Origin: Pseudomonadota bacterium
Lineage (GTDB): Bacteria > Pseudomonadota > Alphaproteobacteria > Rhodobacterales > Rhodobacteraceae
NCBI GenBank assembly: GCA_020161615.1
Contig: JAIUPD010000003.1
Location: 124,001-188,000 of the forward strand
Direction of reading: 5' to 3'
DNA length: 64,000 bases
Shown here: positions 1-64,000 of the stretch, one piece after another
Layout: each line of letters begins with the position of its first letter
Numbering within the stretch: the first letter of the stretch is position 1
Notes under the pieces: model-generated
What the model saw: the letters and a program-made list of their open reading frames with translations, nothing else
What the model was told of the DNA's origin: nothing
Database searches by the model: none
Made by a program: the position numbers and the translations under genes

Positions 1-262
1 GACCGGTGTAATAGGTGCCGTCGCCGTTCGAATAGGCGCATTGCCCGCTGGCCGTGTTGCGCGCAACGAGCGCACCAGCGGCAGCGCCACCCAGGGCCGC
101 CACGACGGTCCAGTTCGGGTTGGCGTCAAAGGCATCGGCAAGAATCAGACCGCCCGCAGCGCCGGCGAGGCCGCCGACCACGGTGCGTTCGTTCTGGGAC
201 ATGGTGCAGGCCCCGAGCGCCAGGCTGGCGGTAGCGACAGTGGCGAGGATCACGGATTTCAT
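1..262 (-). CDS. glycine-zipper lipoprotein (3' end outside window)
   Basis: Reading from the ATG at 262 gives a lipoprotein signal peptide with a lipobox ending LALGAC at residues 14-19, so the mature protein is expected to be lipid-anchored at Cys19. After it come two Gly/Ala-rich zipper segments (VVGGLAGAAGG and VVAALGGAAAGALVA) separated by a short polar stretch, as in the 17-kDa surface antigen or SlyB-like families. At least 87 residues are present and the frame is still open at the window edge, so the C-terminus is missing. It is probably an outer-membrane-associated lipoprotein; no specific function can be given. The start is preceded by AGGAGACC, a good ribosome binding site. Confidence 0.8.
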   Translation of the reverse strand, partial: MKSVILATVATASLALGACTMSQNERTVVGGLAGAAGGLILADAFDANPNWTVVAALGGAAAGALVARNTASGQCAYSNGDGTYYTG

Positions 263-420
263 GAAAAGGTCTCCTGTTGGGTTCCGGCGAAATAACGCAC
301 GGTTCCGTGAGAGGTTCCATGTTCCGGGCGAAAAATGAAGGCACGCCGCCGTGAAGCGGCGAAATACCGCTCAGACGGTCCCGGCCGCGCGGGATGCACG
401 GCCGGGTTGCGGGGCCGGTC

Positions 421-1452
421 TCAGGCCTCGGACAGCATGTCCTTGACCATGGGGATCACCTGCTCGCCGTAAAGGCGCAGCGCCTCCAGGTTCTTTTCAT
501 GCGGCACGGGACCGGTGGTGTATTTCAGATCGAACCGCTGCACGCCCAGGCCCTTGACCGCGCGCACGATCTTGCGCGCCACCGTCTCGGGCGAGCCGAC
601 GAAGAGCGCGCCATGGGCGACTTCCGCCAGATACCGGTCCTTGGTCGTGGGCGGCCAGCCGCGTTCACGCCCGATGCGGCCGAACATCGCCTGGTAATGC
701 GGCCAGAGGATCTCGCGCGCTTCCTCATCCGTGGCGGCGACGAAGCCCGGGGAATGCACGCCGATCGGCTTTGCCTCGGTCCCGAACTGGTTCACCGCGC
801 GGTGGTAGAGTTCGACATAGGGTTTGAAGCGCAGGGGATCGCCGCCAATGATCGCCAGCATCAGCTGCAGATCCTGCCGCGCCACGCGCACCACCGATTC
901 CGGGCTGCCGCCGACGCCGACCCAGGTGGTCATCGGCTGGCCGAGGCGCGGATAGACCGTCGCATTCCTCAAGGGCGAACGGGTCTTGCCTTGCCAGGTC
1001 ACGCTCTCCTCGCGCAGGAGGCGCGCGAAGATGTCCAGCTTCTCCTCGAAAAGCTGGTCGTAATCGTTCATGTCATAGCCGAAGAGCGGGTAACTCTCGG
1101 TGAAACTGCCGCGGCCCAGGATCGGCTCGGCCCGCCCGTTCGAGACCGCGTTCAGCGTCGAGAAGCGCTGGAACACCCGCACCGGATCGTCGGTCGACAG
1201 GATCGTGACCGCGGTGCCCAGCTTGATGCGCTTGGTGCGGCCGGCGATGGCGCCCAGCACGATCTCGGGCGCCGAGATGGCGAAATCGTCGCGGTGGTGT
1301 TCACCGAGGCCGATGAAGTCGATGCCGAGTTCATCGGCATAGGCCGCTTCCTCGACCACATCGCGCAGCACCTGGTCCATGGGTTTCGGCTGGCCGTCGG
1401 CGCCGGTGCTGATGTCGCCAAACGTGTCGAGGCCGAGGGAAATGTCGGTCAT
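421..1452 (-). CDS. luciferase-like (LLM class) flavin-dependent oxidoreductase
   Basis: A 343-residue protein of the bacterial luciferase superfamily. The N-terminus carries GLDTFGD, then the typical barrel motif GLGEHHRDDF (about residues 49-58), and later GTAVTILSTDDPVRVFQ and GGSPESVVR. This arrangement fits the Atu2307/TIGR03858 subgroup of LLM proteins. Such enzymes use reduced FMN and oxygen to oxidise small organic substrates; the substrate here is unknown. It lies 80 bp downstream of the reductive dehalogenase gene on the same strand with no clear terminator between, so it may be the third gene of that operon. A role in halo-aromatic breakdown is inference from position only. Confidence 0.85.
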   Translation of the reverse strand: MTDISLGLDTFGDISTGADGQPKPMDQVLRDVVEEAAYADELGIDFIGLGEHHRDDFAISAPEIVLGAIAGRTKRIKLGTAVTILSTDDPVRVFQRFSTLNAVSNGRAEPILGRGSFTESYPLFGYDMNDYDQLFEEKLDIFARLLREESVTWQGKTRSPLRNATVYPRLGQPMTTWVGVGGSPESVVRVARQDLQLMLAIIGGDPLRFKPYVELYHRAVNQFGTEAKPIGVHSPGFVAATDEEAREILWPHYQAMFGRIGRERGWPPTTKDRYLAEVAHGALFVGSPETVARKIVRAVKGLGVQRFDLKYTTGPVPHEKNLEALRLYGEQVIPMVKDMLSEA

Positions 1453-1532
1453 GGGAACTCCTGTTTGCCCTCAGCTAAGCCTGCGCGCCCTTTCCGTAAA
1501 GGCGCGAGAACGCAAGCGGGCTGTGCAGCGGC

Positions 1533-4500
1533 TCACAGATCGACGGTCAGCACCCCGGCCGCCTCCCGGGCCCGCGAACAGCAGAGGATGACGCGGTTCT
1601 CCCGTTCCGTGGCCGAGAGCACATAGTCGCGATGTTCAATCCCCTCCGGCGTGTGATGCGTGACCGCGCAGACGCCGCAGATCCCGTCCGAGCATTTGGT
1701 GGGGACAGTGATGCCCACCGCTGCCAGCGCCTCGGTCGCCGATTGGTCAGGGGCCACGGGCACGTCGCGGCCGCTTTTCGTCAGGCGCAGGGTGAAGGGG
1801 TTGTTCACCCAATCGGGCGCCTCGGGAACGGCGAAATATTCGCGGGACAGCGCATCCTCGGGCCAGCCCTGCGCGCGGGCGGCCTCAAAAACGCCATCCA
1901 TGAAGCCGCCGCCGCCGCAGGTATAGAGCTTGGCGCCCGGGGTATAGGGCGGGATCAGCGTGGTCAGGTCCACGCGTGGCCCGTCGGTCTTCACATGCGT
2001 CTGGGCTTGCCCGGCCCAGGGCGCGGCGGCGATCTCGGCCCCGAAGGGCGCCGTGCCGCGCGCGAGGTAATGCAGGCGGAAATCCCGGCCCAAGGCGTGC
2101 AGGCGGTGGGCCATGGTCAGCATCGGCGTGATGCCGATCCCGCCGCCGATCAGCAGGGTGAAGGGAGCGGCCTCATCCAGCGGGAACAGGTTCGAGGGCG
2201 GGGTGACAAAGACCCGCCGCCCCTCGCGGAACACCCGATGGATGAGCAACGAGCCGCCCCGCCCCGCCGCCTCCTTCTGGATGCCGAGGACGTATTTCGT
2301 GCCATCCGCCGGGTTGCCGGCCAGCGAATAATCGCGCTGGTACTCGGGCGCGATCATCAGCGCGACATGGGCCCCGGCCTCGAACGGCGGCAGCGGCTGG
2401 CCATCGGCGCGGGTCAGTTCGAACCGCATCGTGTCGTCGCTCAGATCCTCGCGTTTGGAAATCAGCATGGGGAACACCGGCGGCTCCTCCGGCGGCCTCG
2501 TGCCCGGCACCAGCCCCTCGGTCTGGCCCCGCGCCAACCGGTTGCGGTATTCCTCGGGCGTCAGCATCGCGCGGTAGCGGGCGATCCCCTCCTCGCGGTT
2601 CAGAGGCTGGGTGATCGGGAAAGGCTGCGGCATGACATCGGCGGGATAGACCGCCAGCGTCTGGTCCTCATACTTCAGGTCCAGATCGCGGTTCAGCTCG
2701 CGCCGGTTGGTCTGCGCCGCGGGGACGTACCGCCTGCCCGCCTTGTCCAGTTCGATATCCCACCACCAGGCCTTGACCGGGTTGATCGCGCCGCGCCCCA
2801 GCCGGTCGTCCAGCGCCGCCAAGGCCTTGGCCGAACCCGGCGCGTTCATCGCCAGCCACCGAAACGGCGCCTCGGCGAAGAGCCCTTGCAGGTTCCAGGG
2901 GCAGGTCTTCATGCAGCGCCCGCACATGCCGCCCGCCTGGTTGGTGATCCGGTAGCGGGCGCATTTCTCGGCGTCGGATTTCCAGATCTCATAGCCGTTG
3001 TACATCAGCTTCGGCCCGGCGGTGATCGCGCCCGAGGGGCATTCCCGCGCGCATTTGTTGCAGGAATTGCAGAAGGTCTGGAGGCCGAAGTCGATGGGCT
3101 TGTCGGCGGCCATCGGCATGTCGGTGGTGACACTGCCGGATTTCAGCCGCGGCCCTAGATAGGGGTTCAGAATCACCTCGCCGATCCGGCTGACCTCGCC
3201 CAGGCCCGACAGCAGCAGCAGCGGCGGTTGCAGCACGTCGCCGTCCAGCACCGAATGGACCCGCGCCGAATAGCCCAGCCGCCGGATCTGTTCGGCCACC
3301 ACGCCACCCAGCAGGGAAAAGCGCAGATAAGCCCGCATGGATTGCGCGACGCTGATCCAGTCGTCGCCCGAGGCGCCCTCCATCGTCTCGTGCCCCTGGT
3401 CGAAGAGCATGTTGACGGCGTTCCGGTGATAGGGCTGCAGCGGTTCCCCGGCCGAATTATGCGAGTAATAGGCCCAGTCCGGCACCGCGCAGAGCCCCAC
3501 CGCATCGGCGCTGAGGTAATAGCCTGCCGCTTTCAGATTCTCGGCGTTCTTCTCGGGGTCGGGGGCGGATTGCGGCCCCCGGGCGTCCCCGAATTGCAGG
3601 AGAAGCAGCGCCCCCAGCGCGCGGCGAGCACAGGCGCCGATCGGCGATTTGGCCACATAGCGCCCGCCCTTGGCCCCCTCCTGCACCGATTTCCCCATGT
3701 CGCCGTAGAGCGCCCGGGCGAAGAAATCGGCCCGTTTGGGGAAACGCGGCACGCGGGCATGGTCGATCAGCGTGGTCGGTTCCTCGACCCGTTTCAGCCG
3801 CTCGAACGGGTACGGCCCCTTGCGGAATTCCCGATGCGCGAAGGGTTCGGCGGTGGCCGCCCGGCGGGGCGCGGCGGCACCGGTCCACCAGCCCGGCCCA
3901 TGGCTGCGCGCGCTGCGCCCGTCGCCCTGCAAAGGCGCGTCCGGCGCCAGTTCCAACGTGGTCGTCACCGCCGCGAGGCCGTAGCGCGTGCCCAGATAGG
4001 GGCTGACCGCCGCGCCCCCGTCCACGAAGGCCAGCCCCGAGGAGACTGCCAGCCGCGGCAGATCGACCTCGGAGGTCGACATGGAATGCGCCCGCGCCTC
4101 ATGCCCCAGCATCCGCAGATAGGACGACAGCACTACGGCGGTATTGTTGGCCAGAAGCGCCGCGCGTTCGGCCTGCGTGCCGTGCAGCCAGTCGCAGCCG
4201 GGCTCCCCCTGCCCCGGGTCGCGGGCATAGCCCACGGCGATCAGCAGCGCGAAACGGTGATGGGTGACCGGCCCGTGCGGGGAACGCGCGGCGTCCAGAA
4301 TATCGGCATAGATCGCGTCGATCCCCGCCGCATGGGTCTTCGGCTGGCCCCGCTCCAGCTCCGCGCGCAGCGCGTCGATCATCGGGTTGCGATGCGGCTC
4401 GGGCAGGTGATGGACGGGCTGCAAGGCGCAGACCCCCATCATCGAGGCATCGAAATAATAGCCCGCGGCCTTCAGATGGTTCGAGCGTTCGACCGGATCC

Positions 4501-4727
4501 TCGGGGATCCCCGCCGCCTCATGCACCACCGGCCCCTGCCGCACCGTGTCGAACATCGCCTGGTAGCGCGCCATGGCATGGGTCAGCGAGACCGGGTCGG
4601 GATGGTCGAAGCGCAGCGGCCGCGAGAAGGGCAACGCCGCCGGATCGGCCGAGCCCCCCCGCCGCAGACGCTCCAGCGGAAAAGGGCCGAGGTGCACGGG
4701 ACGGTCGGCATGGGCGAAAAGCGGCAT
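1533..4727 (-). CDS. self-sufficient cobalamin-dependent reductive dehalogenase fused to PDR-type reductase
   Basis: A 1064-residue multidomain enzyme. Residues 1-280 and 300-545 are two related cobalamin-binding-type modules (shared LKAAGYY...GxCA and SPYLG/NPYLG...TT motifs). The second is followed by two [4Fe-4S] sites: Cys553, 556, 559, 563 and Cys589, 602, 605, 609. Residues about 750-1064 form a phthalate-dioxygenase-reductase-like module: RDYSLAG flavin site (798-804), GGGIGITPML nucleotide site (861-870), and a plant-type [2Fe-2S] site at Cys1012, 1017, 1020 and 1049/1050. There is no Tat signal and no rdhB anchor gene, so it is the cytoplasmic catabolic type (BhbA, NpRdhA), which removes halogen from halo-hydroxybenzoates. 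The NpRdhA catalytic residues as I remember them (Tyr426, Lys488, Arg552) fall on Tyr467, Lys529 and Arg593 here, a constant offset of 41. The TGAGG ribosome site overlaps the marR stop codon. Confidence 0.9.
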   Translation of the reverse strand: MPLFAHADRPVHLGPFPLERLRRGGSADPAALPFSRPLRFDHPDPVSLTHAMARYQAMFDTVRQGPVVHEAAGIPEDPVERSNHLKAAGYYFDASMMGVCALQPVHHLPEPHRNPMIDALRAELERGQPKTHAAGIDAIYADILDAARSPHGPVTHHRFALLIAVGYARDPGQGEPGCDWLHGTQAERAALLANNTAVVLSSYLRMLGHEARAHSMSTSEVDLPRLAVSSGLAFVDGGAAVSPYLGTRYGLAAVTTTLELAPDAPLQGDGRSARSHGPGWWTGAAAPRRAATAEPFAHREFRKGPYPFERLKRVEEPTTLIDHARVPRFPKRADFFARALYGDMGKSVQEGAKGGRYVAKSPIGACARRALGALLLLQFGDARGPQSAPDPEKNAENLKAAGYYLSADAVGLCAVPDWAYYSHNSAGEPLQPYHRNAVNMLFDQGHETMEGASGDDWISVAQSMRAYLRFSLLGGVVAEQIRRLGYSARVHSVLDGDVLQPPLLLLSGLGEVSRIGEVILNPYLGPRLKSGSVTTDMPMAADKPIDFGLQTFCNSCNKCARECPSGAITAGPKLMYNGYEIWKSDAEKCARYRITNQAGGMCGRCMKTCPWNLQGLFAEAPFRWLAMNAPGSAKALAALDDRLGRGAINPVKAWWWDIELDKAGRRYVPAAQTNRRELNRDLDLKYEDQTLAVYPADVMPQPFPITQPLNREEGIARYRAMLTPEEYRNRLARGQTEGLVPGTRPPEEPPVFPMLISKREDLSDDTMRFELTRADGQPLPPFEAGAHVALMIAPEYQRDYSLAGNPADGTKYVLGIQKEAAGRGGSLLIHRVFREGRRVFVTPPSNLFPLDEAAPFTLLIGGGIGITPMLTMAHRLHALGRDFRLHYLARGTAPFGAEIAAAPWAGQAQTHVKTDGPRVDLTTLIPPYTPGAKLYTCGGGGFMDGVFEAARAQGWPEDALSREYFAVPEAPDWVNNPFTLRLTKSGRDVPVAPDQSATEALAAVGITVPTKCSDGICGVCAVTHHTPEGIEHRDYVLSATERENRVILCCSRAREAAGVLTVDL

Positions 4728-4736
4728 GGCGAAACC

Positions 4737-5180
4737 TCAGAAATCGGTGGGATCGGGCTCGCCCTCGGCCAGACGGGCCAGGGCGCGGGTGAGGGCGGAG
4801 AGTTCCTCGGGCGTGAGCTTGGCGGCGAAATGCGCCTGCAGGGCATCGCCCGCCCGCCGCACCTCGGCCAGTGCCGCCGCGCCCTGGGGCGTCAGCGCCA
4901 CGGCGGTCTGGCGCCCGTCCTCGCCCCCGGCGGCGGCGCGGGCGATGAGGCCCTTCGCCTCCAGCCCGCGCAAGAGCCGGGACATGGCCGGGCGGGTGAT
5001 GCCGACATAGGCGGCAAGGTCCGAGGGCGTCACGACACCTTCATCCCCCACGCCCCCCAGAACGGCCGCGCCCAACCGCGTCAGCCCCGGGGGCAGTGCC
5101 GCCTCGTGCCGCGCCTGCATCAGCCGCGCCAGCCGCGAGACGCGGAACCCCAGCCTGCCATGCAACCGATAGCCGCTCAC
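4737..5180 (-). CDS. MarR family transcriptional regulator of the dehalogenase operon
   Basis: A winged-helix regulator of 147 residues if the GTG at 5180 is the start. The DNA-binding part shows TPSDLAAYVGITRPAMSRLLRGLEAKGLIAR followed by the wing segment GGEDGRQTAVALTPQG. The GTG is preferred over an upstream ATG at 5234 because GGGAGAGG lies just before it and because the longer form would begin at the edge of a palindromic operator. The stop codon is 9 bp from the reductive dehalogenase start, so the two genes are co-transcribed. MarR proteins of this kind usually repress until an aromatic ligand binds; here the likely ligand is the halo-aromatic substrate (inference). Confidence 0.88.
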   Translation of the reverse strand: MSGYRLHGRLGFRVSRLARLMQARHEAALPPGLTRLGAAVLGGVGDEGVVTPSDLAAYVGITRPAMSRLLRGLEAKGLIARAAAGGEDGRQTAVALTPQGAAALAEVRRAGDALQAHFAAKLTPEELSALTRALARLAEGEPDPTDF

Positions 5181-5214
5181 GATGTCCTCTCCCTTGCGCC
5201 CAGCCTCGCGCAAC

Positions 5215-5233
5215 TGATTACCTATGTCAATCA
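5215..5233. promoter_or_regulatory. candidate MarR operator
   Basis: The 19-mer TGATTACCTATGTCAATCA is an inverted repeat, TGATT-N2-C-N3-G-N2-AATCA. It sits 35 bp upstream of the GTG chosen for marR. On the minus strand it contains TTGACA, a good -35 box. This is the place expected for an autoregulatory MarR site controlling marR, the dehalogenase and possibly the LLM gene. Confidence 0.55.
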
Positions 5234-5264
5234 TCTCGACAAAAGCAAAGGGCCCACCGGCCCC

Positions 5265-5390
5265 TCATCTTTGCGCTTCAAATATCCACGGGGTTTCCAA
5301 AGGGGGGCGTGCCCCCCTTTGGGCAGGGGGCGCGGGGGGCGGCAGCCCCCCGCCTCCGGTCGCCCGAGGGCCACCGAGGGCGAAACCCCT
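5265..5390. repeat. composite 3'-end repeat, copy A
   Basis: GC-rich intergenic element ending at the puuD stop codon. It has the family tail (TTTGCGCTTCAAATATCC), two strong hairpins (around AAAGGGGGGC/GCCCCCCTTT and GGGGGGCGGCAGCCCCCC), the block GGTCGCCCGAGG and the end block CGAGGGCGAAACCCCT. Related copies lie at 18684, 44521, 46168, 55775 and 58190. It may also act as the puuD terminator. Confidence 0.7.
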
Positions 5391-6610
5391 CAGCCTTCCG
5401 TCACGCCCTGATACCAGCGGGTGATCAACGCCCGCTCCTCGGGCTCCATCCAGCTCAGGTTGGCGGGGGGCATGGCATGGGCGCGCCCCGATTGCAGGTA
5501 AATCACCCGCGCGGCGCGAGCGACCTCGGCCTCGGTCTCCAGCCGCAGGCCATGGGGCGCCCAGTTGATGCCGGGATAGGCCGGGTATTCCGAATGGCAC
5601 ATCGAACAGCGCCCGGTCACGGTGTTGTAGACCTCGGGGAATTCCTCGGCCAAGGCGAAGCGCTGGACCGAGGGGGGCAGCGCCGCGACGTCCTCGGGCT
5701 GGCGCAGCGCGGGGGCCACGGACAGCCACATGATCAGGATGAAGATCACCGCCGTCACCGCCCAGGTCCAGGTCGGATTGCCGGTCCGCGCATGGTTCGA
5801 GTTGAAGTAATGCCGGATCGTCACCCCCATCAGGAACACGAGGCTGGCGATGACCCAGGTGTATTCCGTGGCGAAGGCCAGGGGATAATGGTTCGACAGC
5901 ATCAGGAAGATCACTGGCAGCGTCAGGTAATTGTTGTGGGTCGAGCGCTGCTTGGCGATCTTGCCGTATTTCGGGTCAGGCTTGCGGCCCGCTTTCAAGT
6001 CGGCGACCACGATCTTCTGGTTCGGGATGATGATCATGAAGACGTTGGCCGACATGATCGTCGCGGTCCAGGCGCCCAGATGGATCAGCGCCGCGCGGCC
6101 GGTGAAGACCGAGGTGTAGAAATAGCTCATGCCGACCAGCACGACGAAGAGCGCGATCATCACCAGCGTCTGGTTCGAATTGACGAAGCGCTTGCAGATC
6201 TGGTCATAGACCAGCCAGCCGAAGGCGAGCGAGGCCAGCGAGATGCCGATCGCCTGCCAGGGCGCCAGCGCCATCACTTCGGGGTCGATCAGGTAGAATT
6301 CCGAGCCCAGGTAATAGACCAGCACCATCAGGGTGAAGCCGGAAAGCCAGGTCATGTAGCTTTCCCATTTGAACCAGACCAGATGCTCGGGCATCCGCTC
6401 GGGCGCCACCAGATACTTCTGGATGTGGTAGAAGCCGCCGCCGTGGACCTGCCATTCCTCGCCATCGGCGGGGCCCGGGATGTTGCGGTTCAGCCCCAGA
6501 TCCAGCGCGATGAAATAGAAGGACGAGCCGATCCAGGCCATGGCGGTGACCACATGCAGCCAGCGCACGGCGAATTCGGCCCAGGCACCGATGATCGCGA
6601 GTTCGAACAT
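5390..6610 (-). CDS. puuD: urate hydroxylase PuuD, membrane protein with cytochrome c domain
   Basis: A 406-residue integral membrane enzyme that oxidises urate to 5-hydroxyisourate and passes electrons to the respiratory chain. The N-terminus begins with a membrane helix containing WLHVVTAMAWIGSSFYF, and about eight further hydrophobic segments follow up to about residue 305. The C-terminal 100 residues are a soluble cytochrome c domain with the haem motif CSMCH and a distal methionine in AHAMPP. This layout is diagnostic for the PuuD family. It is divergent from the LysR regulator gene and its product feeds UraH encoded at 9.4 kb. Confidence 0.93.
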   Translation of the reverse strand: MFELAIIGAWAEFAVRWLHVVTAMAWIGSSFYFIALDLGLNRNIPGPADGEEWQVHGGGFYHIQKYLVAPERMPEHLVWFKWESYMTWLSGFTLMVLVYYLGSEFYLIDPEVMALAPWQAIGISLASLAFGWLVYDQICKRFVNSNQTLVMIALFVVLVGMSYFYTSVFTGRAALIHLGAWTATIMSANVFMIIIPNQKIVVADLKAGRKPDPKYGKIAKQRSTHNNYLTLPVIFLMLSNHYPLAFATEYTWVIASLVFLMGVTIRHYFNSNHARTGNPTWTWAVTAVIFILIMWLSVAPALRQPEDVAALPPSVQRFALAEEFPEVYNTVTGRCSMCHSEYPAYPGINWAPHGLRLETEAEVARAARVIYLQSGRAHAMPPANLSWMEPEERALITRWYQGVTEG

Positions 6611-6704
6611 CCCAGTCTCCCCGTTGTTTGGGCCAAGGCTATACCCCGCCCCGTCTTTCTGTTAGTCCATCAAATCTCTGAGGACTTTCAAGCGGGGCCT
6701 GAAA

Positions 6705-7718
6705 GTGTCCTATGTCAACATGATCCGCATGTTCGTGCGTGTCTACGAATTGGGCAGCATGTCCGCCGCGGCGCGCGATCAGCGAACCTCGCCGGCCGTC
6801 GCCTCGGGCCGGATCAGCGAGCTTGAGAAGCATCTGGGCGTGCGGCTCTTCAACCGCACCACCCGCAAGCTGCAGCCGACCGAGAACGGGCGGATCTTTT
6901 ACGAGGGCGCGCTGGGCATTCTGCACGCGATCGAGGATGCCGAGGCCGCGGTGGCGGATGCCACCCAGAACCCGCGCGGCGTCTTGTTCGTAGGCGCGCC
7001 GCTGGGCGTGGGCCGGCGCTTCCTCGGGCCCTTTGTCCCTGATTTCAAGGCGGCCTATCCGCTGATCGACCTGCGGCTCAGGCTGTCCGACCGGATCATC
7101 GACGTCACCGCCGAGGGGCTCGACGTGGTGCTGCATCTGGGGCGGCTGGAGGACAGCGCGCTGAAGATGCGGGTGATCGCCGAATGCCCGCGCATCCTCT
7201 GCGCCGCGCCCGGCTATGTGGCGCGGCGCGGGATGCCGCAGGACGGCGCGGCGCTGATCCGCGACCGGCACGATTGCCTGAACCTGCGCTACCCGGGTGC
7301 GAAGGAATTCCAATGGGCGCTGCAAACGCCTGCGGGCGTGCAGAAGTTCGACATTTCAGGCCCTTACGAATCCGATGACGGGGATGTGCTGACCGATTGG
7401 GCGCTGGCTGGTCACGGGATCGTGTTGAAACCGCTCTTCGAAGTGGGCGCTTATCTGCGGACGGGCCAGCTGGTGCCGGTGGCGACGGCCACGCCGCCGC
7501 TGCCCGTCACGCTGAGCCTGCTGACCCCGCACCGGCGGCTCCGCGATCCCAAGGTGCGGCTCTTTGCCGATTTCATCGTCGGGCGGATCCGCACCGACAT
7601 GGCGGCGCTGGTGCAGGGGCTCGACCTGCCCGAGATCGAGGTGCGACCGAAGGATGCCCAGCCGCCCAAACAGCCCCATCGCCAGCCCCCCCGAAAGCCA
7701 CAACCGGATCCGGCCTGA
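6705..7718 (+). CDS. LysR family transcriptional regulator
   Basis: A 337-residue LysR-type regulator. The winged helix-turn-helix is at residues 1-60 (FVRVYELGSMSAAARDQRTSPAVASGRISELEKHLGVRLFNRTTRKL) and the periplasmic-binding-protein-like effector domain runs from about 88 to 300. It is transcribed divergently from puuD across a 94-bp gap and lies at the start of the purine genes, so it is probably the urate-island regulator (inference). The last 30 residues are a Pro/Gln/Lys-rich tail that overlaps the start of the next gene. Confidence 0.88.
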   Translation: MSYVNMIRMFVRVYELGSMSAAARDQRTSPAVASGRISELEKHLGVRLFNRTTRKLQPTENGRIFYEGALGILHAIEDAEAAVADATQNPRGVLFVGAPLGVGRRFLGPFVPDFKAAYPLIDLRLRLSDRIIDVTAEGLDVVLHLGRLEDSALKMRVIAECPRILCAAPGYVARRGMPQDGAALIRDRHDCLNLRYPGAKEFQWALQTPAGVQKFDISGPYESDDGDVLTDWALAGHGIVLKPLFEVGAYLRTGQLVPVATATPPLPVTLSLLTPHRRLRDPKVRLFADFIVGRIRTDMAALVQGLDLPEIEVRPKDAQPPKQPHRQPPRKPQPDPA

Positions 7719-8622
7719 GGAGATCTGCGTCATCGCCAATCCCAAATCCGGCCGCAACAGCCGCGACAGGGCGGCCATAGACCGCGCCATGGCGGTGCTG
7801 GGCCCGGGCGCCCGGCTGCGCCGCTGGTCAGCCGAGGGCGGGCTGGAGGATGAGGTCAAGCAGGCCGTGGCCGAGGGCCACAAGATCATCGTAGCCGCCG
7901 GCGGCGACGGCACCGTCACCGGTGTGGCGCAGGCGCTGATCGGCTCAGGCGTGCCGATGGGTGTGCTGCCGCTCGGCACGTTCAACTATTTCGCCCGCGG
8001 CTTGGGATTGCCGCAAGAGCCCGAGGCCGCGGCCCGCGCCATCCTGAACGGGACGCCGCACCGCATCTCGGTCGGCGTGGTCAACGGGCAGGTGTTCCTC
8101 AACAACGCCTCGCTGGGCCTTTATCCCACCGCGCTGCGCGAACGCGAATCGGCCTATAAACGCTGGGGCCGGTCGCGTCTCATGGCGCATGTGGCCCTTC
8201 TGCGGACGCTCTATCGCTTCCAGCGTCCGCACCGGCTGACCATCGAGACCGACGACGGCGCCAGGCTGACCCTGCGCACGCCCCTCGTCTTTGCCGCACG
8301 CTCGGCCTATCAGGTGGATTACTTCGGCCTCGACGGGCGGGAGGCGATCAGCGCCGACCAATTCGCGGTCTATATCGCCCGCGACGGCTCGCGCTGGCAC
8401 CTGTTCCGCATGGCGCTGAGGCTGGCCACCGGCAGCATGAAGGCCGGGCGCGACATCGACCTGATCACGCCGCGCCAGATGCGCATCGCCACCCGCGCCA
8501 GCAAGCCCTATGTGGCCTATGACGGCGAAAAGCGGCGGATGCCCGCGCCGCTCGATTTCAGGATCATGGACGATGCCCTGGCGATCATCCGGCCCGATCC
8601 CGCGGACCGGATCGCCGCATGA
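7654..8622 (+). CDS. diacylglycerol kinase-type lipid kinase (DAGK_cat)
   Basis: The catalytic domain of the DgkB/YegS/sphingosine kinase family is clear: IANPKSGRNSRD at the N-terminus, the GGDGT nucleotide loop (AAGGDGTVTGVAQAL) and VLPLGTFNYFARGLGLP. These enzymes phosphorylate a lipid hydroxyl at the inner membrane face. The start is uncertain. The ATG at 7654 is the nearest conventional one and overlaps lysR by 65 bp. A strong TGAGGAG lies at 7715, shortly before the first conserved residues, with no ATG, GTG or TTG after it, so a non-standard start there is possible. The stop overlaps the next start as ATGA. Confidence 0.85.
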   Translation: MPSRPNSPIASPPESHNRIRPEEICVIANPKSGRNSRDRAAIDRAMAVLGPGARLRRWSAEGGLEDEVKQAVAEGHKIIVAAGGDGTVTGVAQALIGSGVPMGVLPLGTFNYFARGLGLPQEPEAAARAILNGTPHRISVGVVNGQVFLNNASLGLYPTALRERESAYKRWGRSRLMAHVALLRTLYRFQRPHRLTIETDDGARLTLRTPLVFAARSAYQVDYFGLDGREAISADQFAVYIARDGSRWHLFRMALRLATGSMKAGRDIDLITPRQMRIATRASKPYVAYDGEKRRMPAPLDFRIMDDALAIIRPDPADRIAA

Positions 8623-9434
8623 TGCGGATCGTGCATCTGTCGGACCTGCATTTCGGGGCCCATGACCCGGCGCTGATCGCGCCGCTGATCGACGCGGTGG
8701 GCCGCGCCCGCCCGGACCTGACGGTGATCTCGGGCGATTTCGCCCAGCGCGGCACCCGCCCGCAATGGCAGCAGGCCGAGGCCTTTCTGAACGCCCTGCC
8801 CGGTCCCCAGCTGTCGATCCCCGGCAATCACGACATCCCGCATTACAACCCGCTCTTGCGCGCCTTCGCCCCCTATGCCCGCTTTCGCCGCGCCACCGGC
8901 GGACCGGACGAGCCCGTCTGGCGCAACCCGCGCGTGGTGGTGGCCGGGATCAACACCGCCGACCGATGGCAATGGATGCGCGGCAAGGTCAGCACGCCAC
9001 ATATCGAGGGGCTCGGACGGGCCTTCGAGGGCGCGGGCAACCGCCACCGAATTGCCGTCATGCATCACCCGCTCGAACATGCCGCGGTCACCGTCGATCC
9101 GCTGATGCGCGGCGCCGATGACCTGATGCAGGCGCTGCCTGGCATGGGGGTGCGCCTGGTCCTGTCGGGCCATATTCACGTCAGCCACATCGCCCCGTTC
9201 CGCGACGATCCCGGCATCCTTTTCGTGCAGAATGGCACCTCGCTCTCGACCCGGCTGCGGGGCGAGGCGAATGTCTTTCTGCTGCTGGAGCTGGAGGGGC
9301 AAAACCTGCGCGTCACCCGCCATTACGCCACGCCCCGCGGCTTTGTCGCGGCGGCGCCGGAAAGCTGGTTTCTGGAGGGCGGGGTCTGGCTGCATGCCGC
9401 GCCCCGGGCGGCGCGGGCTCAGCTGCCGCGATAG
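8619..9434 (+). CDS. calcineurin-like metallophosphoesterase
   Basis: A 271-residue binuclear-metal phosphoesterase with all five metal motifs in order: LSDLHFG (D and H), GDFAQRG, GNHD, HHPLEH and GHIHVSH. It belongs to the 3',5'-cyclic nucleotide phosphodiesterase/YfcE-like superfamily; the substrate is unknown. It starts with ATGATG in the last codons of the lipid kinase gene (4-bp overlap), so the two are translated together, perhaps as a lipid phosphorylation and turnover pair. Its 3' end overlaps the convergent uraH by 16 bp. Confidence 0.88.
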
Positions 9435-9775
9435 GTCGAATAGCCGTAGGGCGACAGCAGCAGCGGCACATGGTAATGCGCCTCGGCATCACTCATGCCG
9501 AAGCGGATCGGGATCTGGTCCAGGAACAGCGGATGCGCCCCCGCCTGTCCCGTCGCCCTGAGGTAATCGCCCGCAAAGAACACCAGCTCATAGGTCCCGG
9601 TCCTGAACGTGTCCTGCGCCAGGATCGGGCTGTCGGTGCGCCCGTCGGCATTGGTCACCGTCTCGGCGATCTTCTGGTGCGAATTGCCGCTGACCCGATA
9701 GAGGGCGATGGTCACGCCCTCGGCCGGCAACCCCCGGGCGGTGTCGAGGACATGGGTGGTCAGATAACCCGGCAT
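9419..9775 (-). CDS. uraH: 5-hydroxyisourate hydrolase (transthyretin-like)
   Basis: A 118-residue enzyme that hydrolyses 5-hydroxyisourate, the PuuD product, to OHCU. It has the N-terminal [14 protein letters not shown] segment and ends in the family signature [18 protein letters not shown]. The length is usual for bacterial HIU hydrolases without a signal peptide, so it acts in the cytoplasm. The ATG at 9775 is chosen because AGGAG lies in front of it and the conserved fold begins at once; a longer frame upstream adds 24 unlikely residues. Divergent from the puuE-uraD fusion gene. Confidence 0.95.
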
Positions 9776-9930
9776 GGCGCACTCCTGTTCATGGTCCCCG
9801 CCATTCTGCCCAAGCGGCGCGCAAAGGCCAGCCCGCCCGCGCCGCAAAGGTCTTTTCGGGATAATTTGATAAACGCGCCGATTTTTTGGGCTACCCTGAA
9901 GATGAAATGAGACCTGCCGAGGATCCCGTC

Positions 9931-11343
9931 GTGACCGAGCCCCCCCGTTATCCCCGCGACATGATCGGCTACGGCCCCCGCGCGCCCCAGGTTGCCTGGC
10001 CGGGCGGGGCGCGGGTGGCGATCTCGCTGGTGCTGAACTACGAGGAGGGCGGAGAAAACAGCGTCCTGCATGGCGACGGCCAGTCCGAGGCGTTCCTGTC
10101 CGACATCGCCGGGGCCCAGCCCTGGCCCGGTCAGCGCCACTGGAACATGGAATCGATCTATGATTACGGCGCCCGCGCCGGGTTCTGGCGCCTGCACCGG
10201 CTCTTCACCCGCCGCGACCTGCCGGTGACGATCTATGGCGTGGCCACCGCGCTGGCCCGCAGCCCCGAACAGGTCAAGGCGATGAAGGCCGCGCGCTGGG
10301 ACATCGCCAGCCACGGGCTGAAATGGGTCGAGCACAAGGACATGCCCGAGGAAGTGGAGCGCGCCCAGATCGCCGAGGCGATCCGCCTCCATGCCGAGGT
10401 GGTGGGCGAGCCGCCGCGCGGCTGGTACACCGGGCGCTGTTCGGTCAACACCGTGCGGCTGACGGCCGAGATCGGCGCGCTCGACTGGATCTCGGACACT
10501 TATGACGACGACCTGCCCTATTGGCTGGAAGCGGGCGAGCGGGATCAGCTGGTCATCCCCTATACGCTCGAAGCCAATGACATGCGCTTCGCCACCGCGC
10601 CCGGCTGGGTCACGGGGCAGGATTTCGGCCAGTACCTGATCGACAGTTTCGACACGCTCCACGCCGAGGGCGGGCGGATGTTCTCGGTCGGGTTGCATTG
10701 CCGGCTGATCGGGCGGCCGGGGAAACTGGCGGGGCTGATCCGTTTTCTCGATCATGTGGCAGCCAAGGGCGGCGCCTGGTTCGCGACCCGCAGCCAGATC
10801 GCCGATTTCTGGGCCGAACACCACCCGCACCGCCGGTTCGAGCGCCCCTCGCGGATGGACCGCGCCACCTTCGTCCAGCGCTACGGCTCGATCTTCGAAC
10901 ATTCGCCCTGGATCGCCGAACGCGCCTGGGGGCTGGAACTGGGCCCCGCGCATGACACGGCGGCGGGGCTGCACAACGCGCTGGCCCGCATGTTCCGCGC
11001 GGCCTCGGACGAGGAACGGCTGGGCGTGCTGCGCGCCCACCCGGATCTGGCGGGCAAGCTGGCGCAGGCCCGACGGCTGACGGCGGAATCCACCAGTGAG
11101 CAATCCAGCGCCGGGCTCGATGCGCTGACCGATCAGGAACGCACCACCTTCCAGACCCTGAACGGCGCCTATGTCGCCAAGCACGGCTTCCCCTTCATCA
11201 TCGCCGTCAGGGACCACACCAAGGCCTCGATCCTCGCCGCTTTCGAGGCCCGCATCGCCAATGACACCGCGACCGAATTCGCGACCGCCTGCCGGCAGGT
11301 CGAACGGATCGCCGAAATCCGCCTGATGGACCTTCTGCCATGA
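9931..11343 (+). CDS. puuE-uraD: fused allantoinase PuuE - OHCU decarboxylase
   Basis: A 470-residue two-domain enzyme. Residues 1 to about 300 are a PuuE-type polysaccharide-deacetylase-fold allantoinase ([42 protein letters not shown]). Residues about 310-470 are an OHCU decarboxylase with the catalytic HPDLAGKLA histidine, the [10 protein letters not shown] motif and [13 protein letters not shown]. The first domain opens allantoin to allantoate; the second makes S-allantoin from OHCU. Placing consecutive steps on one chain should favour transfer of unstable OHCU product (inference). The GTG at 9931 has GAGGA before it; ATG 9907 and TTG 9886 are alternatives. It overlaps allE as ATGA. Confidence 0.93.
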
Positions 11344-12176
11344 CCACCTATGCCGGGCCCGCCGACGGCCTGCCCCCCCAGACCCAGATCCACACCGGCC
11401 GCGCCGTCTTCACCGAGGCCTATGCGGTGATCCCGAGGGGCGTGATGCGCGATATCGTCACCTCGTACCTCCCGGGCTGGTCGAAGGCGCATGCCTGGAT
11501 CATCGCCCGGCCGATGTCGGGCTTTTCCGAGACCTTCACCCAATACATCCTGACCTTGGACCCCGAGGGCGGCAGCGAGGGACAGGGCGAGCCCGAGGCC
11601 GAGGTGCAGGGCGTCCTCTTCGTCACCGAGGGCCGCCCGGTGCTGACGCTCGAGGGCGAGGAGCACGCGCTGGCGCCGGGCGGCTACGCCTATCTGCCCG
11701 CCGGATCGCGCTGGAGCCTTAGGAACCCGCAGACCACCCCCGCCACGCTGCATTGGGTCCGCAAGATCTGGGAGCCGGCGCCGGGGATCGACAAGCCCGC
11801 GGCCTTCGTCACCAACGAACAGCACCACGCGCCCGCCTCGATGCCCGGGACCAAGGGCGACTGGGCCACGACCCGCTTCGTCGATCCGCGCGACCTGCGC
11901 CACGACATGCATGTGAACATCGTCACCTTCCAGCCGGGCGGCCTCATCCCCTTCGAGGAAACCCATGTCATGGAACACGGGCTCTACGTGCTGGAGGGCA
12001 AGGCGGTCTACAAGCTGAACAAGGATTGGGTCGAGGTCGAGGCCGGCGATTTCATGTGGCTCCGCGCCTATTGCCCGCAGGCCTGCTACGCTGGCGGCCC
12101 CGGCCCCTTCCGTTATCTCCTCTACAAGGACGTGAACCGCCACCCGCGCCTGCGCGGCCCCTGGTCGCGGCCCTGA
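11340..12176 (+). CDS. allE: (S)-ureidoglycine aminohydrolase
   Basis: A 278-residue bicupin. It converts ureidoglycine to S-ureidoglycolate and ammonia in the cytoplasm. The C-terminal cupin has the metal ligand pattern seen in AllE: EETHVMEHGLYVLEG (Glu, His, His) and the later Gln in CPQACY. The N-terminal cupin shows VLTLEGEEHALAPGGYAYLPAGSRW without metal ligands, as in the family. The start overlaps the puuE-uraD stop (ATGA). An 86-bp spacer with a GGGGGT/ACCCCC hairpin follows before allA. Confidence 0.93.
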   Translation: MTTYAGPADGLPPQTQIHTGRAVFTEAYAVIPRGVMRDIVTSYLPGWSKAHAWIIARPMSGFSETFTQYILTLDPEGGSEGQGEPEAEVQGVLFVTEGRPVLTLEGEEHALAPGGYAYLPAGSRWSLRNPQTTPATLHWVRKIWEPAPGIDKPAAFVTNEQHHAPASMPGTKGDWATTRFVDPRDLRHDMHVNIVTFQPGGLIPFEETHVMEHGLYVLEGKAVYKLNKDWVEVEAGDFMWLRAYCPQACYAGGPGPFRYLLYKDVNRHPRLRGPWSRP

Positions 12177-12262
12177 GCCCCCGCCCCTTCATTCTGCCGA
12201 CAATACGCCACGGGGGTCCGGGGGTGTGAAACCCCCGGCTCTCGCCACAAGCGAGCCGCCCG

Positions 12263-12751
12263 ATGCCCCAGACGATCTGCCTCCAGCCCCTCACCGCCTC
12301 GGCCTTCGCCCCGTTCGGCGACGTGCTGGCCGCGACCGGCGCCCCTGACAAGATCATCAACCAGGGCCTCTGCGGGCGGTTCCATGACCGGGCCGCGCTC
12401 GATTTCGGCCCGGGGGGCCGGGCCGGGATCTCGATCTTCAACGCCGAGCCCCGCGCCCTGCCCTACCGGCTGGAGATGGTCGAGCGTCACCCCGAGGGCA
12501 GCCAGGCCTTCCTGCCGCTGCACCAGCAGCCCTTCCTGGTCATCGTCGCGCCCGACGAGGGCGGCCGGCCCGGCCGTCCGCTGGCTTTCCTCACCGATGG
12601 CGCGCAGGGGATCAACCTGCACCGGGGCACCTGGCACGGGGTGCTCACGCCCCTCGCCGCGCCCGGGCTCTTTGCCGTGGTCGACCGGATCGGCCCCACG
12701 CCCAACCTTCAGGAGCATTGGTTCGACACGGCCTATTCCGTGACGGAGTAA
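12263..12751 (+). CDS. allA: ureidoglycolate lyase
   Basis: A 162-residue AllA family protein that splits ureidoglycolate to glyoxylate and urea, the last step of this route. Conserved blocks visible are FAPFGDVL near the N-terminus, ISIFNAEPRALPYRLEMVERHPEGSQAFLPL in the middle, and GTWHGVLTPL with the putative catalytic His and VVDRIG near the end. It follows allE with the same orientation and is followed by the permease gene after 115 bp, which contains a GC-rich hairpin around 12803-12822. Confidence 0.93.
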   Translation: MPQTICLQPLTASAFAPFGDVLAATGAPDKIINQGLCGRFHDRAALDFGPGGRAGISIFNAEPRALPYRLEMVERHPEGSQAFLPLHQQPFLVIVAPDEGGRPGRPLAFLTDGAQGINLHRGTWHGVLTPLAAPGLFAVVDRIGPTPNLQEHWFDTAYSVTE

Positions 12752-12866
12752 CGCACCTCAACCCAGACCGGGGCCAACCCGGCAACGACCTAACCGGACC
12801 GCTTCCCCGGGGGAGGGCGCGGAGACGGCGCGAAAAATCACATCTCCCCCCGGGAAAGGACAGATC

Positions 12867-14270
12867 ATGACCGCCAGCAGCATCGGCACGCCCGAGCAAT
12901 TGCGCGACCCCCATTACACCCCGCCGCTGGGCGTGGCCGTGCCGCTGGGCATCCAGCATGTGCTGGCCATGTTCGTGGCCAATGTGACGCCGGCGATCAT
13001 CGTCTGCGGCGCGGCGGGGATCGGCTTCGGCTCGGACCAGGGGGCGCTCGGGTTCCCCGACATGACCTACATGATCCAGATGTCGATGCTCTTCGCCGGC
13101 ATCGCCACGCTGTTCCAGACCATCGGCTTCGGCCCGGTCGGCGCGCGGCTGCCGATCGTGCAGGGCACCTCCTTCGCCTTCATCCCGATCATGATCCCGG
13201 CCGTGGCGGGGGCGGGCACCGCCGGGCTCGCGGGCCTGCTGACCGGGGTCTTCATCGGCGGGATCTTCCATTTCCTGCTCGGCACGGTGATCGGCCGCCT
13301 GCGTTTCGCCCTGCCGCCCCTCGTCACCGGCCTCATCGTGCTGATGATCGGCCTCGCGCTGGTGCGGGTCGGCATCCAATACGCCGCGGGCGGGGTCCCG
13401 CTGATGGGGACCGAAAATTTCGGTACGCTCGCCAAATGGACCCCGGCGCTGGTGGTGATCGCCGTCACGCTGGCCATCAAGTTCTTCGCCCGGGGCTTCG
13501 CTGCCGTCGCCGCCGTACTGATCGGCATCGTGGCGGGCTATCTCGTGGCGCTGGCCATGGGGCAGGTCAGCTTCGCGCCGATGGACCGGGCTGGCTGGTT
13601 CACCGTGCCCTCGCCCTTCCACTGGGGCTTCCGCTTCGATTGGGCCATCGTCATCGGCATGTGCTTCATGGCCGTCGTCTCGGCCATCGAGACGGTGGGC
13701 GACACCTCCGGCATCACCAAGGGCGGCGCGGGGCGCGAGGCCACCGACAAGGAGATCCAGGGCGCGACCTTCGCCGACGGCCTCGGCACGGCGCTGGCGG
13801 GGGTCTTCGGCGGCCTGCCCAACACCTCCTTCAGCCAGAACGTCGGCCTTGTCGCCATGACCGGCGTCATGAGCCGCCATGTGGTGACCTTCGGCGCCCT
13901 GTTCCTGATCCTCTGCGGGCTGGTGCCCAAGGTCGGCGCCTTCATCAACACGGTGCCGATCAACGTGCTGGGCGGCGGGGTCATCGTCATGTTTGGCATG
14001 GTCTGCGCCTCGGGCATCTCGATGCTGTCGGACGTCACCTGGAACCGCCGCAACATGGTGATCTTCGCCGTCGCCCTGTCGGTGAGCCTGGGCCTGCAGC
14101 TGGAGCCCTCGGCGCTGCAACACCTGCCGCGCACGGCGCAGATCCTGATGACCTCGGGCCTTCTGCCCGCGGCGCTGATCGCGGTGGTGCTGAACCTGCT
14201 GCTGCCGGAACATCTGACCGAGCAAGCCACGGAAGAGATCACCGGCGGCCTCGCCGGATCGAAACACTGA
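12867..14270 (+). CDS. NCS2/NAT family purine (urate/xanthine) permease
   Basis: A 467-residue membrane transporter of the nucleobase-cation symporter 2 family with about 14 hydrophobic segments. The first helix has GIQHVLAMFVANVTP and the family signature QNVGLVAMTGVMSRHV is present near residues 330-345. Position inside the urate island suggests uptake of urate, xanthine or 8-oxopurines; the exact substrate cannot be read from the sequence. An intrinsic terminator follows directly. Confidence 0.9.
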   Translation: MTASSIGTPEQLRDPHYTPPLGVAVPLGIQHVLAMFVANVTPAIIVCGAAGIGFGSDQGALGFPDMTYMIQMSMLFAGIATLFQTIGFGPVGARLPIVQGTSFAFIPIMIPAVAGAGTAGLAGLLTGVFIGGIFHFLLGTVIGRLRFALPPLVTGLIVLMIGLALVRVGIQYAAGGVPLMGTENFGTLAKWTPALVVIAVTLAIKFFARGFAAVAAVLIGIVAGYLVALAMGQVSFAPMDRAGWFTVPSPFHWGFRFDWAIVIGMCFMAVVSAIETVGDTSGITKGGAGREATDKEIQGATFADGLGTALAGVFGGLPNTSFSQNVGLVAMTGVMSRHVVTFGALFLILCGLVPKVGAFINTVPINVLGGGVIVMFGMVCASGISMLSDVTWNRRNMVIFAVALSVSLGLQLEPSALQHLPRTAQILMTSGLLPAALIAVVLNLLLPEHLTEQATEEITGGLAGSKH

Positions 14271-14274
14271 CCCG

Positions 14275-14300
14275 AAGGGGGCCGCCCGGCCCCCTTTTTT
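14275..14300 (+). terminator. intrinsic terminator after the permease gene
   Basis: Stem AGGGGGCCG / CGGCCCCCT around a short loop, followed by a run of six T. It lies 4 bp after the permease stop codon and ends transcription before the deaminase gene, which therefore probably has its own promoter or depends on read-through. Confidence 0.85.
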
Positions 14301-14318
14301 CCACCCCTGGGAGGCACC

Positions 14319-15659
14319 ATGAAAACCCTGATCCGCAACGCCGACGTGGTGGTGACGATGGACGGCGCCCGGCGCGAGCTGGCGGGCGCCTCGGTTCTGG
14401 TCGAGGATGGCGCCATCGCCGCCCTCGGCCCCGGCCTGATCGCCCCGGGGGCCGAGGTGATCGACGCCAGCGGCTGCGTGGTCACCCCGGGCCTGGTGAA
14501 CACCCATCACCACCTCTACCAGTCGCTGACCCGTGCGGTGCCGGGCGGGCAGGATGCGCTCCTCTTCGGATGGCTCAAGACGCTCTACCCGATCTGGGCC
14601 CGCTACCGGCCCGAGGACATGCACCTCTCGACCCAGCTCGGCCTCGCCGAACTGGCGCTTTCCGGCTGCACGATGTCCTCGGACCATCTCTATCTCTATC
14701 CCAACGGGTCGCGGCTCGACGACACGATCCACGCCGCAAGGGCGCTGGGGCTGCGGTTCCACGCCACCCGCGGCGCCATGTCGATCGGCGAATCGAAAGG
14801 CGGCCTGCCGCCCGATTCGCTGGTCGAGGACGAGGCCGCGATCCTGAAGGACAGCATCCGCGTCATCGACGCCTTCCACGATCCCCGGCCCGAGGCGATG
14901 ACCCGCGTCGGCCTCGCCCCCTGCTCGCCCTTCTCGGTCTCCCGAGAGCTGATGCGCGACGCGGCATTGCTGGCGCGGGACAAGGGCGTCATGCTGCACA
15001 CCCATCTGGCCGAGAATGACGAGGATATCGCCTATTCGCTGTCCCAGTTCGGCTGCCGCCCCGGGCAATATGCCGAGGATCTGGGCTGGACCGGCGCCGA
15101 TGTCTGGCACGCCCATTGCGTAAAGCTGGACGCATCGGAAATCTCGCTCTTCGCCCATACGAAAACCGGCGTTGCCCATTGCCCCTGCTCGAATTGCCGC
15201 CTGGGGTCCGGCATCGCCCCCGTCCGGGCGATGCGGGACGCGGGCGTGAAGGTGGGGCTGGGCGTCGACGGCTCGGCCTCGAACGACGCGGGCGAGCTGA
15301 TCGGCGAGGCGCGGCAGGCCATGCTGTTGCAGCGGGTGGCGAACGGCGCCAATGCGATGTCGGCGCGCGAGGCGTTGGAGATCGCCACGCTGGGTGGCGC
15401 TTCGGTGCTGGGTCGGGCGGGGGAACTGGGCTCGCTGGAACCCGGCAAACGCGCCGATATCGCCATCTGGGACCTCCGCGCGCTCCAGGCCGCGGGGTCG
15501 TGGGATCCGGTGGCGGCGCTGGTCCTCTGCGGGCCGCATCGCGTGCGTCACCTGCTGGTCGAGGGACGGGAGGTGGTGCGCGACTTCCGCCTGGTCACGC
15601 TGGATGAACGCGTCCTGGCCGAAAGCGCCCGCCGCGCCACCGCCCGGCTGCTGGCCTGA
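14319..15659 (+). CDS. 8-oxoguanine deaminase (amidohydrolase family)
   Basis: A 446-residue amidohydrolase-superfamily enzyme with metal ligands in NTHHHLYQS (residues about 66-74), HTHLAEND, WHAHCVKLD and GVDGSASND. The HHHLYQ form and the CPCSNCRLGSGIAP segment match the Pa0142-type 8-oxoguanine/isocytosine deaminases rather than guanine deaminase GuaD. The reaction would give urate directly from 8-oxoguanine, which is consistent with its place at the end of the urate island. A good AGG ribosome site lies before the ATG. It converges on sufE with only 3 bp between stops. Confidence 0.87.
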   Translation: MKTLIRNADVVVTMDGARRELAGASVLVEDGAIAALGPGLIAPGAEVIDASGCVVTPGLVNTHHHLYQSLTRAVPGGQDALLFGWLKTLYPIWARYRPEDMHLSTQLGLAELALSGCTMSSDHLYLYPNGSRLDDTIHAARALGLRFHATRGAMSIGESKGGLPPDSLVEDEAAILKDSIRVIDAFHDPRPEAMTRVGLAPCSPFSVSRELMRDAALLARDKGVMLHTHLAENDEDIAYSLSQFGCRPGQYAEDLGWTGADVWHAHCVKLDASEISLFAHTKTGVAHCPCSNCRLGSGIAPVRAMRDAGVKVGLGVDGSASNDAGELIGEARQAMLLQRVANGANAMSAREALEIATLGGASVLGRAGELGSLEPGKRADIAIWDLRALQAAGSWDPVAALVLCGPHRVRHLLVEGREVVRDFRLVTLDERVLAESARRATARLLA

Positions 15660-15662
15660 GCC

Positions 15663-16076
15663 TCAGCCCAAAGCCTCTGTGGCCACCAGCCGGATCCGTT
15701 CGACCATTGCCCGAAGCCCGTTCGAGCGCTGGGACGACAGATGCTCGTCCAGCCCCAGCCGTTTCAGCGCGCCCGCCGCATCGACGCCCGGCACCTCGGC
15801 CAGCGGCCGCCCGGCATAGAGCGCGTGCAGCACGGCAATGAGGCCGCTGACGATCATCGCATCCGAGGCGCCGAGGAAATCGAAGCGCCCGTTCTCGATC
15901 TGGGGAAACAGCCAGACCTGGCTGGCACAGCCGTTCACCTTGTTGGCCGGCACTTTCAGCGCCTCGGGCATGGGCGGCAGATCGCGGCCCAGCTCGATCA
16001 CATGGCGATAGCGGTCTTCCCAATCGTCGAGGAACTCGAAGGTCTCGGCGATCTCGTCAAACTCTGCCTGGGCCAT
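15663..16076 (-). CDS. sufE: SufE family cysteine desulfurase sulfur acceptor
   Basis: A 137-residue SufE-fold protein. The sulfur-accepting cysteine is in the conserved NGCASQVWL motif (Cys at about residue 50). SufE takes persulfide sulfur from SufS and passes it to the SufBCD scaffold for Fe-S assembly. The other suf genes are not in the window, as is common for the stand-alone copy in this family. It is convergent with the deaminase gene and divergent from the lipoprotein gene. Confidence 0.9.
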   Translation of the reverse strand: MAQAEFDEIAETFEFLDDWEDRYRHVIELGRDLPPMPEALKVPANKVNGCASQVWLFPQIENGRFDFLGASDAMIVSGLIAVLHALYAGRPLAEVPGVDAAGALKRLGLDEHLSSQRSNGLRAMVERIRLVATEALG

Positions 16077-16212
16077 GCCGCTCCCCTCGCTGGATACGGT
16101 CCCAGACCTAGGCCGAGGCGGGGCAAAGGTCCAGTCCCGCCCTTTTCAACCCCCCGCCTTTGCGCTAGGCCAAGGACGACCCGCTCAGGCTGGACCCGCA
16201 CGGAGAAACCCG

Positions 16213-16680
16213 ATGAAAGCGCCGCTGACCCTCCTCCTCGTCGCCACGCTCGCCGTCTCGGCATGTGGCGGCCTGCGCGAGTCGCGCCTGAACCCGCGCA
16301 ACTGGTTCGGCAGCTCGACCGAGGACGCGCGCCCGGAACTGGGACCGACCAGCGATGTGATCGACGGCCGCCCGCTGGTGCCGGCGGTGACCGCGATGAC
16401 CATCGAGAGCACCTCGTCCGGCGCCATCGTCCGGGCCGAGGCGGTGATGCCCTCGGCCGGCTGGTGGGACGCGCAGCTTCTGCCCGAGAATTACGGCCGC
16501 CCGGTCGGCGGCGTGCTGACCTTCCGCTTCGTCGCCGCCGCCCCCGTCACCCCTGCCCCCGGCCCGACCGAGGCCACGCGCACCATCACCGCGGTGGTCG
16601 CGCTGACCCAGGCGCAGCTCGACACCGCGTCGGAAATCGTCGTGGTGGGCGAAACCAATTCCCGCCGCTCGCGCCGCTGA
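16213..16680 (+). CDS. small lipoprotein of unknown function
   Basis: A 155-residue protein with a lipoprotein signal (LLLVATLAVSACGG, Cys at residue 18). The mature part begins RESRLNPRNWFGSS, which resembles conserved Rhodobacteraceae envelope lipoproteins, and ends in a basic SRRSRR tail. A beta-rich middle part is suggested by the alternating hydrophobic pattern, but I recognise no domain. The ATG at 16213 is preferred to the longer frame because the signal peptide starts there and CGGAG precedes it. A perfect terminator follows. Confidence 0.75.
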   Translation: MKAPLTLLLVATLAVSACGGLRESRLNPRNWFGSSTEDARPELGPTSDVIDGRPLVPAVTAMTIESTSSGAIVRAEAVMPSAGWWDAQLLPENYGRPVGGVLTFRFVAAAPVTPAPGPTEATRTITAVVALTQAQLDTASEIVVVGETNSRRSRR

Positions 16681-16698
16681 GATCCCTTGTGCCGTGAC

Positions 16699-16728
16699 CA
16701 AAGGGGCCGCCCGCGCGGCCCCTTTTTG
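16699..16728 (+). terminator. intrinsic terminator of the lipoprotein gene
   Basis: Stem AAAGGGGCCGC / GCGGCCCCTTT with a 3-4 base loop and a T run, 18 bp after the stop codon. Confidence 0.85.
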
Positions 16729-16744
16729 CTGCGCCCCGCCATGG

Positions 16745-16779
16745 AAAAAGGGCGCGCAGCCTCCCCGCCGCGCGCCCTT
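16745..16779 (-). terminator. intrinsic terminator of ilvC
   Basis: Read on the minus strand, the stem is GCGCGCCC pairing with GGGCGCGC, followed by five T. It lies about 55 bp downstream of the ilvC stop codon. Confidence 0.75.
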
Positions 16780-16797
16780 CCGTCTACGCCCGGGGCG

Positions 16798-16826
16798 TAG
16801 GGTGCATGCTCGCATGCACCGTTTTT
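16798..16826. repeat. REP-like palindrome
   Basis: GTAGGGTGCATGC-TC-GCATGCACC followed by GTTTTT. The 9-bp arms are perfect. The GTAGGGT lead matches the REP-like elements at 19.3 kb and 51.2 kb, but the stem sequence differs. It lies between the ilvC stop and the ilvC terminator, next to another hairpin at 16784-16800. Confidence 0.6.
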
Positions 16827-16831
16827 CGCAA

Positions 16832-17974
<1,143 letters not shown>

Positions 17975-17983
17975 GGGATTTTC

Positions 17984-18442
17984 ATGTCCGTCGACGATAC
18001 CGACCGCCGATTGCTGCGCCAGTATCAGGCCGATCCGTCGCAGCCGCTGGCCGAACTCGCCCGCCGCGCCGCCATGACCGAGGCCACGGCCTCGCGCCGG
18101 CTGGAACGGCTGCGCGCGCGCGGGATCCTGAAGGGCGTCGGCGCGGTGATCGACTGGCGCAAGCTGGGCTGGGAGGTCGAGGTCTCGCTCCGCATCACGC
18201 TGGACAAGACCGATCCCCGCGCCTTCGACGATTTCATCGCCGCCGCCCGGCATGTGCCCGAAGTGCTGGAGATCCAGACCTTCCTCGGCCGGGTCGATGT
18301 GCGCCTCAACGTCATCGCCCGCGACATGGCCCATTATCAGGAGGTCTATCGCACCCGCCTCCTCACCCTGCCGCATATCGCCGATCTCGAGGCGCTGATG
18401 CATGTGGCCGAGATCAAGCGCGGCGAGGCGCTGCCGCTGTGA
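17984..18442 (+). CDS. Lrp/AsnC family transcriptional regulator (first copy)
   Basis: A 152-residue feast/famine regulator. The N-terminal helix-turn-helix is DDTDRRLLRQYQADPSQPLAELARRAAMTEATASRRLERLRARGILKG. The C-terminal RAM ligand-binding domain runs from about residue 68 (VEVSLRITLDK) to the end. It is divergent from ilvC, so an amino-acid-responsive role in branched-chain synthesis is likely (inference). A second Lrp-type gene follows 361 bp downstream with the same orientation; the two proteins share layout but differ in much of the sequence. Confidence 0.9.
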   Translation: MSVDDTDRRLLRQYQADPSQPLAELARRAAMTEATASRRLERLRARGILKGVGAVIDWRKLGWEVEVSLRITLDKTDPRAFDDFIAAARHVPEVLEIQTFLGRVDVRLNVIARDMAHYQEVYRTRLLTLPHIADLEALMHVAEIKRGEALPL

Positions 18443-18803
18443 CCTCGATCCGCCCGCGCCTCCGCTTCCCACTCGCCCTGGCAGGGGCCAAGCCCAACCC
18501 GCCGCTCGCCCGCCGAACCACCCCGGCCAATCCCGCGCGCCCCGCCGCCAGTCGGCCGTGCGCCCCGTCCCGCTGTGCCCCACCCCGCCGTCTTCTAGGC
18601 GCTGCAGATATGGCCGGGGGCAGCGCTCGCCGCCCCGCCACAAGCGCGGGCCAACCCGGCACGAGCACGCGCCCCATCCCTCCCTTCTTTGCGCCCCAAA
18701 TATCCCGGGGGGTCCGGGGGGCAGCGCCCCCCGGCCGGTCGCCCGAGGAGACCGCGCCGAAGGCGCGGGGGACGAGGGCGAAACCCCTTCCCCGATCCCG
18801 CCG
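18443..18803. other. 361-bp intergenic region with composite repeat copy B
   Basis: No credible gene is visible. The first 240 bp are very C-rich. From 18684 to about 18790 lies a copy of the composite repeat (TTTGCGCCCCAAATATCCC, GGGGGGCAGCGCCCCCC hairpin, GGTCGCCCGAGG, end block ACGAGGGCGAAACCCC). In this copy the end block points at the start codon of the next gene instead of at a stop codon, which is unlike the other copies. No ribosome site is seen before the next ATG. Confidence 0.6.
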
Positions 18804-19259
18804 ATGATCGCGCTCGACGATACCGACCGCGCGCTGCTGCGGGCTTTGGCCGCGGATGCCACGCAAAGCGCCGGCGCGCTCGGACGCAGGCTCGGCCTCA
18901 GCCAGCCCGCCACCTGGCGGCGCATCAAGCGCCTGACCGACGAGGGCGCCATCGCCGGGCGTCGCCTGATCCTCGACCAGGCGGCGCTGGGCTTCGGCGT
19001 CACCGTGTTCCTGGGCGTCAGCCTGGCCGCCAAGGGCCGCGTCAGCCTCGAGGATTTCGAACGCGCCGTCTCGGCCATCCCCGAGGTGCAGACCGTGCAG
19101 CATGTCCTCGGCCTCTACGATTACCGGCTGCGGGTGGTGGCCCGGGACCTCGCCGATTTCGAACGCGTATTGCGGCGGCGGATCATGACCCTGCCCGGGA
19201 TCGGGGCGGTCGATGCCAATGTGCTCCTCAGCGAGGAACGCTTGCCGGGGCCGCTTTGA
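18804..19259 (+). CDS. Lrp/AsnC family transcriptional regulator (second copy)
   Basis: A 151-residue Lrp-type protein. The helix-turn-helix is ALDDTDRALLRALAADATQSAGALGRRLGLSQPATWRRIKRLTDEGAI and the RAM domain follows from VTVFLGVSLAAKG to LPGPL. It is about the same length as the upstream Lrp protein and they may form mixed oligomers, but this is only a possibility. The start codon follows the end block of a composite repeat, and no clear Shine-Dalgarno sequence is visible. Just past the stop are REP-like palindromes. Confidence 0.87.
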   Translation: MIALDDTDRALLRALAADATQSAGALGRRLGLSQPATWRRIKRLTDEGAIAGRRLILDQAALGFGVTVFLGVSLAAKGRVSLEDFERAVSAIPEVQTVQHVLGLYDYRLRVVARDLADFERVLRRRIMTLPGIGAVDANVLLSEERLPGPL

Positions 19260-19260
19260 G

Positions 19261-19423
19261 CGGTGGGGTGAAACCCCACCCTACGGGCGCCGCATAGGGT
19301 GGGGTTTCATCCCGCCATTGCCCACCCGCGACGCCCCGCAGGATGCGTGCCCGGACGCGCCGCACCGCGTGCGATTTCCGGCCGCCATCCCGCCCCCCGT
19401 AGGGTGGGTTTTCAACCCACCCC
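19261..19423. repeat. cluster of three REP-like palindromes
   Basis: The first, 19262-19284, contains GGTGGGGTGAAACCCCACC and is the exact reverse complement of the element inside the NAD(P)HX dehydratase gene at 51233-51255. The second, near 19293-19312, is TAGGGTGGGGTTTCATCCC. The third, near 19398-19421, is GTAGGGTGGGTTTTCAACCC. They fill the 176-bp gap between the second Lrp gene and the convergent TIGR02302 gene and may also serve as terminators. Confidence 0.75.
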
Positions 19424-19435
19424 GCAAGACGCCCT

Positions 19436-21964
19436 TCAATAGGGCTCGATCAACCGGTTGAGGTAATCTCGCTCGGCCTCGGGCCGTTCGCGTTCCGCCT
19501 GGCGGCGGCGGATCTCGTCCATCAGCTCACGGGCGCGCTCGCGCGGGTCCTCGCCCGGCACGACCGAGCCGAAATCGCCGCTCTGCGCCGAGGGGCCCAT
19601 CTCGCGCCCCAGCGGATCGCGCCCCGCCCCCTGGGCCTGCGCCTGGTCGGAGTCGCCCTCCGAGCCCGCGCGCTCGCGCCGGTCGGCGTCCAGGGCGTCG
19701 CGGAATTCGCGCAGACCTTCGCGCAGCGCATCCAGCGCCTCGGCCTGGCGCTGCAGGGCGCCGCGCATGTCGCCCTCTTCCAGCGCCTCGGCCGCCTGAT
19801 CCATGGCGCGGTTGGCCTCCTCGAGCGCCTGCAAACCCGCCTCGCCCTCGTCGGTGCCCTCGCCCGGCAGCTCGCCCAGCTGCTGCTGGCGCAGCCGCTC
19901 GCGCAATTCGCGCTGCCGCTCGGCCAGTTCGCGCATCGCCTGTTCGGCATCCTTGCCGGCTTCGCCCTGCTGGCCCTGTTGCCCTTGCTGACCCTGCTGC
20001 TGGCCCTGCTGGCCATCCTGAGGCTGGCCACCCTGGCCGAATTGTTCCTGCAATTGCTCGAAGGTCTCGTCCGCCAGGCCCTGCTGCTCACCCAGCGTGT
20101 CGCCCAGCCCCTCCATCGCCTCGCCGCCCGGCATCGGCTCGCCGCCCTCGCCGCGGGTCATCTGCAGATTGTCGAGCAGCGCGTTCAACTGCGCCATCAT
20201 CTCGGCCGCATCCTCCATCCGGCCCTCTTCCATGGCCTGCTGGATCGCGTCCATCATCTCCTGGATCTGGCTCTGGGTGATCCGCTCGCCCTCCTGCTGA
20301 CCGCCCTGGTCGCGCTGGTCGGCTTGCGGGTCCTCGGCATCGGGGGCCTGTTCGGCCAGCATCGCCATGTAGTCGCGCGTGGCCTCGCGCAGCTCGTCCA
20401 TCAGCTCCTGGATTTCCGAAGGATCCGCACCGCGTTCCATCGCCTCGGCCAGCCGGTCGCGGGCGCGTTGCAGCCGGTCGCGGGCATTGGCAAGCTCGCC
20501 CTCCTCCATCAGCAGCGCCAGATCCCAGAGCCGCTGCGCCAGCTCGTCGCGAGCCTCGGGCGTGAAGCTGTCGGACTCGAGCCGGGTCTCGATGAAATTG
20601 ACCGCGCCGCGGATCAGCACCGGGGCGTTCTCGTAGTGGAAGGCGCCCTCGGACCGATGCAGCATCGCCCGCATCAGCATCGCCGTGCGCCGCGCATTGA
20701 TGGCGTTCCACAGCAGGTCGCGCCTGAGTTCGATCAACGCCTTGGCCGCAGGCTCGAAGAAGCGTCGCCCGGGCAGGATCGCCGCCTCGGCCGGGCTTTC
20801 GCCCGCCTGCCCCGCCGCATCGACCGCGCGCAGGACCACCTGCACCGGCAGGTTGGCCCAGGGGTGCTGCGAGAGATCCTCGCGCAGCGTCTCGGTCAGC
20901 GACATGCGGTCGCCCGACATGGGCATCGGCAGGGCCAGTTGCAGCGGTGCGCGCGGCTCGGGATCCGGGGTCAGGCCATAGCGGCGGTCGATGGCGGCCA
21001 GATCGAGGGTGATCACCGCCTCGCCCCGGAGCACGCCGTAATCGTCGCTGGCGGTGAAGGGAAGTTCGGCCACGCCGCCCCGCGCGCGTTCCATCGGCCC
21101 CATGGGCAGGATCTCGGGCAGCATGTCGCGGGCGACAGCCACCTGCCAGCGGCGGCCGCTCGGCCCGTCGATGACGATTTCACCGCTCCGGCGGGCGTCG
21201 AATTCCAGCGCCTGCCCGGTCTCGTCGGCCTGCACGCCATCGGCCAGCGATTGCTCCAGCGTCAGGGCGCCCGGCGGGCCGTAGAACCGCAGGACGACGC
21301 GGCTGCCCTGTGGCACCTCGAAACTCTCGCGCTCGATCTCGTTGAGGTAGAGGCCCGGCCGACCGGTATAGGCGGGCGGCACGATCCAACCTTCCCAGCT
21401 GGGCCCGATGGCGGCCCCGGCGGCGCCCGGCATGCCGGCCAGCGGCCCCTGTTGGCCCGGCACGGCGAACAGGATCGCGACGGCGGCGGCGGTCAGCGCC
21501 ACCAGCCGCAGCGCATAGGGGTCACGGCGGGCGAGTTGCGGATCGGGGCGGACGGCGCGGGCCTTGGCGGCCTGGGCCTGCATCCGGGCACGGTGCGCCT
21601 GCCAGAGCGCGGCCGAGGCCGGGTCGGCGGCGCCCAGCGCCTGCGTATCGGTCAGCGCGGCCAGCGGACGGCCGGTCAATGTGCGGTCGAGCCGCGCCGT
21701 CGCCTCGGCCCGCGTGGGCCAGCGGAACCGCCACAGGCCCAGCGCCAGCGTCACCAGCATCGCCAGGCCGAAGGCCCCGGCGACCCAGAGTGCGGCATCG
21801 CCCGGCAGGCGCGTGTGCAGGTCGAAGGCCCAGAGCGCGCCCGCGATCAGCGCCAGCGACAGGGGCAGCCACAGCGCCCGTGCGACCCGTTCCGCCACCA
21901 TCCCCGCGCGTGTGAGCCACAGCGCGCGCGAAACGGGGGCGAGCGGGTCCTTGGGGTCCGCCAT
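19436..21964 (-). CDS. TIGR02302 family membrane protein (DUF4175)
   Basis: An 842-residue protein found in alphaproteobacteria. Two hydrophobic segments near the N-terminus (about 30-48 and 58-76) and one near 155-170 anchor it in the inner membrane. The middle is a soluble region rich in charged helices. Residues about 640-670 are a low-complexity Gly/Gln tract (repeats of QQG), followed by Glu/Arg/Gln-rich coiled-coil-like helices to the end. The function is unknown. It is the last gene of the argH-lysA operon, 12 bp after lysA. Confidence 0.88.
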   Translation of the reverse strand: MADPKDPLAPVSRALWLTRAGMVAERVARALWLPLSLALIAGALWAFDLHTRLPGDAALWVAGAFGLAMLVTLALGLWRFRWPTRAEATARLDRTLTGRPLAALTDTQALGAADPASAALWQAHRARMQAQAAKARAVRPDPQLARRDPYALRLVALTAAAVAILFAVPGQQGPLAGMPGAAGAAIGPSWEGWIVPPAYTGRPGLYLNEIERESFEVPQGSRVVLRFYGPPGALTLEQSLADGVQADETGQALEFDARRSGEIVIDGPSGRRWQVAVARDMLPEILPMGPMERARGGVAELPFTASDDYGVLRGEAVITLDLAAIDRRYGLTPDPEPRAPLQLALPMPMSGDRMSLTETLREDLSQHPWANLPVQVVLRAVDAAGQAGESPAEAAILPGRRFFEPAAKALIELRRDLLWNAINARRTAMLMRAMLHRSEGAFHYENAPVLIRGAVNFIETRLESDSFTPEARDELAQRLWDLALLMEEGELANARDRLQRARDRLAEAMERGADPSEIQELMDELREATRDYMAMLAEQAPDAEDPQADQRDQGGQQEGERITQSQIQEMMDAIQQAMEEGRMEDAAEMMAQLNALLDNLQMTRGEGGEPMPGGEAMEGLGDTLGEQQGLADETFEQLQEQFGQGGQPQDGQQGQQQGQQGQQGQQGEAGKDAEQAMRELAERQRELRERLRQQQLGELPGEGTDEGEAGLQALEEANRAMDQAAEALEEGDMRGALQRQAEALDALREGLREFRDALDADRRERAGSEGDSDQAQAQGAGRDPLGREMGPSAQSGDFGSVVPGEDPRERARELMDEIRRRQAERERPEAERDYLNRLIEPY

Positions 21965-21976
21965 GGAAATCCTCTT

Positions 21977-23242
21977 CTACAGCCAGGCCGGGATGGTATC
22001 GCGGGCGATCATCTCGTCATAGGTCGGGCGGGGGCGGATAACGGCGAAATGATCGCCCGAGACCAGCACCTCGGGCACCAGCGGGCGCGAGTTGTATTCG
22101 GACGACATCACCGCCCCGTAGGCGCCCGCCGAGCGGAAACCGACCAGTTCCCCCGCCTGCACCAGCGGCATGGCGCGCTGCTTGGCGAAAGTGTCGCCCG
22201 ATTCGCAGACCGGCCCGACTACATCGACCGCCACCTGCGGCTCGCCCGGCGCCGGTTCGACCAGCGGCACGATATCGTGGTGCGAGCCATACATCGCCGG
22301 GCGCACCAGATCGTTCATCGCCGCGTCGATGATGAGGAATTCGCGTTCCTCGGCCTTCTTGCGGTAGATCACCTGCGAGACCAGCATCCCGGCATTGCCG
22401 GAAATCAGGCGGCCCGGCTCGATCTCGATCTCGCAGCCCAGATCGCCCAGCACGCGCTTGACCATGGCGCCATATTCGACCGGCAGGGGCGGCGCCTCGT
22501 TGCCGCGGGTATAGGGGATGCCGAGACCCCCGCCGAGGTCCAGACGCTCGATCGTATGGCCATCCGCGCGCAATTCCTCCACCAGCCCCCGCATCTTGGT
22601 ATAGGCGGCCTCGAAGGGGGCAAGGTCGGTCAGCTGGCTGCCGATATGCATGTCGACGCCGATCACCCTGATCCCCGGCAACGCGGCGGCGCGGGCATAG
22701 ATTTCCCGCGCGCGGGAGATCGGCACGCCGAACTTGTCTTCCTTGCGGCCGGTGGAGATTTTCTCGTGCGTCTTGGCATCGACGTCCGGGTTGACCCTGA
22801 GCGTGATCGGCGCCTCCAACCCCATGGCCGACGCGACGGCTGAGAGGGCCTCAAGCTCGGGCTCGGATTCGACGTTGAACTGGCGGATGCCGCCCTCCAG
22901 CGCCATCCGCATCTCGGCTGGCGTCTTGCCGACGCCCGAGAAGACGATCCGCTCCCCCGGCACGCCGGCGGCCTTGGCCCGCAGGTATTCGCCGATGGAG
23001 ACCACATCCATCCCGGCGCCCAGATCGCCCAGCAGCTTCAGGACGGCGACATTCGAGTTCGACTTGACCGCGAAGCAGACCAGCGACGGCAGCGGCTCCA
23101 GCGCTTCCTTGAACAGCAGGAAGTGGCGGCTCAGCGTCGCGGCGGAATAGCAGTAAAACGGCGTGCCCACCGCGGCGGCAATGTCGGACATTGCCACATC
23201 TTCGGCGTGCAGATGCCCGTTGCGATAGAGAAAATGGTCCAC
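21977..23242 (-). CDS. lysA: diaminopimelate decarboxylase
   Basis: A 421-residue PLP enzyme (alanine racemase-like fold III) that makes L-lysine from meso-diaminopimelate, the last step of lysine synthesis. The PLP lysine is in CFAVKSNSN (about residue 59). Other family motifs are the phosphate-binding GGGLGIPY, EPGRLI, and the C-terminal CESGD with the active-site Cys supplied across the dimer, then SAGAYGAVMSSEYNSRP. It lies in an operon after argH, a micro-lipoprotein and a DUF2834 gene. Confidence 0.96.
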   Translation of the reverse strand: MDHFLYRNGHLHAEDVAMSDIAAAVGTPFYCYSAATLSRHFLLFKEALEPLPSLVCFAVKSNSNVAVLKLLGDLGAGMDVVSIGEYLRAKAAGVPGERIVFSGVGKTPAEMRMALEGGIRQFNVESEPELEALSAVASAMGLEAPITLRVNPDVDAKTHEKISTGRKEDKFGVPISRAREIYARAAALPGIRVIGVDMHIGSQLTDLAPFEAAYTKMRGLVEELRADGHTIERLDLGGGLGIPYTRGNEAPPLPVEYGAMVKRVLGDLGCEIEIEPGRLISGNAGMLVSQVIYRKKAEEREFLIIDAAMNDLVRPAMYGSHHDIVPLVEPAPGEPQVAVDVVGPVCESGDTFAKQRAMPLVQAGELVGFRSAGAYGAVMSSEYNSRPLVPEVLVSGDHFAVIRPRPTYDEMIARDTIPAWL

Positions 23243-23280
23243 GAAGGCCCCCGGATTGCGCGCGCGGCGCTGTCAGAAAG

Positions 23281-23583
23281 TCAATCCTGCCTGCGCAGGT
23301 ACAGATAAAGCGGCAGGCCGCAACTCACCCCGATGCAGAAGGTCGCCGGGATCGCCCAAAGGCCCCGCCACTGCCGCGTCCGGGCGCAGTCGACCACAAC
23401 CCAGAGCGTCAGGGCGATGGCGGCGATGGTCAGATCCCAGACGAGGCCCGAGGTCGCGGCATTGGCGTGCCAGGCCTCGACCATGCCCGACAGGGTGAAC
23501 CCGTGTTCGCCGAACCAGTCGAGGAACCAGGACATCGGATGCACCGCGCCCCAGAGCGCGAGCAGCAGCCAGACCGGCCTCAC
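23281..23583 (-). CDS. DUF2834 domain membrane protein
   Basis: A 100-residue protein with three predicted membrane helices: residues 3-22, about 48-65 and about 78-96. The sequence WDLTIAAIALTLWVVVDCARTRQWRGLW matches the DUF2834 family. Function unknown. It starts with GTG, overlapping the stop of the preceding micro-lipoprotein gene (GTGA), so its translation is probably coupled to it. A 38-bp gap separates it from lysA. Confidence 0.8.
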   Translation of the reverse strand: MRPVWLLLALWGAVHPMSWFLDWFGEHGFTLSGMVEAWHANAATSGLVWDLTIAAIALTLWVVVDCARTRQWRGLWAIPATFCIGVSCGLPLYLYLRRQD

Positions 23584-23693
23584 GATCCCTCAGCCCAGAA
23601 GGCCCGCAGATCCATGCCGCCCGGGGCCGAGGGCGGATCCCCTGCCCCGCAGGCCGCCAGGGCCAGCAAAGCCGCCCAGAGAAGGTGTTTCAT
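23580..23693 (-). CDS. 37-residue lipoprotein, LptM-like candidate
   Basis: A short frame missed by length cut-offs. The protein begins [18 protein letters not shown] and ends [10 protein letters not shown]. It is a complete lipoprotein signal with the lipid Cys at residue 15 and only 22 residues after it. It overlaps argH upstream by ATGA and the DUF2834 gene downstream by GTGA, which strongly supports translation. Small lipoproteins next to lysA or dapF in other proteobacteria (YifL/LptM) help the LPS-transport complex mature; their mature start CG-x-x-GP...P is partly similar to [10 protein letters not shown] here. The LptM assignment is inference. Confidence 0.75.
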
Positions 23694-25078
23694 GCCAGCG
23701 CCTCCTTCCAGCGCGCGACCTGCGCCTCGACATTCGAGGGGGCCGTCCCGCCATAGGAAACCCGGGAACGCACCGAATTGTCGACCCCCAGCACCGAATA
23801 GACTTCCTGGGTGATGCCCGGATGCCCCGTTTGCATCTCGGCCAGCGTCAGGTCCGGCAGGTCGCAGCCCTTCTTCTCGGCCAGCGCCACCAGCGAGCCG
23901 GTGACGTGGTGGGCATCCCGGAACGGCAGGTTCAGGCTGCGCACCAGCCAGTCAGCCAAATCCGTCGCGGTCGAGAAGCCCGAGGCAGCGGCGGCGGCCA
24001 GAACCTCGCGGTTGGCGTTCATGTCCTTGACCATGCCCTCCATCGCGGCGAGGCCCAGCATCAGGTTGTCGGCGGCGTCGAAGACCTGTTCCTTGTCCTC
24101 CTGCATGTCCTTGGAATAGGTCAGCGGCAGACCCTTCATCACCATGAAGAGCGCGACGGTCGCGCCCAGGATGCGGCCGACCTTGGCCCGCAGCAGTTCC
24201 GCCGCATCCGGGTTCTTCTTCTGCGGCATGATCGACGAGCCGGTGGTGAAGCTGTCAGACAGCCGCACGAAGCGGAACTGGGCCGAGGACCAGATCACCA
24301 GCTCTTCGGCGAAGCGGCTCAGGTGCATGGCACAGATCGACGCGGCCGCCAGGAATTCCAGCGCGAAATCGCGGTCCGAGGTGCTGTCCAGACTGTTCGC
24401 CGTCGGCCGGTCGAAGCCCAGCGCGGCGGCGGTCATGTGCCGGTCGATGGGGAACGAGGTTCCGGCCAGTGCGGCGGCGCCCAGGGGGCATTCGTTCATC
24501 CGCTTGCGGGCGTCCTGGAAGCGCGATTTGTCCCGCGCCAGCATCTCCACATAGGCCAGCATGTGGTGGCCCCAGGTGACGGGCTGCGCGGTCTGCAGAT
24601 GGGTGAAGCCGGGCATGACCCAGGCGGCCCCGGCCTCGGCCTGGGTCAGAAAAGCGCGCATCAGCCGGTCGATCCCGGCAATCGCCGCGTCGCATTGGTC
24701 GCGCACCCAGAGGCGGAAATCGACCGCCACTTGGTCATTGCGCGAGCGCGCGGTATGCAGCCGCCCGGCGGGTTCGCCGATGATCTCCTTCAGGCGGGAT
24801 TCCACATTCATGTGAATGTCTTCCAGCGCGGTCTTGAACTGGAAATTCCCCGCCTCGATCTCGTCCTTGACCTGCTGCAGGCCCGCGTCGATGGCGGCGT
24901 GGTCGGCCTTGGTGATGATGCCGGTCGCAGCCAGCATCGCCGCATGGGCGCGCGAGCCGGCGATATCCTGCGCATAGAGCCGCTGGTCGAAACCGATCGA
25001 GGCGTTGATCGCCTCCATGATCGCATCCACCCCACCGGCGAACCGGCCGCCCCACATGCTGTTCGCGCTGTCGCTCAT
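23690..25078 (-). CDS. argH: argininosuccinate lyase
   Basis: A 462-residue enzyme of the fumarase/aspartase superfamily that releases arginine and fumarate from argininosuccinate. The superfamily signature [12 protein letters not shown] is at about residues 280-291, and the segments [22 protein letters not shown] and [16 protein letters not shown] are characteristic. It is the first gene of a minus-strand operon and its stop overlaps the start of the micro-lipoprotein gene (ATGA). Confidence 0.96.
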
Positions 25079-25208
25079 CCTGGCCCCCTGTCGCCTTGCG
25101 GCGCCGGTATACGCCCGGCCCTCCCGGCGTGCAATCAGCGCCGCGATTCACCGGGCGTTAACGAATTTCGCGTCAAAGTAGAAAAAACCCTCAGAAGGGA
25201 GTCTCCGA

Positions 25209-26042
25209 ATGCCCACGCCCCCGACCGCCGCCCTGCCCGAAGACGGCTACGACAGCCCGCTTTCCGTGGCCGACCGGATGCGCCAGCAGGACACGATCGA
25301 CATGGTGCGCCGCGCGCTGGACGAAAAGCGCGCGATGCTCGCCTATCAGCCCGTGGTGCAGGCCCGCATGACCAACCGCGCCGCCTTCTACGAGGCCTAT
25401 ATCCGCATCCTCGACGACAAGGGCCGGGTGATCCCCGCGCGGGATTTCATGGGCGCCGTCGAAACGCATGAAATCGGCCGCCGCATCGACTGCCTGGCGC
25501 TGGAACTGGGCCTCGCCGCGCTGGCGCAGGAACATTCGATCCGCCTCAGCGTCAACATGTCGGCGCGTTCCATCGGCTATCCGCAATGGCTGGCCACGCT
25601 GGAACGCGGGCTGCGCGCCGATCCGACCATCGCCGAACGCCTGATCCTGGAAATTACCGAAGGTTCGGCCATGCTGATGCCGGATCTGGTCACGGTTTTC
25701 ATGGCCGACATGCAGTCGCGCGGCATCTGCTTTGCGCTCGACGATTTCGGCGCAGGCTATACCGCCTTCCGCTATCTGAAGGATTTCTATTTCGACATCA
25801 TCAAGATCGACGGCCAGTTCATCCGCGGCATCGCCCATGACCCGGACAACCAGGTGCTGGCCGCGGCGCTGGTCTCCATCGCCCGGCATTTCGACATGTT
25901 CACCGTCGCCGAATCGGTCGAGAACGAGGAAGACGCGCGCTACCTGATCGACATCGGGTTCGACTGCCTTCAGGGCTATTTCTACGGCATCCCTTCGACC
26001 GAGGCGCCGTGGTTGACCTCGCGTCTGAGCAAGCTGGCCTGA
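25209..26042 (+). CDS. EAL domain cyclic-di-GMP phosphodiesterase
   Basis: A 277-residue stand-alone EAL protein. The signature is EAYIR in place of EALLR, and the other catalytic positions are present: Asn in SVNMSARS, Glu in LEITEG, the Asp pair in LDDFGAGYT, Lys in IIKIDG, Glu in VAESVE and Gln in LQGYFYG. It is therefore probably active in degrading c-di-GMP to pGpG in the cytoplasm. No sensor or membrane segment is present. GAAGGGAG precedes the ATG. It is divergent from argH and upstream of phaA. Confidence 0.9.
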   Translation: MPTPPTAALPEDGYDSPLSVADRMRQQDTIDMVRRALDEKRAMLAYQPVVQARMTNRAAFYEAYIRILDDKGRVIPARDFMGAVETHEIGRRIDCLALELGLAALAQEHSIRLSVNMSARSIGYPQWLATLERGLRADPTIAERLILEITEGSAMLMPDLVTVFMADMQSRGICFALDDFGAGYTAFRYLKDFYFDIIKIDGQFIRGIAHDPDNQVLAAALVSIARHFDMFTVAESVENEEDARYLIDIGFDCLQGYFYGIPSTEAPWLTSRLSKLA

Positions 26043-26223
26043 GCCCGCGAGCCTGCATCGTACCGGGGGCGCTACCGGCCGCGATACCGGCGGCGCTAAC
26101 GCCGCAAAACGGGGCAGTTCGCCTGCCATTTCCGCACTGCGGCATTGATTTGAGGGGGCGCCAGGCATAAACCTACGCCAGTCTCGCGGCCGGGCGGTCG
26201 CGCCAAACGCGAAGGGAGCCTCC

Positions 26224-27396
26224 ATGACCAACGTCGTTATCGTCTCTGCCGGCCGGACCGCTGTCGGTTCGTTCAACGGCAGCTTCGCCAATACGCCCGC
26301 GCATGAGCTGGGCGCGGCGGTCATCGACGCGGTCGTTGCCCGCGCCGGGATCGACAAGGCGGAAGTGTCGGAAACCATCCTCGGTCAGGTGCTGACCGCG
26401 GGCCAGGGCCAGAACCCGGCACGCCAGGCGGCGATCCTGGCCGGCCTGCCGCAGGAGGCTTCGGCCTGGGGCATCAACCAGGTCTGCGGCTCGGGCTTGC
26501 GCGCGGTGGCGCTGGGCGCCCAGCACGTGCAGCTCGGCGATGCGGCCATCGTCATCGCCGGCGGGCAGGAGAACATGTCGCTCAGCCCCCACGTCGCGCA
26601 TCTGCGCGCCGGCACCAAGATGGGCGACATGAAATTCATCGATTCGATGATCAAGGACGGTCTGTGGGACGCCTTCAACGGCTATCACATGGGCCAGACG
26701 GCCGAGAATGTCGCGCAGAAATGGCAGATCAGCCGCGAGATGCAGGACGAATTCGCCGTCGCCAGCCAGAACAAGGCCGAGGCCGCGCAAAAGGCCGGCA
26801 AGTTCAAGGATGAGGTGATCCCCTTCACCATCAAGTCCCGCAAGGGCGATATCGTGGTCGATGCCGATGAATACATCCGTCACGGCGCCACGCTGGAGGC
26901 CATGCAGAAGCTGAAGCCCGCCTTCACCAAGGACGGTTCGGTCACCGCCGCCAACGCCTCGGGCATCAATGACGGCGCCGCGGCCGTGATGCTGATGTCG
27001 GAGGCCGAAGCCGCCCGCCGCGGCCTGACCCCGCTGGCGCGCATCGCCTCCTACGCCACCGCCGGTCTCGACCCGGCGATCATGGGCGTGGGCCCGATCT
27101 TCGCCTCGCGCAAGGCGCTGGAGAAAGCCGGTTGGAACGCGGCCGATCTGGATCTGGTCGAGGCCAACGAGGCCTTCGCCGCCCAGGCCTGCGCGGTCAA
27201 CAAGGACATGGGCTGGAACCCCGAGGTGGTGAACGTCAACGGCGGCGCCATCGCCATCGGCCACCCGATCGGCGCCTCGGGCGCGCGGATCCTCAACACG
27301 CTGATCTTCGAGATGCAGCGCCGCGACGCCAGGAAGGGCCTCGCCACGCTGTGCATCGGCGGCGGCATGGGCGTTGCCATGTGCATCGAGCGCTGA
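26224..27396 (+). CDS. phaA: acetyl-CoA acetyltransferase (beta-ketothiolase)
   Basis: A 390-residue thiolase that joins two acetyl-CoA molecules to acetoacetyl-CoA. The nucleophilic Cys is in [14 protein letters not shown] (about residue 88), the His in [17 protein letters not shown] and the second Cys in [15 protein letters not shown]. The next gene encodes acetoacetyl-CoA reductase, so the pair makes 3-hydroxybutyryl-CoA for polyhydroxybutyrate and for the ethylmalonyl-CoA pathway. A PHA synthase gene is not in the window. Confidence 0.96.
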
Positions 27397-27425
27397 GGCG
27401 CCCGGATCTCGCAAGGAATTGCCAG

Positions 27426-27454
27426 GGGCGGGCGCAACTTTGTTGCGCCCGCCC
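27426..27454. terminator. hairpin between phaA and phaB
   Basis: Perfect 13-bp stem GGGCGGGCGCAAC / GTTGCGCCCGCCC with a TTT loop, 29 bp after the phaA stop. There is no long T run, so it may attenuate or stabilise the phaA message rather than end transcription fully. Confidence 0.65.
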
Positions 27455-27501
27455 ATTCATTTCGATAACAGAATTACAACGCCAATACCCAGGAGGAAAA
27501 T

Positions 27502-28224
27502 ATGGGACGGGTTGCACTGGTTACGGGTGGGTCGCGCGGTATCGGCGCCGCGATCTCGGTCGCGCTGAAGAACGCGGGCTACACCGTCGCCGCCAATTAC
27601 GCCGGCAATGACGAGGCTGCGGCCAAGTTCACCGCCGAGACGGGCATCAAGACCTACAAGTGGAACGTGGCCGATTACGACGCCTCGAAAGCCGGGATCG
27701 CCCAGGTCGAGGCCGATCTGGGTCCGGTCGATGTGGTGATCGCCAATGCCGGCATCACCCGCGACGCGCCCTTCCACAAGATGACCCCTGATCAGTGGAA
27801 GCAGGTCATCGACACCAACCTGACCGGCGTCTTCAACACCGTCCATCCCGTCTGGCCCGGCATGCGCGAGCGCAAGTTCGGCCGTGTGGTGGTCATCAGC
27901 TCGATCAACGGGCAGAAGGGCCAGTTCGGCCAGGTGAACTATGCCGCGACCAAGGCGGGCGATCTCGGCATCGTCAAGTCGCTGGCCCAGGAGGGCGCGC
28001 GGTTCGGCATCACCGCCAATGCGGTCTGCCCGGGCTATATCGCCACGGAAATGGTGATGGCGGTGCCGGAGAAGGTGCGCGAATCGATCATCGCCGGGAT
28101 CCCGGCCGGCCGTCTGGGCGAGCCCGAGGAGATCGCCCGCTGCGTGGCCTTCCTGGTCTCGGATGACGCGGGCTTCGTCAACGGCTCGACCATCAGCGCC
28201 AATGGCGCGCAATTCTTCGTCTGA
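27502..28224 (+). CDS. phaB: acetoacetyl-CoA reductase
   Basis: A 240-residue short-chain dehydrogenase. The Rossmann motif is VTGGSRGIGAAIS, the catalytic Ser is in VVISSINGQKGQFGQ and the Tyr/Lys pair in VNYAATKAG. The GQKGQFGQ segment and the length are typical of PhaB, which uses NADPH to make R-3-hydroxybutyryl-CoA. It follows phaA, separated by a strong hairpin, and has a very good ribosome site (AGGAGGAAAATATG). Confidence 0.95.
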   Translation: MGRVALVTGGSRGIGAAISVALKNAGYTVAANYAGNDEAAAKFTAETGIKTYKWNVADYDASKAGIAQVEADLGPVDVVIANAGITRDAPFHKMTPDQWKQVIDTNLTGVFNTVHPVWPGMRERKFGRVVVISSINGQKGQFGQVNYAATKAGDLGIVKSLAQEGARFGITANAVCPGYIATEMVMAVPEKVRESIIAGIPAGRLGEPEEIARCVAFLVSDDAGFVNGSTISANGAQFFV

Positions 28225-28245
28225 CCCCCTTCGGGGCGCGAGGAC

Positions 28246-28271
28246 AGGGCGGGGCTTCGGCCCCGCCCTTT
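28246..28271 (+). terminator. intrinsic terminator of phaB
   Basis: Stem AGGGCGGGGC / GCCCCGCCCT with a TTCG tetraloop, followed by TTT, 21 bp after the phaB stop. Confidence 0.8.
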
Positions 28272-28505
28272 GCGTTCCGCGCCTGAGGGATAGCGCAGCC
28301 GGACGTAACCCTGCAACACGACAGCGCCGAGGCCAGTTGCCGCCACCGGCTGCGCAAGGACGAGGGGCTTGGGGCGGTCACCCCGCTCCTTCTCGGCCAC
28401 CCGGCGCCTGACGGCAGAAGACGGGCAGTCTGCGGCTTGTCCTTTGCCGAAGGGTGGGTTTTCCTGTCGCGCCGGGGCGGGCCCCGAGTCGAGCGGGACG
28501 GGGAC
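28272..28505. other. intergenic region before the exporter gene
   Basis: I see no supportable gene or RNA here. It is GC-rich, and frames in both directions lack family features. It must hold the promoter of the exporter gene. The final bases GGGACGGGGAC act as ribosome site for the ATG at 28506. Confidence 0.5.
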
Positions 28506-29387
28506 ATGGGACGGCGCAAGGCAACCTTGGTGGGATTTTCGGCGGTGGCACTCTGGGCGCTGCTGGCGCTGTTCACGGTGGCCACGGCGCCGGTGCCGCC
28601 TTTCCTGCTGACCGCGCTGACCTTCGGCATCGGCGGCGGCGTGGGGCTGGTCTGGGTGCTGGCCACCGGCAGTATCGCCAAGCTGCGGGCGGTGCCGCTT
28701 TCGGCTTATGCCTTCGGAACGGCGGGACTTTTCGGCTACCACTTCCTCTATTTCACCGCGCTCAGGCTCGCCCCCGCGGCCGAGGCCGGGCTGATCTGCT
28801 ACCTCTGGCCGCTGTTCATCGTGCTCTTCTCGGGCCTCTTGCCGGGCGAAACGCTGCGCCCGGGCCATGTCGCGGGCGCGCTTCTGGCCTTTGCCGGGGC
28901 GGCGCTGATCGTGGCGGGCGGGATCGGCGCCGTCTCGGGGGCGATGGCGGGCTATGCGGTGGCCTTTGTCGCGGCGTTGACCTGGGCGGGCTATTCGCTG
29001 GGCTCGCGGCGGCTGGCAGGCGTCCCGACCGAGGCGGTCGCCGTCACCTGCCTGGCGACCGCACTGCTGTCGGCGCTTGCGCATTGGGGGCTGGAGACGA
29101 CACGCTGGCCCGACAGCACCGGCGGATGGCTCGCCATTCTGGCGCTGGGGCTCGGCCCGGTGGGGCTGGCTTTCTATACCTGGGATATCGGGGTCAAGGG
29201 CGGGGACATTCAGCTTCTGGGAACCGCCTCCTATGCGGCGCCGCTGTTGTCCACGCTGGCCCTGGTCCTTGCCGGGATGGCGCCTGCCAGCCTGTCGCTG
29301 GCCCTGGCGGCCTTGGTCATCACCGGCGGCGCGGCCCTCGCCGCGCGCGCCGGATCGTCGCGAGTCACTCAGCCGCGAGGCGAGTGA
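28506..29387 (+). CDS. EamA/DMT family exporter, YddG-like
   Basis: A 293-residue protein with ten hydrophobic segments arranged as two EamA repeats. Features such as GYHFLYFTALRLAPAAEAGLICYLWPLFIVLFSG and FYTWDIGVKGGDIQLLGTASYAAPLLSTL fit the aromatic amino acid exporter YddG subgroup of the drug/metabolite transporter superfamily. The ATG at 28506 is chosen over a longer frame from 28437 because the first membrane helix begins there. Its end overlaps the convergent DUF465 gene by 23 bp. Confidence 0.87.
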   Translation: MGRRKATLVGFSAVALWALLALFTVATAPVPPFLLTALTFGIGGGVGLVWVLATGSIAKLRAVPLSAYAFGTAGLFGYHFLYFTALRLAPAAEAGLICYLWPLFIVLFSGLLPGETLRPGHVAGALLAFAGAALIVAGGIGAVSGAMAGYAVAFVAALTWAGYSLGSRRLAGVPTEAVAVTCLATALLSALAHWGLETTRWPDSTGGWLAILALGLGPVGLAFYTWDIGVKGGDIQLLGTASYAAPLLSTLALVLAGMAPASLSLALAALVITGGAALAARAGSSRVTQPRGE

Positions 29388-29532
29388 TTTCCTCTTTCAG
29401 GCGGAGCTTCTGCTTCTTCATCTCGGCGATGGCCAGGTCGTCCTTGCCCGGCGCGCGCTGGGCCACTTCAACCTGGTCCGACAGGGCCTGATGGCGGCGG
29501 CGCAGTTCCTGAAGATGCGAAGTCAACGACAT
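29365..29532 (-). CDS. YdcH family protein (DUF465)
   Basis: A 55-residue helical protein: SLTSHLQELRRRHQALSDQVE, then a short loop and LAIAEMKKQKLRLKEEITRLAAE. This antiparallel hairpin is the DUF465/YdcH pattern. Function unknown. The ATG at 29532 follows a near-perfect AGGAGGATACC ribosome site, so the longer frame from 29583 is rejected. Convergent overlap with the EamA exporter gene. Confidence 0.85.
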   Translation of the reverse strand: MSLTSHLQELRRRHQALSDQVEVAQRAPGKDDLAIAEMKKQKLRLKEEITRLAAE

Positions 29533-29640
29533 TGGTATCCTCCTGTTTCGGGTATCCGAGACATCAGTGCACCACAGTTTCATCGGTTTGTCACATGAAA
29601 CCCGAAGTTGTTTTGCGGCAATTTGACCGGACCGGCGGGT

Positions 29641-30405
29641 TCAGGCCGACCCCGCCGGATCGCCCCAATCGAGCGCCTGCGCATGGCGCAGGATCGCCCG
29701 GGCACGGGGCGTGAAATCGTCGCCATCGCCCCTGTGCGCGGCGCCTTCGTGCATGACCAGGGGCGCCAGCAGCCGGAAGGGGGCGCGGCCGCCCTTGCGG
29801 GCCTGGACCAGCACGCGGCCGGCCGCCCGGCCCTCGCGCGCGGCGATCGGCCGCACGCTGGCCGAGGCGCGGCCGCCCAGCGCCGCCAGGATCTCGGGCA
29901 GACGTTCGGCCAGGTGGATCAGGGTCAGGAACCCGCCGCTCTTCGTGCGCCTGAGGCCGGTCGCGACCCATTCGGCCAGCGGCGTCTCCTCACGCAGGGC
30001 GGCGTCGCGCCCGGCGTCGCGGGCGGGGGGCGAGCCGGGGCGGTAATAGGGCGGGTTGGCCAGGACGTGATCGAACCCCTCCCGCAATTCGGGGGGCAGC
30101 GCCACCAGATCGGCCTCGGTCACGCTCAGCGCGATCCCGTTCTCGGCCCCGTTGCGGCGGGCGAGCGCGGCATAATCCGCCTGCCGCTCGACGCCCCGCA
30201 GACCCAGCCCCGGCACCCGCCGGCCCAGCGCCAGCAGCGCCACGCCCGCACCGCAGCCCAGCTCAAGCACGTTCTGTCCCGGCAGGGCCGGAACCGCCGC
30301 GGCCAACAGCAGCGGATCGGTGGCCGCACGATAGCCGTCCCTGGGCTGCCAGACGGCCAGGCGACCGTCCAGGAACACGTCCCGCGTGAGTGACGGCTCA
30401 GCCAT
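29641..30405 (-). CDS. tRNA1(Val) A37 N6-methyltransferase-like protein
   Basis: A 254-residue SAM-dependent methyltransferase of the COG4123/TrmN6 group. The SAM loop is VLELGCGAGVALLALG (about residues 43-58) and the N6-adenine motif NPPY is in HVLANPPYYRPGS. The N-terminus TRDVFLDGRLAVWQPRDGYRAATDPLLLAAAV is typical of the family. The likely substrate is an adenine of tRNA or rRNA. The start overlaps the 3' end of the DUF2007 gene by 8 bp, so they form one operon. Confidence 0.85.
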   Translation of the reverse strand: MAEPSLTRDVFLDGRLAVWQPRDGYRAATDPLLLAAAVPALPGQNVLELGCGAGVALLALGRRVPGLGLRGVERQADYAALARRNGAENGIALSVTEADLVALPPELREGFDHVLANPPYYRPGSPPARDAGRDAALREETPLAEWVATGLRRTKSGGFLTLIHLAERLPEILAALGGRASASVRPIAAREGRAAGRVLVQARKGGRAPFRLLAPLVMHEGAAHRGDGDDFTPRARAILRHAQALDWGDPAGSA

Positions 30406-30601
30406 CAACCGGAACACCGTTGTCCATAAGGATCGCCTTGGCCATAAACAGATTTTCGTCGCGCACCAGCAGCCGCTGCGGCACAATGGACAGCGCGCTC
30501 ATATGGACGTCCACCGCAAAGGTCTCTATACCTTCGGCCGCGAGCAGGGCCGTTGCGAAGGGGATCACCGTTGGATCGGTCGTGCGCAGCAGTTCTTTCA
30601 T
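30398..30601 (-). CDS. DUF2007 domain protein
   Basis: A 67-residue protein with the pattern MKELLRTTDPTVIPFATALLAAEGIETFAVDVHMS...PQRLLVRDENLFMAKAIL, which is a DUF2007 (putative signal-transducing, GlnB-like ferredoxin fold) domain. Such small domains often have a regulatory role; none is established here. It is translationally coupled to the methyltransferase gene and divergent from the polyprenyl synthase gene (52-bp gap). Confidence 0.82.
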   Translation of the reverse strand: MKELLRTTDPTVIPFATALLAAEGIETFAVDVHMSALSIVPQRLLVRDENLFMAKAILMDNGVPVDG

Positions 30602-30653
30602 CCGGTCACTAAACGGCAAGGCCCCGGACTTGTCAAAGCGAGGCAGGCAGCCG

Positions 30654-31649
30654 ATGAACGTCACCCAGATCAGTCCGCTGGAAGCCCTGTCGCAGGTGCT
30701 GGCCGAGGACATGGGCCGGGTGAATGCGCTGATCCGCGAGCGCATGGCCTCGGAGAATGCACCCCGCATCCCCGAGGTCACCGCCCATCTGATCGAGGCC
30801 GGCGGCAAGCGCATCCGGCCGATGATGACGCTGGCCGCGGCGCGGCTCTGCGGCTATGCGGGCGACGCGCATGTGAAACTGGCCGCGACGGTCGAATTCA
30901 TCCACACCGCGACGCTGCTGCACGACGATGTGGTCGATGAAAGCGCCCAGCGCCGGGGACGGCCGACCGCGAACCTGTTGTGGGACAACAAATCCTCGGT
31001 CCTGGTCGGCGATTACCTCTTTGCCCGGGCCTTTCAGCTGATGGTCGAGCCCGGGAACCTGCGGGCGCTGACCATCCTGTCGAATGCCGCGGCGGTGATC
31101 GCCGAGGGCGAGGTGTTGCAGCTGACCGCGGCGCAAAACATCGCCACCTCCGAGGACACCTACATGAAGGTGATCCGCGGCAAGACGGCGGCGCTGTTTT
31201 CCGCCGCGACGCAGGTCGGGCCGGTGGTCGCCGGCGCGCCCGAGGCGCAGGTGCAGGCGCTTTACGATTACGGCGACGCGCTGGGCATCTGCTTCCAGAT
31301 CGTCGACGATTTCCTCGATTACGGCGGGGCGGGCGACGGGCTGGGCAAGAACCTGGGCGACGATTTCCGCGAGCGGAAGCTGACCCTGCCGGTGATCCGC
31401 GCCATCGCCGCCGCCGATGCCGAGGAGCGCGCCTTCTGGGAGCGGACCATCGGCCGGGGCGAGCAACAGGACGCGGATCTGGCGCAGGCCACGAGCCTGA
31501 TGGCCCGGCACGGCACGCTGGACAGCACGCGGCAGACGGCGCTGGACTGGGCGGCACGGGCCCGGCGGGCGCTGGATCCGCTGCCCGATCACCCGCTGAA
31601 AGCGATGCTGGCGGATCTGGCCGATTTCGTGGTCGAACGGGTCAACTGA
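30654..31649 (+). CDS. polyprenyl diphosphate synthase (probably decaprenyl)
   Basis: A 331-residue trans-isoprenyl diphosphate synthase. The two Mg2+-binding motifs are LLHDDVVDESAQRRG and QIVDDFLDYGG. The residue five before the first Asp pair is the small Ala, as in long-chain enzymes that make the C40-C50 ubiquinone side chain; decaprenyl (UQ-10) is expected for this family of bacteria. The ATG at 30654 begins the conserved part. It converges with ispE, also an isoprenoid gene, 9 bp apart. Confidence 0.92.
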   Translation: MNVTQISPLEALSQVLAEDMGRVNALIRERMASENAPRIPEVTAHLIEAGGKRIRPMMTLAAARLCGYAGDAHVKLAATVEFIHTATLLHDDVVDESAQRRGRPTANLLWDNKSSVLVGDYLFARAFQLMVEPGNLRALTILSNAAAVIAEGEVLQLTAAQNIATSEDTYMKVIRGKTAALFSAATQVGPVVAGAPEAQVQALYDYGDALGICFQIVDDFLDYGGAGDGLGKNLGDDFRERKLTLPVIRAIAAADAEERAFWERTIGRGEQQDADLAQATSLMARHGTLDSTRQTALDWAARARRALDPLPDHPLKAMLADLADFVVERVN

Positions 31650-31658
31650 CCGACGGCA

Positions 31659-32504
31659 TCAGCGGGCTGACGGCAGGCTGCGCGTCGCCAGCACGAAGCG
31701 CCCCGGGGCGGCCAGCGCGCGGGCGGCGTCCTGAAGCGCGCCTTCCCCGGCGAAGATCCCGAAACAGGTGGCGCCCGAGCCGGTCATCCGCGCCAGCAGG
31801 CACCCCGGCTGCGCCGCCAGCCCCGCCAGCAGATCGCCGATGCCCGGCATGATCCCGCGTGCGGGCGGCTCCAGATCGTTGCGCCCCGCCGCCAGCCACT
31901 CGGCCAGCGCCCGGTCGTCGGACCAGCGGGGCAGGACCTCGGGCATCGGGGGATTGTCGCGCCGGCTCAGAGCCTTGAAGACAGCGGGCGTGGACAGCCC
32001 CTGCCCCGGGTTCACCAGCAACAGCCAGAGCGCAGGCACCCCCGCGAGCGGCTCCACCGCCTCGCCCAGACCGCGCATGCGGCAGGGCGCGGGCGCGGCC
32101 ATGCAGACCGGCAGATCGGCCCCCAGCCGCATCAGCCCGGCGGTATCGGGCGGGGCAAAGCCGCGCCCTGCCAGCAGCTTCAGCGCGGCCGCGGCATCGG
32201 AGGACCCGCCCCCCATGCCCGAGGCCACGGGAAGGCGTTTGTCCAGCGTGAAGGCGGCGCGGCTGGCGCCCACCGCCCGGGCCGCGCGCAGGACCAGATT
32301 GTCGGGCTCGACCGCCAGGGCGGCGGCCGCAGGGCCGGTCAGGTCCAGGGACAGGCCCGGACCATCGGCCAGGGTCAGCCCGTCGCCCGCCTCGGTGAAG
32401 ACCACCAGGGAATCGAGCAAATGGTAGCCATCGGCGCGCTGACCGGTGACATGCAGCGTGAGGTTGATCTTGGCGGGGGCGAGCGCCCGGACCGCATCGG
32501 GCAT
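31659..32504 (-). CDS. ispE: 4-diphosphocytidyl-2-C-methyl-D-erythritol kinase
   Basis: A 281-residue GHMP kinase of the MEP isoprenoid pathway. Motifs: [10 protein letters not shown] at the N-terminus, the ATP loop [18 protein letters not shown] (about residues 90-107) and [12 protein letters not shown] near the C-terminus. The start is set by its ATGA overlap with the stop of the upstream TPR gene, which shows translational coupling. Confidence 0.95.
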
Positions 32505-34219
32505 CAGTTGGCCGGATGCAGCGGCGGCTCGCCCGCCTCGGCCCGCACGGTGTCGAGCCCGACCTCGATCTTGCGCCGCAGGCGATCCTCGTCCAGATCC
32601 TCGGCCGGGGCAAAGGACAAGGCCCGGCGCCACTGGAAATGCGCCTCGCGGTGGCGGCCGACCGCCCAATAGACATCGCCCAGATGATCGTTCAGCACGG
32701 CGTCGGTCGGCTCCATCTCGACCGCGCGCTCCATATGGCCCACGGCCTCGTCATAGCGGCCCAGCCGGTACAGCGCCCAGGCGAGGCTGTCGAGGATATA
32801 GCCGCTGTCGGGATCGCCCGCCACGGCGCGCTGGATCATCTCCATCGCCTCCTCCTGCTTCTCGCCGCGTTCGATCAGGGAATAGCCGAGGTAGTTCAGC
32901 ACCGTCGGCTGGTCCGGCTCGATAGCGAGCGCGGCACGGAAATCGGCCTCGGCCGCCTCCCATTGATCGGCCCGCGACAGGGCGACCGCGCGCGAGAACC
33001 ACAGCTGCCATTCCGGTTCCAGCCCGGCCTCGGCCAGCAGGTCCATGGCGCGGGTATAGGCCGCGGCGGCCGCGGCGAACTGGTTGTCGCGGCGCAGGAA
33101 GTCGCCCAGCACGCTGTGCGCGGCATAGCTTTGCGGATTGGCCTCGGCCATGGCCTGCAGATCGGCGATCGCCTCGTCGCGGCGGCCCAGCGTCTCCAGC
33201 ACCTGCGCCCGGCCCATGCGCGCGGCATTGCCAAAGACATTGTCGGCCGGGATCGCCTCATAGGCGGCGGCGGCGGTCTGCGGCTGGTCCAGTTCCTCGA
33301 AGATCTGGCCGATCATCAGCTGCGATTCGGTCAGCGCCGGGTTCACCCAGACCGAGGCCTGGGCATAGATCAGCGCCTCAAGCGGGTTGCGGCCGGTGAC
33401 CATGGCATTGGCCATGACCGAAAAGACCTCGCCCATGCCCTCGGCGGGCGAGGCGATCACGTCGAAGGGCAGCGCACGGCCCTCGGCATAGGCGGCGCGC
33501 ATCCGGTCGATGGCGGGATCGGCACCGGGGGTGAAGACCGTGTCGATCAGGGCCAGCGCGTCGTCATAGCGTTCGCTCAGCGCCAGAAGCTGGGCATAGG
33601 CGACATAGCCGCGCCGGTTCAGCGCGTTCGAGACGCCGGCCGCGTCATCCTCGATCACCGCCACCGCGCCCTCGACATCGCCGGCCATCGCCAGCATGAG
33701 CGCCCGGCAATATTCGGCGAAGGCCTGCATCCCCTCGATCCCGGCCACGGTGTCGAGCGTCGCCAGCGCGTCGGACATGCGTCCGGCGCCCAGCTGCGCC
33801 CAGGCGCGGGCCAACCCGTCGATCAGGGGATGAACCGGCGCCCCGCTGTCGCTGATGGCCAGCGCGCCCGCGTAATCGCCGTCCTGAAACGCCTTGGCCA
33901 GCAGCAGCAGCGCTGCCGCCCGGTTCGCCGGGTCCAGCGCCGCCAGATCGCCCGCGGCCTGCGCCGCCAGGTCGAACTGGCCCACGGAAAAGGCGCTGAC
34001 CGCCAGGCTTTCCAGCGTTCCCAGATTGGCCGGATCGGCCTGATTCAGCCGTTGCAGATAGGGCAGCGAGGCGGCGAAATCGTTCATCACCCCGGCCTCG
34101 CGCGCGGCGAGGAAGGCGCCGGCGGTGCCCTCGGCCCGCCCCGCCTGAGGCGCCAGCGCCAGGGCCGGGATCAGCAGCAGGGCCAGGGTGGCCGGGCGAA
34201 ATCGAGGGGAAGAAGGCAA
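32504..34219 (-). CDS. TPR repeat protein, exported
   Basis: A 571-residue protein with a signal peptide ([22 protein letters not shown], likely cut after ALA or GRA near residues 24-29) followed by at least ten tetratricopeptide-like repeats. The C-terminal repeats ([86 protein letters not shown]) are the clearest. It is probably a periplasmic or envelope scaffold; no enzyme motif is seen. It is coupled to ispE by ATGA, an arrangement conserved in many relatives as far as I recall. Confidence 0.88.
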
Positions 34220-34338
34220 GGGGAACTCCCGCGTCGGTCAGGGATGCGTTGCCCAAGGTGTAGCGGTCCGGCCCGGCAAGGGCAATGCGCGCGTCCGCCG
34301 GGGTGGGACGCGCGCCATCACGCAACCGCGAGGCGGCC

Positions 34339-35994
34339 CTACATATTCGGGTAGTTTGGCCCGTCCCCGCCCTGCGGCGTGGTCCAGTTGATGTTCTGGC
34401 TGGGGTCCTTGATATCGCAGGTCTTGCAATGGACGCAGTTCTGGAAGTTGATCACGAACTCGGGCTTGCCGTCCTTCTCGACCACCTCATAGACCCCGGC
34501 CGGGCAATAGCGCTGCGCGGGTTCGGCGTATTTCGGCAGGTTCACCCCGATCGGGATCGAGGGATCCTTGAGCTTGAGGTGCGCGGGCTGGCTTTCCTCG
34601 TGGTTGGTGAACGAGAAGCTGACATTGGTCAGCCGGTCGAAGGACAGGACACCATCGGGCCTGGGATAGTCGATCGGCTTGAAATCCTTGGCCTCGCCGG
34701 TGGCCTTGGCGTCGGATTTGCCGTGCCGGAGCGTCCCGAACAGCGAAAAGCCCAGCGTGTTGGTCCACATGTCCAGCCCGCCGAAGGCCAAGGACGGCGC
34801 GAGGCCCCATTTCGACCACATCGGCTTGACGTTGCGGACCTTTTTCAGGTCCTTGCCGATCACGCCGCCCCGCACGTTTTCTTCATAGATCGCCAGCTCG
34901 TCGCCCTCGCGGCCCGCCTGGATCGCGGCATAGGCGGCTTCCGCGGCCTCGATGCCCGAATGCATCGCGTTGTGGTTGCCCTTGATCCGCGGCACGTTCA
35001 CAAGGCCCGCCGAGCAGCCCAGCAGCACCGCGCCCGGCATGGTCATCTTGGGGATCGACTGCCAGCCACCCTCGGAAATCGCCCGGGCACCATAAGCCAC
35101 GCGTTTGCCGCCCTTCAGCAGCTCCGCCACCATCGGGTGATGCTTGAACTGCTGAAATTCCATGTAGGGATAAAGATACGGGTTCGCGTAGTTAAGGTGC
35201 ACGACGAAGCCGATCAGCACCTGATTGTTCTCGAAGTGATAGATGAACGAGCCGCCGCCCGCTTTCGAGCCCAGCGGCCAGCCCATGGTATGGGTGACGG
35301 TGCCCTCGCGGTGCTTCTCGGGGTCGATCTCCCAGATCTCTTTCATCCCAAGGCCGAATTTTTGCGGGCAATGGCCTTTCGAGAGGTCGTATTTGGCGAT
35401 CAGCTCCTTGGCCAGCGACCCACGCACGCCTTCGGCGATGAAGACGTATTTGCCGTGCAGCTCCATCCCCGGCTCGTAATTCGGGCCCATCGAGCCATCG
35501 GCCTCGCGCCCGAATTCGCCCGCGACGACGCCCTTGACGCGCTCGCCCTCGTAGACCAGCGCGCTGGCGGCCATGCCGGGGAAGATCTCGACGCCCAGCG
35601 CCTCGGCCTGTTCGGCCATCCAGCGGGTGACGTTGCCCATCGAGACGATGTAATTGCCGTGGTTGTTCATCAGGGGCGGCATCGGCCAGTTCGGCACGCG
35701 GATCTTGCCCGCCTCGCCCAGCAGATAGAAATTGTCGTGCTTGACCGGCACGTTGAGCGGCGCGCCCTTTTCCTTCCAGTCAGGCATCAGCCGGTTCAGA
35801 CCCGAAGGGTCCAGCACCGCGCCCGACAGGATATGCGCGCCCACCTCCGAGCCCTTCTCGAGCACCACGACCGACAGATCGGCGTCCAGCTGTTTCAGAC
35901 GGATCGCCGCCGACAGACCGGCAGGCCCTGCCCCGACGATGACGACATCGTATTCCATCGACTCGCGTTCGATCCCGGTTTCGACTTCGGACAT
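34339..35994 (-). CDS. electron transfer flavoprotein-ubiquinone oxidoreductase
   Basis: A 551-residue membrane-associated enzyme that passes electrons from ETF to ubiquinone and so links acyl-CoA and dimethylglycine-type dehydrogenases to respiration. The FAD loop is DVVIVGAGPAGLSAAIRLKQ. The ubiquinone-binding helix region lies around VPRIKGNHNAMHSGIEAAE, and the C-terminus holds a [4Fe-4S] cluster: CPAGVYE, then NCVHCKTCDIKDPSQNI. Length matches the family. It has its own promoter region (36000-36117) and serves, among others, the acyl-CoA dehydrogenase at 41.7 kb. Confidence 0.95.
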   Translation of the reverse strand: MSEVETGIERESMEYDVVIVGAGPAGLSAAIRLKQLDADLSVVVLEKGSEVGAHILSGAVLDPSGLNRLMPDWKEKGAPLNVPVKHDNFYLLGEAGKIRVPNWPMPPLMNNHGNYIVSMGNVTRWMAEQAEALGVEIFPGMAASALVYEGERVKGVVAGEFGREADGSMGPNYEPGMELHGKYVFIAEGVRGSLAKELIAKYDLSKGHCPQKFGLGMKEIWEIDPEKHREGTVTHTMGWPLGSKAGGGSFIYHFENNQVLIGFVVHLNYANPYLYPYMEFQQFKHHPMVAELLKGGKRVAYGARAISEGGWQSIPKMTMPGAVLLGCSAGLVNVPRIKGNHNAMHSGIEAAEAAYAAIQAGREGDELAIYEENVRGGVIGKDLKKVRNVKPMWSKWGLAPSLAFGGLDMWTNTLGFSLFGTLRHGKSDAKATGEAKDFKPIDYPRPDGVLSFDRLTNVSFSFTNHEESQPAHLKLKDPSIPIGVNLPKYAEPAQRYCPAGVYEVVEKDGKPEFVINFQNCVHCKTCDIKDPSQNINWTTPQGGDGPNYPNM

Positions 35995-36117
35995 GGGGGC
36001 TCCTCGCTGGCTGACGTCGTGCGCAACAATGTTACGGTTGGCTAGGCTGCGGCATACCCTTTGAAACCGGGGCGGGTCAATTGCTACGGAACGTCAGAAT
36101 GCAGTTGCAGCACGTTC

Positions 36118-36570
36118 TCAACCCGGACCGTCGCCCATCAGGTAGCGTGGACCGGCGCCCCGCTCCCCCGCTTTGTCGCCGGGGTTGTAGAGCGCGCATT
36201 TCGGCAGGCTCAGGCAGCCGCAGCCGATGCAGCCGTCCAGATCGTCCCTGAGCCGGGTCAGCGTGGCGATGCGCTGGTCCAGCCGGTCGCGGAACTGCAG
36301 GCTGATGCGGCGCCAGTCGGCGGGACTGGGGTTGCGCCCCTCGGGCAGGCTGGCCAGCAGCGCGCGGATCTCGGCCAGCGAGACGCCGAATTGCTGGGCG
36401 ATGAGGATGAAGCTCAACCGCCGGATCGCCGCCCGGGCAAAACGCCGCTGATTGCCCGCGTTGCGCTCGGCGGTGAGCAGCCCCTGCGCCTCGTAATAGC
36501 GGATGGCCGAGACGGCGAGCCCGGTCCGCTCGGCCAGCGCGCCAATGGAAAGTCCGCGTTCCGGGGGCAT
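36118..36570 (-). CDS. soxR: redox-sensitive regulator SoxR
   Basis: A 150-residue MerR-family protein. The N-terminal winged helix (LSIGALAERTGLAVSAIRYYEAQGLL) and the [2Fe-2S] site CIGCGCLSLPKC, exactly the C-x2-C-x-C-x5-C spacing, identify SoxR. It is activated by redox-cycling compounds. The ATG at 36570 begins the conserved part. A palindromic sox box lies in the gap to the divergent VOC gene. Confidence 0.94.
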   Translation of the reverse strand: MPPERGLSIGALAERTGLAVSAIRYYEAQGLLTAERNAGNQRRFARAAIRRLSFILIAQQFGVSLAEIRALLASLPEGRNPSPADWRRISLQFRDRLDQRIATLTRLRDDLDGCIGCGCLSLPKCALYNPGDKAGERGAGPRYLMGDGPG

Positions 36571-36581
36571 GGCCCACTCCC

Positions 36582-36600
36582 TTGACCTCAAGTGAGGTTT
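36582..36600 (+). promoter_or_regulatory. sox box with -35 element
   Basis: TTGACCTCAAGTGAGGTTT holds the perfect inverted repeat ACCTCA-AG-TGAGGT (36585-36598), closely matching the CCTCAAGT-type SoxR site. TTGACC at its left end can be a -35 box for the plus-strand VOC gene. SoxR sites sit in long spacers between -35 and -10, as could be the case here. Confidence 0.7.
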
Positions 36601-36646
36601 AGGAATTACACAAGCGGCCTGCAACCCGAATCATGAGGAGCCGATC

Positions 36647-37030
36647 ATGCAGGCCACGCTGGAACACACCAATCTCACCGTCACCGATCCCGCGGCCACC
36701 GCCCGCTGGATGGAGGAGGTCTTTGGCTGGCACATCCGCTGGCAGGGCCCGGCGATCCATGGCGGGCGCTCGATCCATGTCGGCGGCGACGATAGCTATC
36801 TGGCGCTCTACCGCCCATCGGACGCGCCGCGCCCGGCCGCTGCCCGCAGCTATGACACGATCGGCGGGCTGAACCATCTGGCGGTGACCGTCGCCGACCT
36901 AGACACGACCGAGGCGAAGGTGCGCGCGGCCGGCTTCACCCCCCACAGCCACGCGGATTACGAGCCCGGGCGGCGGTTCTATTTCCATGATGCCGATGGC
37001 GTGGAATACGAGGTGGTCAGCTACGCCTGA
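36647..37030 (+). CDS. VOC (glyoxalase/bleomycin resistance) family protein
   Basis: A 127-residue protein with the paired beta-alpha-beta-beta-beta repeats of the vicinal oxygen chelate fold: LEHTNLTVTDPAATARWMEEVFGW and LNHLAVTVADLDTTEAKVRAAGF, with an ending DADGVEYEVVSY. Conserved His and Glu could bind a metal. Its promoter contains a sox box next to soxR, so it is probably induced by redox-cycling agents. Substrate unknown. Confidence 0.85.
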   Translation: MQATLEHTNLTVTDPAATARWMEEVFGWHIRWQGPAIHGGRSIHVGGDDSYLALYRPSDAPRPAAARSYDTIGGLNHLAVTVADLDTTEAKVRAAGFTPHSHADYEPGRRFYFHDADGVEYEVVSYA

Positions 37031-37038
37031 CCCTTCGG

Positions 37039-37078
37039 GCAAGCCCCGCTCATCGCCCGCCCGCGGGGCTTGCATTTC
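37039..37078 (+). terminator. hairpin after the VOC gene
   Basis: 11-bp stem GCAAGCCCCGC / GCGGGGCTTGC with a 13-base loop and a short ATTTC tail. It lies 8 bp after the stop and ends the message before greA. Confidence 0.65.
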
Positions 37079-37161
37079 ATCGTCGCCTGCTATCAGGTAG
37101 GGACCTGAACCCTGATTGCCCCGGCCCCGGCCGCGGGCGTTTTCTTTTCGTGTGAGACCCG

Positions 37162-37632
37162 ATGGAAAAGATCCCCATGACCCGCCGCGGCTTCGACGCC
37201 CTGGATGCGGAGCTGCGCGAGCTCAAGTCAGTCGAGCGGCCGGCGGTGATCCGTGCCATTGCCGAAGCCCGCGAACATGGCGACCTGTCCGAGAATGCCG
37301 AATACCACGCCGCGCGTGAGAAACAGAGCTTCATCGAGGGCCGTATCAAGGAGGTCGAGGCGATCCTCGGCCGGGCCGAGGTCATTGACCCCAGCCGCCT
37401 GACCGGCGCGATCAAGTTCGGCGCGACCGTGACCATCGTCGACGAGGATACCGACGAGGAGAAGACCTATCAGATCGTCGGCGAGGCCGAGGCGGATATC
37501 GAGAACAACCTGCTCAACATCAAATCGCCCCTGGCCCGCGCCCTGATCGGCAAGGAGCCCGGCGATTCGGTCGAGGTGCGCACCCCCGGCGGCGAGCGCA
37601 GCTACGAGGTTCTCTCGGTCGAATACCGCTGA
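37162..37632 (+). CDS. greA: transcription elongation factor GreA
   Basis: A 156-residue GreA. The N-terminal coiled coil carries the acidic tip [16 protein letters not shown] that reaches into the RNA polymerase channel and triggers cleavage of backtracked RNA; the C-terminal FKBP-like domain includes [23 protein letters not shown]. It is followed after 14 bp by an uncharacterised membrane protein gene. Confidence 0.96.
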
Positions 37633-37646
37633 CGGGCGGCGCGTCG

Positions 37647-38615
37647 ATGCCCGACGAGCCAGCCCCCCGCCGCCGCCCGCGCCTCTCGGCCGAGCTTCTG
37701 GCCTTCCTGCTGTCGCTGGCCTGGCTGGTGGCGTTGGTCGCGGCCTTTCGGGCGCTGGGCCAGCAGGGCATGCGGATTTCGGACACGCTGGGGCTGGTCG
37801 TGGTGGCGCTGGCCGTCTTCCTGCCGGTGGCGCTGATCTGGCTGGCGGTGCTGGTTCTGCGCGCGGCCCGCGACATGCGGGACGAATCGCTCAGGCTGCA
37901 GGCCAGCGTCGAGGGCATGCGGCGCGGCTGGATCCGCGAGCAGCAGGCGGCGGGGCTGGCGCTGAAACCCACGGTCGAGGCGAAGCTGGACGAAATCGCC
38001 GCCTCGCAGAAGGCCGCCGAGGAACGGATGGCGATGTTCCACACGCGCCGCGCGCCCTCGCGCCCCGCCCCGGCCGAGGAAACGGTGCCGCAGGACGGCA
38101 GCCAGCCGGTCCTGGCGCTCGAGAATCCCGCGCCCGCGCCCGAACCGCTACCGCCCGCCGATTTCATCCGCGCGCTGAATTTTCCCGAGACCGAGACCGA
38201 CGAGGAAGGCTTCGCCGCGCTGCGCCGGGCGCTGGGCGACCATGGCACCGCCATTCTGGTGCGCGCCGCGCAAGAGGTGCTGACGACGCTGGCGCAAGAA
38301 GGCATCTACATGGACGACCTGCGCCCCGACCGCGCCCGACCCGAGGTCTGGCGCGCCTTCGCGCTGGGCTCGCGCGGGGCCGAGGTAGCGGCGCTGGGCG
38401 GCATCCGCGACCGCTCGTGCCTGGCGCTGACCTATGCCAGGATGCGCTCGGACCCCGGATTCCGCGAGGCGGCGCATCGCTTCCTGCGCGCCTTCGACCG
38501 CCGTTTCACCGTGTTCGAGGCCAGCGCCTCGGACGGCGAGATCGCGCAATTCGCCGAGACCCGCTCGGCGCGGGCCTTCATGCTGCTGGGCCGCGTCACC
38601 GGCATTTTTGGATGA
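37647..38615 (+). CDS. conserved membrane protein of unknown function
   Basis: A 322-residue protein with two N-terminal membrane helices (about 17-36 and 47-70), a charged helical linker with coiled-coil character (about 72-135), a Pro/Ala-rich stretch (about 140-165), and a conserved-looking C-terminal domain (DFIRALNFPETETDEEGFAALRRALGDHG, then DRSCLALTYARMRSDPGFREAAHRFLRAFDRRF). I do not recognise the domain; similar architecture occurs in other Rhodobacteraceae beside greA. The C-terminus GIFG and stop lie in a 17-bp tandem repeat. Confidence 0.75.
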   Translation: MPDEPAPRRRPRLSAELLAFLLSLAWLVALVAAFRALGQQGMRISDTLGLVVVALAVFLPVALIWLAVLVLRAARDMRDESLRLQASVEGMRRGWIREQQAAGLALKPTVEAKLDEIAASQKAAEERMAMFHTRRAPSRPAPAEETVPQDGSQPVLALENPAPAPEPLPPADFIRALNFPETETDEEGFAALRRALGDHGTAILVRAAQEVLTTLAQEGIYMDDLRPDRARPEVWRAFALGSRGAEVAALGGIRDRSCLALTYARMRSDPGFREAAHRFLRAFDRRFTVFEASASDGEIAQFAETRSARAFMLLGRVTGIFG

Positions 38616-38651
38616 ACGGCATTTTTGGATGAACGGCATTTTCGGATAAGT
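38601..38651. repeat. 17-bp tandem repeat, three copies
   Basis: Two perfect copies of GGCATTTTTGGATGAAC and one diverged copy GGCATTTTCGGATAAGT. The unit is not a multiple of three, so the sequence for Gly-Ile-Phe-Gly-stop appears in all three frames (stops at 38613, 38630 and 38647). The third copy ends one base before the azlC start codon and may provide its ribosome site (CGGATAAG). Confidence 0.9.
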
Positions 38652-38652
38652 C

Positions 38653-39381
38653 ATGAGCACCGACATCGCTCCCCCGCGCGCCTTCTGGCAAGGCGTCCGC
38701 AACGGCGGGCCTTTCATCCTGATCGTGGCGCCCTTCGGCCTCGTCTTCGGCGTGGTGGCGGGCGAGGCCGGGCTCGACGTCTGGCAGACCATGGCCTTTT
38801 CGGTCGCGGTGATCGCCGGGGCCGCGCAGTTGACGGCGCTGCAATTGATGACCGACCAGGCGCCGACCCTCATCGTCATCATCACCGCGCTGGCGGTCAA
38901 CACGCGGATGGCAATGTATTCCGCCTCGCTCACGCCGCATCTGGGCGGGGCCTCGGTCTGGCAGCGGGCGGCTGTGGCCTATCTCATGGTCGATCAGGCC
39001 TATGCCGTGTCGATCCTGCGCTACGAACAGGGGCCGCCGCTGAGCCCGCGGGCCAAGCTCGCCTTCTATTTCGGCGTCGTGTTCCTGATCTGCCCGACCT
39101 GGTATCTGGGCACGTTGATGGGGGCGCTGGTCGGCAGCCAGATCCCCGACTGGGTGCCGATCGGCGCCGCCGTGCCCATCGCCTTCATCGCCCTCATCGG
39201 TCCGATGCTGCGCACGCTGGCGCATGTCGCGGCGGCCTTCGTCTCGGTCGTGGTGGCGCTGGGGCTGGCCTTCCTGCCCTATAGCCTGGGCCTGCTGGTC
39301 GCGGCGCTGGCCGCCATGGCCACCGGCGCCCTGGTCGAGGTCTGGACCGCGCGCAACCGCCCCGAAGGAGACGCGTCATGA
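38653..39381 (+). CDS. azlC: AzlC family branched-chain amino acid exporter subunit
   Basis: A 242-residue membrane protein with the AzlC pattern: GVRNGGPFILIVAPFGLVFGVVAGEAGL, then AQLTALQLMTDQAPTLIVIITALAVNTRMAMYSASLTPHL, and YLMVDQAYAVSI. Together with AzlD it exports branched-chain amino acids. The stop overlaps azlD as ATGA. Two bases after the 17-bp tandem repeat, so expression may depend on re-initiation from the upstream gene. Confidence 0.92.
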   Translation: MSTDIAPPRAFWQGVRNGGPFILIVAPFGLVFGVVAGEAGLDVWQTMAFSVAVIAGAAQLTALQLMTDQAPTLIVIITALAVNTRMAMYSASLTPHLGGASVWQRAAVAYLMVDQAYAVSILRYEQGPPLSPRAKLAFYFGVVFLICPTWYLGTLMGALVGSQIPDWVPIGAAVPIAFIALIGPMLRTLAHVAAAFVSVVVALGLAFLPYSLGLLVAALAAMATGALVEVWTARNRPEGDAS

Positions 39382-39710
39382 CTCTGGATCAGACGACGAT
39401 CTGGATCGTCATCGTGGCGCTGGCTTTCGGCACCTTCGCGCTGCGCTTTTCGTTCCTGGGGCTGGTCGGGCGCCGCCCGTTGCCGCCCTGGGCGCTGCGG
39501 CTGCTGCGCTACACGCCGGTTGCCGTGATCCCGGGCCTGATGGCCCCGCAGATCTTCCTGCCTCTCGAGGGGCAGTCGAGCCCCGACCCGGTGCGGCTGG
39601 CGGCGGTGGCGGTGACGCTGGCGGTCGGCGTCTGGACCAGGAATGCGGTCTGGGCGATGCTGGGCGGCGCCGCGACACTGGGCGTTTTGACGCTGGCGCT
39701 GGGCGTCTGA
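39378..39710 (+). CDS. azlD: AzlD family branched-chain amino acid exporter subunit
   Basis: A 110-residue protein with four hydrophobic segments and the AzlD pattern FGTFALRFSFLGLVGRRPLPPWALRLLRYTPVAVIPGLMAPQIF. It is the small partner of AzlC and is translated from an ATGA overlap. A bidirectional terminator follows. Confidence 0.92.
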   Translation: MTLDQTTIWIVIVALAFGTFALRFSFLGLVGRRPLPPWALRLLRYTPVAVIPGLMAPQIFLPLEGQSSPDPVRLAAVAVTLAVGVWTRNAVWAMLGGAATLGVLTLALGV

Positions 39711-39732
39711 GCGTCACCCTGCCCGCGAGACG

Positions 39733-39758
39733 AAAACGGGGCCCGAAGGCCCCGTTTT
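39733..39758. terminator. bidirectional intrinsic terminator
   Basis: AAAACGGGGCC-CGAA-GGCCCCGTTTT: an 11-bp stem with A and T flanks, so it can stop transcription of azlD (plus) and of the lipoprotein gene (minus), whose stop codon is 3 bp away. Confidence 0.85.
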
Positions 39759-39760
39759 GC

Positions 39761-40360
39761 TTACTGCGTGTATTGCTGTCGTTCGGTGGGCAGCGCGTCG
39801 GAATAGACCCTCTCCTCGCGCACCCCCGGGATTGTCGCGAATTGCTCGGACAGGCTGTTGGGATAGAAGGAATCGCGGATCCATTCATAACCCGGCACCT
39901 GATGCAGGATGGCGATGATGGATTTCGCGCAATAGGCGTCCGGCACCGGACCCTCGGCCTCGGCAAGGCGCAGGATGCGCTCGGCCACCTCGGGCGGCAC
40001 CGCCAGCGTCTGCATCAGCACGTGATGGGTGCGGCGCGCGTGGTAATAGGTGTAGCGGTACAGCTGCGCGTCATCGAAGCCGTAATGCACGTCATGGCGT
40101 TCCGGCGCCGCCGGATGCGTCCAGGTGCCGGCCGGATCGAACAGCACCCGCTGGCTGGGCGCGTTGATCATCAGCGCGGAATGCTCGCCGCGGCCATTCT
40201 CGTTGTTGATGACGTTGAACAGCACGATCTCGGTCGGCCCCGCCGCCTGATAGCGCGCGGCCATGACCGCTTCGTCCGGGGCCCAGACCGCGGGCTTGGT
40301 CGTACAGCCGGCCAGCACGACCAGCGTGACAAGGGCCAGAAGGCGCGTCAGCAGCGACAT
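39761..40360 (-). CDS. lipoprotein, possible permuted papain-like hydrolase
   Basis: A 199-residue protein with a lipoprotein signal (LLALVTLVVLAGCTT, Cys at residue 19). The mature part has a His in RGEHSALMINAP, strand-like stretches, and later a Cys at the start of a helix in PDAYCAKSIIAIL. The order His then Cys is that of circularly permuted NlpC/P60 (LRAT-like) cysteine hydrolases. No other family sign is seen, so this is only a proposal. It lies downstream of aa3 oxidase subunit IV on the same strand. Confidence 0.7.
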   Translation of the reverse strand: MSLLTRLLALVTLVVLAGCTTKPAVWAPDEAVMAARYQAAGPTEIVLFNVINNENGRGEHSALMINAPSQRVLFDPAGTWTHPAAPERHDVHYGFDDAQLYRYTYYHARRTHHVLMQTLAVPPEVAERILRLAEAEGPVPDAYCAKSIIAILHQVPGYEWIRDSFYPNSLSEQFATIPGVREERVYSDALPTERQQYTQ

Positions 40361-40434
40361 GTCGGGAAGTCCTTTGTCAGGCCCCGTCCGGGGGCGTGGC
40401 GAGGGCGCCGGCCGGCGGCGCCCGCCCGGGGTCC

Positions 40435-40569
40435 TCAGGCGTTCACTAGGCCCATGAAGATCAGGCAGGCGATCGAAAAGACCGCCACATAGATCGAGGC
40501 CTTGATGAAGCCGTGGAAGGTCTTCTCCTGCTCGGTGATGTCCATCGAGCCGTGCTTGTGTTCAGCCAT
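40435..40569 (-). CDS. aa3-type cytochrome c oxidase subunit IV
   Basis: A 44-residue protein: MAEHKHGSMDITEQEKTFHG followed by a single membrane helix (IKASIYVAVFSIACLIFMGLV). This is the small alphaproteobacterial subunit IV that packs against the aa3 oxidase core. It is too short to be found by size filters. A good GGAG ribosome site precedes the ATG. The main oxidase genes are not in the window. Confidence 0.92.
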   Translation of the reverse strand: MAEHKHGSMDITEQEKTFHGFIKASIYVAVFSIACLIFMGLVNA

Positions 40570-40689
40570 GGGGGTCTCCATTCCCGTGTTTTTTCCACTC
40601 CATAGCGGATGGCGAAACCCCTGTCACCCCGGCAGCGCGACCGGGGCCTTGCGGCACCCGGACCTGACGCCCCGCGGCCACAGCGCGCC

Positions 40690-41754
40690 TCAGCCCAGCG
40701 CCTGCCAGAGCCAGGCGCCGCGCACGTCGCGCCAGCGCAGCACCCGCCCCTCGACCAAGAGGCGGTTGAGATGCGCCACCGCCTCGACCAGCGCCATCCC
40801 GGCGGCGGGGCCGGTGATCTCGCGCTTGAAGAGCGGCAGGAAGCATTGCGCCGCGGTCTTCGGCTCGGCCAGCCAGCCGTGCAGACGGTTCAGCGCGCCC
40901 TGGTGATTCTCGACCATCTGGCGCAGGCGCAGCGGCAGGCCGGTGAAGGGCAGCTTGTGGCCGGGCAGCACCAGATGCCGGTCCTCGGCAAAGGCAGCGA
41001 GGCGCGTGCAGCTCTCGATCCAGTCGCCCACCGGATCGGCGCCGGGTTCGGTCGCATAGACGCCGAGATTGGCGCTGATCCCCGGCAGAAGCTGGTCGCC
41101 GCCGATCACCAGATCGTCGTCCAGGCTCCAGAAGGTCGCGTGTTCGGGCGCATGGCCATTGCCGCAATGCACGACCCAGCGGCGCCCGCCCATCGTCACC
41201 TCGTGCCCCTCGCCCACCCGGGTGAAGCCCAGCGGCATCGGGTCGACCACATCGCAGAAATTGAAGGGCCGCTCGGCGATGCGCCGCGCGATCTCGTCCT
41301 CCTCAAGACCCGCGCCGCGCCAGAAGGCGATGGTCTCGGGCACCGGCTGGGCATGGGCATCGAGCAGCAGCATCCGGGCGAACAGCCAGGCGGTGCGCGT
41401 CGTCACCAGCTCGGCCCCGTGTTCGGTCTGGAACCAGCCGGCCAACCCCACATGGTCAGGATGGTGATGCGTGACCACCACCCGGCGCACCGGCCGCCCG
41501 CCCAGGGGCCCCTCCAGCAACGTCTGCCATTCGGCCTTGGCGCGTTTCGAGGAAAAGCCCGTGTCAATGATCGTCCAGCCGTCGCCGTCGTCCAGCGCGA
41601 AGACATTCACATGGTCCAGCGCCATCGGCAGCGGCAGGCGCATCCACAGCACCCCCGGCGCCACCTCGATGGCCGCGCCCGGGGCGGGCGGCGCCTCGTG
41701 CGGGAAGCGGATACCGGGCTCGGCCGGGCGGGGGGCTGCGGTGGCGGCGGTCAT
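40690..41754 (-). CDS. MBL-fold metallo-hydrolase
   Basis: A 354-residue metallo-beta-lactamase-fold protein. The metal motif is THHHPDHVGLAGW, with further ligands in CGNGHAPEHATFW, GGDQLLPG and PGHKLPF. A C-terminal helical extension (about 280-354) resembles the winged-helix tail of LACTB2-like hydrolases. It is coupled by ATGA to the acyl-CoA dehydrogenase upstream, so a thioester or acyl-related hydrolase role is possible (inference). Confidence 0.88.
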   Translation of the reverse strand: MTAATAAPRPAEPGIRFPHEAPPAPGAAIEVAPGVLWMRLPLPMALDHVNVFALDDGDGWTIIDTGFSSKRAKAEWQTLLEGPLGGRPVRRVVVTHHHPDHVGLAGWFQTEHGAELVTTRTAWLFARMLLLDAHAQPVPETIAFWRGAGLEEDEIARRIAERPFNFCDVVDPMPLGFTRVGEGHEVTMGGRRWVVHCGNGHAPEHATFWSLDDDLVIGGDQLLPGISANLGVYATEPGADPVGDWIESCTRLAAFAEDRHLVLPGHKLPFTGLPLRLRQMVENHQGALNRLHGWLAEPKTAAQCFLPLFKREITGPAAGMALVEAVAHLNRLLVEGRVLRWRDVRGAWLWQALG

Positions 41755-43460
41755 GCGGTCTGCAAATCCTCGACGCTGAGGTCATAGAGCTGCGCGGCCC
41801 CGGCCCGGGCCTGCACCAGAAGCGATTCATGCTCGGGCAGGATGCGCGTGATGAAGACCCGGGCGAGGCGCGCGCGCGGCCCCTCGGGATCGGCCAGCGC
41901 CGCCTTCAGATGGTAATGCGCGCCCAGCACCCGGGCAAAGGCCCGCAGGAAGGCCGTGGCCCCGGCGAAACGCTCGTTCATCTCCTGCCCGACCAGCCAT
42001 TCGACCGCCTCGCGCATCGTCTCGGCCGCTTCCCAGACCTTCTCGGCCAGATCGGGCAGCGTGGCGCGGGCGCCTTCGGCGGCATCCTCGACCTCCTGCA
42101 ACAGGCGGCTCGCCGCCTCGCCCCCGTCCATCATCTTGCGCGCCACGAGGTCCATGGCCTGAATGCCGTTGGTGCCTTCGTAAATGGGCGTGATCCGGGC
42201 ATCACGGAAATACTGGGCGGCGCCCGTTTCCTCGATGAACCCCATCCCGCCATGGACCTGCACGCCCATCGAGCTGACCTCGCAGCCGATGTCCGTGCCA
42301 TGCGCCTTGGCGATGGGCGTCAGCAGGGCGGCGCGGGCCTTCCAGCTGTCCTTGCCCGTCGCCCGGCCCATGTCGATGGCAAGCCCGCAATCGAGGGCGA
42401 TGGCCCGGGCGGCGAAAGTCTCGGCCTTCATCACCGCCAGCATGCGGCGCACATCGGCGTGGTCGATGATCGCGGTGTCGCCCTTGGGCGTACGGCCCTG
42501 CTTGCGCTCCTGCGCATAGGCCAAAGCGTGTTGATACGCCGCCTCGGCCACGCCGATCCCCTGCGCGCCGACGCCGAGACGGGCGTTGTTCATCATGGTG
42601 AACATCGCCGCCATGCCGCCATTGGGCTTGCCGACCATCCAGCCTGTCGCGCCCTCGAAGGACATGACGCAGGTGGGCGAGCCATGGATGCCCAGCTTGT
42701 GCTCCAGCGAGACCACGCGCAGCGAATTGCGCTCACCCGGCTTGCCCTCGGCATCGGGGATCAGCTTCGGCACCAGGAACAGGCTGATGCCCTTGGTCCC
42801 CGCCACCCCGTCGGGCAGCCGCGCCAGCACCAGATGGCAGACATTCTCGGCCACGTCATGATCGCCCCAGGTGATGAAGATCTTCTGCCCGGTGATGGCG
42901 AAGGTGCCGTCGCCGTTATCCTCGGCCTTGGTCCTCAGCGCGCCGACGTCCGAGCCGGCCTGCGGCTCGGTCAGGTTCATGGTGCCGGTCCATTCGCCGG
43001 AAATCAGCTTCGGCAGATAGAGGTCCTTCAGCGCGTCCGAGGCATGATGCTCCAACGCCTCGATCTGGCCCTGCGACAGCAGCGGGCAAAGCTGCAGCGA
43101 CAGGTTCGCGCCCGACATCATCTCGTTCATCGCCGTGTTCAGCGTCTGCGGCAGGCCCATCCCGCCATGGTCTGGCGTGGCCGAGATGCCCAGCCAGCCA
43201 CCCTCGGCAATCGCCCTGTAGCCCTCCTTGAAGCCAGGCGAGGTGCGCACCACCCCGTTTTCCAGCCGGGCCGGGGTCAGGTCGCCCGCGCGGTTCAGGG
43301 GCGCCAGCACCCCGTCGCAGAGCCGGCCGAGTTCGCCCAGGATCGCCTCGGTCACATCGGCGCCCGCCTCGGCGAAGGTCTCGGTGGCGGCGAGCCGATC
43401 ATAGCCCAGCACCTTGTCGAGGAGGAACTGGATATCGGCAACAGGCGCGGCGTAGGGCAT
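41751..43460 (-). CDS. acyl-CoA dehydrogenase, long form (DmdC-related group)
   Basis: A 569-residue FAD enzyme. Features: MPYAAPVADIQFLLDKVLG at the N-terminus, MNLTEPQAGSDVGALRTKA, GQKIFITWGDHD, EHKLGIHGSPTCVMSFEGATG, GVQVHGGMGFIEETGAAQYFRDARITPIYEGTNGIQAMDL (with the catalytic Glu) and a C-terminal extension of the acetyl-CoA dehydrogenase C type. This long form includes 3-methylmercaptopropionyl-CoA dehydrogenase DmdC, but several paralogues of unknown substrate exist. The ATG at 43460 is the family start. Electrons would go through ETF and ETF-QO at 34.3 kb. Confidence 0.9.
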   Translation of the reverse strand: MPYAAPVADIQFLLDKVLGYDRLAATETFAEAGADVTEAILGELGRLCDGVLAPLNRAGDLTPARLENGVVRTSPGFKEGYRAIAEGGWLGISATPDHGGMGLPQTLNTAMNEMMSGANLSLQLCPLLSQGQIEALEHHASDALKDLYLPKLISGEWTGTMNLTEPQAGSDVGALRTKAEDNGDGTFAITGQKIFITWGDHDVAENVCHLVLARLPDGVAGTKGISLFLVPKLIPDAEGKPGERNSLRVVSLEHKLGIHGSPTCVMSFEGATGWMVGKPNGGMAAMFTMMNNARLGVGAQGIGVAEAAYQHALAYAQERKQGRTPKGDTAIIDHADVRRMLAVMKAETFAARAIALDCGLAIDMGRATGKDSWKARAALLTPIAKAHGTDIGCEVSSMGVQVHGGMGFIEETGAAQYFRDARITPIYEGTNGIQAMDLVARKMMDGGEAASRLLQEVEDAAEGARATLPDLAEKVWEAAETMREAVEWLVGQEMNERFAGATAFLRAFARVLGAHYHLKAALADPEGPRARLARVFITRILPEHESLLVQARAGAAQLYDLSVEDLQTA

Positions 43461-43578
43461 GGCATCCTCCGGGCTAACACGCGGGCCGGGCGACTTGGCA
43501 AGCCCGGTCGCCGGCTGTATTGCCGCAAATGAACCTCGCACGCTACCCACGGAAATCAAGACGCAGCGTCACCGGACC

Positions 43579-44520
43579 ATGCCCGAAACCCGCCTCCTGC
43601 CCCCCGATGCGACGGGCCTGTGCGATGCCGCCGGGCTGCTGCGCAGCGGCGCGCTTGTCGCCTTCCCGACCGAGACGGTCTACGGGCTGGGCGGCGACGC
43701 GCGCGACGATGGGGCGGTCGCGGCGATCTTTGCCGCCAAGGGGCGGCCGCGCTTCAACCCCTTGATCGCGCATCTTCCCGGGCTGGCCGAGGTCGAGCGT
43801 TACGCCCGGCTCACGCCGCTGGCGCGGCGGCTGGCGCAGGCCTTCTGGCCCGGCCCGCTGACGCTGGTCCTGCCGCTGAGGGGCGGGCTCTCGCCACTGG
43901 TCACGGCGGGGCTGGACACGGTGGCGATCCGGGTCCCCGCGCATCCCGTGGCGCAGGCGCTGCTGCAGGCCTTCGGCGGGCCGCTCGCCGCACCCTCGGC
44001 CAATCCCTCGGGCCGGATCAGCCCGGTGACGGCGCGTCATGTGCTGGAGGGGCTGGGCGGCCGGATCGCGGCGGTGGTCGATGGCGGCGATTGCGCGGTC
44101 GGGCTGGAATCGACGATCCTCGACGCCACGGGCGAGGTGCCGGTGCTCCTGCGCGCGGGGGGCCTGCCGGTCGAGGCGATCGAAGCACTGGGATTGAGGG
44201 TCGCGGCGCGCCAGGGCAGCGCCATCACCGCCCCCGGGCAACTCGCCTCGCATTACGCACCGCGCGGGCGGGTGCGGCTGGAGGTCACCGAGCCCGAACC
44301 CGGCGAGATCTGGGTCGGCTTCGGCCCCTGCCCCGGCGCCGCGCTGACGCTGAGCGAGGCGGGTGACACCACCGAGGCCGCGGCCCGCCTGTTCCACGCC
44401 CTGCACGAGGCCGATGCGCTGGCCGGCCCCGAGGGACGCATCGCCTTTGCCCCAGTGCCCGAGACGGGGCTGGGGCGCGCCATCAACGACAGATTGCGCC
44501 GCGCCGCGGCGCCGAGATAG
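43579..44520 (+). CDS. threonylcarbamoyl-AMP synthase (Sua5 type)
   Basis: A 313-residue two-domain enzyme. The YrdC-like domain (residues about 10-200) has FPTETVYGLGGDARD and KGRPRFNPLIAHL, and APSANPSGRISPVTARHV; the C-terminal Sua5 domain follows an APGQLASHYAPR linker. It makes threonylcarbamoyl-AMP for the t6A37 modification of tRNAs reading ANN codons. The longer form is the Sua5 version, not the single-domain TsaC. The stop is followed at once by composite repeat copy C. Confidence 0.93.
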   Translation: MPETRLLPPDATGLCDAAGLLRSGALVAFPTETVYGLGGDARDDGAVAAIFAAKGRPRFNPLIAHLPGLAEVERYARLTPLARRLAQAFWPGPLTLVLPLRGGLSPLVTAGLDTVAIRVPAHPVAQALLQAFGGPLAAPSANPSGRISPVTARHVLEGLGGRIAAVVDGGDCAVGLESTILDATGEVPVLLRAGGLPVEAIEALGLRVAARQGSAITAPGQLASHYAPRGRVRLEVTEPEPGEIWVGFGPCPGAALTLSEAGDTTEAAARLFHALHEADALAGPEGRIAFAPVPETGLGRAINDRLRRAAAPR

Positions 44521-44620
44521 CGGGGGGCTGCTCGCCCCCCGCACCCCCTCGCCAGAGGGGGAAGCAGGCTCCCCCCTCTGGACACCCCCCCTGCGTATTT
44601 GAAACAAAGTGAATGAAGAA
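44521..44620. repeat. composite 3'-end repeat, copy C
   Basis: Follows the Sua5 stop directly. Three hairpins (GGGGGGCTGCTCGCCCCCC, a CCCTC/GAGGG pair, and GAGGGGGAAGCAGGCTCCCCCCTC) and the tail TGCGTATTTGAAACAAAG. Orientation is opposite to copy A, matching a plus-strand gene end. It differs from the consensus in the tail. Confidence 0.6.
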
Positions 44621-44655
44621 GGTCGCGGCATGCCCGGGCCGCATGGAGGAAACCG

Positions 44656-46167
44656 ATGCCGAACCCGCTTTACGACGCACTTTTCGCGCCCCTGAAGACC
44701 CGCGACAGCGCCTTTCTGATCCTGCCGGACGGCAGCACGGTCCCGGGCGCGGCCTTTCATGCGATGTGCGCGCGCGTGGCGGGGGCCTTGCAGGCGCTGG
44801 GGCTGGAGCCGGGCGACCGCATGGCGGTGCAGGTCGAGAAATCGCCCGAGGCGCTGGCGCTCTATGGCGGCGCGGTGATGGCGGGCGTGGTCTTCCTGCC
44901 CTTGAACACCGCCTATACGCCCGATGAAGTGGCCTATTTCCTCGGCGACGCCGGGGCGAAGCTGCTGCTGGCGGACGGCGCCAAGGCGGCGGCGTTGGCC
45001 CCGGTGGCCGAGGGCTGCGGGACACAATTGATGGTCCTCAACGCCGACGGCAGCGGCAGTTTCGCCGAGGCGATGACGGCCGCCCCCGCGGCCGCGCCAG
45101 TCGAGCGGGGGCCCGAAGATCTGGCGGCGCTCCTTTACACCTCCGGCACCACGGGGCGCTCCAAGGGCGCGATGCTCAGCCAGCGGAACCTGCTGTCGAA
45201 CGCCGAGGTCCTGGTCGACCACTGGCAGTTCACCGACCGGGACGTGCTGCTCCACGCCCTGCCGATCTTTCACACCCACGGGCTCTTCGTCGCCACCAAC
45301 ACGTTGCTCGCGGCGGGCGGAGCGATGATCCTGCTGCCCAAGCTCGACATCGACGCGCTCATCCATTGGATGCCGAAAGCCACCAGCCTGATGGGCGTGC
45401 CGACCTTCTACACGCGCCTTCTCGACGACCCCCGCTTCACCCGCGATCTGGTGGCGCATATGCGGCTCTTCATCTCGGGCTCGGCGCCGCTTCTGGCCGA
45501 GACGCATACGGCCTTCGAGGAACGCACCGGGCACCGGATCCTCGAACGCTATGGCATGACCGAGACCAACATGAACACCTCGAACCCCTATGCGGGCGAG
45601 CGCCGCGCCGGGACCGTGGGCCTGCCCCTGCCGGGCGTCGAGGTGAAGGTGACCGATCCCGATACCGGCGCGACGCTGCCGCAGGGCGAGATCGGCATTC
45701 TCGAGGTCCGCGGCCCGAATGTGTTCCAAGGCTATTGGCAGATGCCCGAGAAGACCGCGGCGGAACTGCGCGCCGACGGCTTCTTCATCACCGGCGACCT
45801 GGGGCGGATCGACGCCGATGGCTATGTCACCATCGTCGGCCGCCAGAAGGACCTGATCATCGCCGGCGGCTACAACATCTATCCCAAGGAGATCGAGCTG
45901 GAACTGGACGAGGCCCATGGCGTCAAGGAAAGCGCCGTGGTGGGCGTGCCGCATCCCGACCTGGGCGAGGGCGTGCTGGGGGTGATCGTGGCGCAGCCGG
46001 GCGAAACGCCGGATACGGCCGCGATCCTCAAGGACCTCAACACCAGGCTCGCGCGGTTCAAGGTGCCGCGGGCGCTGGTGGTGGTCGACGACCTGCCCCG
46101 CAACACGATGGGCAAGGTGCAGAAGAACCTGCTGCGGGAAGAGTTTAAGGGTTGGTTCAAGCGCTGA
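44656..46167 (+). CDS. matB: malonyl-CoA synthetase (malonate-CoA ligase)
   Basis: A 503-residue acyl-adenylate-forming enzyme. The AMP motif is LLYTSGTTGRSKGAMLSQRNLL, and the A5 motif RYGMTETNMNTSNPYAGERR is the MatB type, whose Arg and Met hold the second carboxylate of malonate. The catalytic C-terminal lysine is in NTMGKVQKN. It converts malonate, CoA and ATP to malonyl-CoA. No malonyl-CoA decarboxylase gene is visible next to it. Confidence 0.92.
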   Translation: MPNPLYDALFAPLKTRDSAFLILPDGSTVPGAAFHAMCARVAGALQALGLEPGDRMAVQVEKSPEALALYGGAVMAGVVFLPLNTAYTPDEVAYFLGDAGAKLLLADGAKAAALAPVAEGCGTQLMVLNADGSGSFAEAMTAAPAAAPVERGPEDLAALLYTSGTTGRSKGAMLSQRNLLSNAEVLVDHWQFTDRDVLLHALPIFHTHGLFVATNTLLAAGGAMILLPKLDIDALIHWMPKATSLMGVPTFYTRLLDDPRFTRDLVAHMRLFISGSAPLLAETHTAFEERTGHRILERYGMTETNMNTSNPYAGERRAGTVGLPLPGVEVKVTDPDTGATLPQGEIGILEVRGPNVFQGYWQMPEKTAAELRADGFFITGDLGRIDADGYVTIVGRQKDLIIAGGYNIYPKEIELELDEAHGVKESAVVGVPHPDLGEGVLGVIVAQPGETPDTAAILKDLNTRLARFKVPRALVVVDDLPRNTMGKVQKNLLREEFKGWFKR

Positions 46168-46503
46168 CCTGACCGCGCGCCCGTGGCTGCCCCGGGGGCC
46201 TTCTGCCCCCGTACCCCCGAGGATATTTGAAGCGCAAAGAAGGCGGATTGACGCCCCCTTAAGCTTCATCTTTGTTCTCCAAATATCCTCGGGGGTGAGG
46301 GCCGCCCGGACGAGGCGCCAGTGGCGCGTCGTCAGGCCCGAACGCCCGGAGCGTAAGCGTAGGGCCGGACCTAGCCGTCAGTCCAAGAGGGGGGCAGAAA
46401 GCCCCCCTTCTGCGGCGCCGCGGAACGCGGCGCCGCTGGTCGCCCGAGGCGCCCGCGACAGCGGGCAACGAGGGCGAAACCCCTCCCCCGGCCTGGGCCA
46501 CGA
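46168..46503. repeat. head-to-head pair of composite 3'-end repeats, copies D1 and D2
   Basis: This gap between convergent matB and tig holds no gene. D1 (46186-46243) follows matB: GGGGGCCTTCTGCCCCC hairpin, CCCCCGAGGATATTTGAAG, GCGCAAAGAAG. D2 (46262-46490) is in reverse orientation and ends before tig: CTTTGTTCTCCAAATATCC, a long GC-rich middle with GGGGGGCAGAAAGCCCCCC, GGCGCCGCGGAACGCGGCGCC, GGTCGCCCGAGGCGCCCGC, and CGAGGGCGAAACCCCT. The two tails face each other. Confidence 0.75.
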
Positions 46504-46536
46504 GAAAACCCCCGCACCTTGCGGTACGGGGGCTCT
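46504..46536 (-). terminator. intrinsic terminator of tig
   Basis: On the minus strand: CCCCCGTACC-GCAA-GGTGCGGGGG followed by TTTT, about 25 bp after the tig stop. Confidence 0.8.
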
Positions 46537-46561
46537 TTTCGCTCAGCGGGTTCGGAAAGCC

Positions 46562-47893
46562 TCAGGCTTCCTCTTCCAGCTTGTCCAGCGCCGCTTTCAG
46601 CTCGTCCTTCGAGACTTCCTTCTCGCTCACCGAGGCCTTGCCGAGGATCATGTCCACGACCTTGTCCTCGAAGAGCGGCGCGCGGAGTTGCTGCTGCATC
46701 TGCGGGTTCTTCTGCACGAATTCGAAGAATTCGCGCTCCTGACCCGGGTATTGGCGGGCCTGCGCCAGGATCGCCTGGGTCATCTCGGCGTCCGAGACCG
46801 TCACCTCGGCCTTGCGGCCGACTTCCGCCAGCAGGAGGCCCAGCTTCACGCGGCGCACGGCCAGCTTGCGGTGTTCCTCGGTGGTCTCGATCGAGCCGTG
46901 ATTGTGGTCGTGGACCTGCGGGTTCTCGTCATGCCAGAGCTGGTGGGCGATCTGGCTGGCCTCGGCTTCGACCAGGCTCTCGGGCAGATCGAAGGAGACA
47001 CTGCTGTCCAGCTGGTCCAGCAGGCCACGCTTGACCACCGCGCGGGCGGCCTGGGCGTATTCGCCTTCCAGCCCCTCGCGGATCTGGCCCTTCAGCGCTT
47101 CGAGCGATTCGGCGCCGAATTTCGCCGCCAGCTCGTCGTTGAGTTCCGCCTCGGCCGGGGCTTTCACGCCCTTGATCACGCAGGCGAAGACCGCTTCCTT
47201 GCCGGCCAGATGCTGGGCGCCGTAGTTTTCCGGGAAGGTGACGGTGACGTCCTTTTCCTCGCCGGCCTTGGTGCCGACCAGCTGGTCCTCGAAGCCCGGG
47301 ATGAACTGGCCCGAGCCCAGCACCAGCGGATAATCCTGCGCGGCGCCGCCTTCGAAGGCCTCGCCGTCGACGCGGCCGGTGAAGTCGAAGGTCACCTGGT
47401 CGCCGTTCTCGGCCGCGCCATCCTTGTCCTCGAAACTCTGCGCCTGTTTGGCGAGATTGGCCAGCGCCTCGTCCACGGCCGATTCATCGGCCTTCACCAC
47501 CAGACGCTCCAGCGCGATGGTCGAGAAATCGGGCTCGTCGATCTCGGGCAGGGCTTCGTAGCTCAGCTCGACGACGACATCGTCGCCCTCTTTCCAGGTC
47601 TCGCCGTCCTTCATCTCGACCTTCGGCTGCATCGCGGGGCGCGCGCCGGTCTCGTCGAAATGGGCCTGCATGGCGCCGTCGACGGCTTCCTGCATCGCTT
47701 CGCCCATCAGGCGCGGGCCGAATTGCTTCTTCAGCATCGCCATCGGCACCTTGCCCTTGCGGAAGCCCTTCAGCTCGACTTCGGGCTGGGCCTCGCGCAG
47801 CTTCTCGTCCACCTTGGCGGCCAGATCGGCGGCCGGAATGGTGATCGTGTAGCCGCGCTTCAGACCGTCGTTCAGGGTCTCGGTGACTTGCAT
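46562..47893 (-). CDS. tig: trigger factor
   Basis: A 443-residue ribosome-bound chaperone and prolyl isomerase. The ribosome-binding loop is GFRKGKVP (about residues 42-49); the FKBP domain includes [44 protein letters not shown]; the rest is the helical C-terminal chaperone domain. The ATG at 47893 ([17 protein letters not shown]) is the family start; the frame upstream of it has no conserved sequence. Confidence 0.96.
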
Positions 47894-47987
47894 TCGTGTC
47901 CTCGCATAAGCTGACAGGCCGCCCGGACGGCGGCCTGAAGAAATCTGCGCCTTCCTAGAGCGGGCGGGAAGGCGGATCAACCCTGAA

Positions 47988-49373
47988 TCAGCGCCAGCGG
48001 GTGAGCGCGAGCGCCCCGGCGACGAAGATCCCGTAGGCCGCCATGCCCGCGGCGATGGCTGCGAAGACCCCGTTCACGCCCCAGCCGGTCCAGGCCCCGG
48101 CCGCCATCGCACCCCCGAAGGCCAGCGCGATCCGCAGCACGCCGCCGAGGAAGGGCCACAGCATCCGCCCAGCCCCCTGGCTGGCGAAATAGAGCGCGAG
48201 GCCCAGGGCGAAAAAGCCGTAGAAGGGCGCGACGATGCGGAAATAGGACCGGCCCGCCGCCAGCGCCCCGCCCTCGTCCCCGGTCAGGAACAGCCGCAGC
48301 CAGAGGTCGGGCAGCAGCGCCACCGTCAGGCCGATGGCGCCGACGATCAGCGCCGCGGCGGCGGAACCGGTCCAGGCCACCCGCAGCGCCCGTCCTTTCT
48401 GCCCTGCGCCGATATTGGCGCCCACCATGGCGGTCATCGCCGCGCCGATGCCGAACACGACCGGGATCATCAGGAATTCCAGCCGCGCGCCCAGGCCGTA
48501 GCCCGCCAGCGCCTCGGCCCCGTGGCGGCCGACCGCGCCCACCATCAGCACGATGGTCAGCACCGTCAGCCCGGAATTCAGCGCGGCGATGCCGCCGACG
48601 CGCAGGATATCGGCGTACATCCCCGGGGCGATCCGCGCGCCCCTCAGCGTGAGCCCGGCGCGCCCCGAGGCCAGCAGTGCCACCGCCAGCACAGCTCCCG
48701 CGCCATGCGCCAGCACCGTCCCCAGCGCGAGACCCGCCATGCCCAGCGCCGGCAACCCGCCCCAGCCCAGCGACAGCGCCCCCGACATCGGGATCGAGAC
48801 CAGCGAGACCGCCAGCAGGATGCCCGAGGCCGCCGCCATCCCGCCGGTGCCCCTGAGCACGCTCAGCGTCGCATGGCAGAGCCAGAGGGCGAAACAGCCC
48901 GGAAAGAACACCGCCGCATAGGCGAGTGCGGCCTCGGCCGGCTCCCCCGTCCCGCCCAGCGCCTCGAAGATCGGGCGGCCCAGCAGCGCCATGGCGATGA
49001 GCGACAGCAGGGCCGAGCCCGCGGCGACCACCGAGGCGGCCAGCACCAGGCCGCTCGCCCGCGCCGGATCCCCCGCCCCCAGCGCCCGCGCCACGGCCGA
49101 AGAGATGGCGCCGCCGATTGCGCCCGCCGACAGCATCTGCGTCAGCATGACCAGTGGAAAGACCAGCGCCAGCCCCGCCAGCGCGCCCACGCCGAGGCGG
49201 GCGGCGAAGATGCCCTCGGCGATGCTCATCAGCGCCTGCACCACCATGGCCAGCACATTGGGCGCGGCGAGGCGGGCCAGCACCGGGCCGATCGGCCCCT
49301 GAAGCATGGCGCGGGTCCGCGCCGCCCGACTCGCAGCCGCCGCCTGTTCCCGGCCCTCGACTGCCATGCTCAT
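47988..49373 (-). CDS. MATE family efflux transporter
   Basis: A 461-residue protein with twelve hydrophobic segments in two six-helix halves ([28 protein letters not shown] starts the first; [28 protein letters not shown] the second). It is a Na+ or H+ coupled drug or toxin exporter. The ATG at 49373 is preferred because of the AGGAA site; an ATG two codons later is also possible. It is divergent from an HxlR regulator with two palindromic operators in the gap, so it is probably induced by a reactive compound sensed by that regulator. Confidence 0.92.
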
Positions 49374-49400
49374 TGCCCGTTCCTTTCCGCTATCCAGTCC

Positions 49401-49443
49401 GTTCCGAAAAGGAACTATCTTGGGGTAAGTTCCCTTTCGGAAC
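49401..49443. promoter_or_regulatory. paired palindromic operators between the MATE and hxlR genes
   Basis: Two sites, GTTCCGAAAAGGAAC (49401-49415) and GTTCCCTTTCGGAAC (49429-49443). Each is GTTCC-N5-GGAAC, and each is nearly the reverse complement of the other. Their starts are 28 bp apart. A TTGACA -35 box on the minus strand (49446-49451) lies right beside the second site, so bound repressor would block the MATE promoter. Confidence 0.75.
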
Positions 49444-49470
49444 CTGTCAACATGGTTTAGACTGGCCCGC

Positions 49471-49914
49471 ATGAAATGGGACAAGCTGAAAGACGAATCC
49501 TGCCCCGTGGCCCGCGGCCTGTCGGTGATCGGCGACCGCTGGACGCTGATGGTGCTGCGCGATTGCTTCCTGGGCGTCCGACGATTCGAGGCGATGCAGG
49601 CCCGCCTCGGCATCACCCGGCATGTGCTGGCCGACCGACTGCGCAAGCTGGAGGCAGACGGGGTGCTGCGGCGCGAGGCCTATCAGGAACGCCCGCTCCG
49701 CCACGAATACCGCCTGACCGAAAAGGGCAAGGCGCTTTATCCCGTGCTGGTGGCGCTGATCGGCTGGGCCGAGGCGCATGTCCCGGCCGAAGGTCCCACG
49801 GCCATCACGCTGGTCTCGCGCGAAACGGGCGAGCGGGTCGAGCCGGTCCTGACCGACGCGCGCACCGGCCGGGCGATCAGCCATCGCGACGTGACGGCGC
49901 TGCGCAACGCCTGA
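49471..49914 (+). CDS. HxlR family transcriptional regulator
   Basis: A 147-residue winged-helix protein. The HxlR signature DESCPVARGLSVIGDRWTLMVLRDCFLG is at the N-terminus and includes the conserved Cys (about residue 11) that in redox or aldehyde sensing members is reactive. The DNA-binding helix is in RFEAMQARLGITRHVLADRLRKLEADGVL. It is divergent from the MATE pump and very likely binds the two palindromes in between (inference). Confidence 0.92.
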   Translation: MKWDKLKDESCPVARGLSVIGDRWTLMVLRDCFLGVRRFEAMQARLGITRHVLADRLRKLEADGVLRREAYQERPLRHEYRLTEKGKALYPVLVALIGWAEAHVPAEGPTAITLVSRETGERVEPVLTDARTGRAISHRDVTALRNA

Positions 49915-49998
49915 CGGACGGGACGCGACTCGGGAAACGCATCCGGGACCATCCGCGAAAACGCAGTCGTCAGCGGATATTCATCTCTGCTTTCAAAC

Positions 49999-50082
49999 TG
50001 GTGCGGGTGAAGGGACTCGAACCCCCACGCCAAGGGCGCCAGAACCTAAATCTGGTGCGTCTACCAATTCCGCCACACCCGC
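49999..50082 (-). tRNA. tRNA-Leu (anticodon UAG)
   Basis: Read on the minus strand the 84-nt RNA has acceptor arm GCGGGTG / CACCCGC, D-arm AATTGGTAGACGC, an anticodon stem-loop CCAGA-TTTAGGT-TCTGG with anticodon TAG, a long variable arm CGCCCTTGGCGT typical of class II leucine tRNA, and TTCGAGT in the T-loop. The CCA end is encoded. It lies between hxlR and the Hint-domain gene. Confidence 0.95.
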
Positions 50083-50209
50083 ACGCGCCGCTTCTAGCAA
50101 CGCCCGCGCCCCCGCGCGAGGGGGAATCGCCGCGAAAACGCGCCTTCGTCGCCCAATTTGCGCCGCGATTGTCGTCAAGGTGGAAACAGTAACCCGGAAA
50201 GGACGCCCC

Positions 50210-50713
50210 ATGCTGCCGCAGCTTGCCCCCAGTTTGCCGCCCCTCCCCCTCGCCACCCGCCGCTCGCGCCCCACCGGGCTTCTGCCCGGCACGCTGGTCG
50301 ATACGGCCGAAGGGCCGATGCCGGTGGAATTCCTGCTAGCGGGCGACCGGATCCAGACCCGCAACGGGCTGGTGGAATTGCGCGGCACCTCGGTCCTCGA
50401 CGCCATGGGGGTCGAGGTGGTGGTGATCGACAGCCCCGCCGCCACCGGGGGCGAGGCCGGGGCACCGCTGACGCTGCCCGCCCATCAGCAGGTGCTGGTG
50501 CGCGACTGGCGGGCGATGGTCCTGCACGGGCAGGACGAGATGCTGACCCCGGCGGCCTCGCTGGTCGACGACCTCCATGTCCGGCGCGAGACGCGGGCCC
50601 GGCTCAGGCTGATCCGGCTGCATTTCGACACGCCGCAGGTGTTCAGCGTCGGCGGGCACGAGATCGCCAGCGCCCGCACGCCGGTCGCGCCCCACCAGCG
50701 CTGGCTGCACTGA
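50210..50713 (+). CDS. Hint domain protein (Hedgehog/intein-like)
   Basis: A 167-residue protein with the Hint_2 pattern: LLPGTLVDTAEGPMPVEFLLAGDRIQTRNGLVELRG and later LPAHQQVLVRD. Stand-alone Hint domains are frequent in Rhodobacteraceae, often at the end of large secreted proteins. This one lacks the N-terminal Cys of self-splicing elements (the segment is GTLVDT rather than GTxVxTxxG after Cys), so catalysis is doubtful. The ATG at 50210 has GGAAAGGA before it; another lies at 50180. Confidence 0.8.
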   Translation: MLPQLAPSLPPLPLATRRSRPTGLLPGTLVDTAEGPMPVEFLLAGDRIQTRNGLVELRGTSVLDAMGVEVVVIDSPAATGGEAGAPLTLPAHQQVLVRDWRAMVLHGQDEMLTPAASLVDDLHVRRETRARLRLIRLHFDTPQVFSVGGHEIASARTPVAPHQRWLH

Positions 50714-50733
50714 GACAGCCCGCAGGAGGGGCC

Positions 50734-51606
50734 TTAGTGCCCGTGCTGCCCCAGCGCCCGCAGAACCCCCGGCAGGGCGTCGGGCAGATCCTCGGCGATC
50801 AGCCCCGGCCCGAAGGCCCGCGCCGCCTCGACGTGAAGCCAGGCCGCGGCGCAGGCGGCCTCGAACCCGCTGAGCCCGCGGGCGCAAAGCCCCGCGATCA
50901 GCCCCGCCAGCACGTCCCCCGCCCCCGCCGTCGCCAGCCAGGGCACCGCCCGCGCGCCCGAGGCCGCATGCACCGCCGCCCGCCCGTCCGGCTGGGCGAT
51001 CACCGTGTCCGGCCCCTTGAACAGCACCACACAGCCCGCCCGCGCCGCCGCCTCGCGCGCCGCGTCAACCTTTGAATAGGCCGGGCCGGTGACCGCCAGC
51101 GCCGTCAGTTTCGCAGCGAGATCGGGGAAGAGCCGCGCGAATTCCCCGCCGTGCGGCGTCAGCACCCAGCCGGGCGACAGGGGCGCCGCGACCGACCCCA
51201 AGGCGGTCAGCGCATCGGCGTCGACGACCACCGTAGGGTGGGGTTTCACCCCACCATCTCGCACCACCGCCAGGAACTCCCCCGCCCGCTCCACCCCCAT
51301 ACCGGGCCCGAGGCAGAGCGCGTTGATCCGAGGGTCCCCCAGCAGCGCCGCCAGATCCTCGGCCCCCTCGACCCGGCGCAGCATCAGCGCGGTGATCTGC
51401 GCCGCGCATTCCAGCATGGCCGAGCCCGGCGCGCCCAAAGTCACCAGCCCCGCGCCCACCCGCAGCGCCCCCCGCGCCGCCAGCCGGGCCGCCCCGGTCC
51501 GGCCCATGCCGCCGGTCAGGACCAGGGCATGGCCGTGGTCGTATTTGTGCCCCTGCGGCTTGGCCAGCAGCGCGCGCAGCCTGTCGGTCGAGAAATCCAT
51601 GCTCAT
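50734..51606 (-). CDS. ADP-dependent NAD(P)H-hydrate dehydratase (separate protein)
   Basis: A 290-residue ribokinase-fold enzyme that repairs hydrated NADH and NADPH. Motifs: KYDHGHALVLTGGMGRTGAARLAARGALRVGAGLVTL, LGPGMGVERAG, VVDADALTALG, LTPHGGEFARLF, VLFKGPDTVIAQPDG and the catalytic ATAGAGDVLAGLIAGL. Usually this domain is fused to the epimerase; here it is a separate chain beginning in an ATGA overlap with the epimerase stop. A REP-like palindrome is translated in frame as part of GGVKPHPT just before VVVDADAL. Confidence 0.92.
   Translation of the reverse strand: MSMDFSTDRLRALLAKPQGHKYDHGHALVLTGGMGRTGAARLAARGALRVGAGLVTLGAPGSAMLECAAQITALMLRRVEGAEDLAALLGDPRINALCLGPGMGVERAGEFLAVVRDGGVKPHPTVVVDADALTALGSVAAPLSPGWVLTPHGGEFARLFPDLAAKLTALAVTGPAYSKVDAAREAAARAGCVVLFKGPDTVIAQPDGRAAVHAASGARAVPWLATAGAGDVLAGLIAGLCARGLSGFEAACAAAWLHVEAARAFGPGLIAEDLPDALPGVLRALGQHGH
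51233..51255. repeat. REP-like palindrome inside a coding sequence
   Basis: Contains GGTGGGGTTTCACCCCACC (8-bp arms, 3-base loop) preceded by GTAG. Identical, in reverse complement, to 19262-19284. On the minus strand it is read in the frame of the dehydratase gene as part of the extra segment GGVKPHPT. Confidence 0.85.
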
Positions 51607-52280
51607 CGCGGCAACCCGATATCGACGACCCTGACCGGCGTATCGACCATGAGGTGCAGGGGTTTGAGGGCATGGAAGGTCACGATCAGATCCGCCGGCA
51701 GCGGCCGGCGGGCAAGATCCGCGCCCGTATCGGCGTCGCGCCCGCTGGGCACGTCCACGGCGATGAAAACGGGCGCCGGGCCCTCGCCCCCCTCGAAAAG
51801 CCTGTCGATCAGCCGATTGACGGGCGCCAGCACGGCATCCAGAGGGGCCCGTTGCCCGATCCCGAAGAGCGCGTCCACCACCACCCACAGCCCGGGCCCC
51901 TGCGCTCGCGCCCGCGCGGCGGCCTGCGACAGGCCGGCATCGTCCAGCACCGAAACCTCGCCCATGGCCCGCCAGCGGTCGCAGGCCGTGCCTGCATCGG
52001 GCGGCAGGCGCCGCGGATCGCCGGACAGGAACACCTCGACCGCCCAGCCCCGGGCCGCCAGCAGCCGCGCCACCACGAAACCATCGCCGCCGTTGTTGCC
52101 CGGCCCGCAGAGCACCAGCGCCCGTTGCGACCCCTCGCGCATCGCCGGCCAGCGCTCCAGCATCGCCTCGACCACCCCCGCACCCGCGCGCTCCATCAGG
52201 TCCAGGCCGGTCACAACCCCCGACTCAAAGGCCGTTCGCTCGATGGCGCGCATTTGTGCAGATGTCACCAAATCAGTCAT
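51603..52280 (-). CDS. NAD(P)H-hydrate epimerase (separate protein)
   Basis: A 225-residue YjeF_N-domain enzyme that inter-converts R- and S-NAD(P)HX. Motifs: TSAQMRAIERTAFESGVVTGLDLMERAGAGV, the phosphate loop LCGPGNNGGDGFVVARLLAARGW, VVVDALFGIGQRAPL and AVDVPSGRDADTGAD. It ends VVDIGLPR and its TGA overlaps the start of the dehydratase gene. The ATG at 52280 has GAGGGG before it. It is divergent from glnB. Confidence 0.92.
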   Translation of the reverse strand: MTDLVTSAQMRAIERTAFESGVVTGLDLMERAGAGVVEAMLERWPAMREGSQRALVLCGPGNNGGDGFVVARLLAARGWAVEVFLSGDPRRLPPDAGTACDRWRAMGEVSVLDDAGLSQAAARARAQGPGLWVVVDALFGIGQRAPLDAVLAPVNRLIDRLFEGGEGPAPVFIAVDVPSGRDADTGADLARRPLPADLIVTFHALKPLHLMVDTPVRVVDIGLPR

Positions 52281-52334
52281 TTCGCCCCTCAATCATCCAC
52301 AATCCGCACAACAGACGGGCCGCTTGCTTGTTTT

Positions 52335-52801
<467 letters not shown>

Positions 52802-52835
52802 CCCCACACCTCTCTAACAATCCAGGGGACTTAGT

Positions 52836-54242
52836 ATGAGCGTTGAATCAGTTCTCAAGCTGATTGCCGACGAACAGGTCGAATATGTGGACATCCGTTT
52901 CACCGACCCGAAAGGCAAGCTGCAGCACGTCACGGTGATCGTCGATATCGTGGACGAGGATTTCCTCGAAGAAGGCTTCATGTTCGACGGCTCGTCGATC
53001 GCCGGCTGGAAATCGATCGATCAGTCGGACATGAAACTGATGCCCGACACCTCGAGCGTCTATCTTGATCCGTTCTACGCCGAAAAGACGCTGGCGATCC
53101 ATTGCGACGTGGTCGAGCCCGACACCGGCGAGGCCTATACCCGCTGCCCGCGCCAGACCGCCAAGAAGGCCGAAGCCTACCTGAAATCCTCGGGGATCGG
53201 TGACACCTTCTATGCAGGCCCCGAGGCCGAGTTCTTCCTGTTCGACGACGTGCGCTATTCGGTGACCCCGCAAAAGGTCGCCTTCCAGATCGACGCCGAT
53301 GCCGCGGCCTGGAACACCGACGCCGAATTCGAGGGTGGCAACCTGGCCCACCGCGCCGGCCACAAGGGCGGCTACTTCCCGGTCAACCCGATCGACGAAG
53401 CCCAGGACATCCGCTCGGAAATGCTGTCGACCATGAAGTCGATCGGCATGAAGGTCGACAAGCACCACCACGAGGTCGCGACCTGCCAGCACGAGCTGGG
53501 CATGATCTTCGGCGGTCTGGTCGAACAGGCCGACAACATCCAGAAATACAAGTACATCATCCATAACGTCGCGGCCGGCTACGGCAAGACCGTGACCTTC
53601 ATGCCGAAGCCCATGAAGGGCGACAACGGCTCGGGGATGCATGTCAACATGTCGATCTGGAAGGACGGCAAGCCGCTCTTCGCCGGCGACCAATATGCCG
53701 ACCTGTCGATGGAGGCGCTCTATTTCATCGGCGGCATCCTGAAGCACGCCAAGGCGCTGAACGCCATCACCAACCCCTCGACCAACAGCTACAAGCGCCT
53801 GATCCCCGGCTTCGAGGCCCCGGTCCTGCGTGCCTATTCCGCCCGCAACCGCTCGGGCTGCGTGCGTATTCCGTGGACCGAATCGCCGAAAGCCAAGCGC
53901 GTCGAAGCCCGCTTCCCCGATCCCTCGGCGAACCCCTACCTGGCGTTTGCGGCGCTGCTGATGGCCGGCCTCGACGGCATCAAGAACAAGATCCACCCGG
54001 GCGAAGCCTCGGACAAGGACCTCTACGACCTGCCGCCGGAAGAACTGGCCCAGATCCCGACCGTCTGCGGCTCGCTGCGCGAGGCGCTGGAAGAGCTGGA
54101 AAAGGACATGGACTTCCTGCTGGCCGGTGATGTGTTCACCAAGGACCAGCTCGAGGGCTACATGGCGCTCAAATGGGAAGAGGTCTATGCCTACGAGCAT
54201 ACGCCCCACCCGATCGAGTACCAGATGTACTATTCCTGCTGA
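52836..54242 (+). CDS. glnA: glutamine synthetase type I
   Basis: A 468-residue GSI that forms glutamine from glutamate, ammonia and ATP. Motifs: [61 protein letters not shown] and [23 protein letters not shown]. The adenylylation Tyr is residue 397 in LYDLPPEE, the same number as in E. coli. An intrinsic terminator follows. Confidence 0.97.
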
Positions 54243-54262
54243 TCCCCCGGGATCCAGGACCG

Positions 54263-54290
54263 AAGGGGCGCCCCAGGGCGCCCCTTTTGC
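54263..54290 (+). terminator. intrinsic terminator of glnBA
   Basis: Stem AAGGGGCGCC / GGCGCCCCTT, loop CCAG, followed by TT, 20 bp after the glnA stop. Confidence 0.85.
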
Positions 54291-54392
54291 CTGCGTGCTC
54301 CCTTTTGCTTGAGCACCCTCCGTGGCCTCTTTTGCCCCGGGCCGGCGGGTTGTAGGATCAGCCCCTGCCTGTCGGCCCGGATCGGGAACACC

Positions 54393-54797
54393 ATGAGCAA
54401 ATACCACCCCCTCGACGTGCGCCATCCCTCGAACCGGGACCTCACGCGCCGCGATTACCTGCTGGATCCGGCGCCCGTGCGCAGTGCCGCCCCCACCCCC
54501 GCGCGCGCCACCGCCGCCCGGACGGAAAAGGCCCGACCCGCCGGTATCGCGCAGCCCGCCGCCCCCTGGTCCGACAGCAACACCAATCGCCGCGCGGCGA
54601 CCCAGACTGCCGCCAGCAATGTGCCGGCCACCCGCCGCGTCGAAAGCGGGCTTGGCGCGCTGATGGGCTTCCTGCGCTCGCTGATCATCATCGGCATCGT
54701 GCTGATCGTTCTGGCGCAGCAGACCGATCTTCTCGATCCGGTGATCTTCCAGCTTCGCGTCTGGGCCCTGGAGATGGGGTTCCGCCTGCCCTTCTGA
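54393..54797 (+). CDS. small membrane protein of unknown function
   Basis: A 134-residue protein. Residues 1-85 are polar, rich in Ala, Pro, Arg and Thr and probably disordered; one membrane helix follows (about 96-113, SLIIIGIVLIVLAQQ) and a short C-terminal tail. I recognise no domain. The ATG at 54393 is chosen over one at 54309 because the segment between is non-conserved in style and rich in Cys/Pro. Confidence 0.65.
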   Translation: MSKYHPLDVRHPSNRDLTRRDYLLDPAPVRSAAPTPARATAARTEKARPAGIAQPAAPWSDSNTNRRAATQTAASNVPATRRVESGLGALMGFLRSLIIIGIVLIVLAQQTDLLDPVIFQLRVWALEMGFRLPF

Positions 54798-54822
54798 CCC
54801 GTCCGCCCCTGCAACAAGTGTA

Positions 54823-54843
54823 CTGAAATTGTAAAGATTTCAG
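54823..54843. promoter_or_regulatory. AT-rich palindrome upstream of a hypothetical gene
   Basis: CTGAAAT-TGTAAAG-ATTTCAG: perfect 7-bp arms with a 7-base centre, about 70 bp before the next start codon. Its A+T richness stands out. It could be an operator or a weak hairpin. Confidence 0.35.
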
Positions 54844-54915
54844 AGGGGAAGCAGGGGGCACTTCCTGCTATGTTTCCGCCTGCGCCCCAGCCTGGCGCCG
54901 CGGGGAAAGGGTAGC

Positions 54916-55755
54916 ATGCGCAAGGGAACAGGGATTGCCGGGGCGACCATGCTTTTCGGGCCGCGCGACCAGGCGCCCGATCTCGTGCAGGCCATGCAAT
55001 TCCTCCTCGACGACCTGCGCGGCGAAGGGCGTCGGATCGCCGCGATCAAGCTGACCCCCTCGACCCTGCGGCTGCGCAGCGACCCCTATGAGCTGGTCCT
55101 TACCCTGGCCGAGGCGCCGCTGCCCCTGAGCGCGATGCAGGGTCTCCTGCGTCCGCCGATGGGCGATGCGCCGGATTTCGCCCGGGTGCATCTGGGACGG
55201 ACGCTGCGCATCCATCGCCACGCCATGGGCTTCCTGCTGCGCCGCCGCGGCGCGCCGATCCTCGACCTGGACGAGGCGATGCGGACCCTCGCCGAAGAGG
55301 GCCGCTTCTGCCTGCTGCCGGTGATCGAGGCCACCGGACCCTCGATGCTGGTCTGGCAACCAGGGGGGCTGGTGCTGACGGCCGAGGAATTCCGCCGCGC
55401 CGGGGCCGACCTGCTGCTGCAACCGGGCGACGCCTCGGTGCCGCTGACCCCACCCCGGACCGAGAGGCTGGCCCTGCCGCGGCCCGGCGCCAGGACAGTG
55501 ATAGCCGAGTCCCCGCCCGGCACCACCCCCGCCACCCGCCAGGACCGCGCCGCGGCGGCGAGCCTCGGCCGCCTCTTCGGCCGCAGTGCGCCCCCGGCCC
55601 GTGCCCCCCTCCTGCCCCGCCTCGACCGCGCATCCGACCGGGTGAACGCCGCCCTGCGCGACAAGGCGCCGGAGCCCGGATCCCCCGCCCGGCAGGCCGC
55701 CTCCTTCTGGGGCGCCGTCCTGCCCGCCCTCACGGGCCTCGGCGGTGCTTCCTGA
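54916..55755 (+). CDS. conserved hypothetical protein
   Basis: A 279-residue soluble protein with no recognised domain. The N-terminal part (to about 170) looks folded: FGPRDQAPDLVQAMQFLLDDLRGEGRRIAAIKLTPSTLRLRSDPYELVLTL and DFARVHLGRTLRIHRHAMGFLLRRRG. The C-terminal 100 residues are Pro/Arg/Ala-rich and probably flexible. The style is that of Rhodobacteraceae-specific proteins. Composite repeat copy E begins about 20 bp after the stop. Confidence 0.65.
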   Translation: MRKGTGIAGATMLFGPRDQAPDLVQAMQFLLDDLRGEGRRIAAIKLTPSTLRLRSDPYELVLTLAEAPLPLSAMQGLLRPPMGDAPDFARVHLGRTLRIHRHAMGFLLRRRGAPILDLDEAMRTLAEEGRFCLLPVIEATGPSMLVWQPGGLVLTAEEFRRAGADLLLQPGDASVPLTPPRTERLALPRPGARTVIAESPPGTTPATRQDRAAAASLGRLFGRSAPPARAPLLPRLDRASDRVNAALRDKAPEPGSPARQAASFWGAVLPALTGLGGAS

Positions 55756-55774
55756 AAGCGCCGCGCGCAGCCGC

Positions 55775-55912
55775 GACAGGAGGAGAGGTTTCGCCCTCGG
55801 TGCCCGCTGACGCGGGCGCCTCGGGCGACCAACGGCGCGGCAAGGCCGCGCCGAAGAAAGGGGGCCCGAGGGTCCCCTTGAGCGGGGGGGTGAGCGGCGT
55901 CTCGGAAACGCG
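55775..55912. repeat. composite 3'-end repeat, copy E
   Basis: Orientation as for a plus-strand gene end: AGGTTTCGCCCTCGG, CCCGC...GCGGGCGCCTCGGGCGACC, GGCGCGGCAAGGCCGCGCC hairpin, GGGGGCCCGAGGGTCCCCTT hairpin-like block and GGGGGGGTGAGC. The ATATTTGAAGCGCAAAG tail is missing or unrecognisable. The remaining bases up to the dddP stop at 55974 show no gene. Confidence 0.6.
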
Positions 55913-55973
55913 CCAGTGGCGCGGCCGGGAGTCGAGGGGGCCGGCGCCCCGCCTTTGCCCGGCCCCTGCGCGC

Positions 55974-57308
55974 TCACCCCAGCAGCGCAGGATCGAACGG
56001 ATACCGCGTCAGGTTCTCGTACCCCGTCTCGGTGATCAGCACCTGTTCCTCGAGCTTGATCGAGAAATCCCCGCCTTCGGGCGAGACCAGCGCCTCGACG
56101 CAGAGCACCATGCCGGGCTCCAGCACCGCGTCGAAGGCCCCGGGCACCCAGCCATCGGGATAGGGCACATAGGGCCATTCGTCGCACAGCCCCACACCAT
56201 GCATCTTGCAGGAATATTTCTGCGCCCAGTATTCCGGCGCCAATTGATGACCGCTCCGCACCAATTCCTCGATCGCGACACCGGGTTTCAGCATCGCCAT
56301 ATTGGTGCGGATATGGTCCATCGCGTGATGCATGGCCGAGACCATGGCGTTGGTCGGCCGCCCCTCGCCCACCCACCAGGTGCGGCTGATGTCGATGCAG
56401 ATGCCGTAGCAGCCGATCAGGTCGGTATCGAAGGCGACGATTTCGTCGGGCTGGATGATCCGCGGGCCGCATTCCTGAAACCAGGGGTTGGTCCGGGGCC
56501 CCGAGGCCAGAAGCCGCGTCTCGATCCATTCGCCGCCGCGGCGGATGTTGCCGCGGTGCAACTCGGCCCAGACGTCGTCCTCGCTGACCCCGCCCTTCGG
56601 GATCTCGGCCCGGGCGAAAGCCTCCATCTCGGCCATCGCCGCCTCGCAGGCATGGTGGGCGCAGCGCATGGCCAGAATCTCGTCAGGGCCCTTCACGGCG
56701 CGGGTGCGCTCGGTCACCTCCTCGCCCTCCAGCACCTCGAAACCCGCCCGTTCCAGCGCCCTGAGCCCCGCGACCATGATCTTGTCGACCGCGAGCCTCC
56801 GGTTTGCCCCGGCATGGGCCCGCATCACCTCCTCGACCTGACCGGCGAAGCCAAGCGCCGCGTCCTCGCCCTTGTCCCCGGTCACCGCGTAAAAGAACGA
56901 GGCACCGTGCCGAAGTTCCGCCACCAGCGGGTTGAAGGTCACGAGGAACGGCGATTGCTTGTATTCCCAGACCACCATATGCCCGTCGGCGCAGACCAGA
57001 CAGGCGCGGAACGGGTTGTGGCTGTTCCAGAGCTGCATGTTGGTCGTGTCGGTCGCGTAACGGATGTTCAGCGGGTCGAAGAGCAGCAGGCCCCCCATGT
57101 CGCGCGCCTGCAGCGCCGCCACCAGCCGGTCCAGCCGATAGCGCCGCATCCGCGCCAGATCCGGCAGCGCCAGCCCCGCCGCCTGCCATTCGCGGAAGGC
57201 CAGCTGCGTCGGCCCGATCTCGACCCGGTCGTTGTCGTTGGGGCTGCCGTCGCCCAGGGTCGCGCCGCGCGCGGGGTCGATCTTGCGCCGGTCTCGGTAG
57301 TGGTCCAT
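55974..57308 (-). CDS. dddP: DMSP lyase DddP (M24 metallopeptidase fold)
   Basis: A 444-residue enzyme that cleaves dimethylsulfoniopropionate to dimethyl sulfide and a C3 product. The N-terminus KIDPARGATLGDGSPNDNDRVEIGPTQLAF is distinctive for DddP. Metal and catalytic residues of the family are visible: the Asp pair in VAFDTDLIG, the Asp in IDISRTWW, His and the catalytic Asp six residues later in MHGVGLCDEWP, Glu in CVEAL and Glu in IKLEEQV. Creatinase-like substrate motifs are replaced accordingly. It is divergent from the DUF3445 gene. The protein acts in the cytoplasm and needs DMSP import by genes not seen here. Confidence 0.95.
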   Translation of the reverse strand: MDHYRDRRKIDPARGATLGDGSPNDNDRVEIGPTQLAFREWQAAGLALPDLARMRRYRLDRLVAALQARDMGGLLLFDPLNIRYATDTTNMQLWNSHNPFRACLVCADGHMVVWEYKQSPFLVTFNPLVAELRHGASFFYAVTGDKGEDAALGFAGQVEEVMRAHAGANRRLAVDKIMVAGLRALERAGFEVLEGEEVTERTRAVKGPDEILAMRCAHHACEAAMAEMEAFARAEIPKGGVSEDDVWAELHRGNIRRGGEWIETRLLASGPRTNPWFQECGPRIIQPDEIVAFDTDLIGCYGICIDISRTWWVGEGRPTNAMVSAMHHAMDHIRTNMAMLKPGVAIEELVRSGHQLAPEYWAQKYSCKMHGVGLCDEWPYVPYPDGWVPGAFDAVLEPGMVLCVEALVSPEGGDFSIKLEEQVLITETGYENLTRYPFDPALLG

Positions 57309-57388
57309 CGTCGCGCCTCCTGTCCCCGGAAGCCTCGCGCGGGGGCCGTGGCAGGTCTGGCCTGAACGCGACCCGGAGCCCCGATCCC

Positions 57389-58165
57389 ATGGCGATTTTG
57401 CACGATGCCCTGCCCTTCAAGGTCTGGAGGGACCCGCGCCTGAGCCGCCTGCCCGGCATCCTGCCCATGGACCCGGCGGATTGGCTGCGGGTGGACGAGG
57501 CCTATGCCGGGCAGATGGCCGAACGCGTGCGGCTGATCGCCAGCGATCCCGGGGCGGTGATCGGCGCGATCCCCGGCTCGGAACCCGCGGTCGCGGAGCT
57601 GGCCGAGGCGGTCGAGGCCCGGCTGCCCGCGCTGGGCTTCACCCGCGAGGGCGCGGCCTGGCGCTGCCCGGACGGGCGGCTGGTGGCGGATGGCGGGCCG
57701 GCGCTGGCCCGGCTGGGGCAGCTGGTGCAGGAGGATCTCTGCGTGATGGAAGCCGGGCCCGAGGGTCAGCACGTCCTCACCGCCGCCGTCCTCTGCTTCC
57801 CCGCCAGCTGGAGCCTCGCCGAAAAGCTCGGCCGCGGCCTGCCCGGCATCCACCGCCCGGTTTCGGTCTATGACGAGGGGCTCGCCGCCCGCGTGCAACG
57901 CCTCTTCGACGCCATCCGGGTCGAGCAACCGCTCTGGCGGGCGAATGTGCTGGATTACGTCGATCCCTCGCTCTATCAGCCGCGCACCGAGGCGAACCGG
58001 CGGGCGAAGCCCGAAGGCCGCCGCGGCTTCATCCGCAGCGAACGTCAGGGGCTGATGCGGCTGCCCCGGACGCAGGCGGTGATCTTCTCGATCCACACCT
58101 ATGTCGTGGCGCGCGAGACCCTGACGGCCGAGGAAGAGGCGGCCTTTTCGGCCCGGCCAAGGTAG
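57389..58165 (+). CDS. DUF3445, haem-dependent oxidative N-demethylase-like protein
   Basis: A 258-residue protein of the DUF3445 family: PLDPADWLRVDEAYAGQMAERVRLI-like start (PMDPADWLRVDE), CFPASWSLAEKLGRGLPGIHRPVSVYDE in the middle, and EQPLWRANVLDYVDPSLYQP. The family includes the haem- and PAS-fold subunit of an oxidative N-demethylase (HODM) acting on dimethylamine. Activity of a stand-alone copy is uncertain. It is divergent from dddP across 80 bp and may share its promoter region. Confidence 0.8.
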   Translation: MAILHDALPFKVWRDPRLSRLPGILPMDPADWLRVDEAYAGQMAERVRLIASDPGAVIGAIPGSEPAVAELAEAVEARLPALGFTREGAAWRCPDGRLVADGGPALARLGQLVQEDLCVMEAGPEGQHVLTAAVLCFPASWSLAEKLGRGLPGIHRPVSVYDEGLAARVQRLFDAIRVEQPLWRANVLDYVDPSLYQPRTEANRRAKPEGRRGFIRSERQGLMRLPRTQAVIFSIHTYVVARETLTAEEEAAFSARPR

Positions 58166-58189
58166 GGAACGGAGTCATGCGGGGGGCCG

Positions 58190-58474
58190 CCGCCCCCAGA
58201 GACCGCAAAGGGCGGGGGGCTGCCGCCCCCCGCACCCCCTGCCCAAAGGGGGGCACGCCCCCCTTTGGAAACCCCGTGGATATTTGTAGCGCAAAGATGA
58301 AGATTAAGAGGGCGTTACGCCGACTTCTTTGCGCGACAAATATCCTCGGGGGGTGAATTGGCCGTCAGGCCAAGAGGGGGGCAGAAAGCCCCCCTTCTTC
58401 GGCGCCGCGGAACGCGGCGCCGCTGGTCGCCCGAGGCGCCCGCGGCAGCGGGCAACGAGGGCGAAACCCCTCGC
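58190..58474. repeat. head-to-head pair of composite 3'-end repeats, copies F1 and F2
   Basis: Fills the gap between convergent DUF3445 and RND genes; no gene is present. F1 (58190-58305): GGGGGGCTGCCGCCCCCC and AAAGGGGGGC...GCCCCCCTTT hairpins, then GTGGATATTTGTAGCGCAAAG. F2 (58322-58474, reverse): TTTGCGCGACAAATATCC, GGGGGGCAGAAAGCCCCCC, GGCGCCGCGGAACGCGGCGCC, GGTCGCCCGAGGCGCCCGC and CGAGGGCGAAACCCCT ending at the RND stop codon. Confidence 0.75.
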
Positions 58475-61400
58475 CTATTCCGCCGCGTGGCGGGGCGTGC
58501 CGGGGACGCCGCGGGCCGGCGTTTCGGGGCGTTTCTCGGGGGTTTGCGCGGGCGGGACGGGGGCGCCATTCGGGTCCCAGATGATCTCGGCATGGCGCAC
58601 GCGGCCGGTTCGGCGCCTGAGCTTCTCGTCCGCCAGCGCGCGTCCGCCGGCCCTGGCGCGCAGGAAGGGCAGCACCGCCGCGAAGAAGGCCTCGACCCAG
58701 ACCCGGACCGCCAGCAGGGCCGGCGTCAGCACCAGCGTCAGCACGGTCGAGACGCCCAGCCCGAAGACCACCGCCGTCGCCAGGGGCTTCCACCACATCG
58801 AGGTCGGGCTGTCGATCGTATAGCCGCCATTCACAAAATCGATGGAGAGCCCCAGCATCATCGGCGCCAGGCCGGCGATGGTCGTGATCGTGGTCAGCAG
58901 CACCGGCCGTAGCCGCTGCTCGGCGGTGCGCACGATGGCGTCGAGCCGCGGCATGTAGCGGACGAATTCCTGATAGGTGTCAATGAGCACGATGTTGTTG
59001 TTCACCACGATTCCGGCCAGGGCCACCACGCCCGTCCCGGTCATGATCATCGAGAAGCTCTGCCCCATCACCAGCATGCCGATCAGCACCCCGGCCGTGG
59101 ACAGCACCACCGCCAGCAGCACCAGCACGGCGTTGTAGAAACTGTTGAACTGCGCCAGCAGGATGATGAACATCAGCCCCAGCGCCGCGCCGAAGGCGAC
59201 GCCCAGGAAGGCGCCGGTTTCTTCCTGATCCTGCTGCTCGCCGGTCCATTGCCAGTTGACGCCATCGGGCAACGGCACCTCGGCCTCGAGCCATTGGGTC
59301 AGCGCCGCGATCCGTTCCGAGGGCGTGACCGGCACCAGATGCTGACCGGCGTCGGTGATCTCGGCCCGGGCCGCCCGCGCGGCCTGCGCCTCGGCCGAGC
59401 CCGCGGGATGCAGCCGCGGATCGACCAGCGCCGCCGGGACCAGGCGCAGGCTCTGCCCTTCGGCATCGACCACGCTCAGCATGTCGGGCGCGGCATCGGC
59501 CTTGACGTCGAAATAGCGCTCTTCGCCGTAGCGGTCGATGGTGCCGCGCAGCGCGACCGGCGCGCGGGTCACGAAATTGGACAGGGGCACCAGCCCGCGC
59601 GCCGTCGGCACGCGCAGCGTGTCCAGCGTCGCCAGCAGCCGGTCTTCCTCGGGCAGGCGGACGCGGATCTCGATCTCCTCGTCCGAACTCTCGACCCGCA
59701 TCGTGTCCAGCATGATGCCGCGCGTGACCAGTTGCACCATGCCGCCCACCGTCGCCACATCGGCGCCGAACCGGCCGGCCATCGCCGTATCGACGCGGAT
59801 CTCCCAGTCGATCCCGGGCAAGGGGCGGCTGTCCTCGATGCCGGTGATGCCGCCGATCTCGCGCATGCGGGCCTGCACGATTTCGACCGCCTCGCCCAGC
59901 TCGTCGAAATCCTGCCCCGTCAGCCGCAAATGGATCGGCTTGGCCGAGGCCGGGCCGCCCGACATGATCATGTATTCGGTATAGATCCCGGGGATCTGCC
60001 GGAAGCGCGCCTCCATCCGGTCCAGGATCGCCTGGCCCAGCATCTCGGGATTGCCGTCGCGCTCGTCCCAGTTCAGCAGCTCGAACTGGATCTGGCCAAT
60101 GGCGTCGCGGGGCGCCTGGCCGCCGCCGGTGTTGGAGTTGAGCCCGCCCGAGCCGCCGAAGGCAAAGCTCGCGGCGACGCCCGGCTCCTCAAGCACGATG
60201 GCCTCGACCTGCGCCAGCATCGCGTCCTTCTCGGCCAGCGACAGGTTGCCCCGGGCGCGGACATAGACGATGCCCTGCTCGGGCTCGGTCTCGACGAAGA
60301 AATCGACGCCGTAATTGTTCTCGCCGTAATAGGCGAAGACCTGCCAGACGGCGAAGACGATCGCCGCCGTCGCGACGAAGGGCATGACGAAATTGCCGAC
60401 GATCAGCTTGGTGAACCAGCCGAACAGCGTGTGGCGATAGGTGGCGTCGACGGGTTTCGGCCGGGCGCGCGGCTTCAGCGCGTTCAGCGTGATCGACACA
60501 CCTGCCGCGCCCAGCGCCATGGCCAGCGCGCCGGGCACCACGGCCAGGACGCCCATGGCCAGCCGCGCGGCCGGGTCGGGGAACAGCACCGCCGGGTTCA
60601 GCATCGCCACCACCCCGCCCGCCAGAAGCGCCAGCGCCACCAGCAGGACGGGCAGACGCGCCAGCCAGGGCAGCCGCCGCAATCCCTGCGCGATCTGCTC
60701 GAAACGCCGGGCGATGCGGCCGGTGACGCCGCCCAGAACCGGCAGATAGATCAGCGCCACGATCAGCGACGAGGCCAGCACGAAGATCAGCGTGACCGGC
60801 AGCATGCCCATGAACTCGCCCGCCACGCCCGGCCAGAACAGCATCGGCAGGAAGGCGCAGAGCGTGGTCGCGGTCGAGGAGACGACCGGCCAGAACATCC
60901 GTTTCGCCGCCGTGGTATAGGCGGCCATCGGCCCCTTGCCCTCGGCGATCTGCTTGTCGGCGTATTCGGCAACCACGATGGCGCCGTCGACCAGCATCCC
61001 CACGGCCAGGATCAGGCCGAACATGACGATGTTCGAGATCGTCACCCCCATGATCCCCAGCAGGATGAAGGACAACAGGAACGAGGAGGGGATCGAGAAG
61101 CCGACCAGCAGCGCCGTGCGGGTGCCGAGCGAGGCGAGAACCACGATCATTACCAGGGCAATGGCCGTCAGCACCGACCCTTCGAGCTGGGCGATCATCG
61201 AGGCGACCTGATAGCTGCGGTCCAGCGCCGGCGTCACATGGATCGTCTGCTGCAGCGCCTCGGGCCAGGTGGCAACCTCGGCGTCGATGGCCGCGCGCAC
61301 CGCGGCCACGGTGTCGATCAGGTTGAAGCCCTTGCGCTTGACCACCTGCAGGGCCAGCGTCGGCTCGCCGTTGAAGCGCGCGGTGCCCTCGCGGTCCTGA

Positions 61401-62191
61401 AAGGTCATGTGGATCGTGGCTAGGTCGCCCAGCGTCACCGTGCGGTCGCCATTCACCTTGATCGGCAGATCGTAGATGTCCTGCACATCCTCGAAGGACC
61501 CCGGCAGCGACAGCGAGAAGCGACCGCTTTCGTTCTCGATCTCGCCCGCCGCGACCAGCTGGTTGTTCATCGTCACGGCGTTGATCAGCTCGCCGGCGCT
61601 GACGTTGTAGGCTTCCAGCCGCAAGGGGTCGATCACCACCTCGACCATTTCCTCGCGCGTGCCCGCCACCTCGGCGCTGAGAACCGCATCCACCCCTTCG
61701 ATGGCGCGCTGCAGATCGGTCGCGGCGTGCATCAGCGTGCGTTCGGGCACATCGCCCGCCACGGCCACGATGACGATGGGGAACTGGCTGAAATTGAACT
61801 CGTTGATCGTGTAGCTATCGGCGCCTTCGGGGAAATTCGCCGCCGCGCGGCTCATCCGGTCGCGCACATCGGCAATGGTCGCGTTCTTGTCCCAGTCGAA
61901 TTCGAACTCCAGCACGACCGAGGCATAGCCCTGGTATGCCGTCGCCGTCATGTCGGTGAGCCCCGTCAGGCCCGAAAGCTCCTGCTCCATCGGCCGGACC
62001 AGCAAGGTCTCGGAATCGCTGGCGGAAATGCCCTGGAACGGGACCGAGATGAAGAGGGCGGGCACCTCGATGTCGGGCTCGCCCTCCTTGGGCAGGCCGA
62101 CATAGGCCATGAGCCCCGCGGCCAGCGTCAGGACCACGAAGGCCAGAACCATGCGGGCGCGGGCGGCGGCCCAGTCGATCATGCCCGACAT
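58475..62191 (-). CDS. RND family efflux transporter permease
   Basis: A 1238-residue inner-membrane pump of the AcrB/HAE superfamily. It has the typical twelve-helix layout with two large periplasmic loops. In helix 4 the proton-relay motif is GMLVDGAIVVAEYADKQ, with one Asp where AcrB has two. Length is greater than usual because of extra hydrophobic and linker sequence at about residues 500-590 and a C-terminal tail of about 60 charged and Pro-rich residues. It starts 4 bp after the fusion-protein gene; an outer-membrane TolC-type partner is not encoded here. Confidence 0.92.
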   Translation of the reverse strand: MSGMIDWAAARARMVLAFVVLTLAAGLMAYVGLPKEGEPDIEVPALFISVPFQGISASDSETLLVRPMEQELSGLTGLTDMTATAYQGYASVVLEFEFDWDKNATIADVRDRMSRAAANFPEGADSYTINEFNFSQFPIVIVAVAGDVPERTLMHAATDLQRAIEGVDAVLSAEVAGTREEMVEVVIDPLRLEAYNVSAGELINAVTMNNQLVAAGEIENESGRFSLSLPGSFEDVQDIYDLPIKVNGDRTVTLGDLATIHMTFQDREGTARFNGEPTLALQVVKRKGFNLIDTVAAVRAAIDAEVATWPEALQQTIHVTPALDRSYQVASMIAQLEGSVLTAIALVMIVVLASLGTRTALLVGFSIPSSFLLSFILLGIMGVTISNIVMFGLILAVGMLVDGAIVVAEYADKQIAEGKGPMAAYTTAAKRMFWPVVSSTATTLCAFLPMLFWPGVAGEFMGMLPVTLIFVLASSLIVALIYLPVLGGVTGRIARRFEQIAQGLRRLPWLARLPVLLVALALLAGGVVAMLNPAVLFPDPAARLAMGVLAVVPGALAMALGAAGVSITLNALKPRARPKPVDATYRHTLFGWFTKLIVGNFVMPFVATAAIVFAVWQVFAYYGENNYGVDFFVETEPEQGIVYVRARGNLSLAEKDAMLAQVEAIVLEEPGVAASFAFGGSGGLNSNTGGGQAPRDAIGQIQFELLNWDERDGNPEMLGQAILDRMEARFRQIPGIYTEYMIMSGGPASAKPIHLRLTGQDFDELGEAVEIVQARMREIGGITGIEDSRPLPGIDWEIRVDTAMAGRFGADVATVGGMVQLVTRGIMLDTMRVESSDEEIEIRVRLPEEDRLLATLDTLRVPTARGLVPLSNFVTRAPVALRGTIDRYGEERYFDVKADAAPDMLSVVDAEGQSLRLVPAALVDPRLHPAGSAEAQAARAARAEITDAGQHLVPVTPSERIAALTQWLEAEVPLPDGVNWQWTGEQQDQEETGAFLGVAFGAALGLMFIILLAQFNSFYNAVLVLLAVVLSTAGVLIGMLVMGQSFSMIMTGTGVVALAGIVVNNNIVLIDTYQEFVRYMPRLDAIVRTAEQRLRPVLLTTITTIAGLAPMMLGLSIDFVNGGYTIDSPTSMWWKPLATAVVFGLGVSTVLTLVLTPALLAVRVWVEAFFAAVLPFLRARAGGRALADEKLRRRTGRVRHAEIIWDPNGAPVPPAQTPEKRPETPARGVPGTPRHAAE

Positions 62192-62195
62192 CGCG

Positions 62196-63344
62196 CTATT
62201 CCTCCCCGCGGCGCGTCACCCGCACCTCGATCCCGTCGGTGACATATTCCTGCCCGACGACGATGACATCGGCCTCGGCCGGAAGACCGTCAACCCAGAA
62301 GCCCTGCGGCGCATCGCGCAGGACGCGCACCGGCTGGAAGAAGGTCCGGTTCTCGGCATCGACCAGCCTGAGGCCCAGCGCGCCCTCGTCGTTGATCGTC
62401 AGGGCCGAGCCCGGCACCAGATGCCCCCGCGTCGCGGTGGCGGCGACCAGCATATCCGCGCTCAGCCCGTCGCGGATGGCGAAATCGGGGTTCGGCACCG
62501 TCACCTCGACGCGAAAGGTCCGGGTCGCGGGATCGGCGGCCCGGGCCAGGAAGGTCACCTGCCCCACCACCCGCTCGCCGTTGGGCAGCTGCGCTCCCGC
62601 CATCGCCCCCACCGCCAGCCGGTCGATCTGCGCCTCGGCGGCGTAGCCCACGATCAGCAGCGGATCGAGCTGGATCACCGTGGCGCAGAGCCCGCCCGCC
62701 TGCATCAGGCTGCCCGTCTCGGCCGGATCGGCCTCGACCAGCCCGGCGAAGGGCGCGGTGATGGTCAGGCGATCAAGCTCGGCCTGTGCCGCCTCCACCC
62801 CGGCATGCGCCGCCTCGACCTGGGCGCGGGCGGCCTCGACTGCGGCCTCGGCGCTGGCGGTGGTGTTCTGGGCGCGGAAACCGCCCTCGGCCAGGCGGGT
62901 CGCGGTGCTGCGGTTCAATTCGGCCTCGGCCAGCCCCGCCTCGGCGCCCGACAGACGCGCCCGCGCCTCGGCCAGCGAGGCTGCGCGGGTGCCGGGATCG
63001 AGTTCGCAGAGCATATCGCCCTCGGCCACCATCGAGCCCCGCGCCAGCGGCGACGAGATCACCAGACCCGAGGTCTGGGCCCGCACCTCGACCGAGCGCG
63101 AGGCGGCGGTCCGCCCGCGCAGCACGATGGCGCTTTCGAGGTCACGCTCGACCAGATGCTCGACGACCACGGCAAAGGGCAGATCCTCGGCCACAGGCGC
63201 GGCCATCGCCGCCCCCGCGAGCGCCGCAGCCTCAACCGGGGCGGGTTCGACACCGGCCCAGGACAGCAACGTCTCGCGCTCCATCACGAACAGGTACAGG
63301 AACACCAGCACCAGCGTGGCGGTAATCAGCGGGACCACTCGCAT
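62196..63344 (-). CDS. RND efflux membrane fusion protein
   Basis: A 382-residue periplasmic adaptor. An N-terminal membrane anchor (VVPLITATLVLVFLYLFVM) is followed by the lipoyl-like domain (VEVRAQTSGLVISSPLARGSMVAEGDMLCELDPG), an Ala/Glu-rich coiled-coil hairpin (about 130-205, with Ala-Glu-Ala repeats), ITAPFAGLVEADPAETGSLMQ and the beta-barrel domains. It links the permease encoded next to an outer-membrane channel. The ATG at 63344 has GGATGGG before it; ATG 63356 is an alternative. Confidence 0.92.
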   Translation of the reverse strand: MRVVPLITATLVLVFLYLFVMERETLLSWAGVEPAPVEAAALAGAAMAAPVAEDLPFAVVVEHLVERDLESAIVLRGRTAASRSVEVRAQTSGLVISSPLARGSMVAEGDMLCELDPGTRAASLAEARARLSGAEAGLAEAELNRSTATRLAEGGFRAQNTTASAEAAVEAARAQVEAAHAGVEAAQAELDRLTITAPFAGLVEADPAETGSLMQAGGLCATVIQLDPLLIVGYAAEAQIDRLAVGAMAGAQLPNGERVVGQVTFLARAADPATRTFRVEVTVPNPDFAIRDGLSADMLVAATATRGHLVPGSALTINDEGALGLRLVDAENRTFFQPVRVLRDAPQGFWVDGLPAEADVIVVGQEYVTDGIEVRVTRRGEE

Positions 63345-63723
63345 GTCTACACCCATCCTTGCCCGGACCATGCCCGGATTTCTCGCGCCGACTGAGGGGT
63401 CGCCCGCTCGGCGCAGACCACGGCGCTCCACGTTCCACGCCTTGGGCGCGCGCGTGCCTTATATAGGCAGGCCATCGCGGGTGGATTACTCCCAGCCCTT
63501 GTTTTTTGCAATCGCGGCGCGCGGCTTGCCGCCACGTCACCCGGCCCCGGGGTTCCGGCGGTTGCCCTCGGGGCAGCCCCGGGGGCCGCTGACGCGAAAA
63601 GCGGCAAACCCACGCGGGGGTGATGGCGGCAGGCTTGGCAGCCCGGCCGGTCCGCGCTAAGAGGGGGGCCAAAGCGCCGCGAGCCCGCCTCGTGGCCGGC
63701 CCAGCAGGACCCGGAGGCGAGAC
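63345..63723. other. 379-bp divergent intergenic region
   Basis: No credible gene is seen. It must hold promoters for the minus-strand RND operon and the plus-strand TPR gene. TTATATAG at 63459-63466 and a T run GTTTTTT near 63500 are the only A+T-rich spots. A GC-rich hairpin (CGGGGCAGCCCCG, 63570-63582) lies in the middle. Confidence 0.5.
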
Positions 63724-64000
63724 GTGAGCAACCCCGACAGCTTCATCGATGAGGTGAACGAGGAACTCAAGCGCGACCGCCTGTTCGCCGCCATGCGCCG
63801 ATACGGCTGGATCGCCATCCTCCTCGTGATCGTGCTGGTGGGGGGCGCCGCCTATAACGAATGGCGCAAGGCCCAGAACCGCGCCGCCGCCGAAGCCTTT
63901 GGCGATCAGGTGGTTGCCGCGCTCGACGTAAGCGATCCCGAGGCGCGCCGCGCCGCGCTGGGCGAGGTGACGGCCGCGGGCGACCGCCAGGGCATCCTGA
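63724..64000 (+). CDS. YfgM-like TPR protein (3' end outside window)
   Basis: The GTG at 63724 with GGAGGCGA before it opens a frame still open at the window edge (92 codons). The protein starts SNPDSFIDEVNEELKRDRL, has one membrane helix (WIAILLVIVLVGGAAYNEW, about residues 29-47), then a helical region KAQNRAAAEAFGDQVVAALD. This is the layout of the YfgM/tetratricopeptide ancillary SecYEG protein usually encoded beside bamB and der. The TPR part lies outside the window. Confidence 0.8.
   Translation, partial: MSNPDSFIDEVNEELKRDRLFAAMRRYGWIAILLVIVLVGGAAYNEWRKAQNRAAAEAFGDQVVAALDVSDPEARRAALGEVTAAGDRQGIL

Follow-up and report, generated by a model that had tools for sequence, protein, structure and literature searches.

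The open reading frame at positions 1533..4727 on the minus strand of the window (the whole 64,000-nucleotide stretch of DNA analysed here) encodes a protein of 1064 amino acids that we assign with high confidence to the cytosolic, self-sufficient catabolic reductive dehalogenases: electrons would run from NAD(P)H through a phthalate dioxygenase reductase (PDOR) domain and [4Fe-4S] clusters to cobalamin, the substrate would be phenolic, and the gene is probably under MarR control. By analogy with JtRdhA and NpRdhA, from which the cofactors, electron route and substrate class are carried over, the enzyme very probably debrominates or deiodinates phenol-type compounds. Enzymes of this kind have been described before (BhbA, JtRdhA) and are common in relatives rather than rare, with matching proteins in 112 of the 295 sampled family genomes, the present one included. 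New here are a likely on/off switch before the gene and one pocket residue in which two branches of the protein family differ.

Architecture of the fused dehalogenase

The gene (rdhA) starts with ATG and lies on contig C3 (526,506 bp) of a 26-contig draft assembly; its reading frame is uninterrupted throughout in the two closest relatives, which are 96% and 86% identical. It was identified from the list of open reading frames, from the NCBIfam profile TIGR02486 ‘reductive dehalogenase’ (two stretches; 194.1 bits, cut-off 160.35) and from sequence and structure matches to NpRdhA of Nitratireductor pacificus (4ras, 6zxu). Roughly the first 290 residues (3858..4727) form a vestigial, non-cobalamin B12-domain copy, recognized by alignment with the N-terminal half of NpRdhA, by the second TIGR02486 stretch and by the structure match; a vestigial role of such a copy has been described (PMC10463259). 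It is followed by the catalytic cobalamin core with two [4Fe-4S] motifs (about residues 300–735; 2523..3830), placed by profiles and the NpRdhA alignment, and by the PDOR tail (residues 746–1064; 1536..2492), in which Pfam, phmmer and the structure match indicate flavin and NAD(P)H domains and a C-terminal [2Fe-2S] ferredoxin domain, all on the minus strand. Pfam locates a double [4Fe-4S] domain at residues 553–612 and Fer2 at 984–1053, and PF13486 gives no score on the protein. Against PDB sequences, phmmer matched NpRdhA (4ras/6zxu) with E-values of 6.6e-167 and 8e-167, best over residues 156–732 with a further stretch at 1–105, and phthalate dioxygenase reductase (2pia) with 3.4e-54 over 746–1060. 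These profile and phmmer matches recover the open reading frame of the preliminary description with every module it had named: the cobalamin module, the two [4Fe-4S] sites, the flavin and NAD(P)H reductase and the [2Fe-2S] domain.

Residues 106–155 form the gap between the two NpRdhA-matched stretches, and the alignment columns define here a 51-residue insert (residues 105–155; 4263..4415, minus strand). NpRdhA has the RdhA fold, catalytic residues and vestigial domain in common with the protein (46% identity over 505 aligned core positions) but lacks both the insert and the PDOR tail (phmmer alignment; PMC10463259). Each of the 92 rows in the two fusion clades described below fills all 51 columns; BhbA and Nitratireductor OM-1 fill 50, and the reductase-less L015 fills 10. 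L016, whose row covers only 281–716, was left out of this count.

A comparison of a predicted model with NpRdhA, which had been proposed as a check, returned NpRdhA chains as all 14 best PDB matches (E-values 1.1e-52 to 1.4e-50), with TM-scores of 0.82–0.84 by target length and 0.55–0.57 by query length and a fold match spanning 739–747 columns. The mean pLDDT of the model is 73.1 and falls below 50 in parts of the catalytic core (among others 319–333, 447–455, 494–526 and 562–584), and we therefore draw no conclusions on pocket geometry from it.

Respiratory RdhA proteins carry a Tat signal peptide. By comparison, the first residue of the present protein aligns with residue 1 of NpRdhA; the protein has no N-terminal extension and, judged by eye at its N-terminus, contains no Tat signal, as had been stated. 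The short catabolic enzymes Ros_A3X954 and A0A2T7UTL8 (PMC13101508) likewise lack one; the genome encodes a second, Ros_A3X954-like dehalogenase of 391 amino acids, distinct from the 1064-residue protein and too short for the vestigial copy and the PDOR tail. JtRdhA (Jhaorihella thermophila, WP_104007082), characterized in 2023 as an NADPH-driven, oxygen-tolerant debrominase, is by its published description also a self-sufficient RdhA–PDOR fusion without Tat signal, with a duplicated B12 domain, an insert relative to NpRdhA and conserved Y426, K488 and R552 (PMC10463259). BhbA (Comamonas sp. 7D-2 plasmid pBHB, WP_015585978) is a full-length fusion with 50.2% identity over 100% of the query. 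With the RdhA core, vestigial copy, fused PDOR tail and catalytic residues all present, the earlier assignment to the catabolic, self-sufficient BhbA type stands.

The kinship that had been named as decisive against a dehalogenase was that with epoxyqueuosine reductases. QueG and the dehalogenases are both placed in the class III cobalamin group (PMC10463259), and TIGR00276 matches the protein weakly over 487–613; this match reaches 30.8 bits, however, versus a cut-off of 200, and the fold and the tail fit NpRdhA and PDOR. In addition, a separate 350-residue frame on contig C4 with a weak dehalogenase match (29.0 bits) may be QueG. Given the score far below the cut-off and the sequence and structure matches to NpRdhA and PDOR, we rejected an epoxyqueuosine reductase-type protein devoid of dehalogenase activity, a reading to which we give almost no weight.

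Catalytic residues and substrate pocket

Aligned residue by residue, NpRdhA Y426, K488 and R552 correspond to Y467 (codon 3327..3329), K529 (3141..3143) and R593 (2949..2951) of the minus-strand gene, with the constant offset of 41 given in the preliminary description; the alignment places no other residues at these three positions. Together with eight cysteines (553, 556, 559 and 563; 589, 602, 605 and 609), they are invariant in 41 of 41 aligned sequences, the window’s included, and no substitution of Y467, K529, R593, S463, M464 or F336 occurs in any of the 92 rows of the two fusion clades, in BhbA or in OM-1. In NpRdhA, Y426 is the proton donor (PMC7565698).

By analogy with JtRdhA and NpRdhA, NAD(P)H would reduce the flavin in the C-terminal PDOR domain, and electrons would then pass in one-electron steps from the PDOR [2Fe-2S] cluster through the two [4Fe-4S] clusters to cobalamin. 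S463, K529 and R593 would hold the phenolic substrate while the reduced cobalt takes off the halogen ortho to the hydroxyl group, with Y467 donating the proton. The product would be a less halogenated hydroxyaromatic compound, which could go to PobA and LigB-type ring cleavage.

Our tree places the protein in a clade of 31 sequences, separate from a Ruegeria/Pseudovibrio clade of 61, with BhbA branching outside the clade of 31. This tree, a quick reconstruction lacking bootstrap values, leaves 17 forks open and includes two long outgroup rows; L005, L014 and L035 were excluded from it as copies or fragments. An alignment of the two clades equates F335 (codon 3723..3725, minus strand) with the NpRdhA pocket residue F290 (PMC7565698). 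This position is Phe in 29 and Trp in 2 of the 31 sequences, whereas it is Met in 59 and Leu in 2 of the 61.

JtRdhA accepts bromo- and iodophenols and not chlorophenols (PMC10463259); the ‘halogenated hydroxybenzoates’ first proposed as substrates are therefore to be taken as bromo and iodo compounds first. By comparison, NpRdhA also reduces 3,5-dichloro- and 3-chloro-4-hydroxybenzoate (PMC7565698), and F335 matches both its F290 and the Phe of BhbA at this position, which would suit an enzyme that keeps an NpRdhA-like pocket and dechlorinates as readily as it debrominates. We regard this as possible though rather unlikely: F290 is mentioned once, without a mutant, in PMC7565698, PMC10463259 does not say which residue JtRdhA has there (‘F290’ is absent from its text), and the clade of 31 also departs from NpRdhA at V460 and V493. 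According to the JtRdhA authors, the basis of the rejection of chlorinated substrates is still to be determined, and it is unclear whether the fusions are restricted to brominated compounds (PMC10463259). The Phe/Met split between the two supported clades offers a one-residue test of chlorine rejection, for which the present enzyme, in our preferred reading a debrominase or deiodinase, is a natural representative of the Phe state.

Other pocket positions have also changed. NpRdhA A419, N452, F310 and P311 are replaced by V, V, Y and V, respectively, so the substrate may differ from that of NpRdhA; BhbA has Ser for V460, Ala for V493 and Ser for Y357. Only tentatively, we suggest that the clade of 31 is a branch of self-sufficient dehalogenases in its own right, distinguished by its pocket (Phe, not Met, at NpRdhA position 290). 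Many of its alphaproteobacterial members would also possess a MarR switch that senses substrate and acts on a dedicated operator, and the branch may differ from the Ruegeria/Pseudovibrio branch in the halogens or phenols accepted, chlorine included. A search of the literature on the clade genera and on aerobic or catabolic RdhA found nothing further on self-sufficient enzymes.

A MarR-family gene and an operator-like site

The two genes that flank rdhA directly encode a MarR-family regulator and a luciferase-like monooxygenase. The apparent lack of an adjacent gene for an RdhB membrane anchor, a partner expected of respiratory RdhA, is judged from these immediate neighbours only. The regulator gene, listed at 4737..5234 on the minus strand, lies 9 bp upstream of rdhA, and its product matches PF12802 (42.4 bits, cut-off 27) and PF01047 (32.9 bits, cut-off 24.6). 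A palindromic, operator-like site, ATTGACATAGGTAATCA (5215..5231, minus strand), was recognized by its recurrence ahead of MarR–rdhA pairs. Because the listed start overlaps this site, the GTG at 5180 is the more likely start of the regulator.

An upstream MarR gene on the same strand was found in 18 of the 92 homologous loci, with two more in a separate count, and most loci have no MarR gene. Among 74 held-out loci, the palindrome occurs only before the two that have this upstream MarR gene. Elsewhere in the genome the pattern has two sites with one mismatch, no more than the reversed control pattern, which has three in all, so no wider regulon is claimed. From this arrangement we infer an operon, its repression and an inducer: the MarR-family protein probably represses the MarR–rdhA operon at 5215–5231 until a substrate-like ligand binds. 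The regulator and its site offer a route to the natural substrate, since a compound able to lift repression, should the regulator act as a repressor, is probably the target of the enzyme.

Genomic setting and possible downstream metabolism

The luciferase-like flavin monooxygenase gene (421..1452, minus strand; open reading frame list, NCBIfam TIGR03858) lies 80 bp downstream of rdhA, and we know of no link between such a neighbour and dehalogenation. A role as a conserved partner is not supported, as among 92 loci it adjoins rdhA only in this genome and two genomes of the same genus. The locus of the 86% identical homologue has window positions 430–5352 (MarR–rdhA–monooxygenase) in common, and the compared DNA on both sides is unmatched.

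A urate oxidase-type gene lies near the rdhA locus, with further purine-degradation frames next door by eye. Taken with the differing pocket residues and the lack of a halogen-specific neighbour gene, this could point to an RdhA–PDOR fold that acts on a non-halogenated or different substrate, such as some other phenolic compound or a nitrogen heterocycle connected with the purine genes. However, all 92 fusions and BhbA carry the same residues for hydroxyl binding and proton donation, and the purine genes are not beside the 86% homologue in the 17 kb compared. Because that homologue shares only MarR–rdhA–monooxygenase in this stretch, a functional link to the purine genes was set aside, and we consider a different substrate improbable relative to reductive dehalogenation of phenols.

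Clusters of open reading frames around the 92 loci, with ten representatives scanned, gave no general rdhA neighbour. Subsets of loci have a short-chain dehydrogenase, TRAP/TTT transporter parts, molybdopterin/FAD dehydrogenase subunits, a VanA-like oxygenase, ECH, LysR or a Na/H exchanger. A length-weighted choice of genes around the loci was discarded, as it selected antisense frames in this DNA. Two of the four annotated plasmid relatives considered have genes of aromatic catabolism as neighbours: bhbA shares a cluster with ligA and an extradiol dioxygenase gene, and the OM-1 gene adjoins pobA and an extradiol dioxygenase gene. The plasmid rdhA genes of Ruegeria TM1040 and Aminobacter have no adjacent aromatic pathway gene, and none lies beside the present rdhA, unlike the case of bhbA.

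Elsewhere in the genome, no protocatechuate 3,4-dioxygenase matched over the cut-off, which would leave ring cleavage to a LigB-type enzyme. PobA scored over the cut-off, and two LigB-type matches lie within about 6 kb of it. CobN also scored over the cut-off; a TGA inside its second matched piece, about one codon before the match end, looks like a normal stop.

Architecture and catalytic residues of the window RdhA

The rdhA gene (1533–4727, minus strand) is an intact frame encoding a predicted reductive dehalogenase (RdhA) of 1064 amino acids. The protein scores 194.1 bits against the NCBIfam reductive dehalogenase model TIGR02486 (cut-off 160.35), and Pfam places a double [4Fe-4S] domain at residues 553–612 and a [2Fe-2S] domain at residues 984–1053; the same Pfam scan of the protein gave no PF13486 match. 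Among PDB sequences, its top relatives are three NpRdhA entries (E 6.6e-167 to 3e-166; best stretch 156–732 plus 1–105), followed by phthalate dioxygenase reductase (2pia), which covers residues 746–1060 (E 3.4e-54). These matches bear out the preliminary description, in which a dehalogenase module, two [4Fe-4S] sites, a reductase and a [2Fe-2S] domain were placed in one chain. The comparison of a model with NpRdhA, proposed there as a check, points the same way. In an AlphaFold2 model built from an alignment of 30 sequences including the window's own (mean pLDDT 73.1, pTM 0.71), NpRdhA chains fill the 14 best PDB structure matches (rmsd 5.0–6.2), with TM scores of 0.82–0.84 by target length and 0.55–0.57 by query length; self-sufficient P450s carrying a reductase tail rank next, together with 2pia.

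In the PDB sequence-search alignment, the NpRdhA residues Y426, K488 and R552 correspond to Y467, K529 and R593 of the window RdhA, the same residue types, in agreement with the preliminary description of the three catalytic positions. In NpRdhA the catalytic residues serve in proton donation and hydroxyl binding, according to PMC7565698. The residues S422, M423 and F291 correspond likewise to S463, M464 and F336, and the two proteins share 46% identity across 505 aligned core positions. All six residues are identical in the 92 fusion-clade rows, BhbA and Nitratireductor OM-1 among 96 aligned proteins. Neighbouring positions differ, with A419, N452, F310 and P311 of NpRdhA replaced by V460, V493, Y357 and V358.

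PMC10463259 describes JtRdhA from the marine Jhaorihella thermophila as an NADPH-dependent, oxygen-tolerant enzyme of the same architecture, which acts on bromo- and iodophenols and is merely inhibited by chlorinated analogues; the tree therein includes more RdhAs from Ruegeria, Pseudovibrio and others. BhbA is 50.2% identical to the window RdhA over its full length. Because JtRdhA, the further listed RdhAs and BhbA precede it, the window RdhA, a dehalogenase as predicted from its sequence, belongs to an already known enzyme type.

Two fusion clades and their distribution

A quick maximum-likelihood tree computed from 96 rows places the window RdhA in a 31-member clade (SH-aLRT 100) together with Pseudorhodobacter, Chelativorans, Pannonibacter, Albidovulum, Nitratireductor XY-223 and Burkholderiales including Limnohabitans, Ramlibacter and Hydrogenophaga. 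Another clade, with 61 members (SH-aLRT 96), contains among others Ruegeria, Pseudovibrio, Oricola and Maritalea; BhbA and Nitratireductor OM-1 lie outside both under the midpoint root. The clades are distinguished at 13 of 1064 window positions (at least 85% agreement within each), among them F335, the counterpart of the NpRdhA pocket residue F290. This position is Phe in 29 and Trp in two of the 31 window-clade members, and Met in 59 and Leu in two of the 61 sister-clade members; Phe is also found in BhbA, OM-1, a reductase-less relative (L015) and L016, whose row spans residues 281–716 only. NpRdhA, with Phe at 290, reduces chlorinated hydroxybenzoates, as stated in PMC7565698; the JtRdhA paper mentions F291 and not F290 (PMC10463259). 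We hypothesize that the residue at this position may set the halogen range.

Full-length matches (from query residue 1–4 to 1064) occur in 11 of 59 other genomes searched as relatives, with a partial match (3–517) in G005 and core-only matches in G036 and G042. Four full matches and one partial match were found in 17 same-genus genomes, the window's own excluded. Of 295 genomes drawn evenly across the family, the window's own among them, 112 have a match at E 1e-150 or better, which in three is only partial. At least 564 of 593 pattern-bearing stretches in the genome_contigs collection encode a relative, of which the best 80 were retained. Pararhodobacter aggregans is the nearest named relative (96%) among the matches listed, a set that may lack the records closest to the window. 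Ten plasmid records match, eight of them across at least 80% of the query.

An upstream MarR gene and a candidate operator

A MarR-family gene (4737–5234 as listed, minus strand) lies 9 bp upstream of rdhA in the same direction, with PF12802 and PF01047 both over cut-off. A profile derived from 17 loci of the gene's own cluster detected MarR genes within 2 kb of rdhA at 20 of 92 loci, upstream on the same strand at 18 (L024 and L035 among these apparently being one genome) and downstream on the opposite strand at L034 and L102. L058 and L064 have a MarR relative in the neighbour-gene survey and are absent from the profile count, probably because an overlap filter removed them. An Aminobacter plasmid also carries a MarR relative. 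In the text of PMC10463259, a search for MarR matches only the word 'marred'.

For the 17 upstream regions a motif search reached a score of 210 in the best of four starts, against 120.5, 120.8 and 125.0 for three letter-shuffled control sets, each given two starts; the sampler by design forces one site per sequence. The pattern RTTRACANNGDYAAYYA was derived from these sites, so that, held-out loci excepted, it is counted on the sites that gave rise to it. When a single mismatch is tolerated, it is present in 16 of 17 upstream regions versus one of 1651 further 220-bp tiles from these loci, and with two mismatches in 17 of 17 versus 12 of 1651. Among 74 held-out loci, some with less than 900 bp of upstream contig and at least L026 and L055 from the same genome, it lies within 900 bp upstream of rdhA only in L058 and L064, both with an upstream MarR gene; it was not found in that range at L034 and L102. 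The held-out background is six of 1169 other 930-bp tiles.

The window's candidate operator, ATTGACATAGGTAATCA (5215–5231, minus strand), is the sole exact match in the 4.87-Mb genome; tolerating one mismatch brings the total to three, and the reversed control pattern likewise has three. Because this site and the listed MarR start overlap, translation more probably begins at the GTG at 5180. We infer a MarR–rdhA operon repressed by MarR and responsive to an inducer. A GC-rich repeat of about 89 bp, itself containing inverted repeats, is dispersed: one copy lies a short way upstream of the MarR gene (5266–5354), and others are at 58211–58299 (minus), 44520–44603 (minus) and, on L022, 3719–3807 and 15694–15765.

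Genomic surroundings and a second dehalogenase

A luciferase-like flavin monooxygenase gene (421–1452, minus strand) adjoins rdhA only in the window's genome, an 86% homologue (G017) and the 96% relative among the 92 loci. The sole blastn match (E 1e-20) of the G017 locus to 28 kb around the window's rdhA is 430–5352, comprising MarR, rdhA and the monooxygenase gene; in the 96% relative the match runs on outward on both sides. Purine-degradation genes flank the locus (5390–6610, minus strand, and 9886–15659), with a urate oxidase N-terminal match (PF06181) and ORFs resembling, by eye, allantoin/ureide, xanthine-permease and amidohydrolase genes. A possible further B12 protein, outside the G017-shared block, is encoded about 1.3 kb left of the window by an ORF with a GDIHDIGKN motif (L022:15957–16661, minus strand), which by eye we take to resemble a methyltransferase corrinoid protein.

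Elsewhere in the genome, PobA (C4:370615) and CobN (same-frame pieces summed) are over cut-off, LigB-type matches lie at C4:364525 and C4:368722, and no protocatechuate 3,4-dioxygenase is over cut-off. Two of four annotated plasmid regions, those of BhbA and Nitratireductor OM-1, adjoin ring-cleavage genes, the latter with pobA in addition; none was found beside the dehalogenase in the other two. The OM-1 dehalogenase groups with BhbA and adjoins pobA, an extradiol dioxygenase and regulators, and this one plasmid perhaps carries a complete halo-hydroxybenzoate route.

A second, short reductive dehalogenase of 391 amino acids (L001:1132–2307, minus strand; contig C8, about 43.8–44.3 kb) is over cut-off for PF13486 (24.6 bits) and below it for TIGR02486 (147.7). 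Its motifs CDICTRCAEACP and CAICLRVCP are close to CDICTKCADACP and CAICMRVCP of Ros_A3X954, to which a Pararhodobacter aggregans protein with reported triiodophenol reduction is 72.2% identical (PMC13101508).
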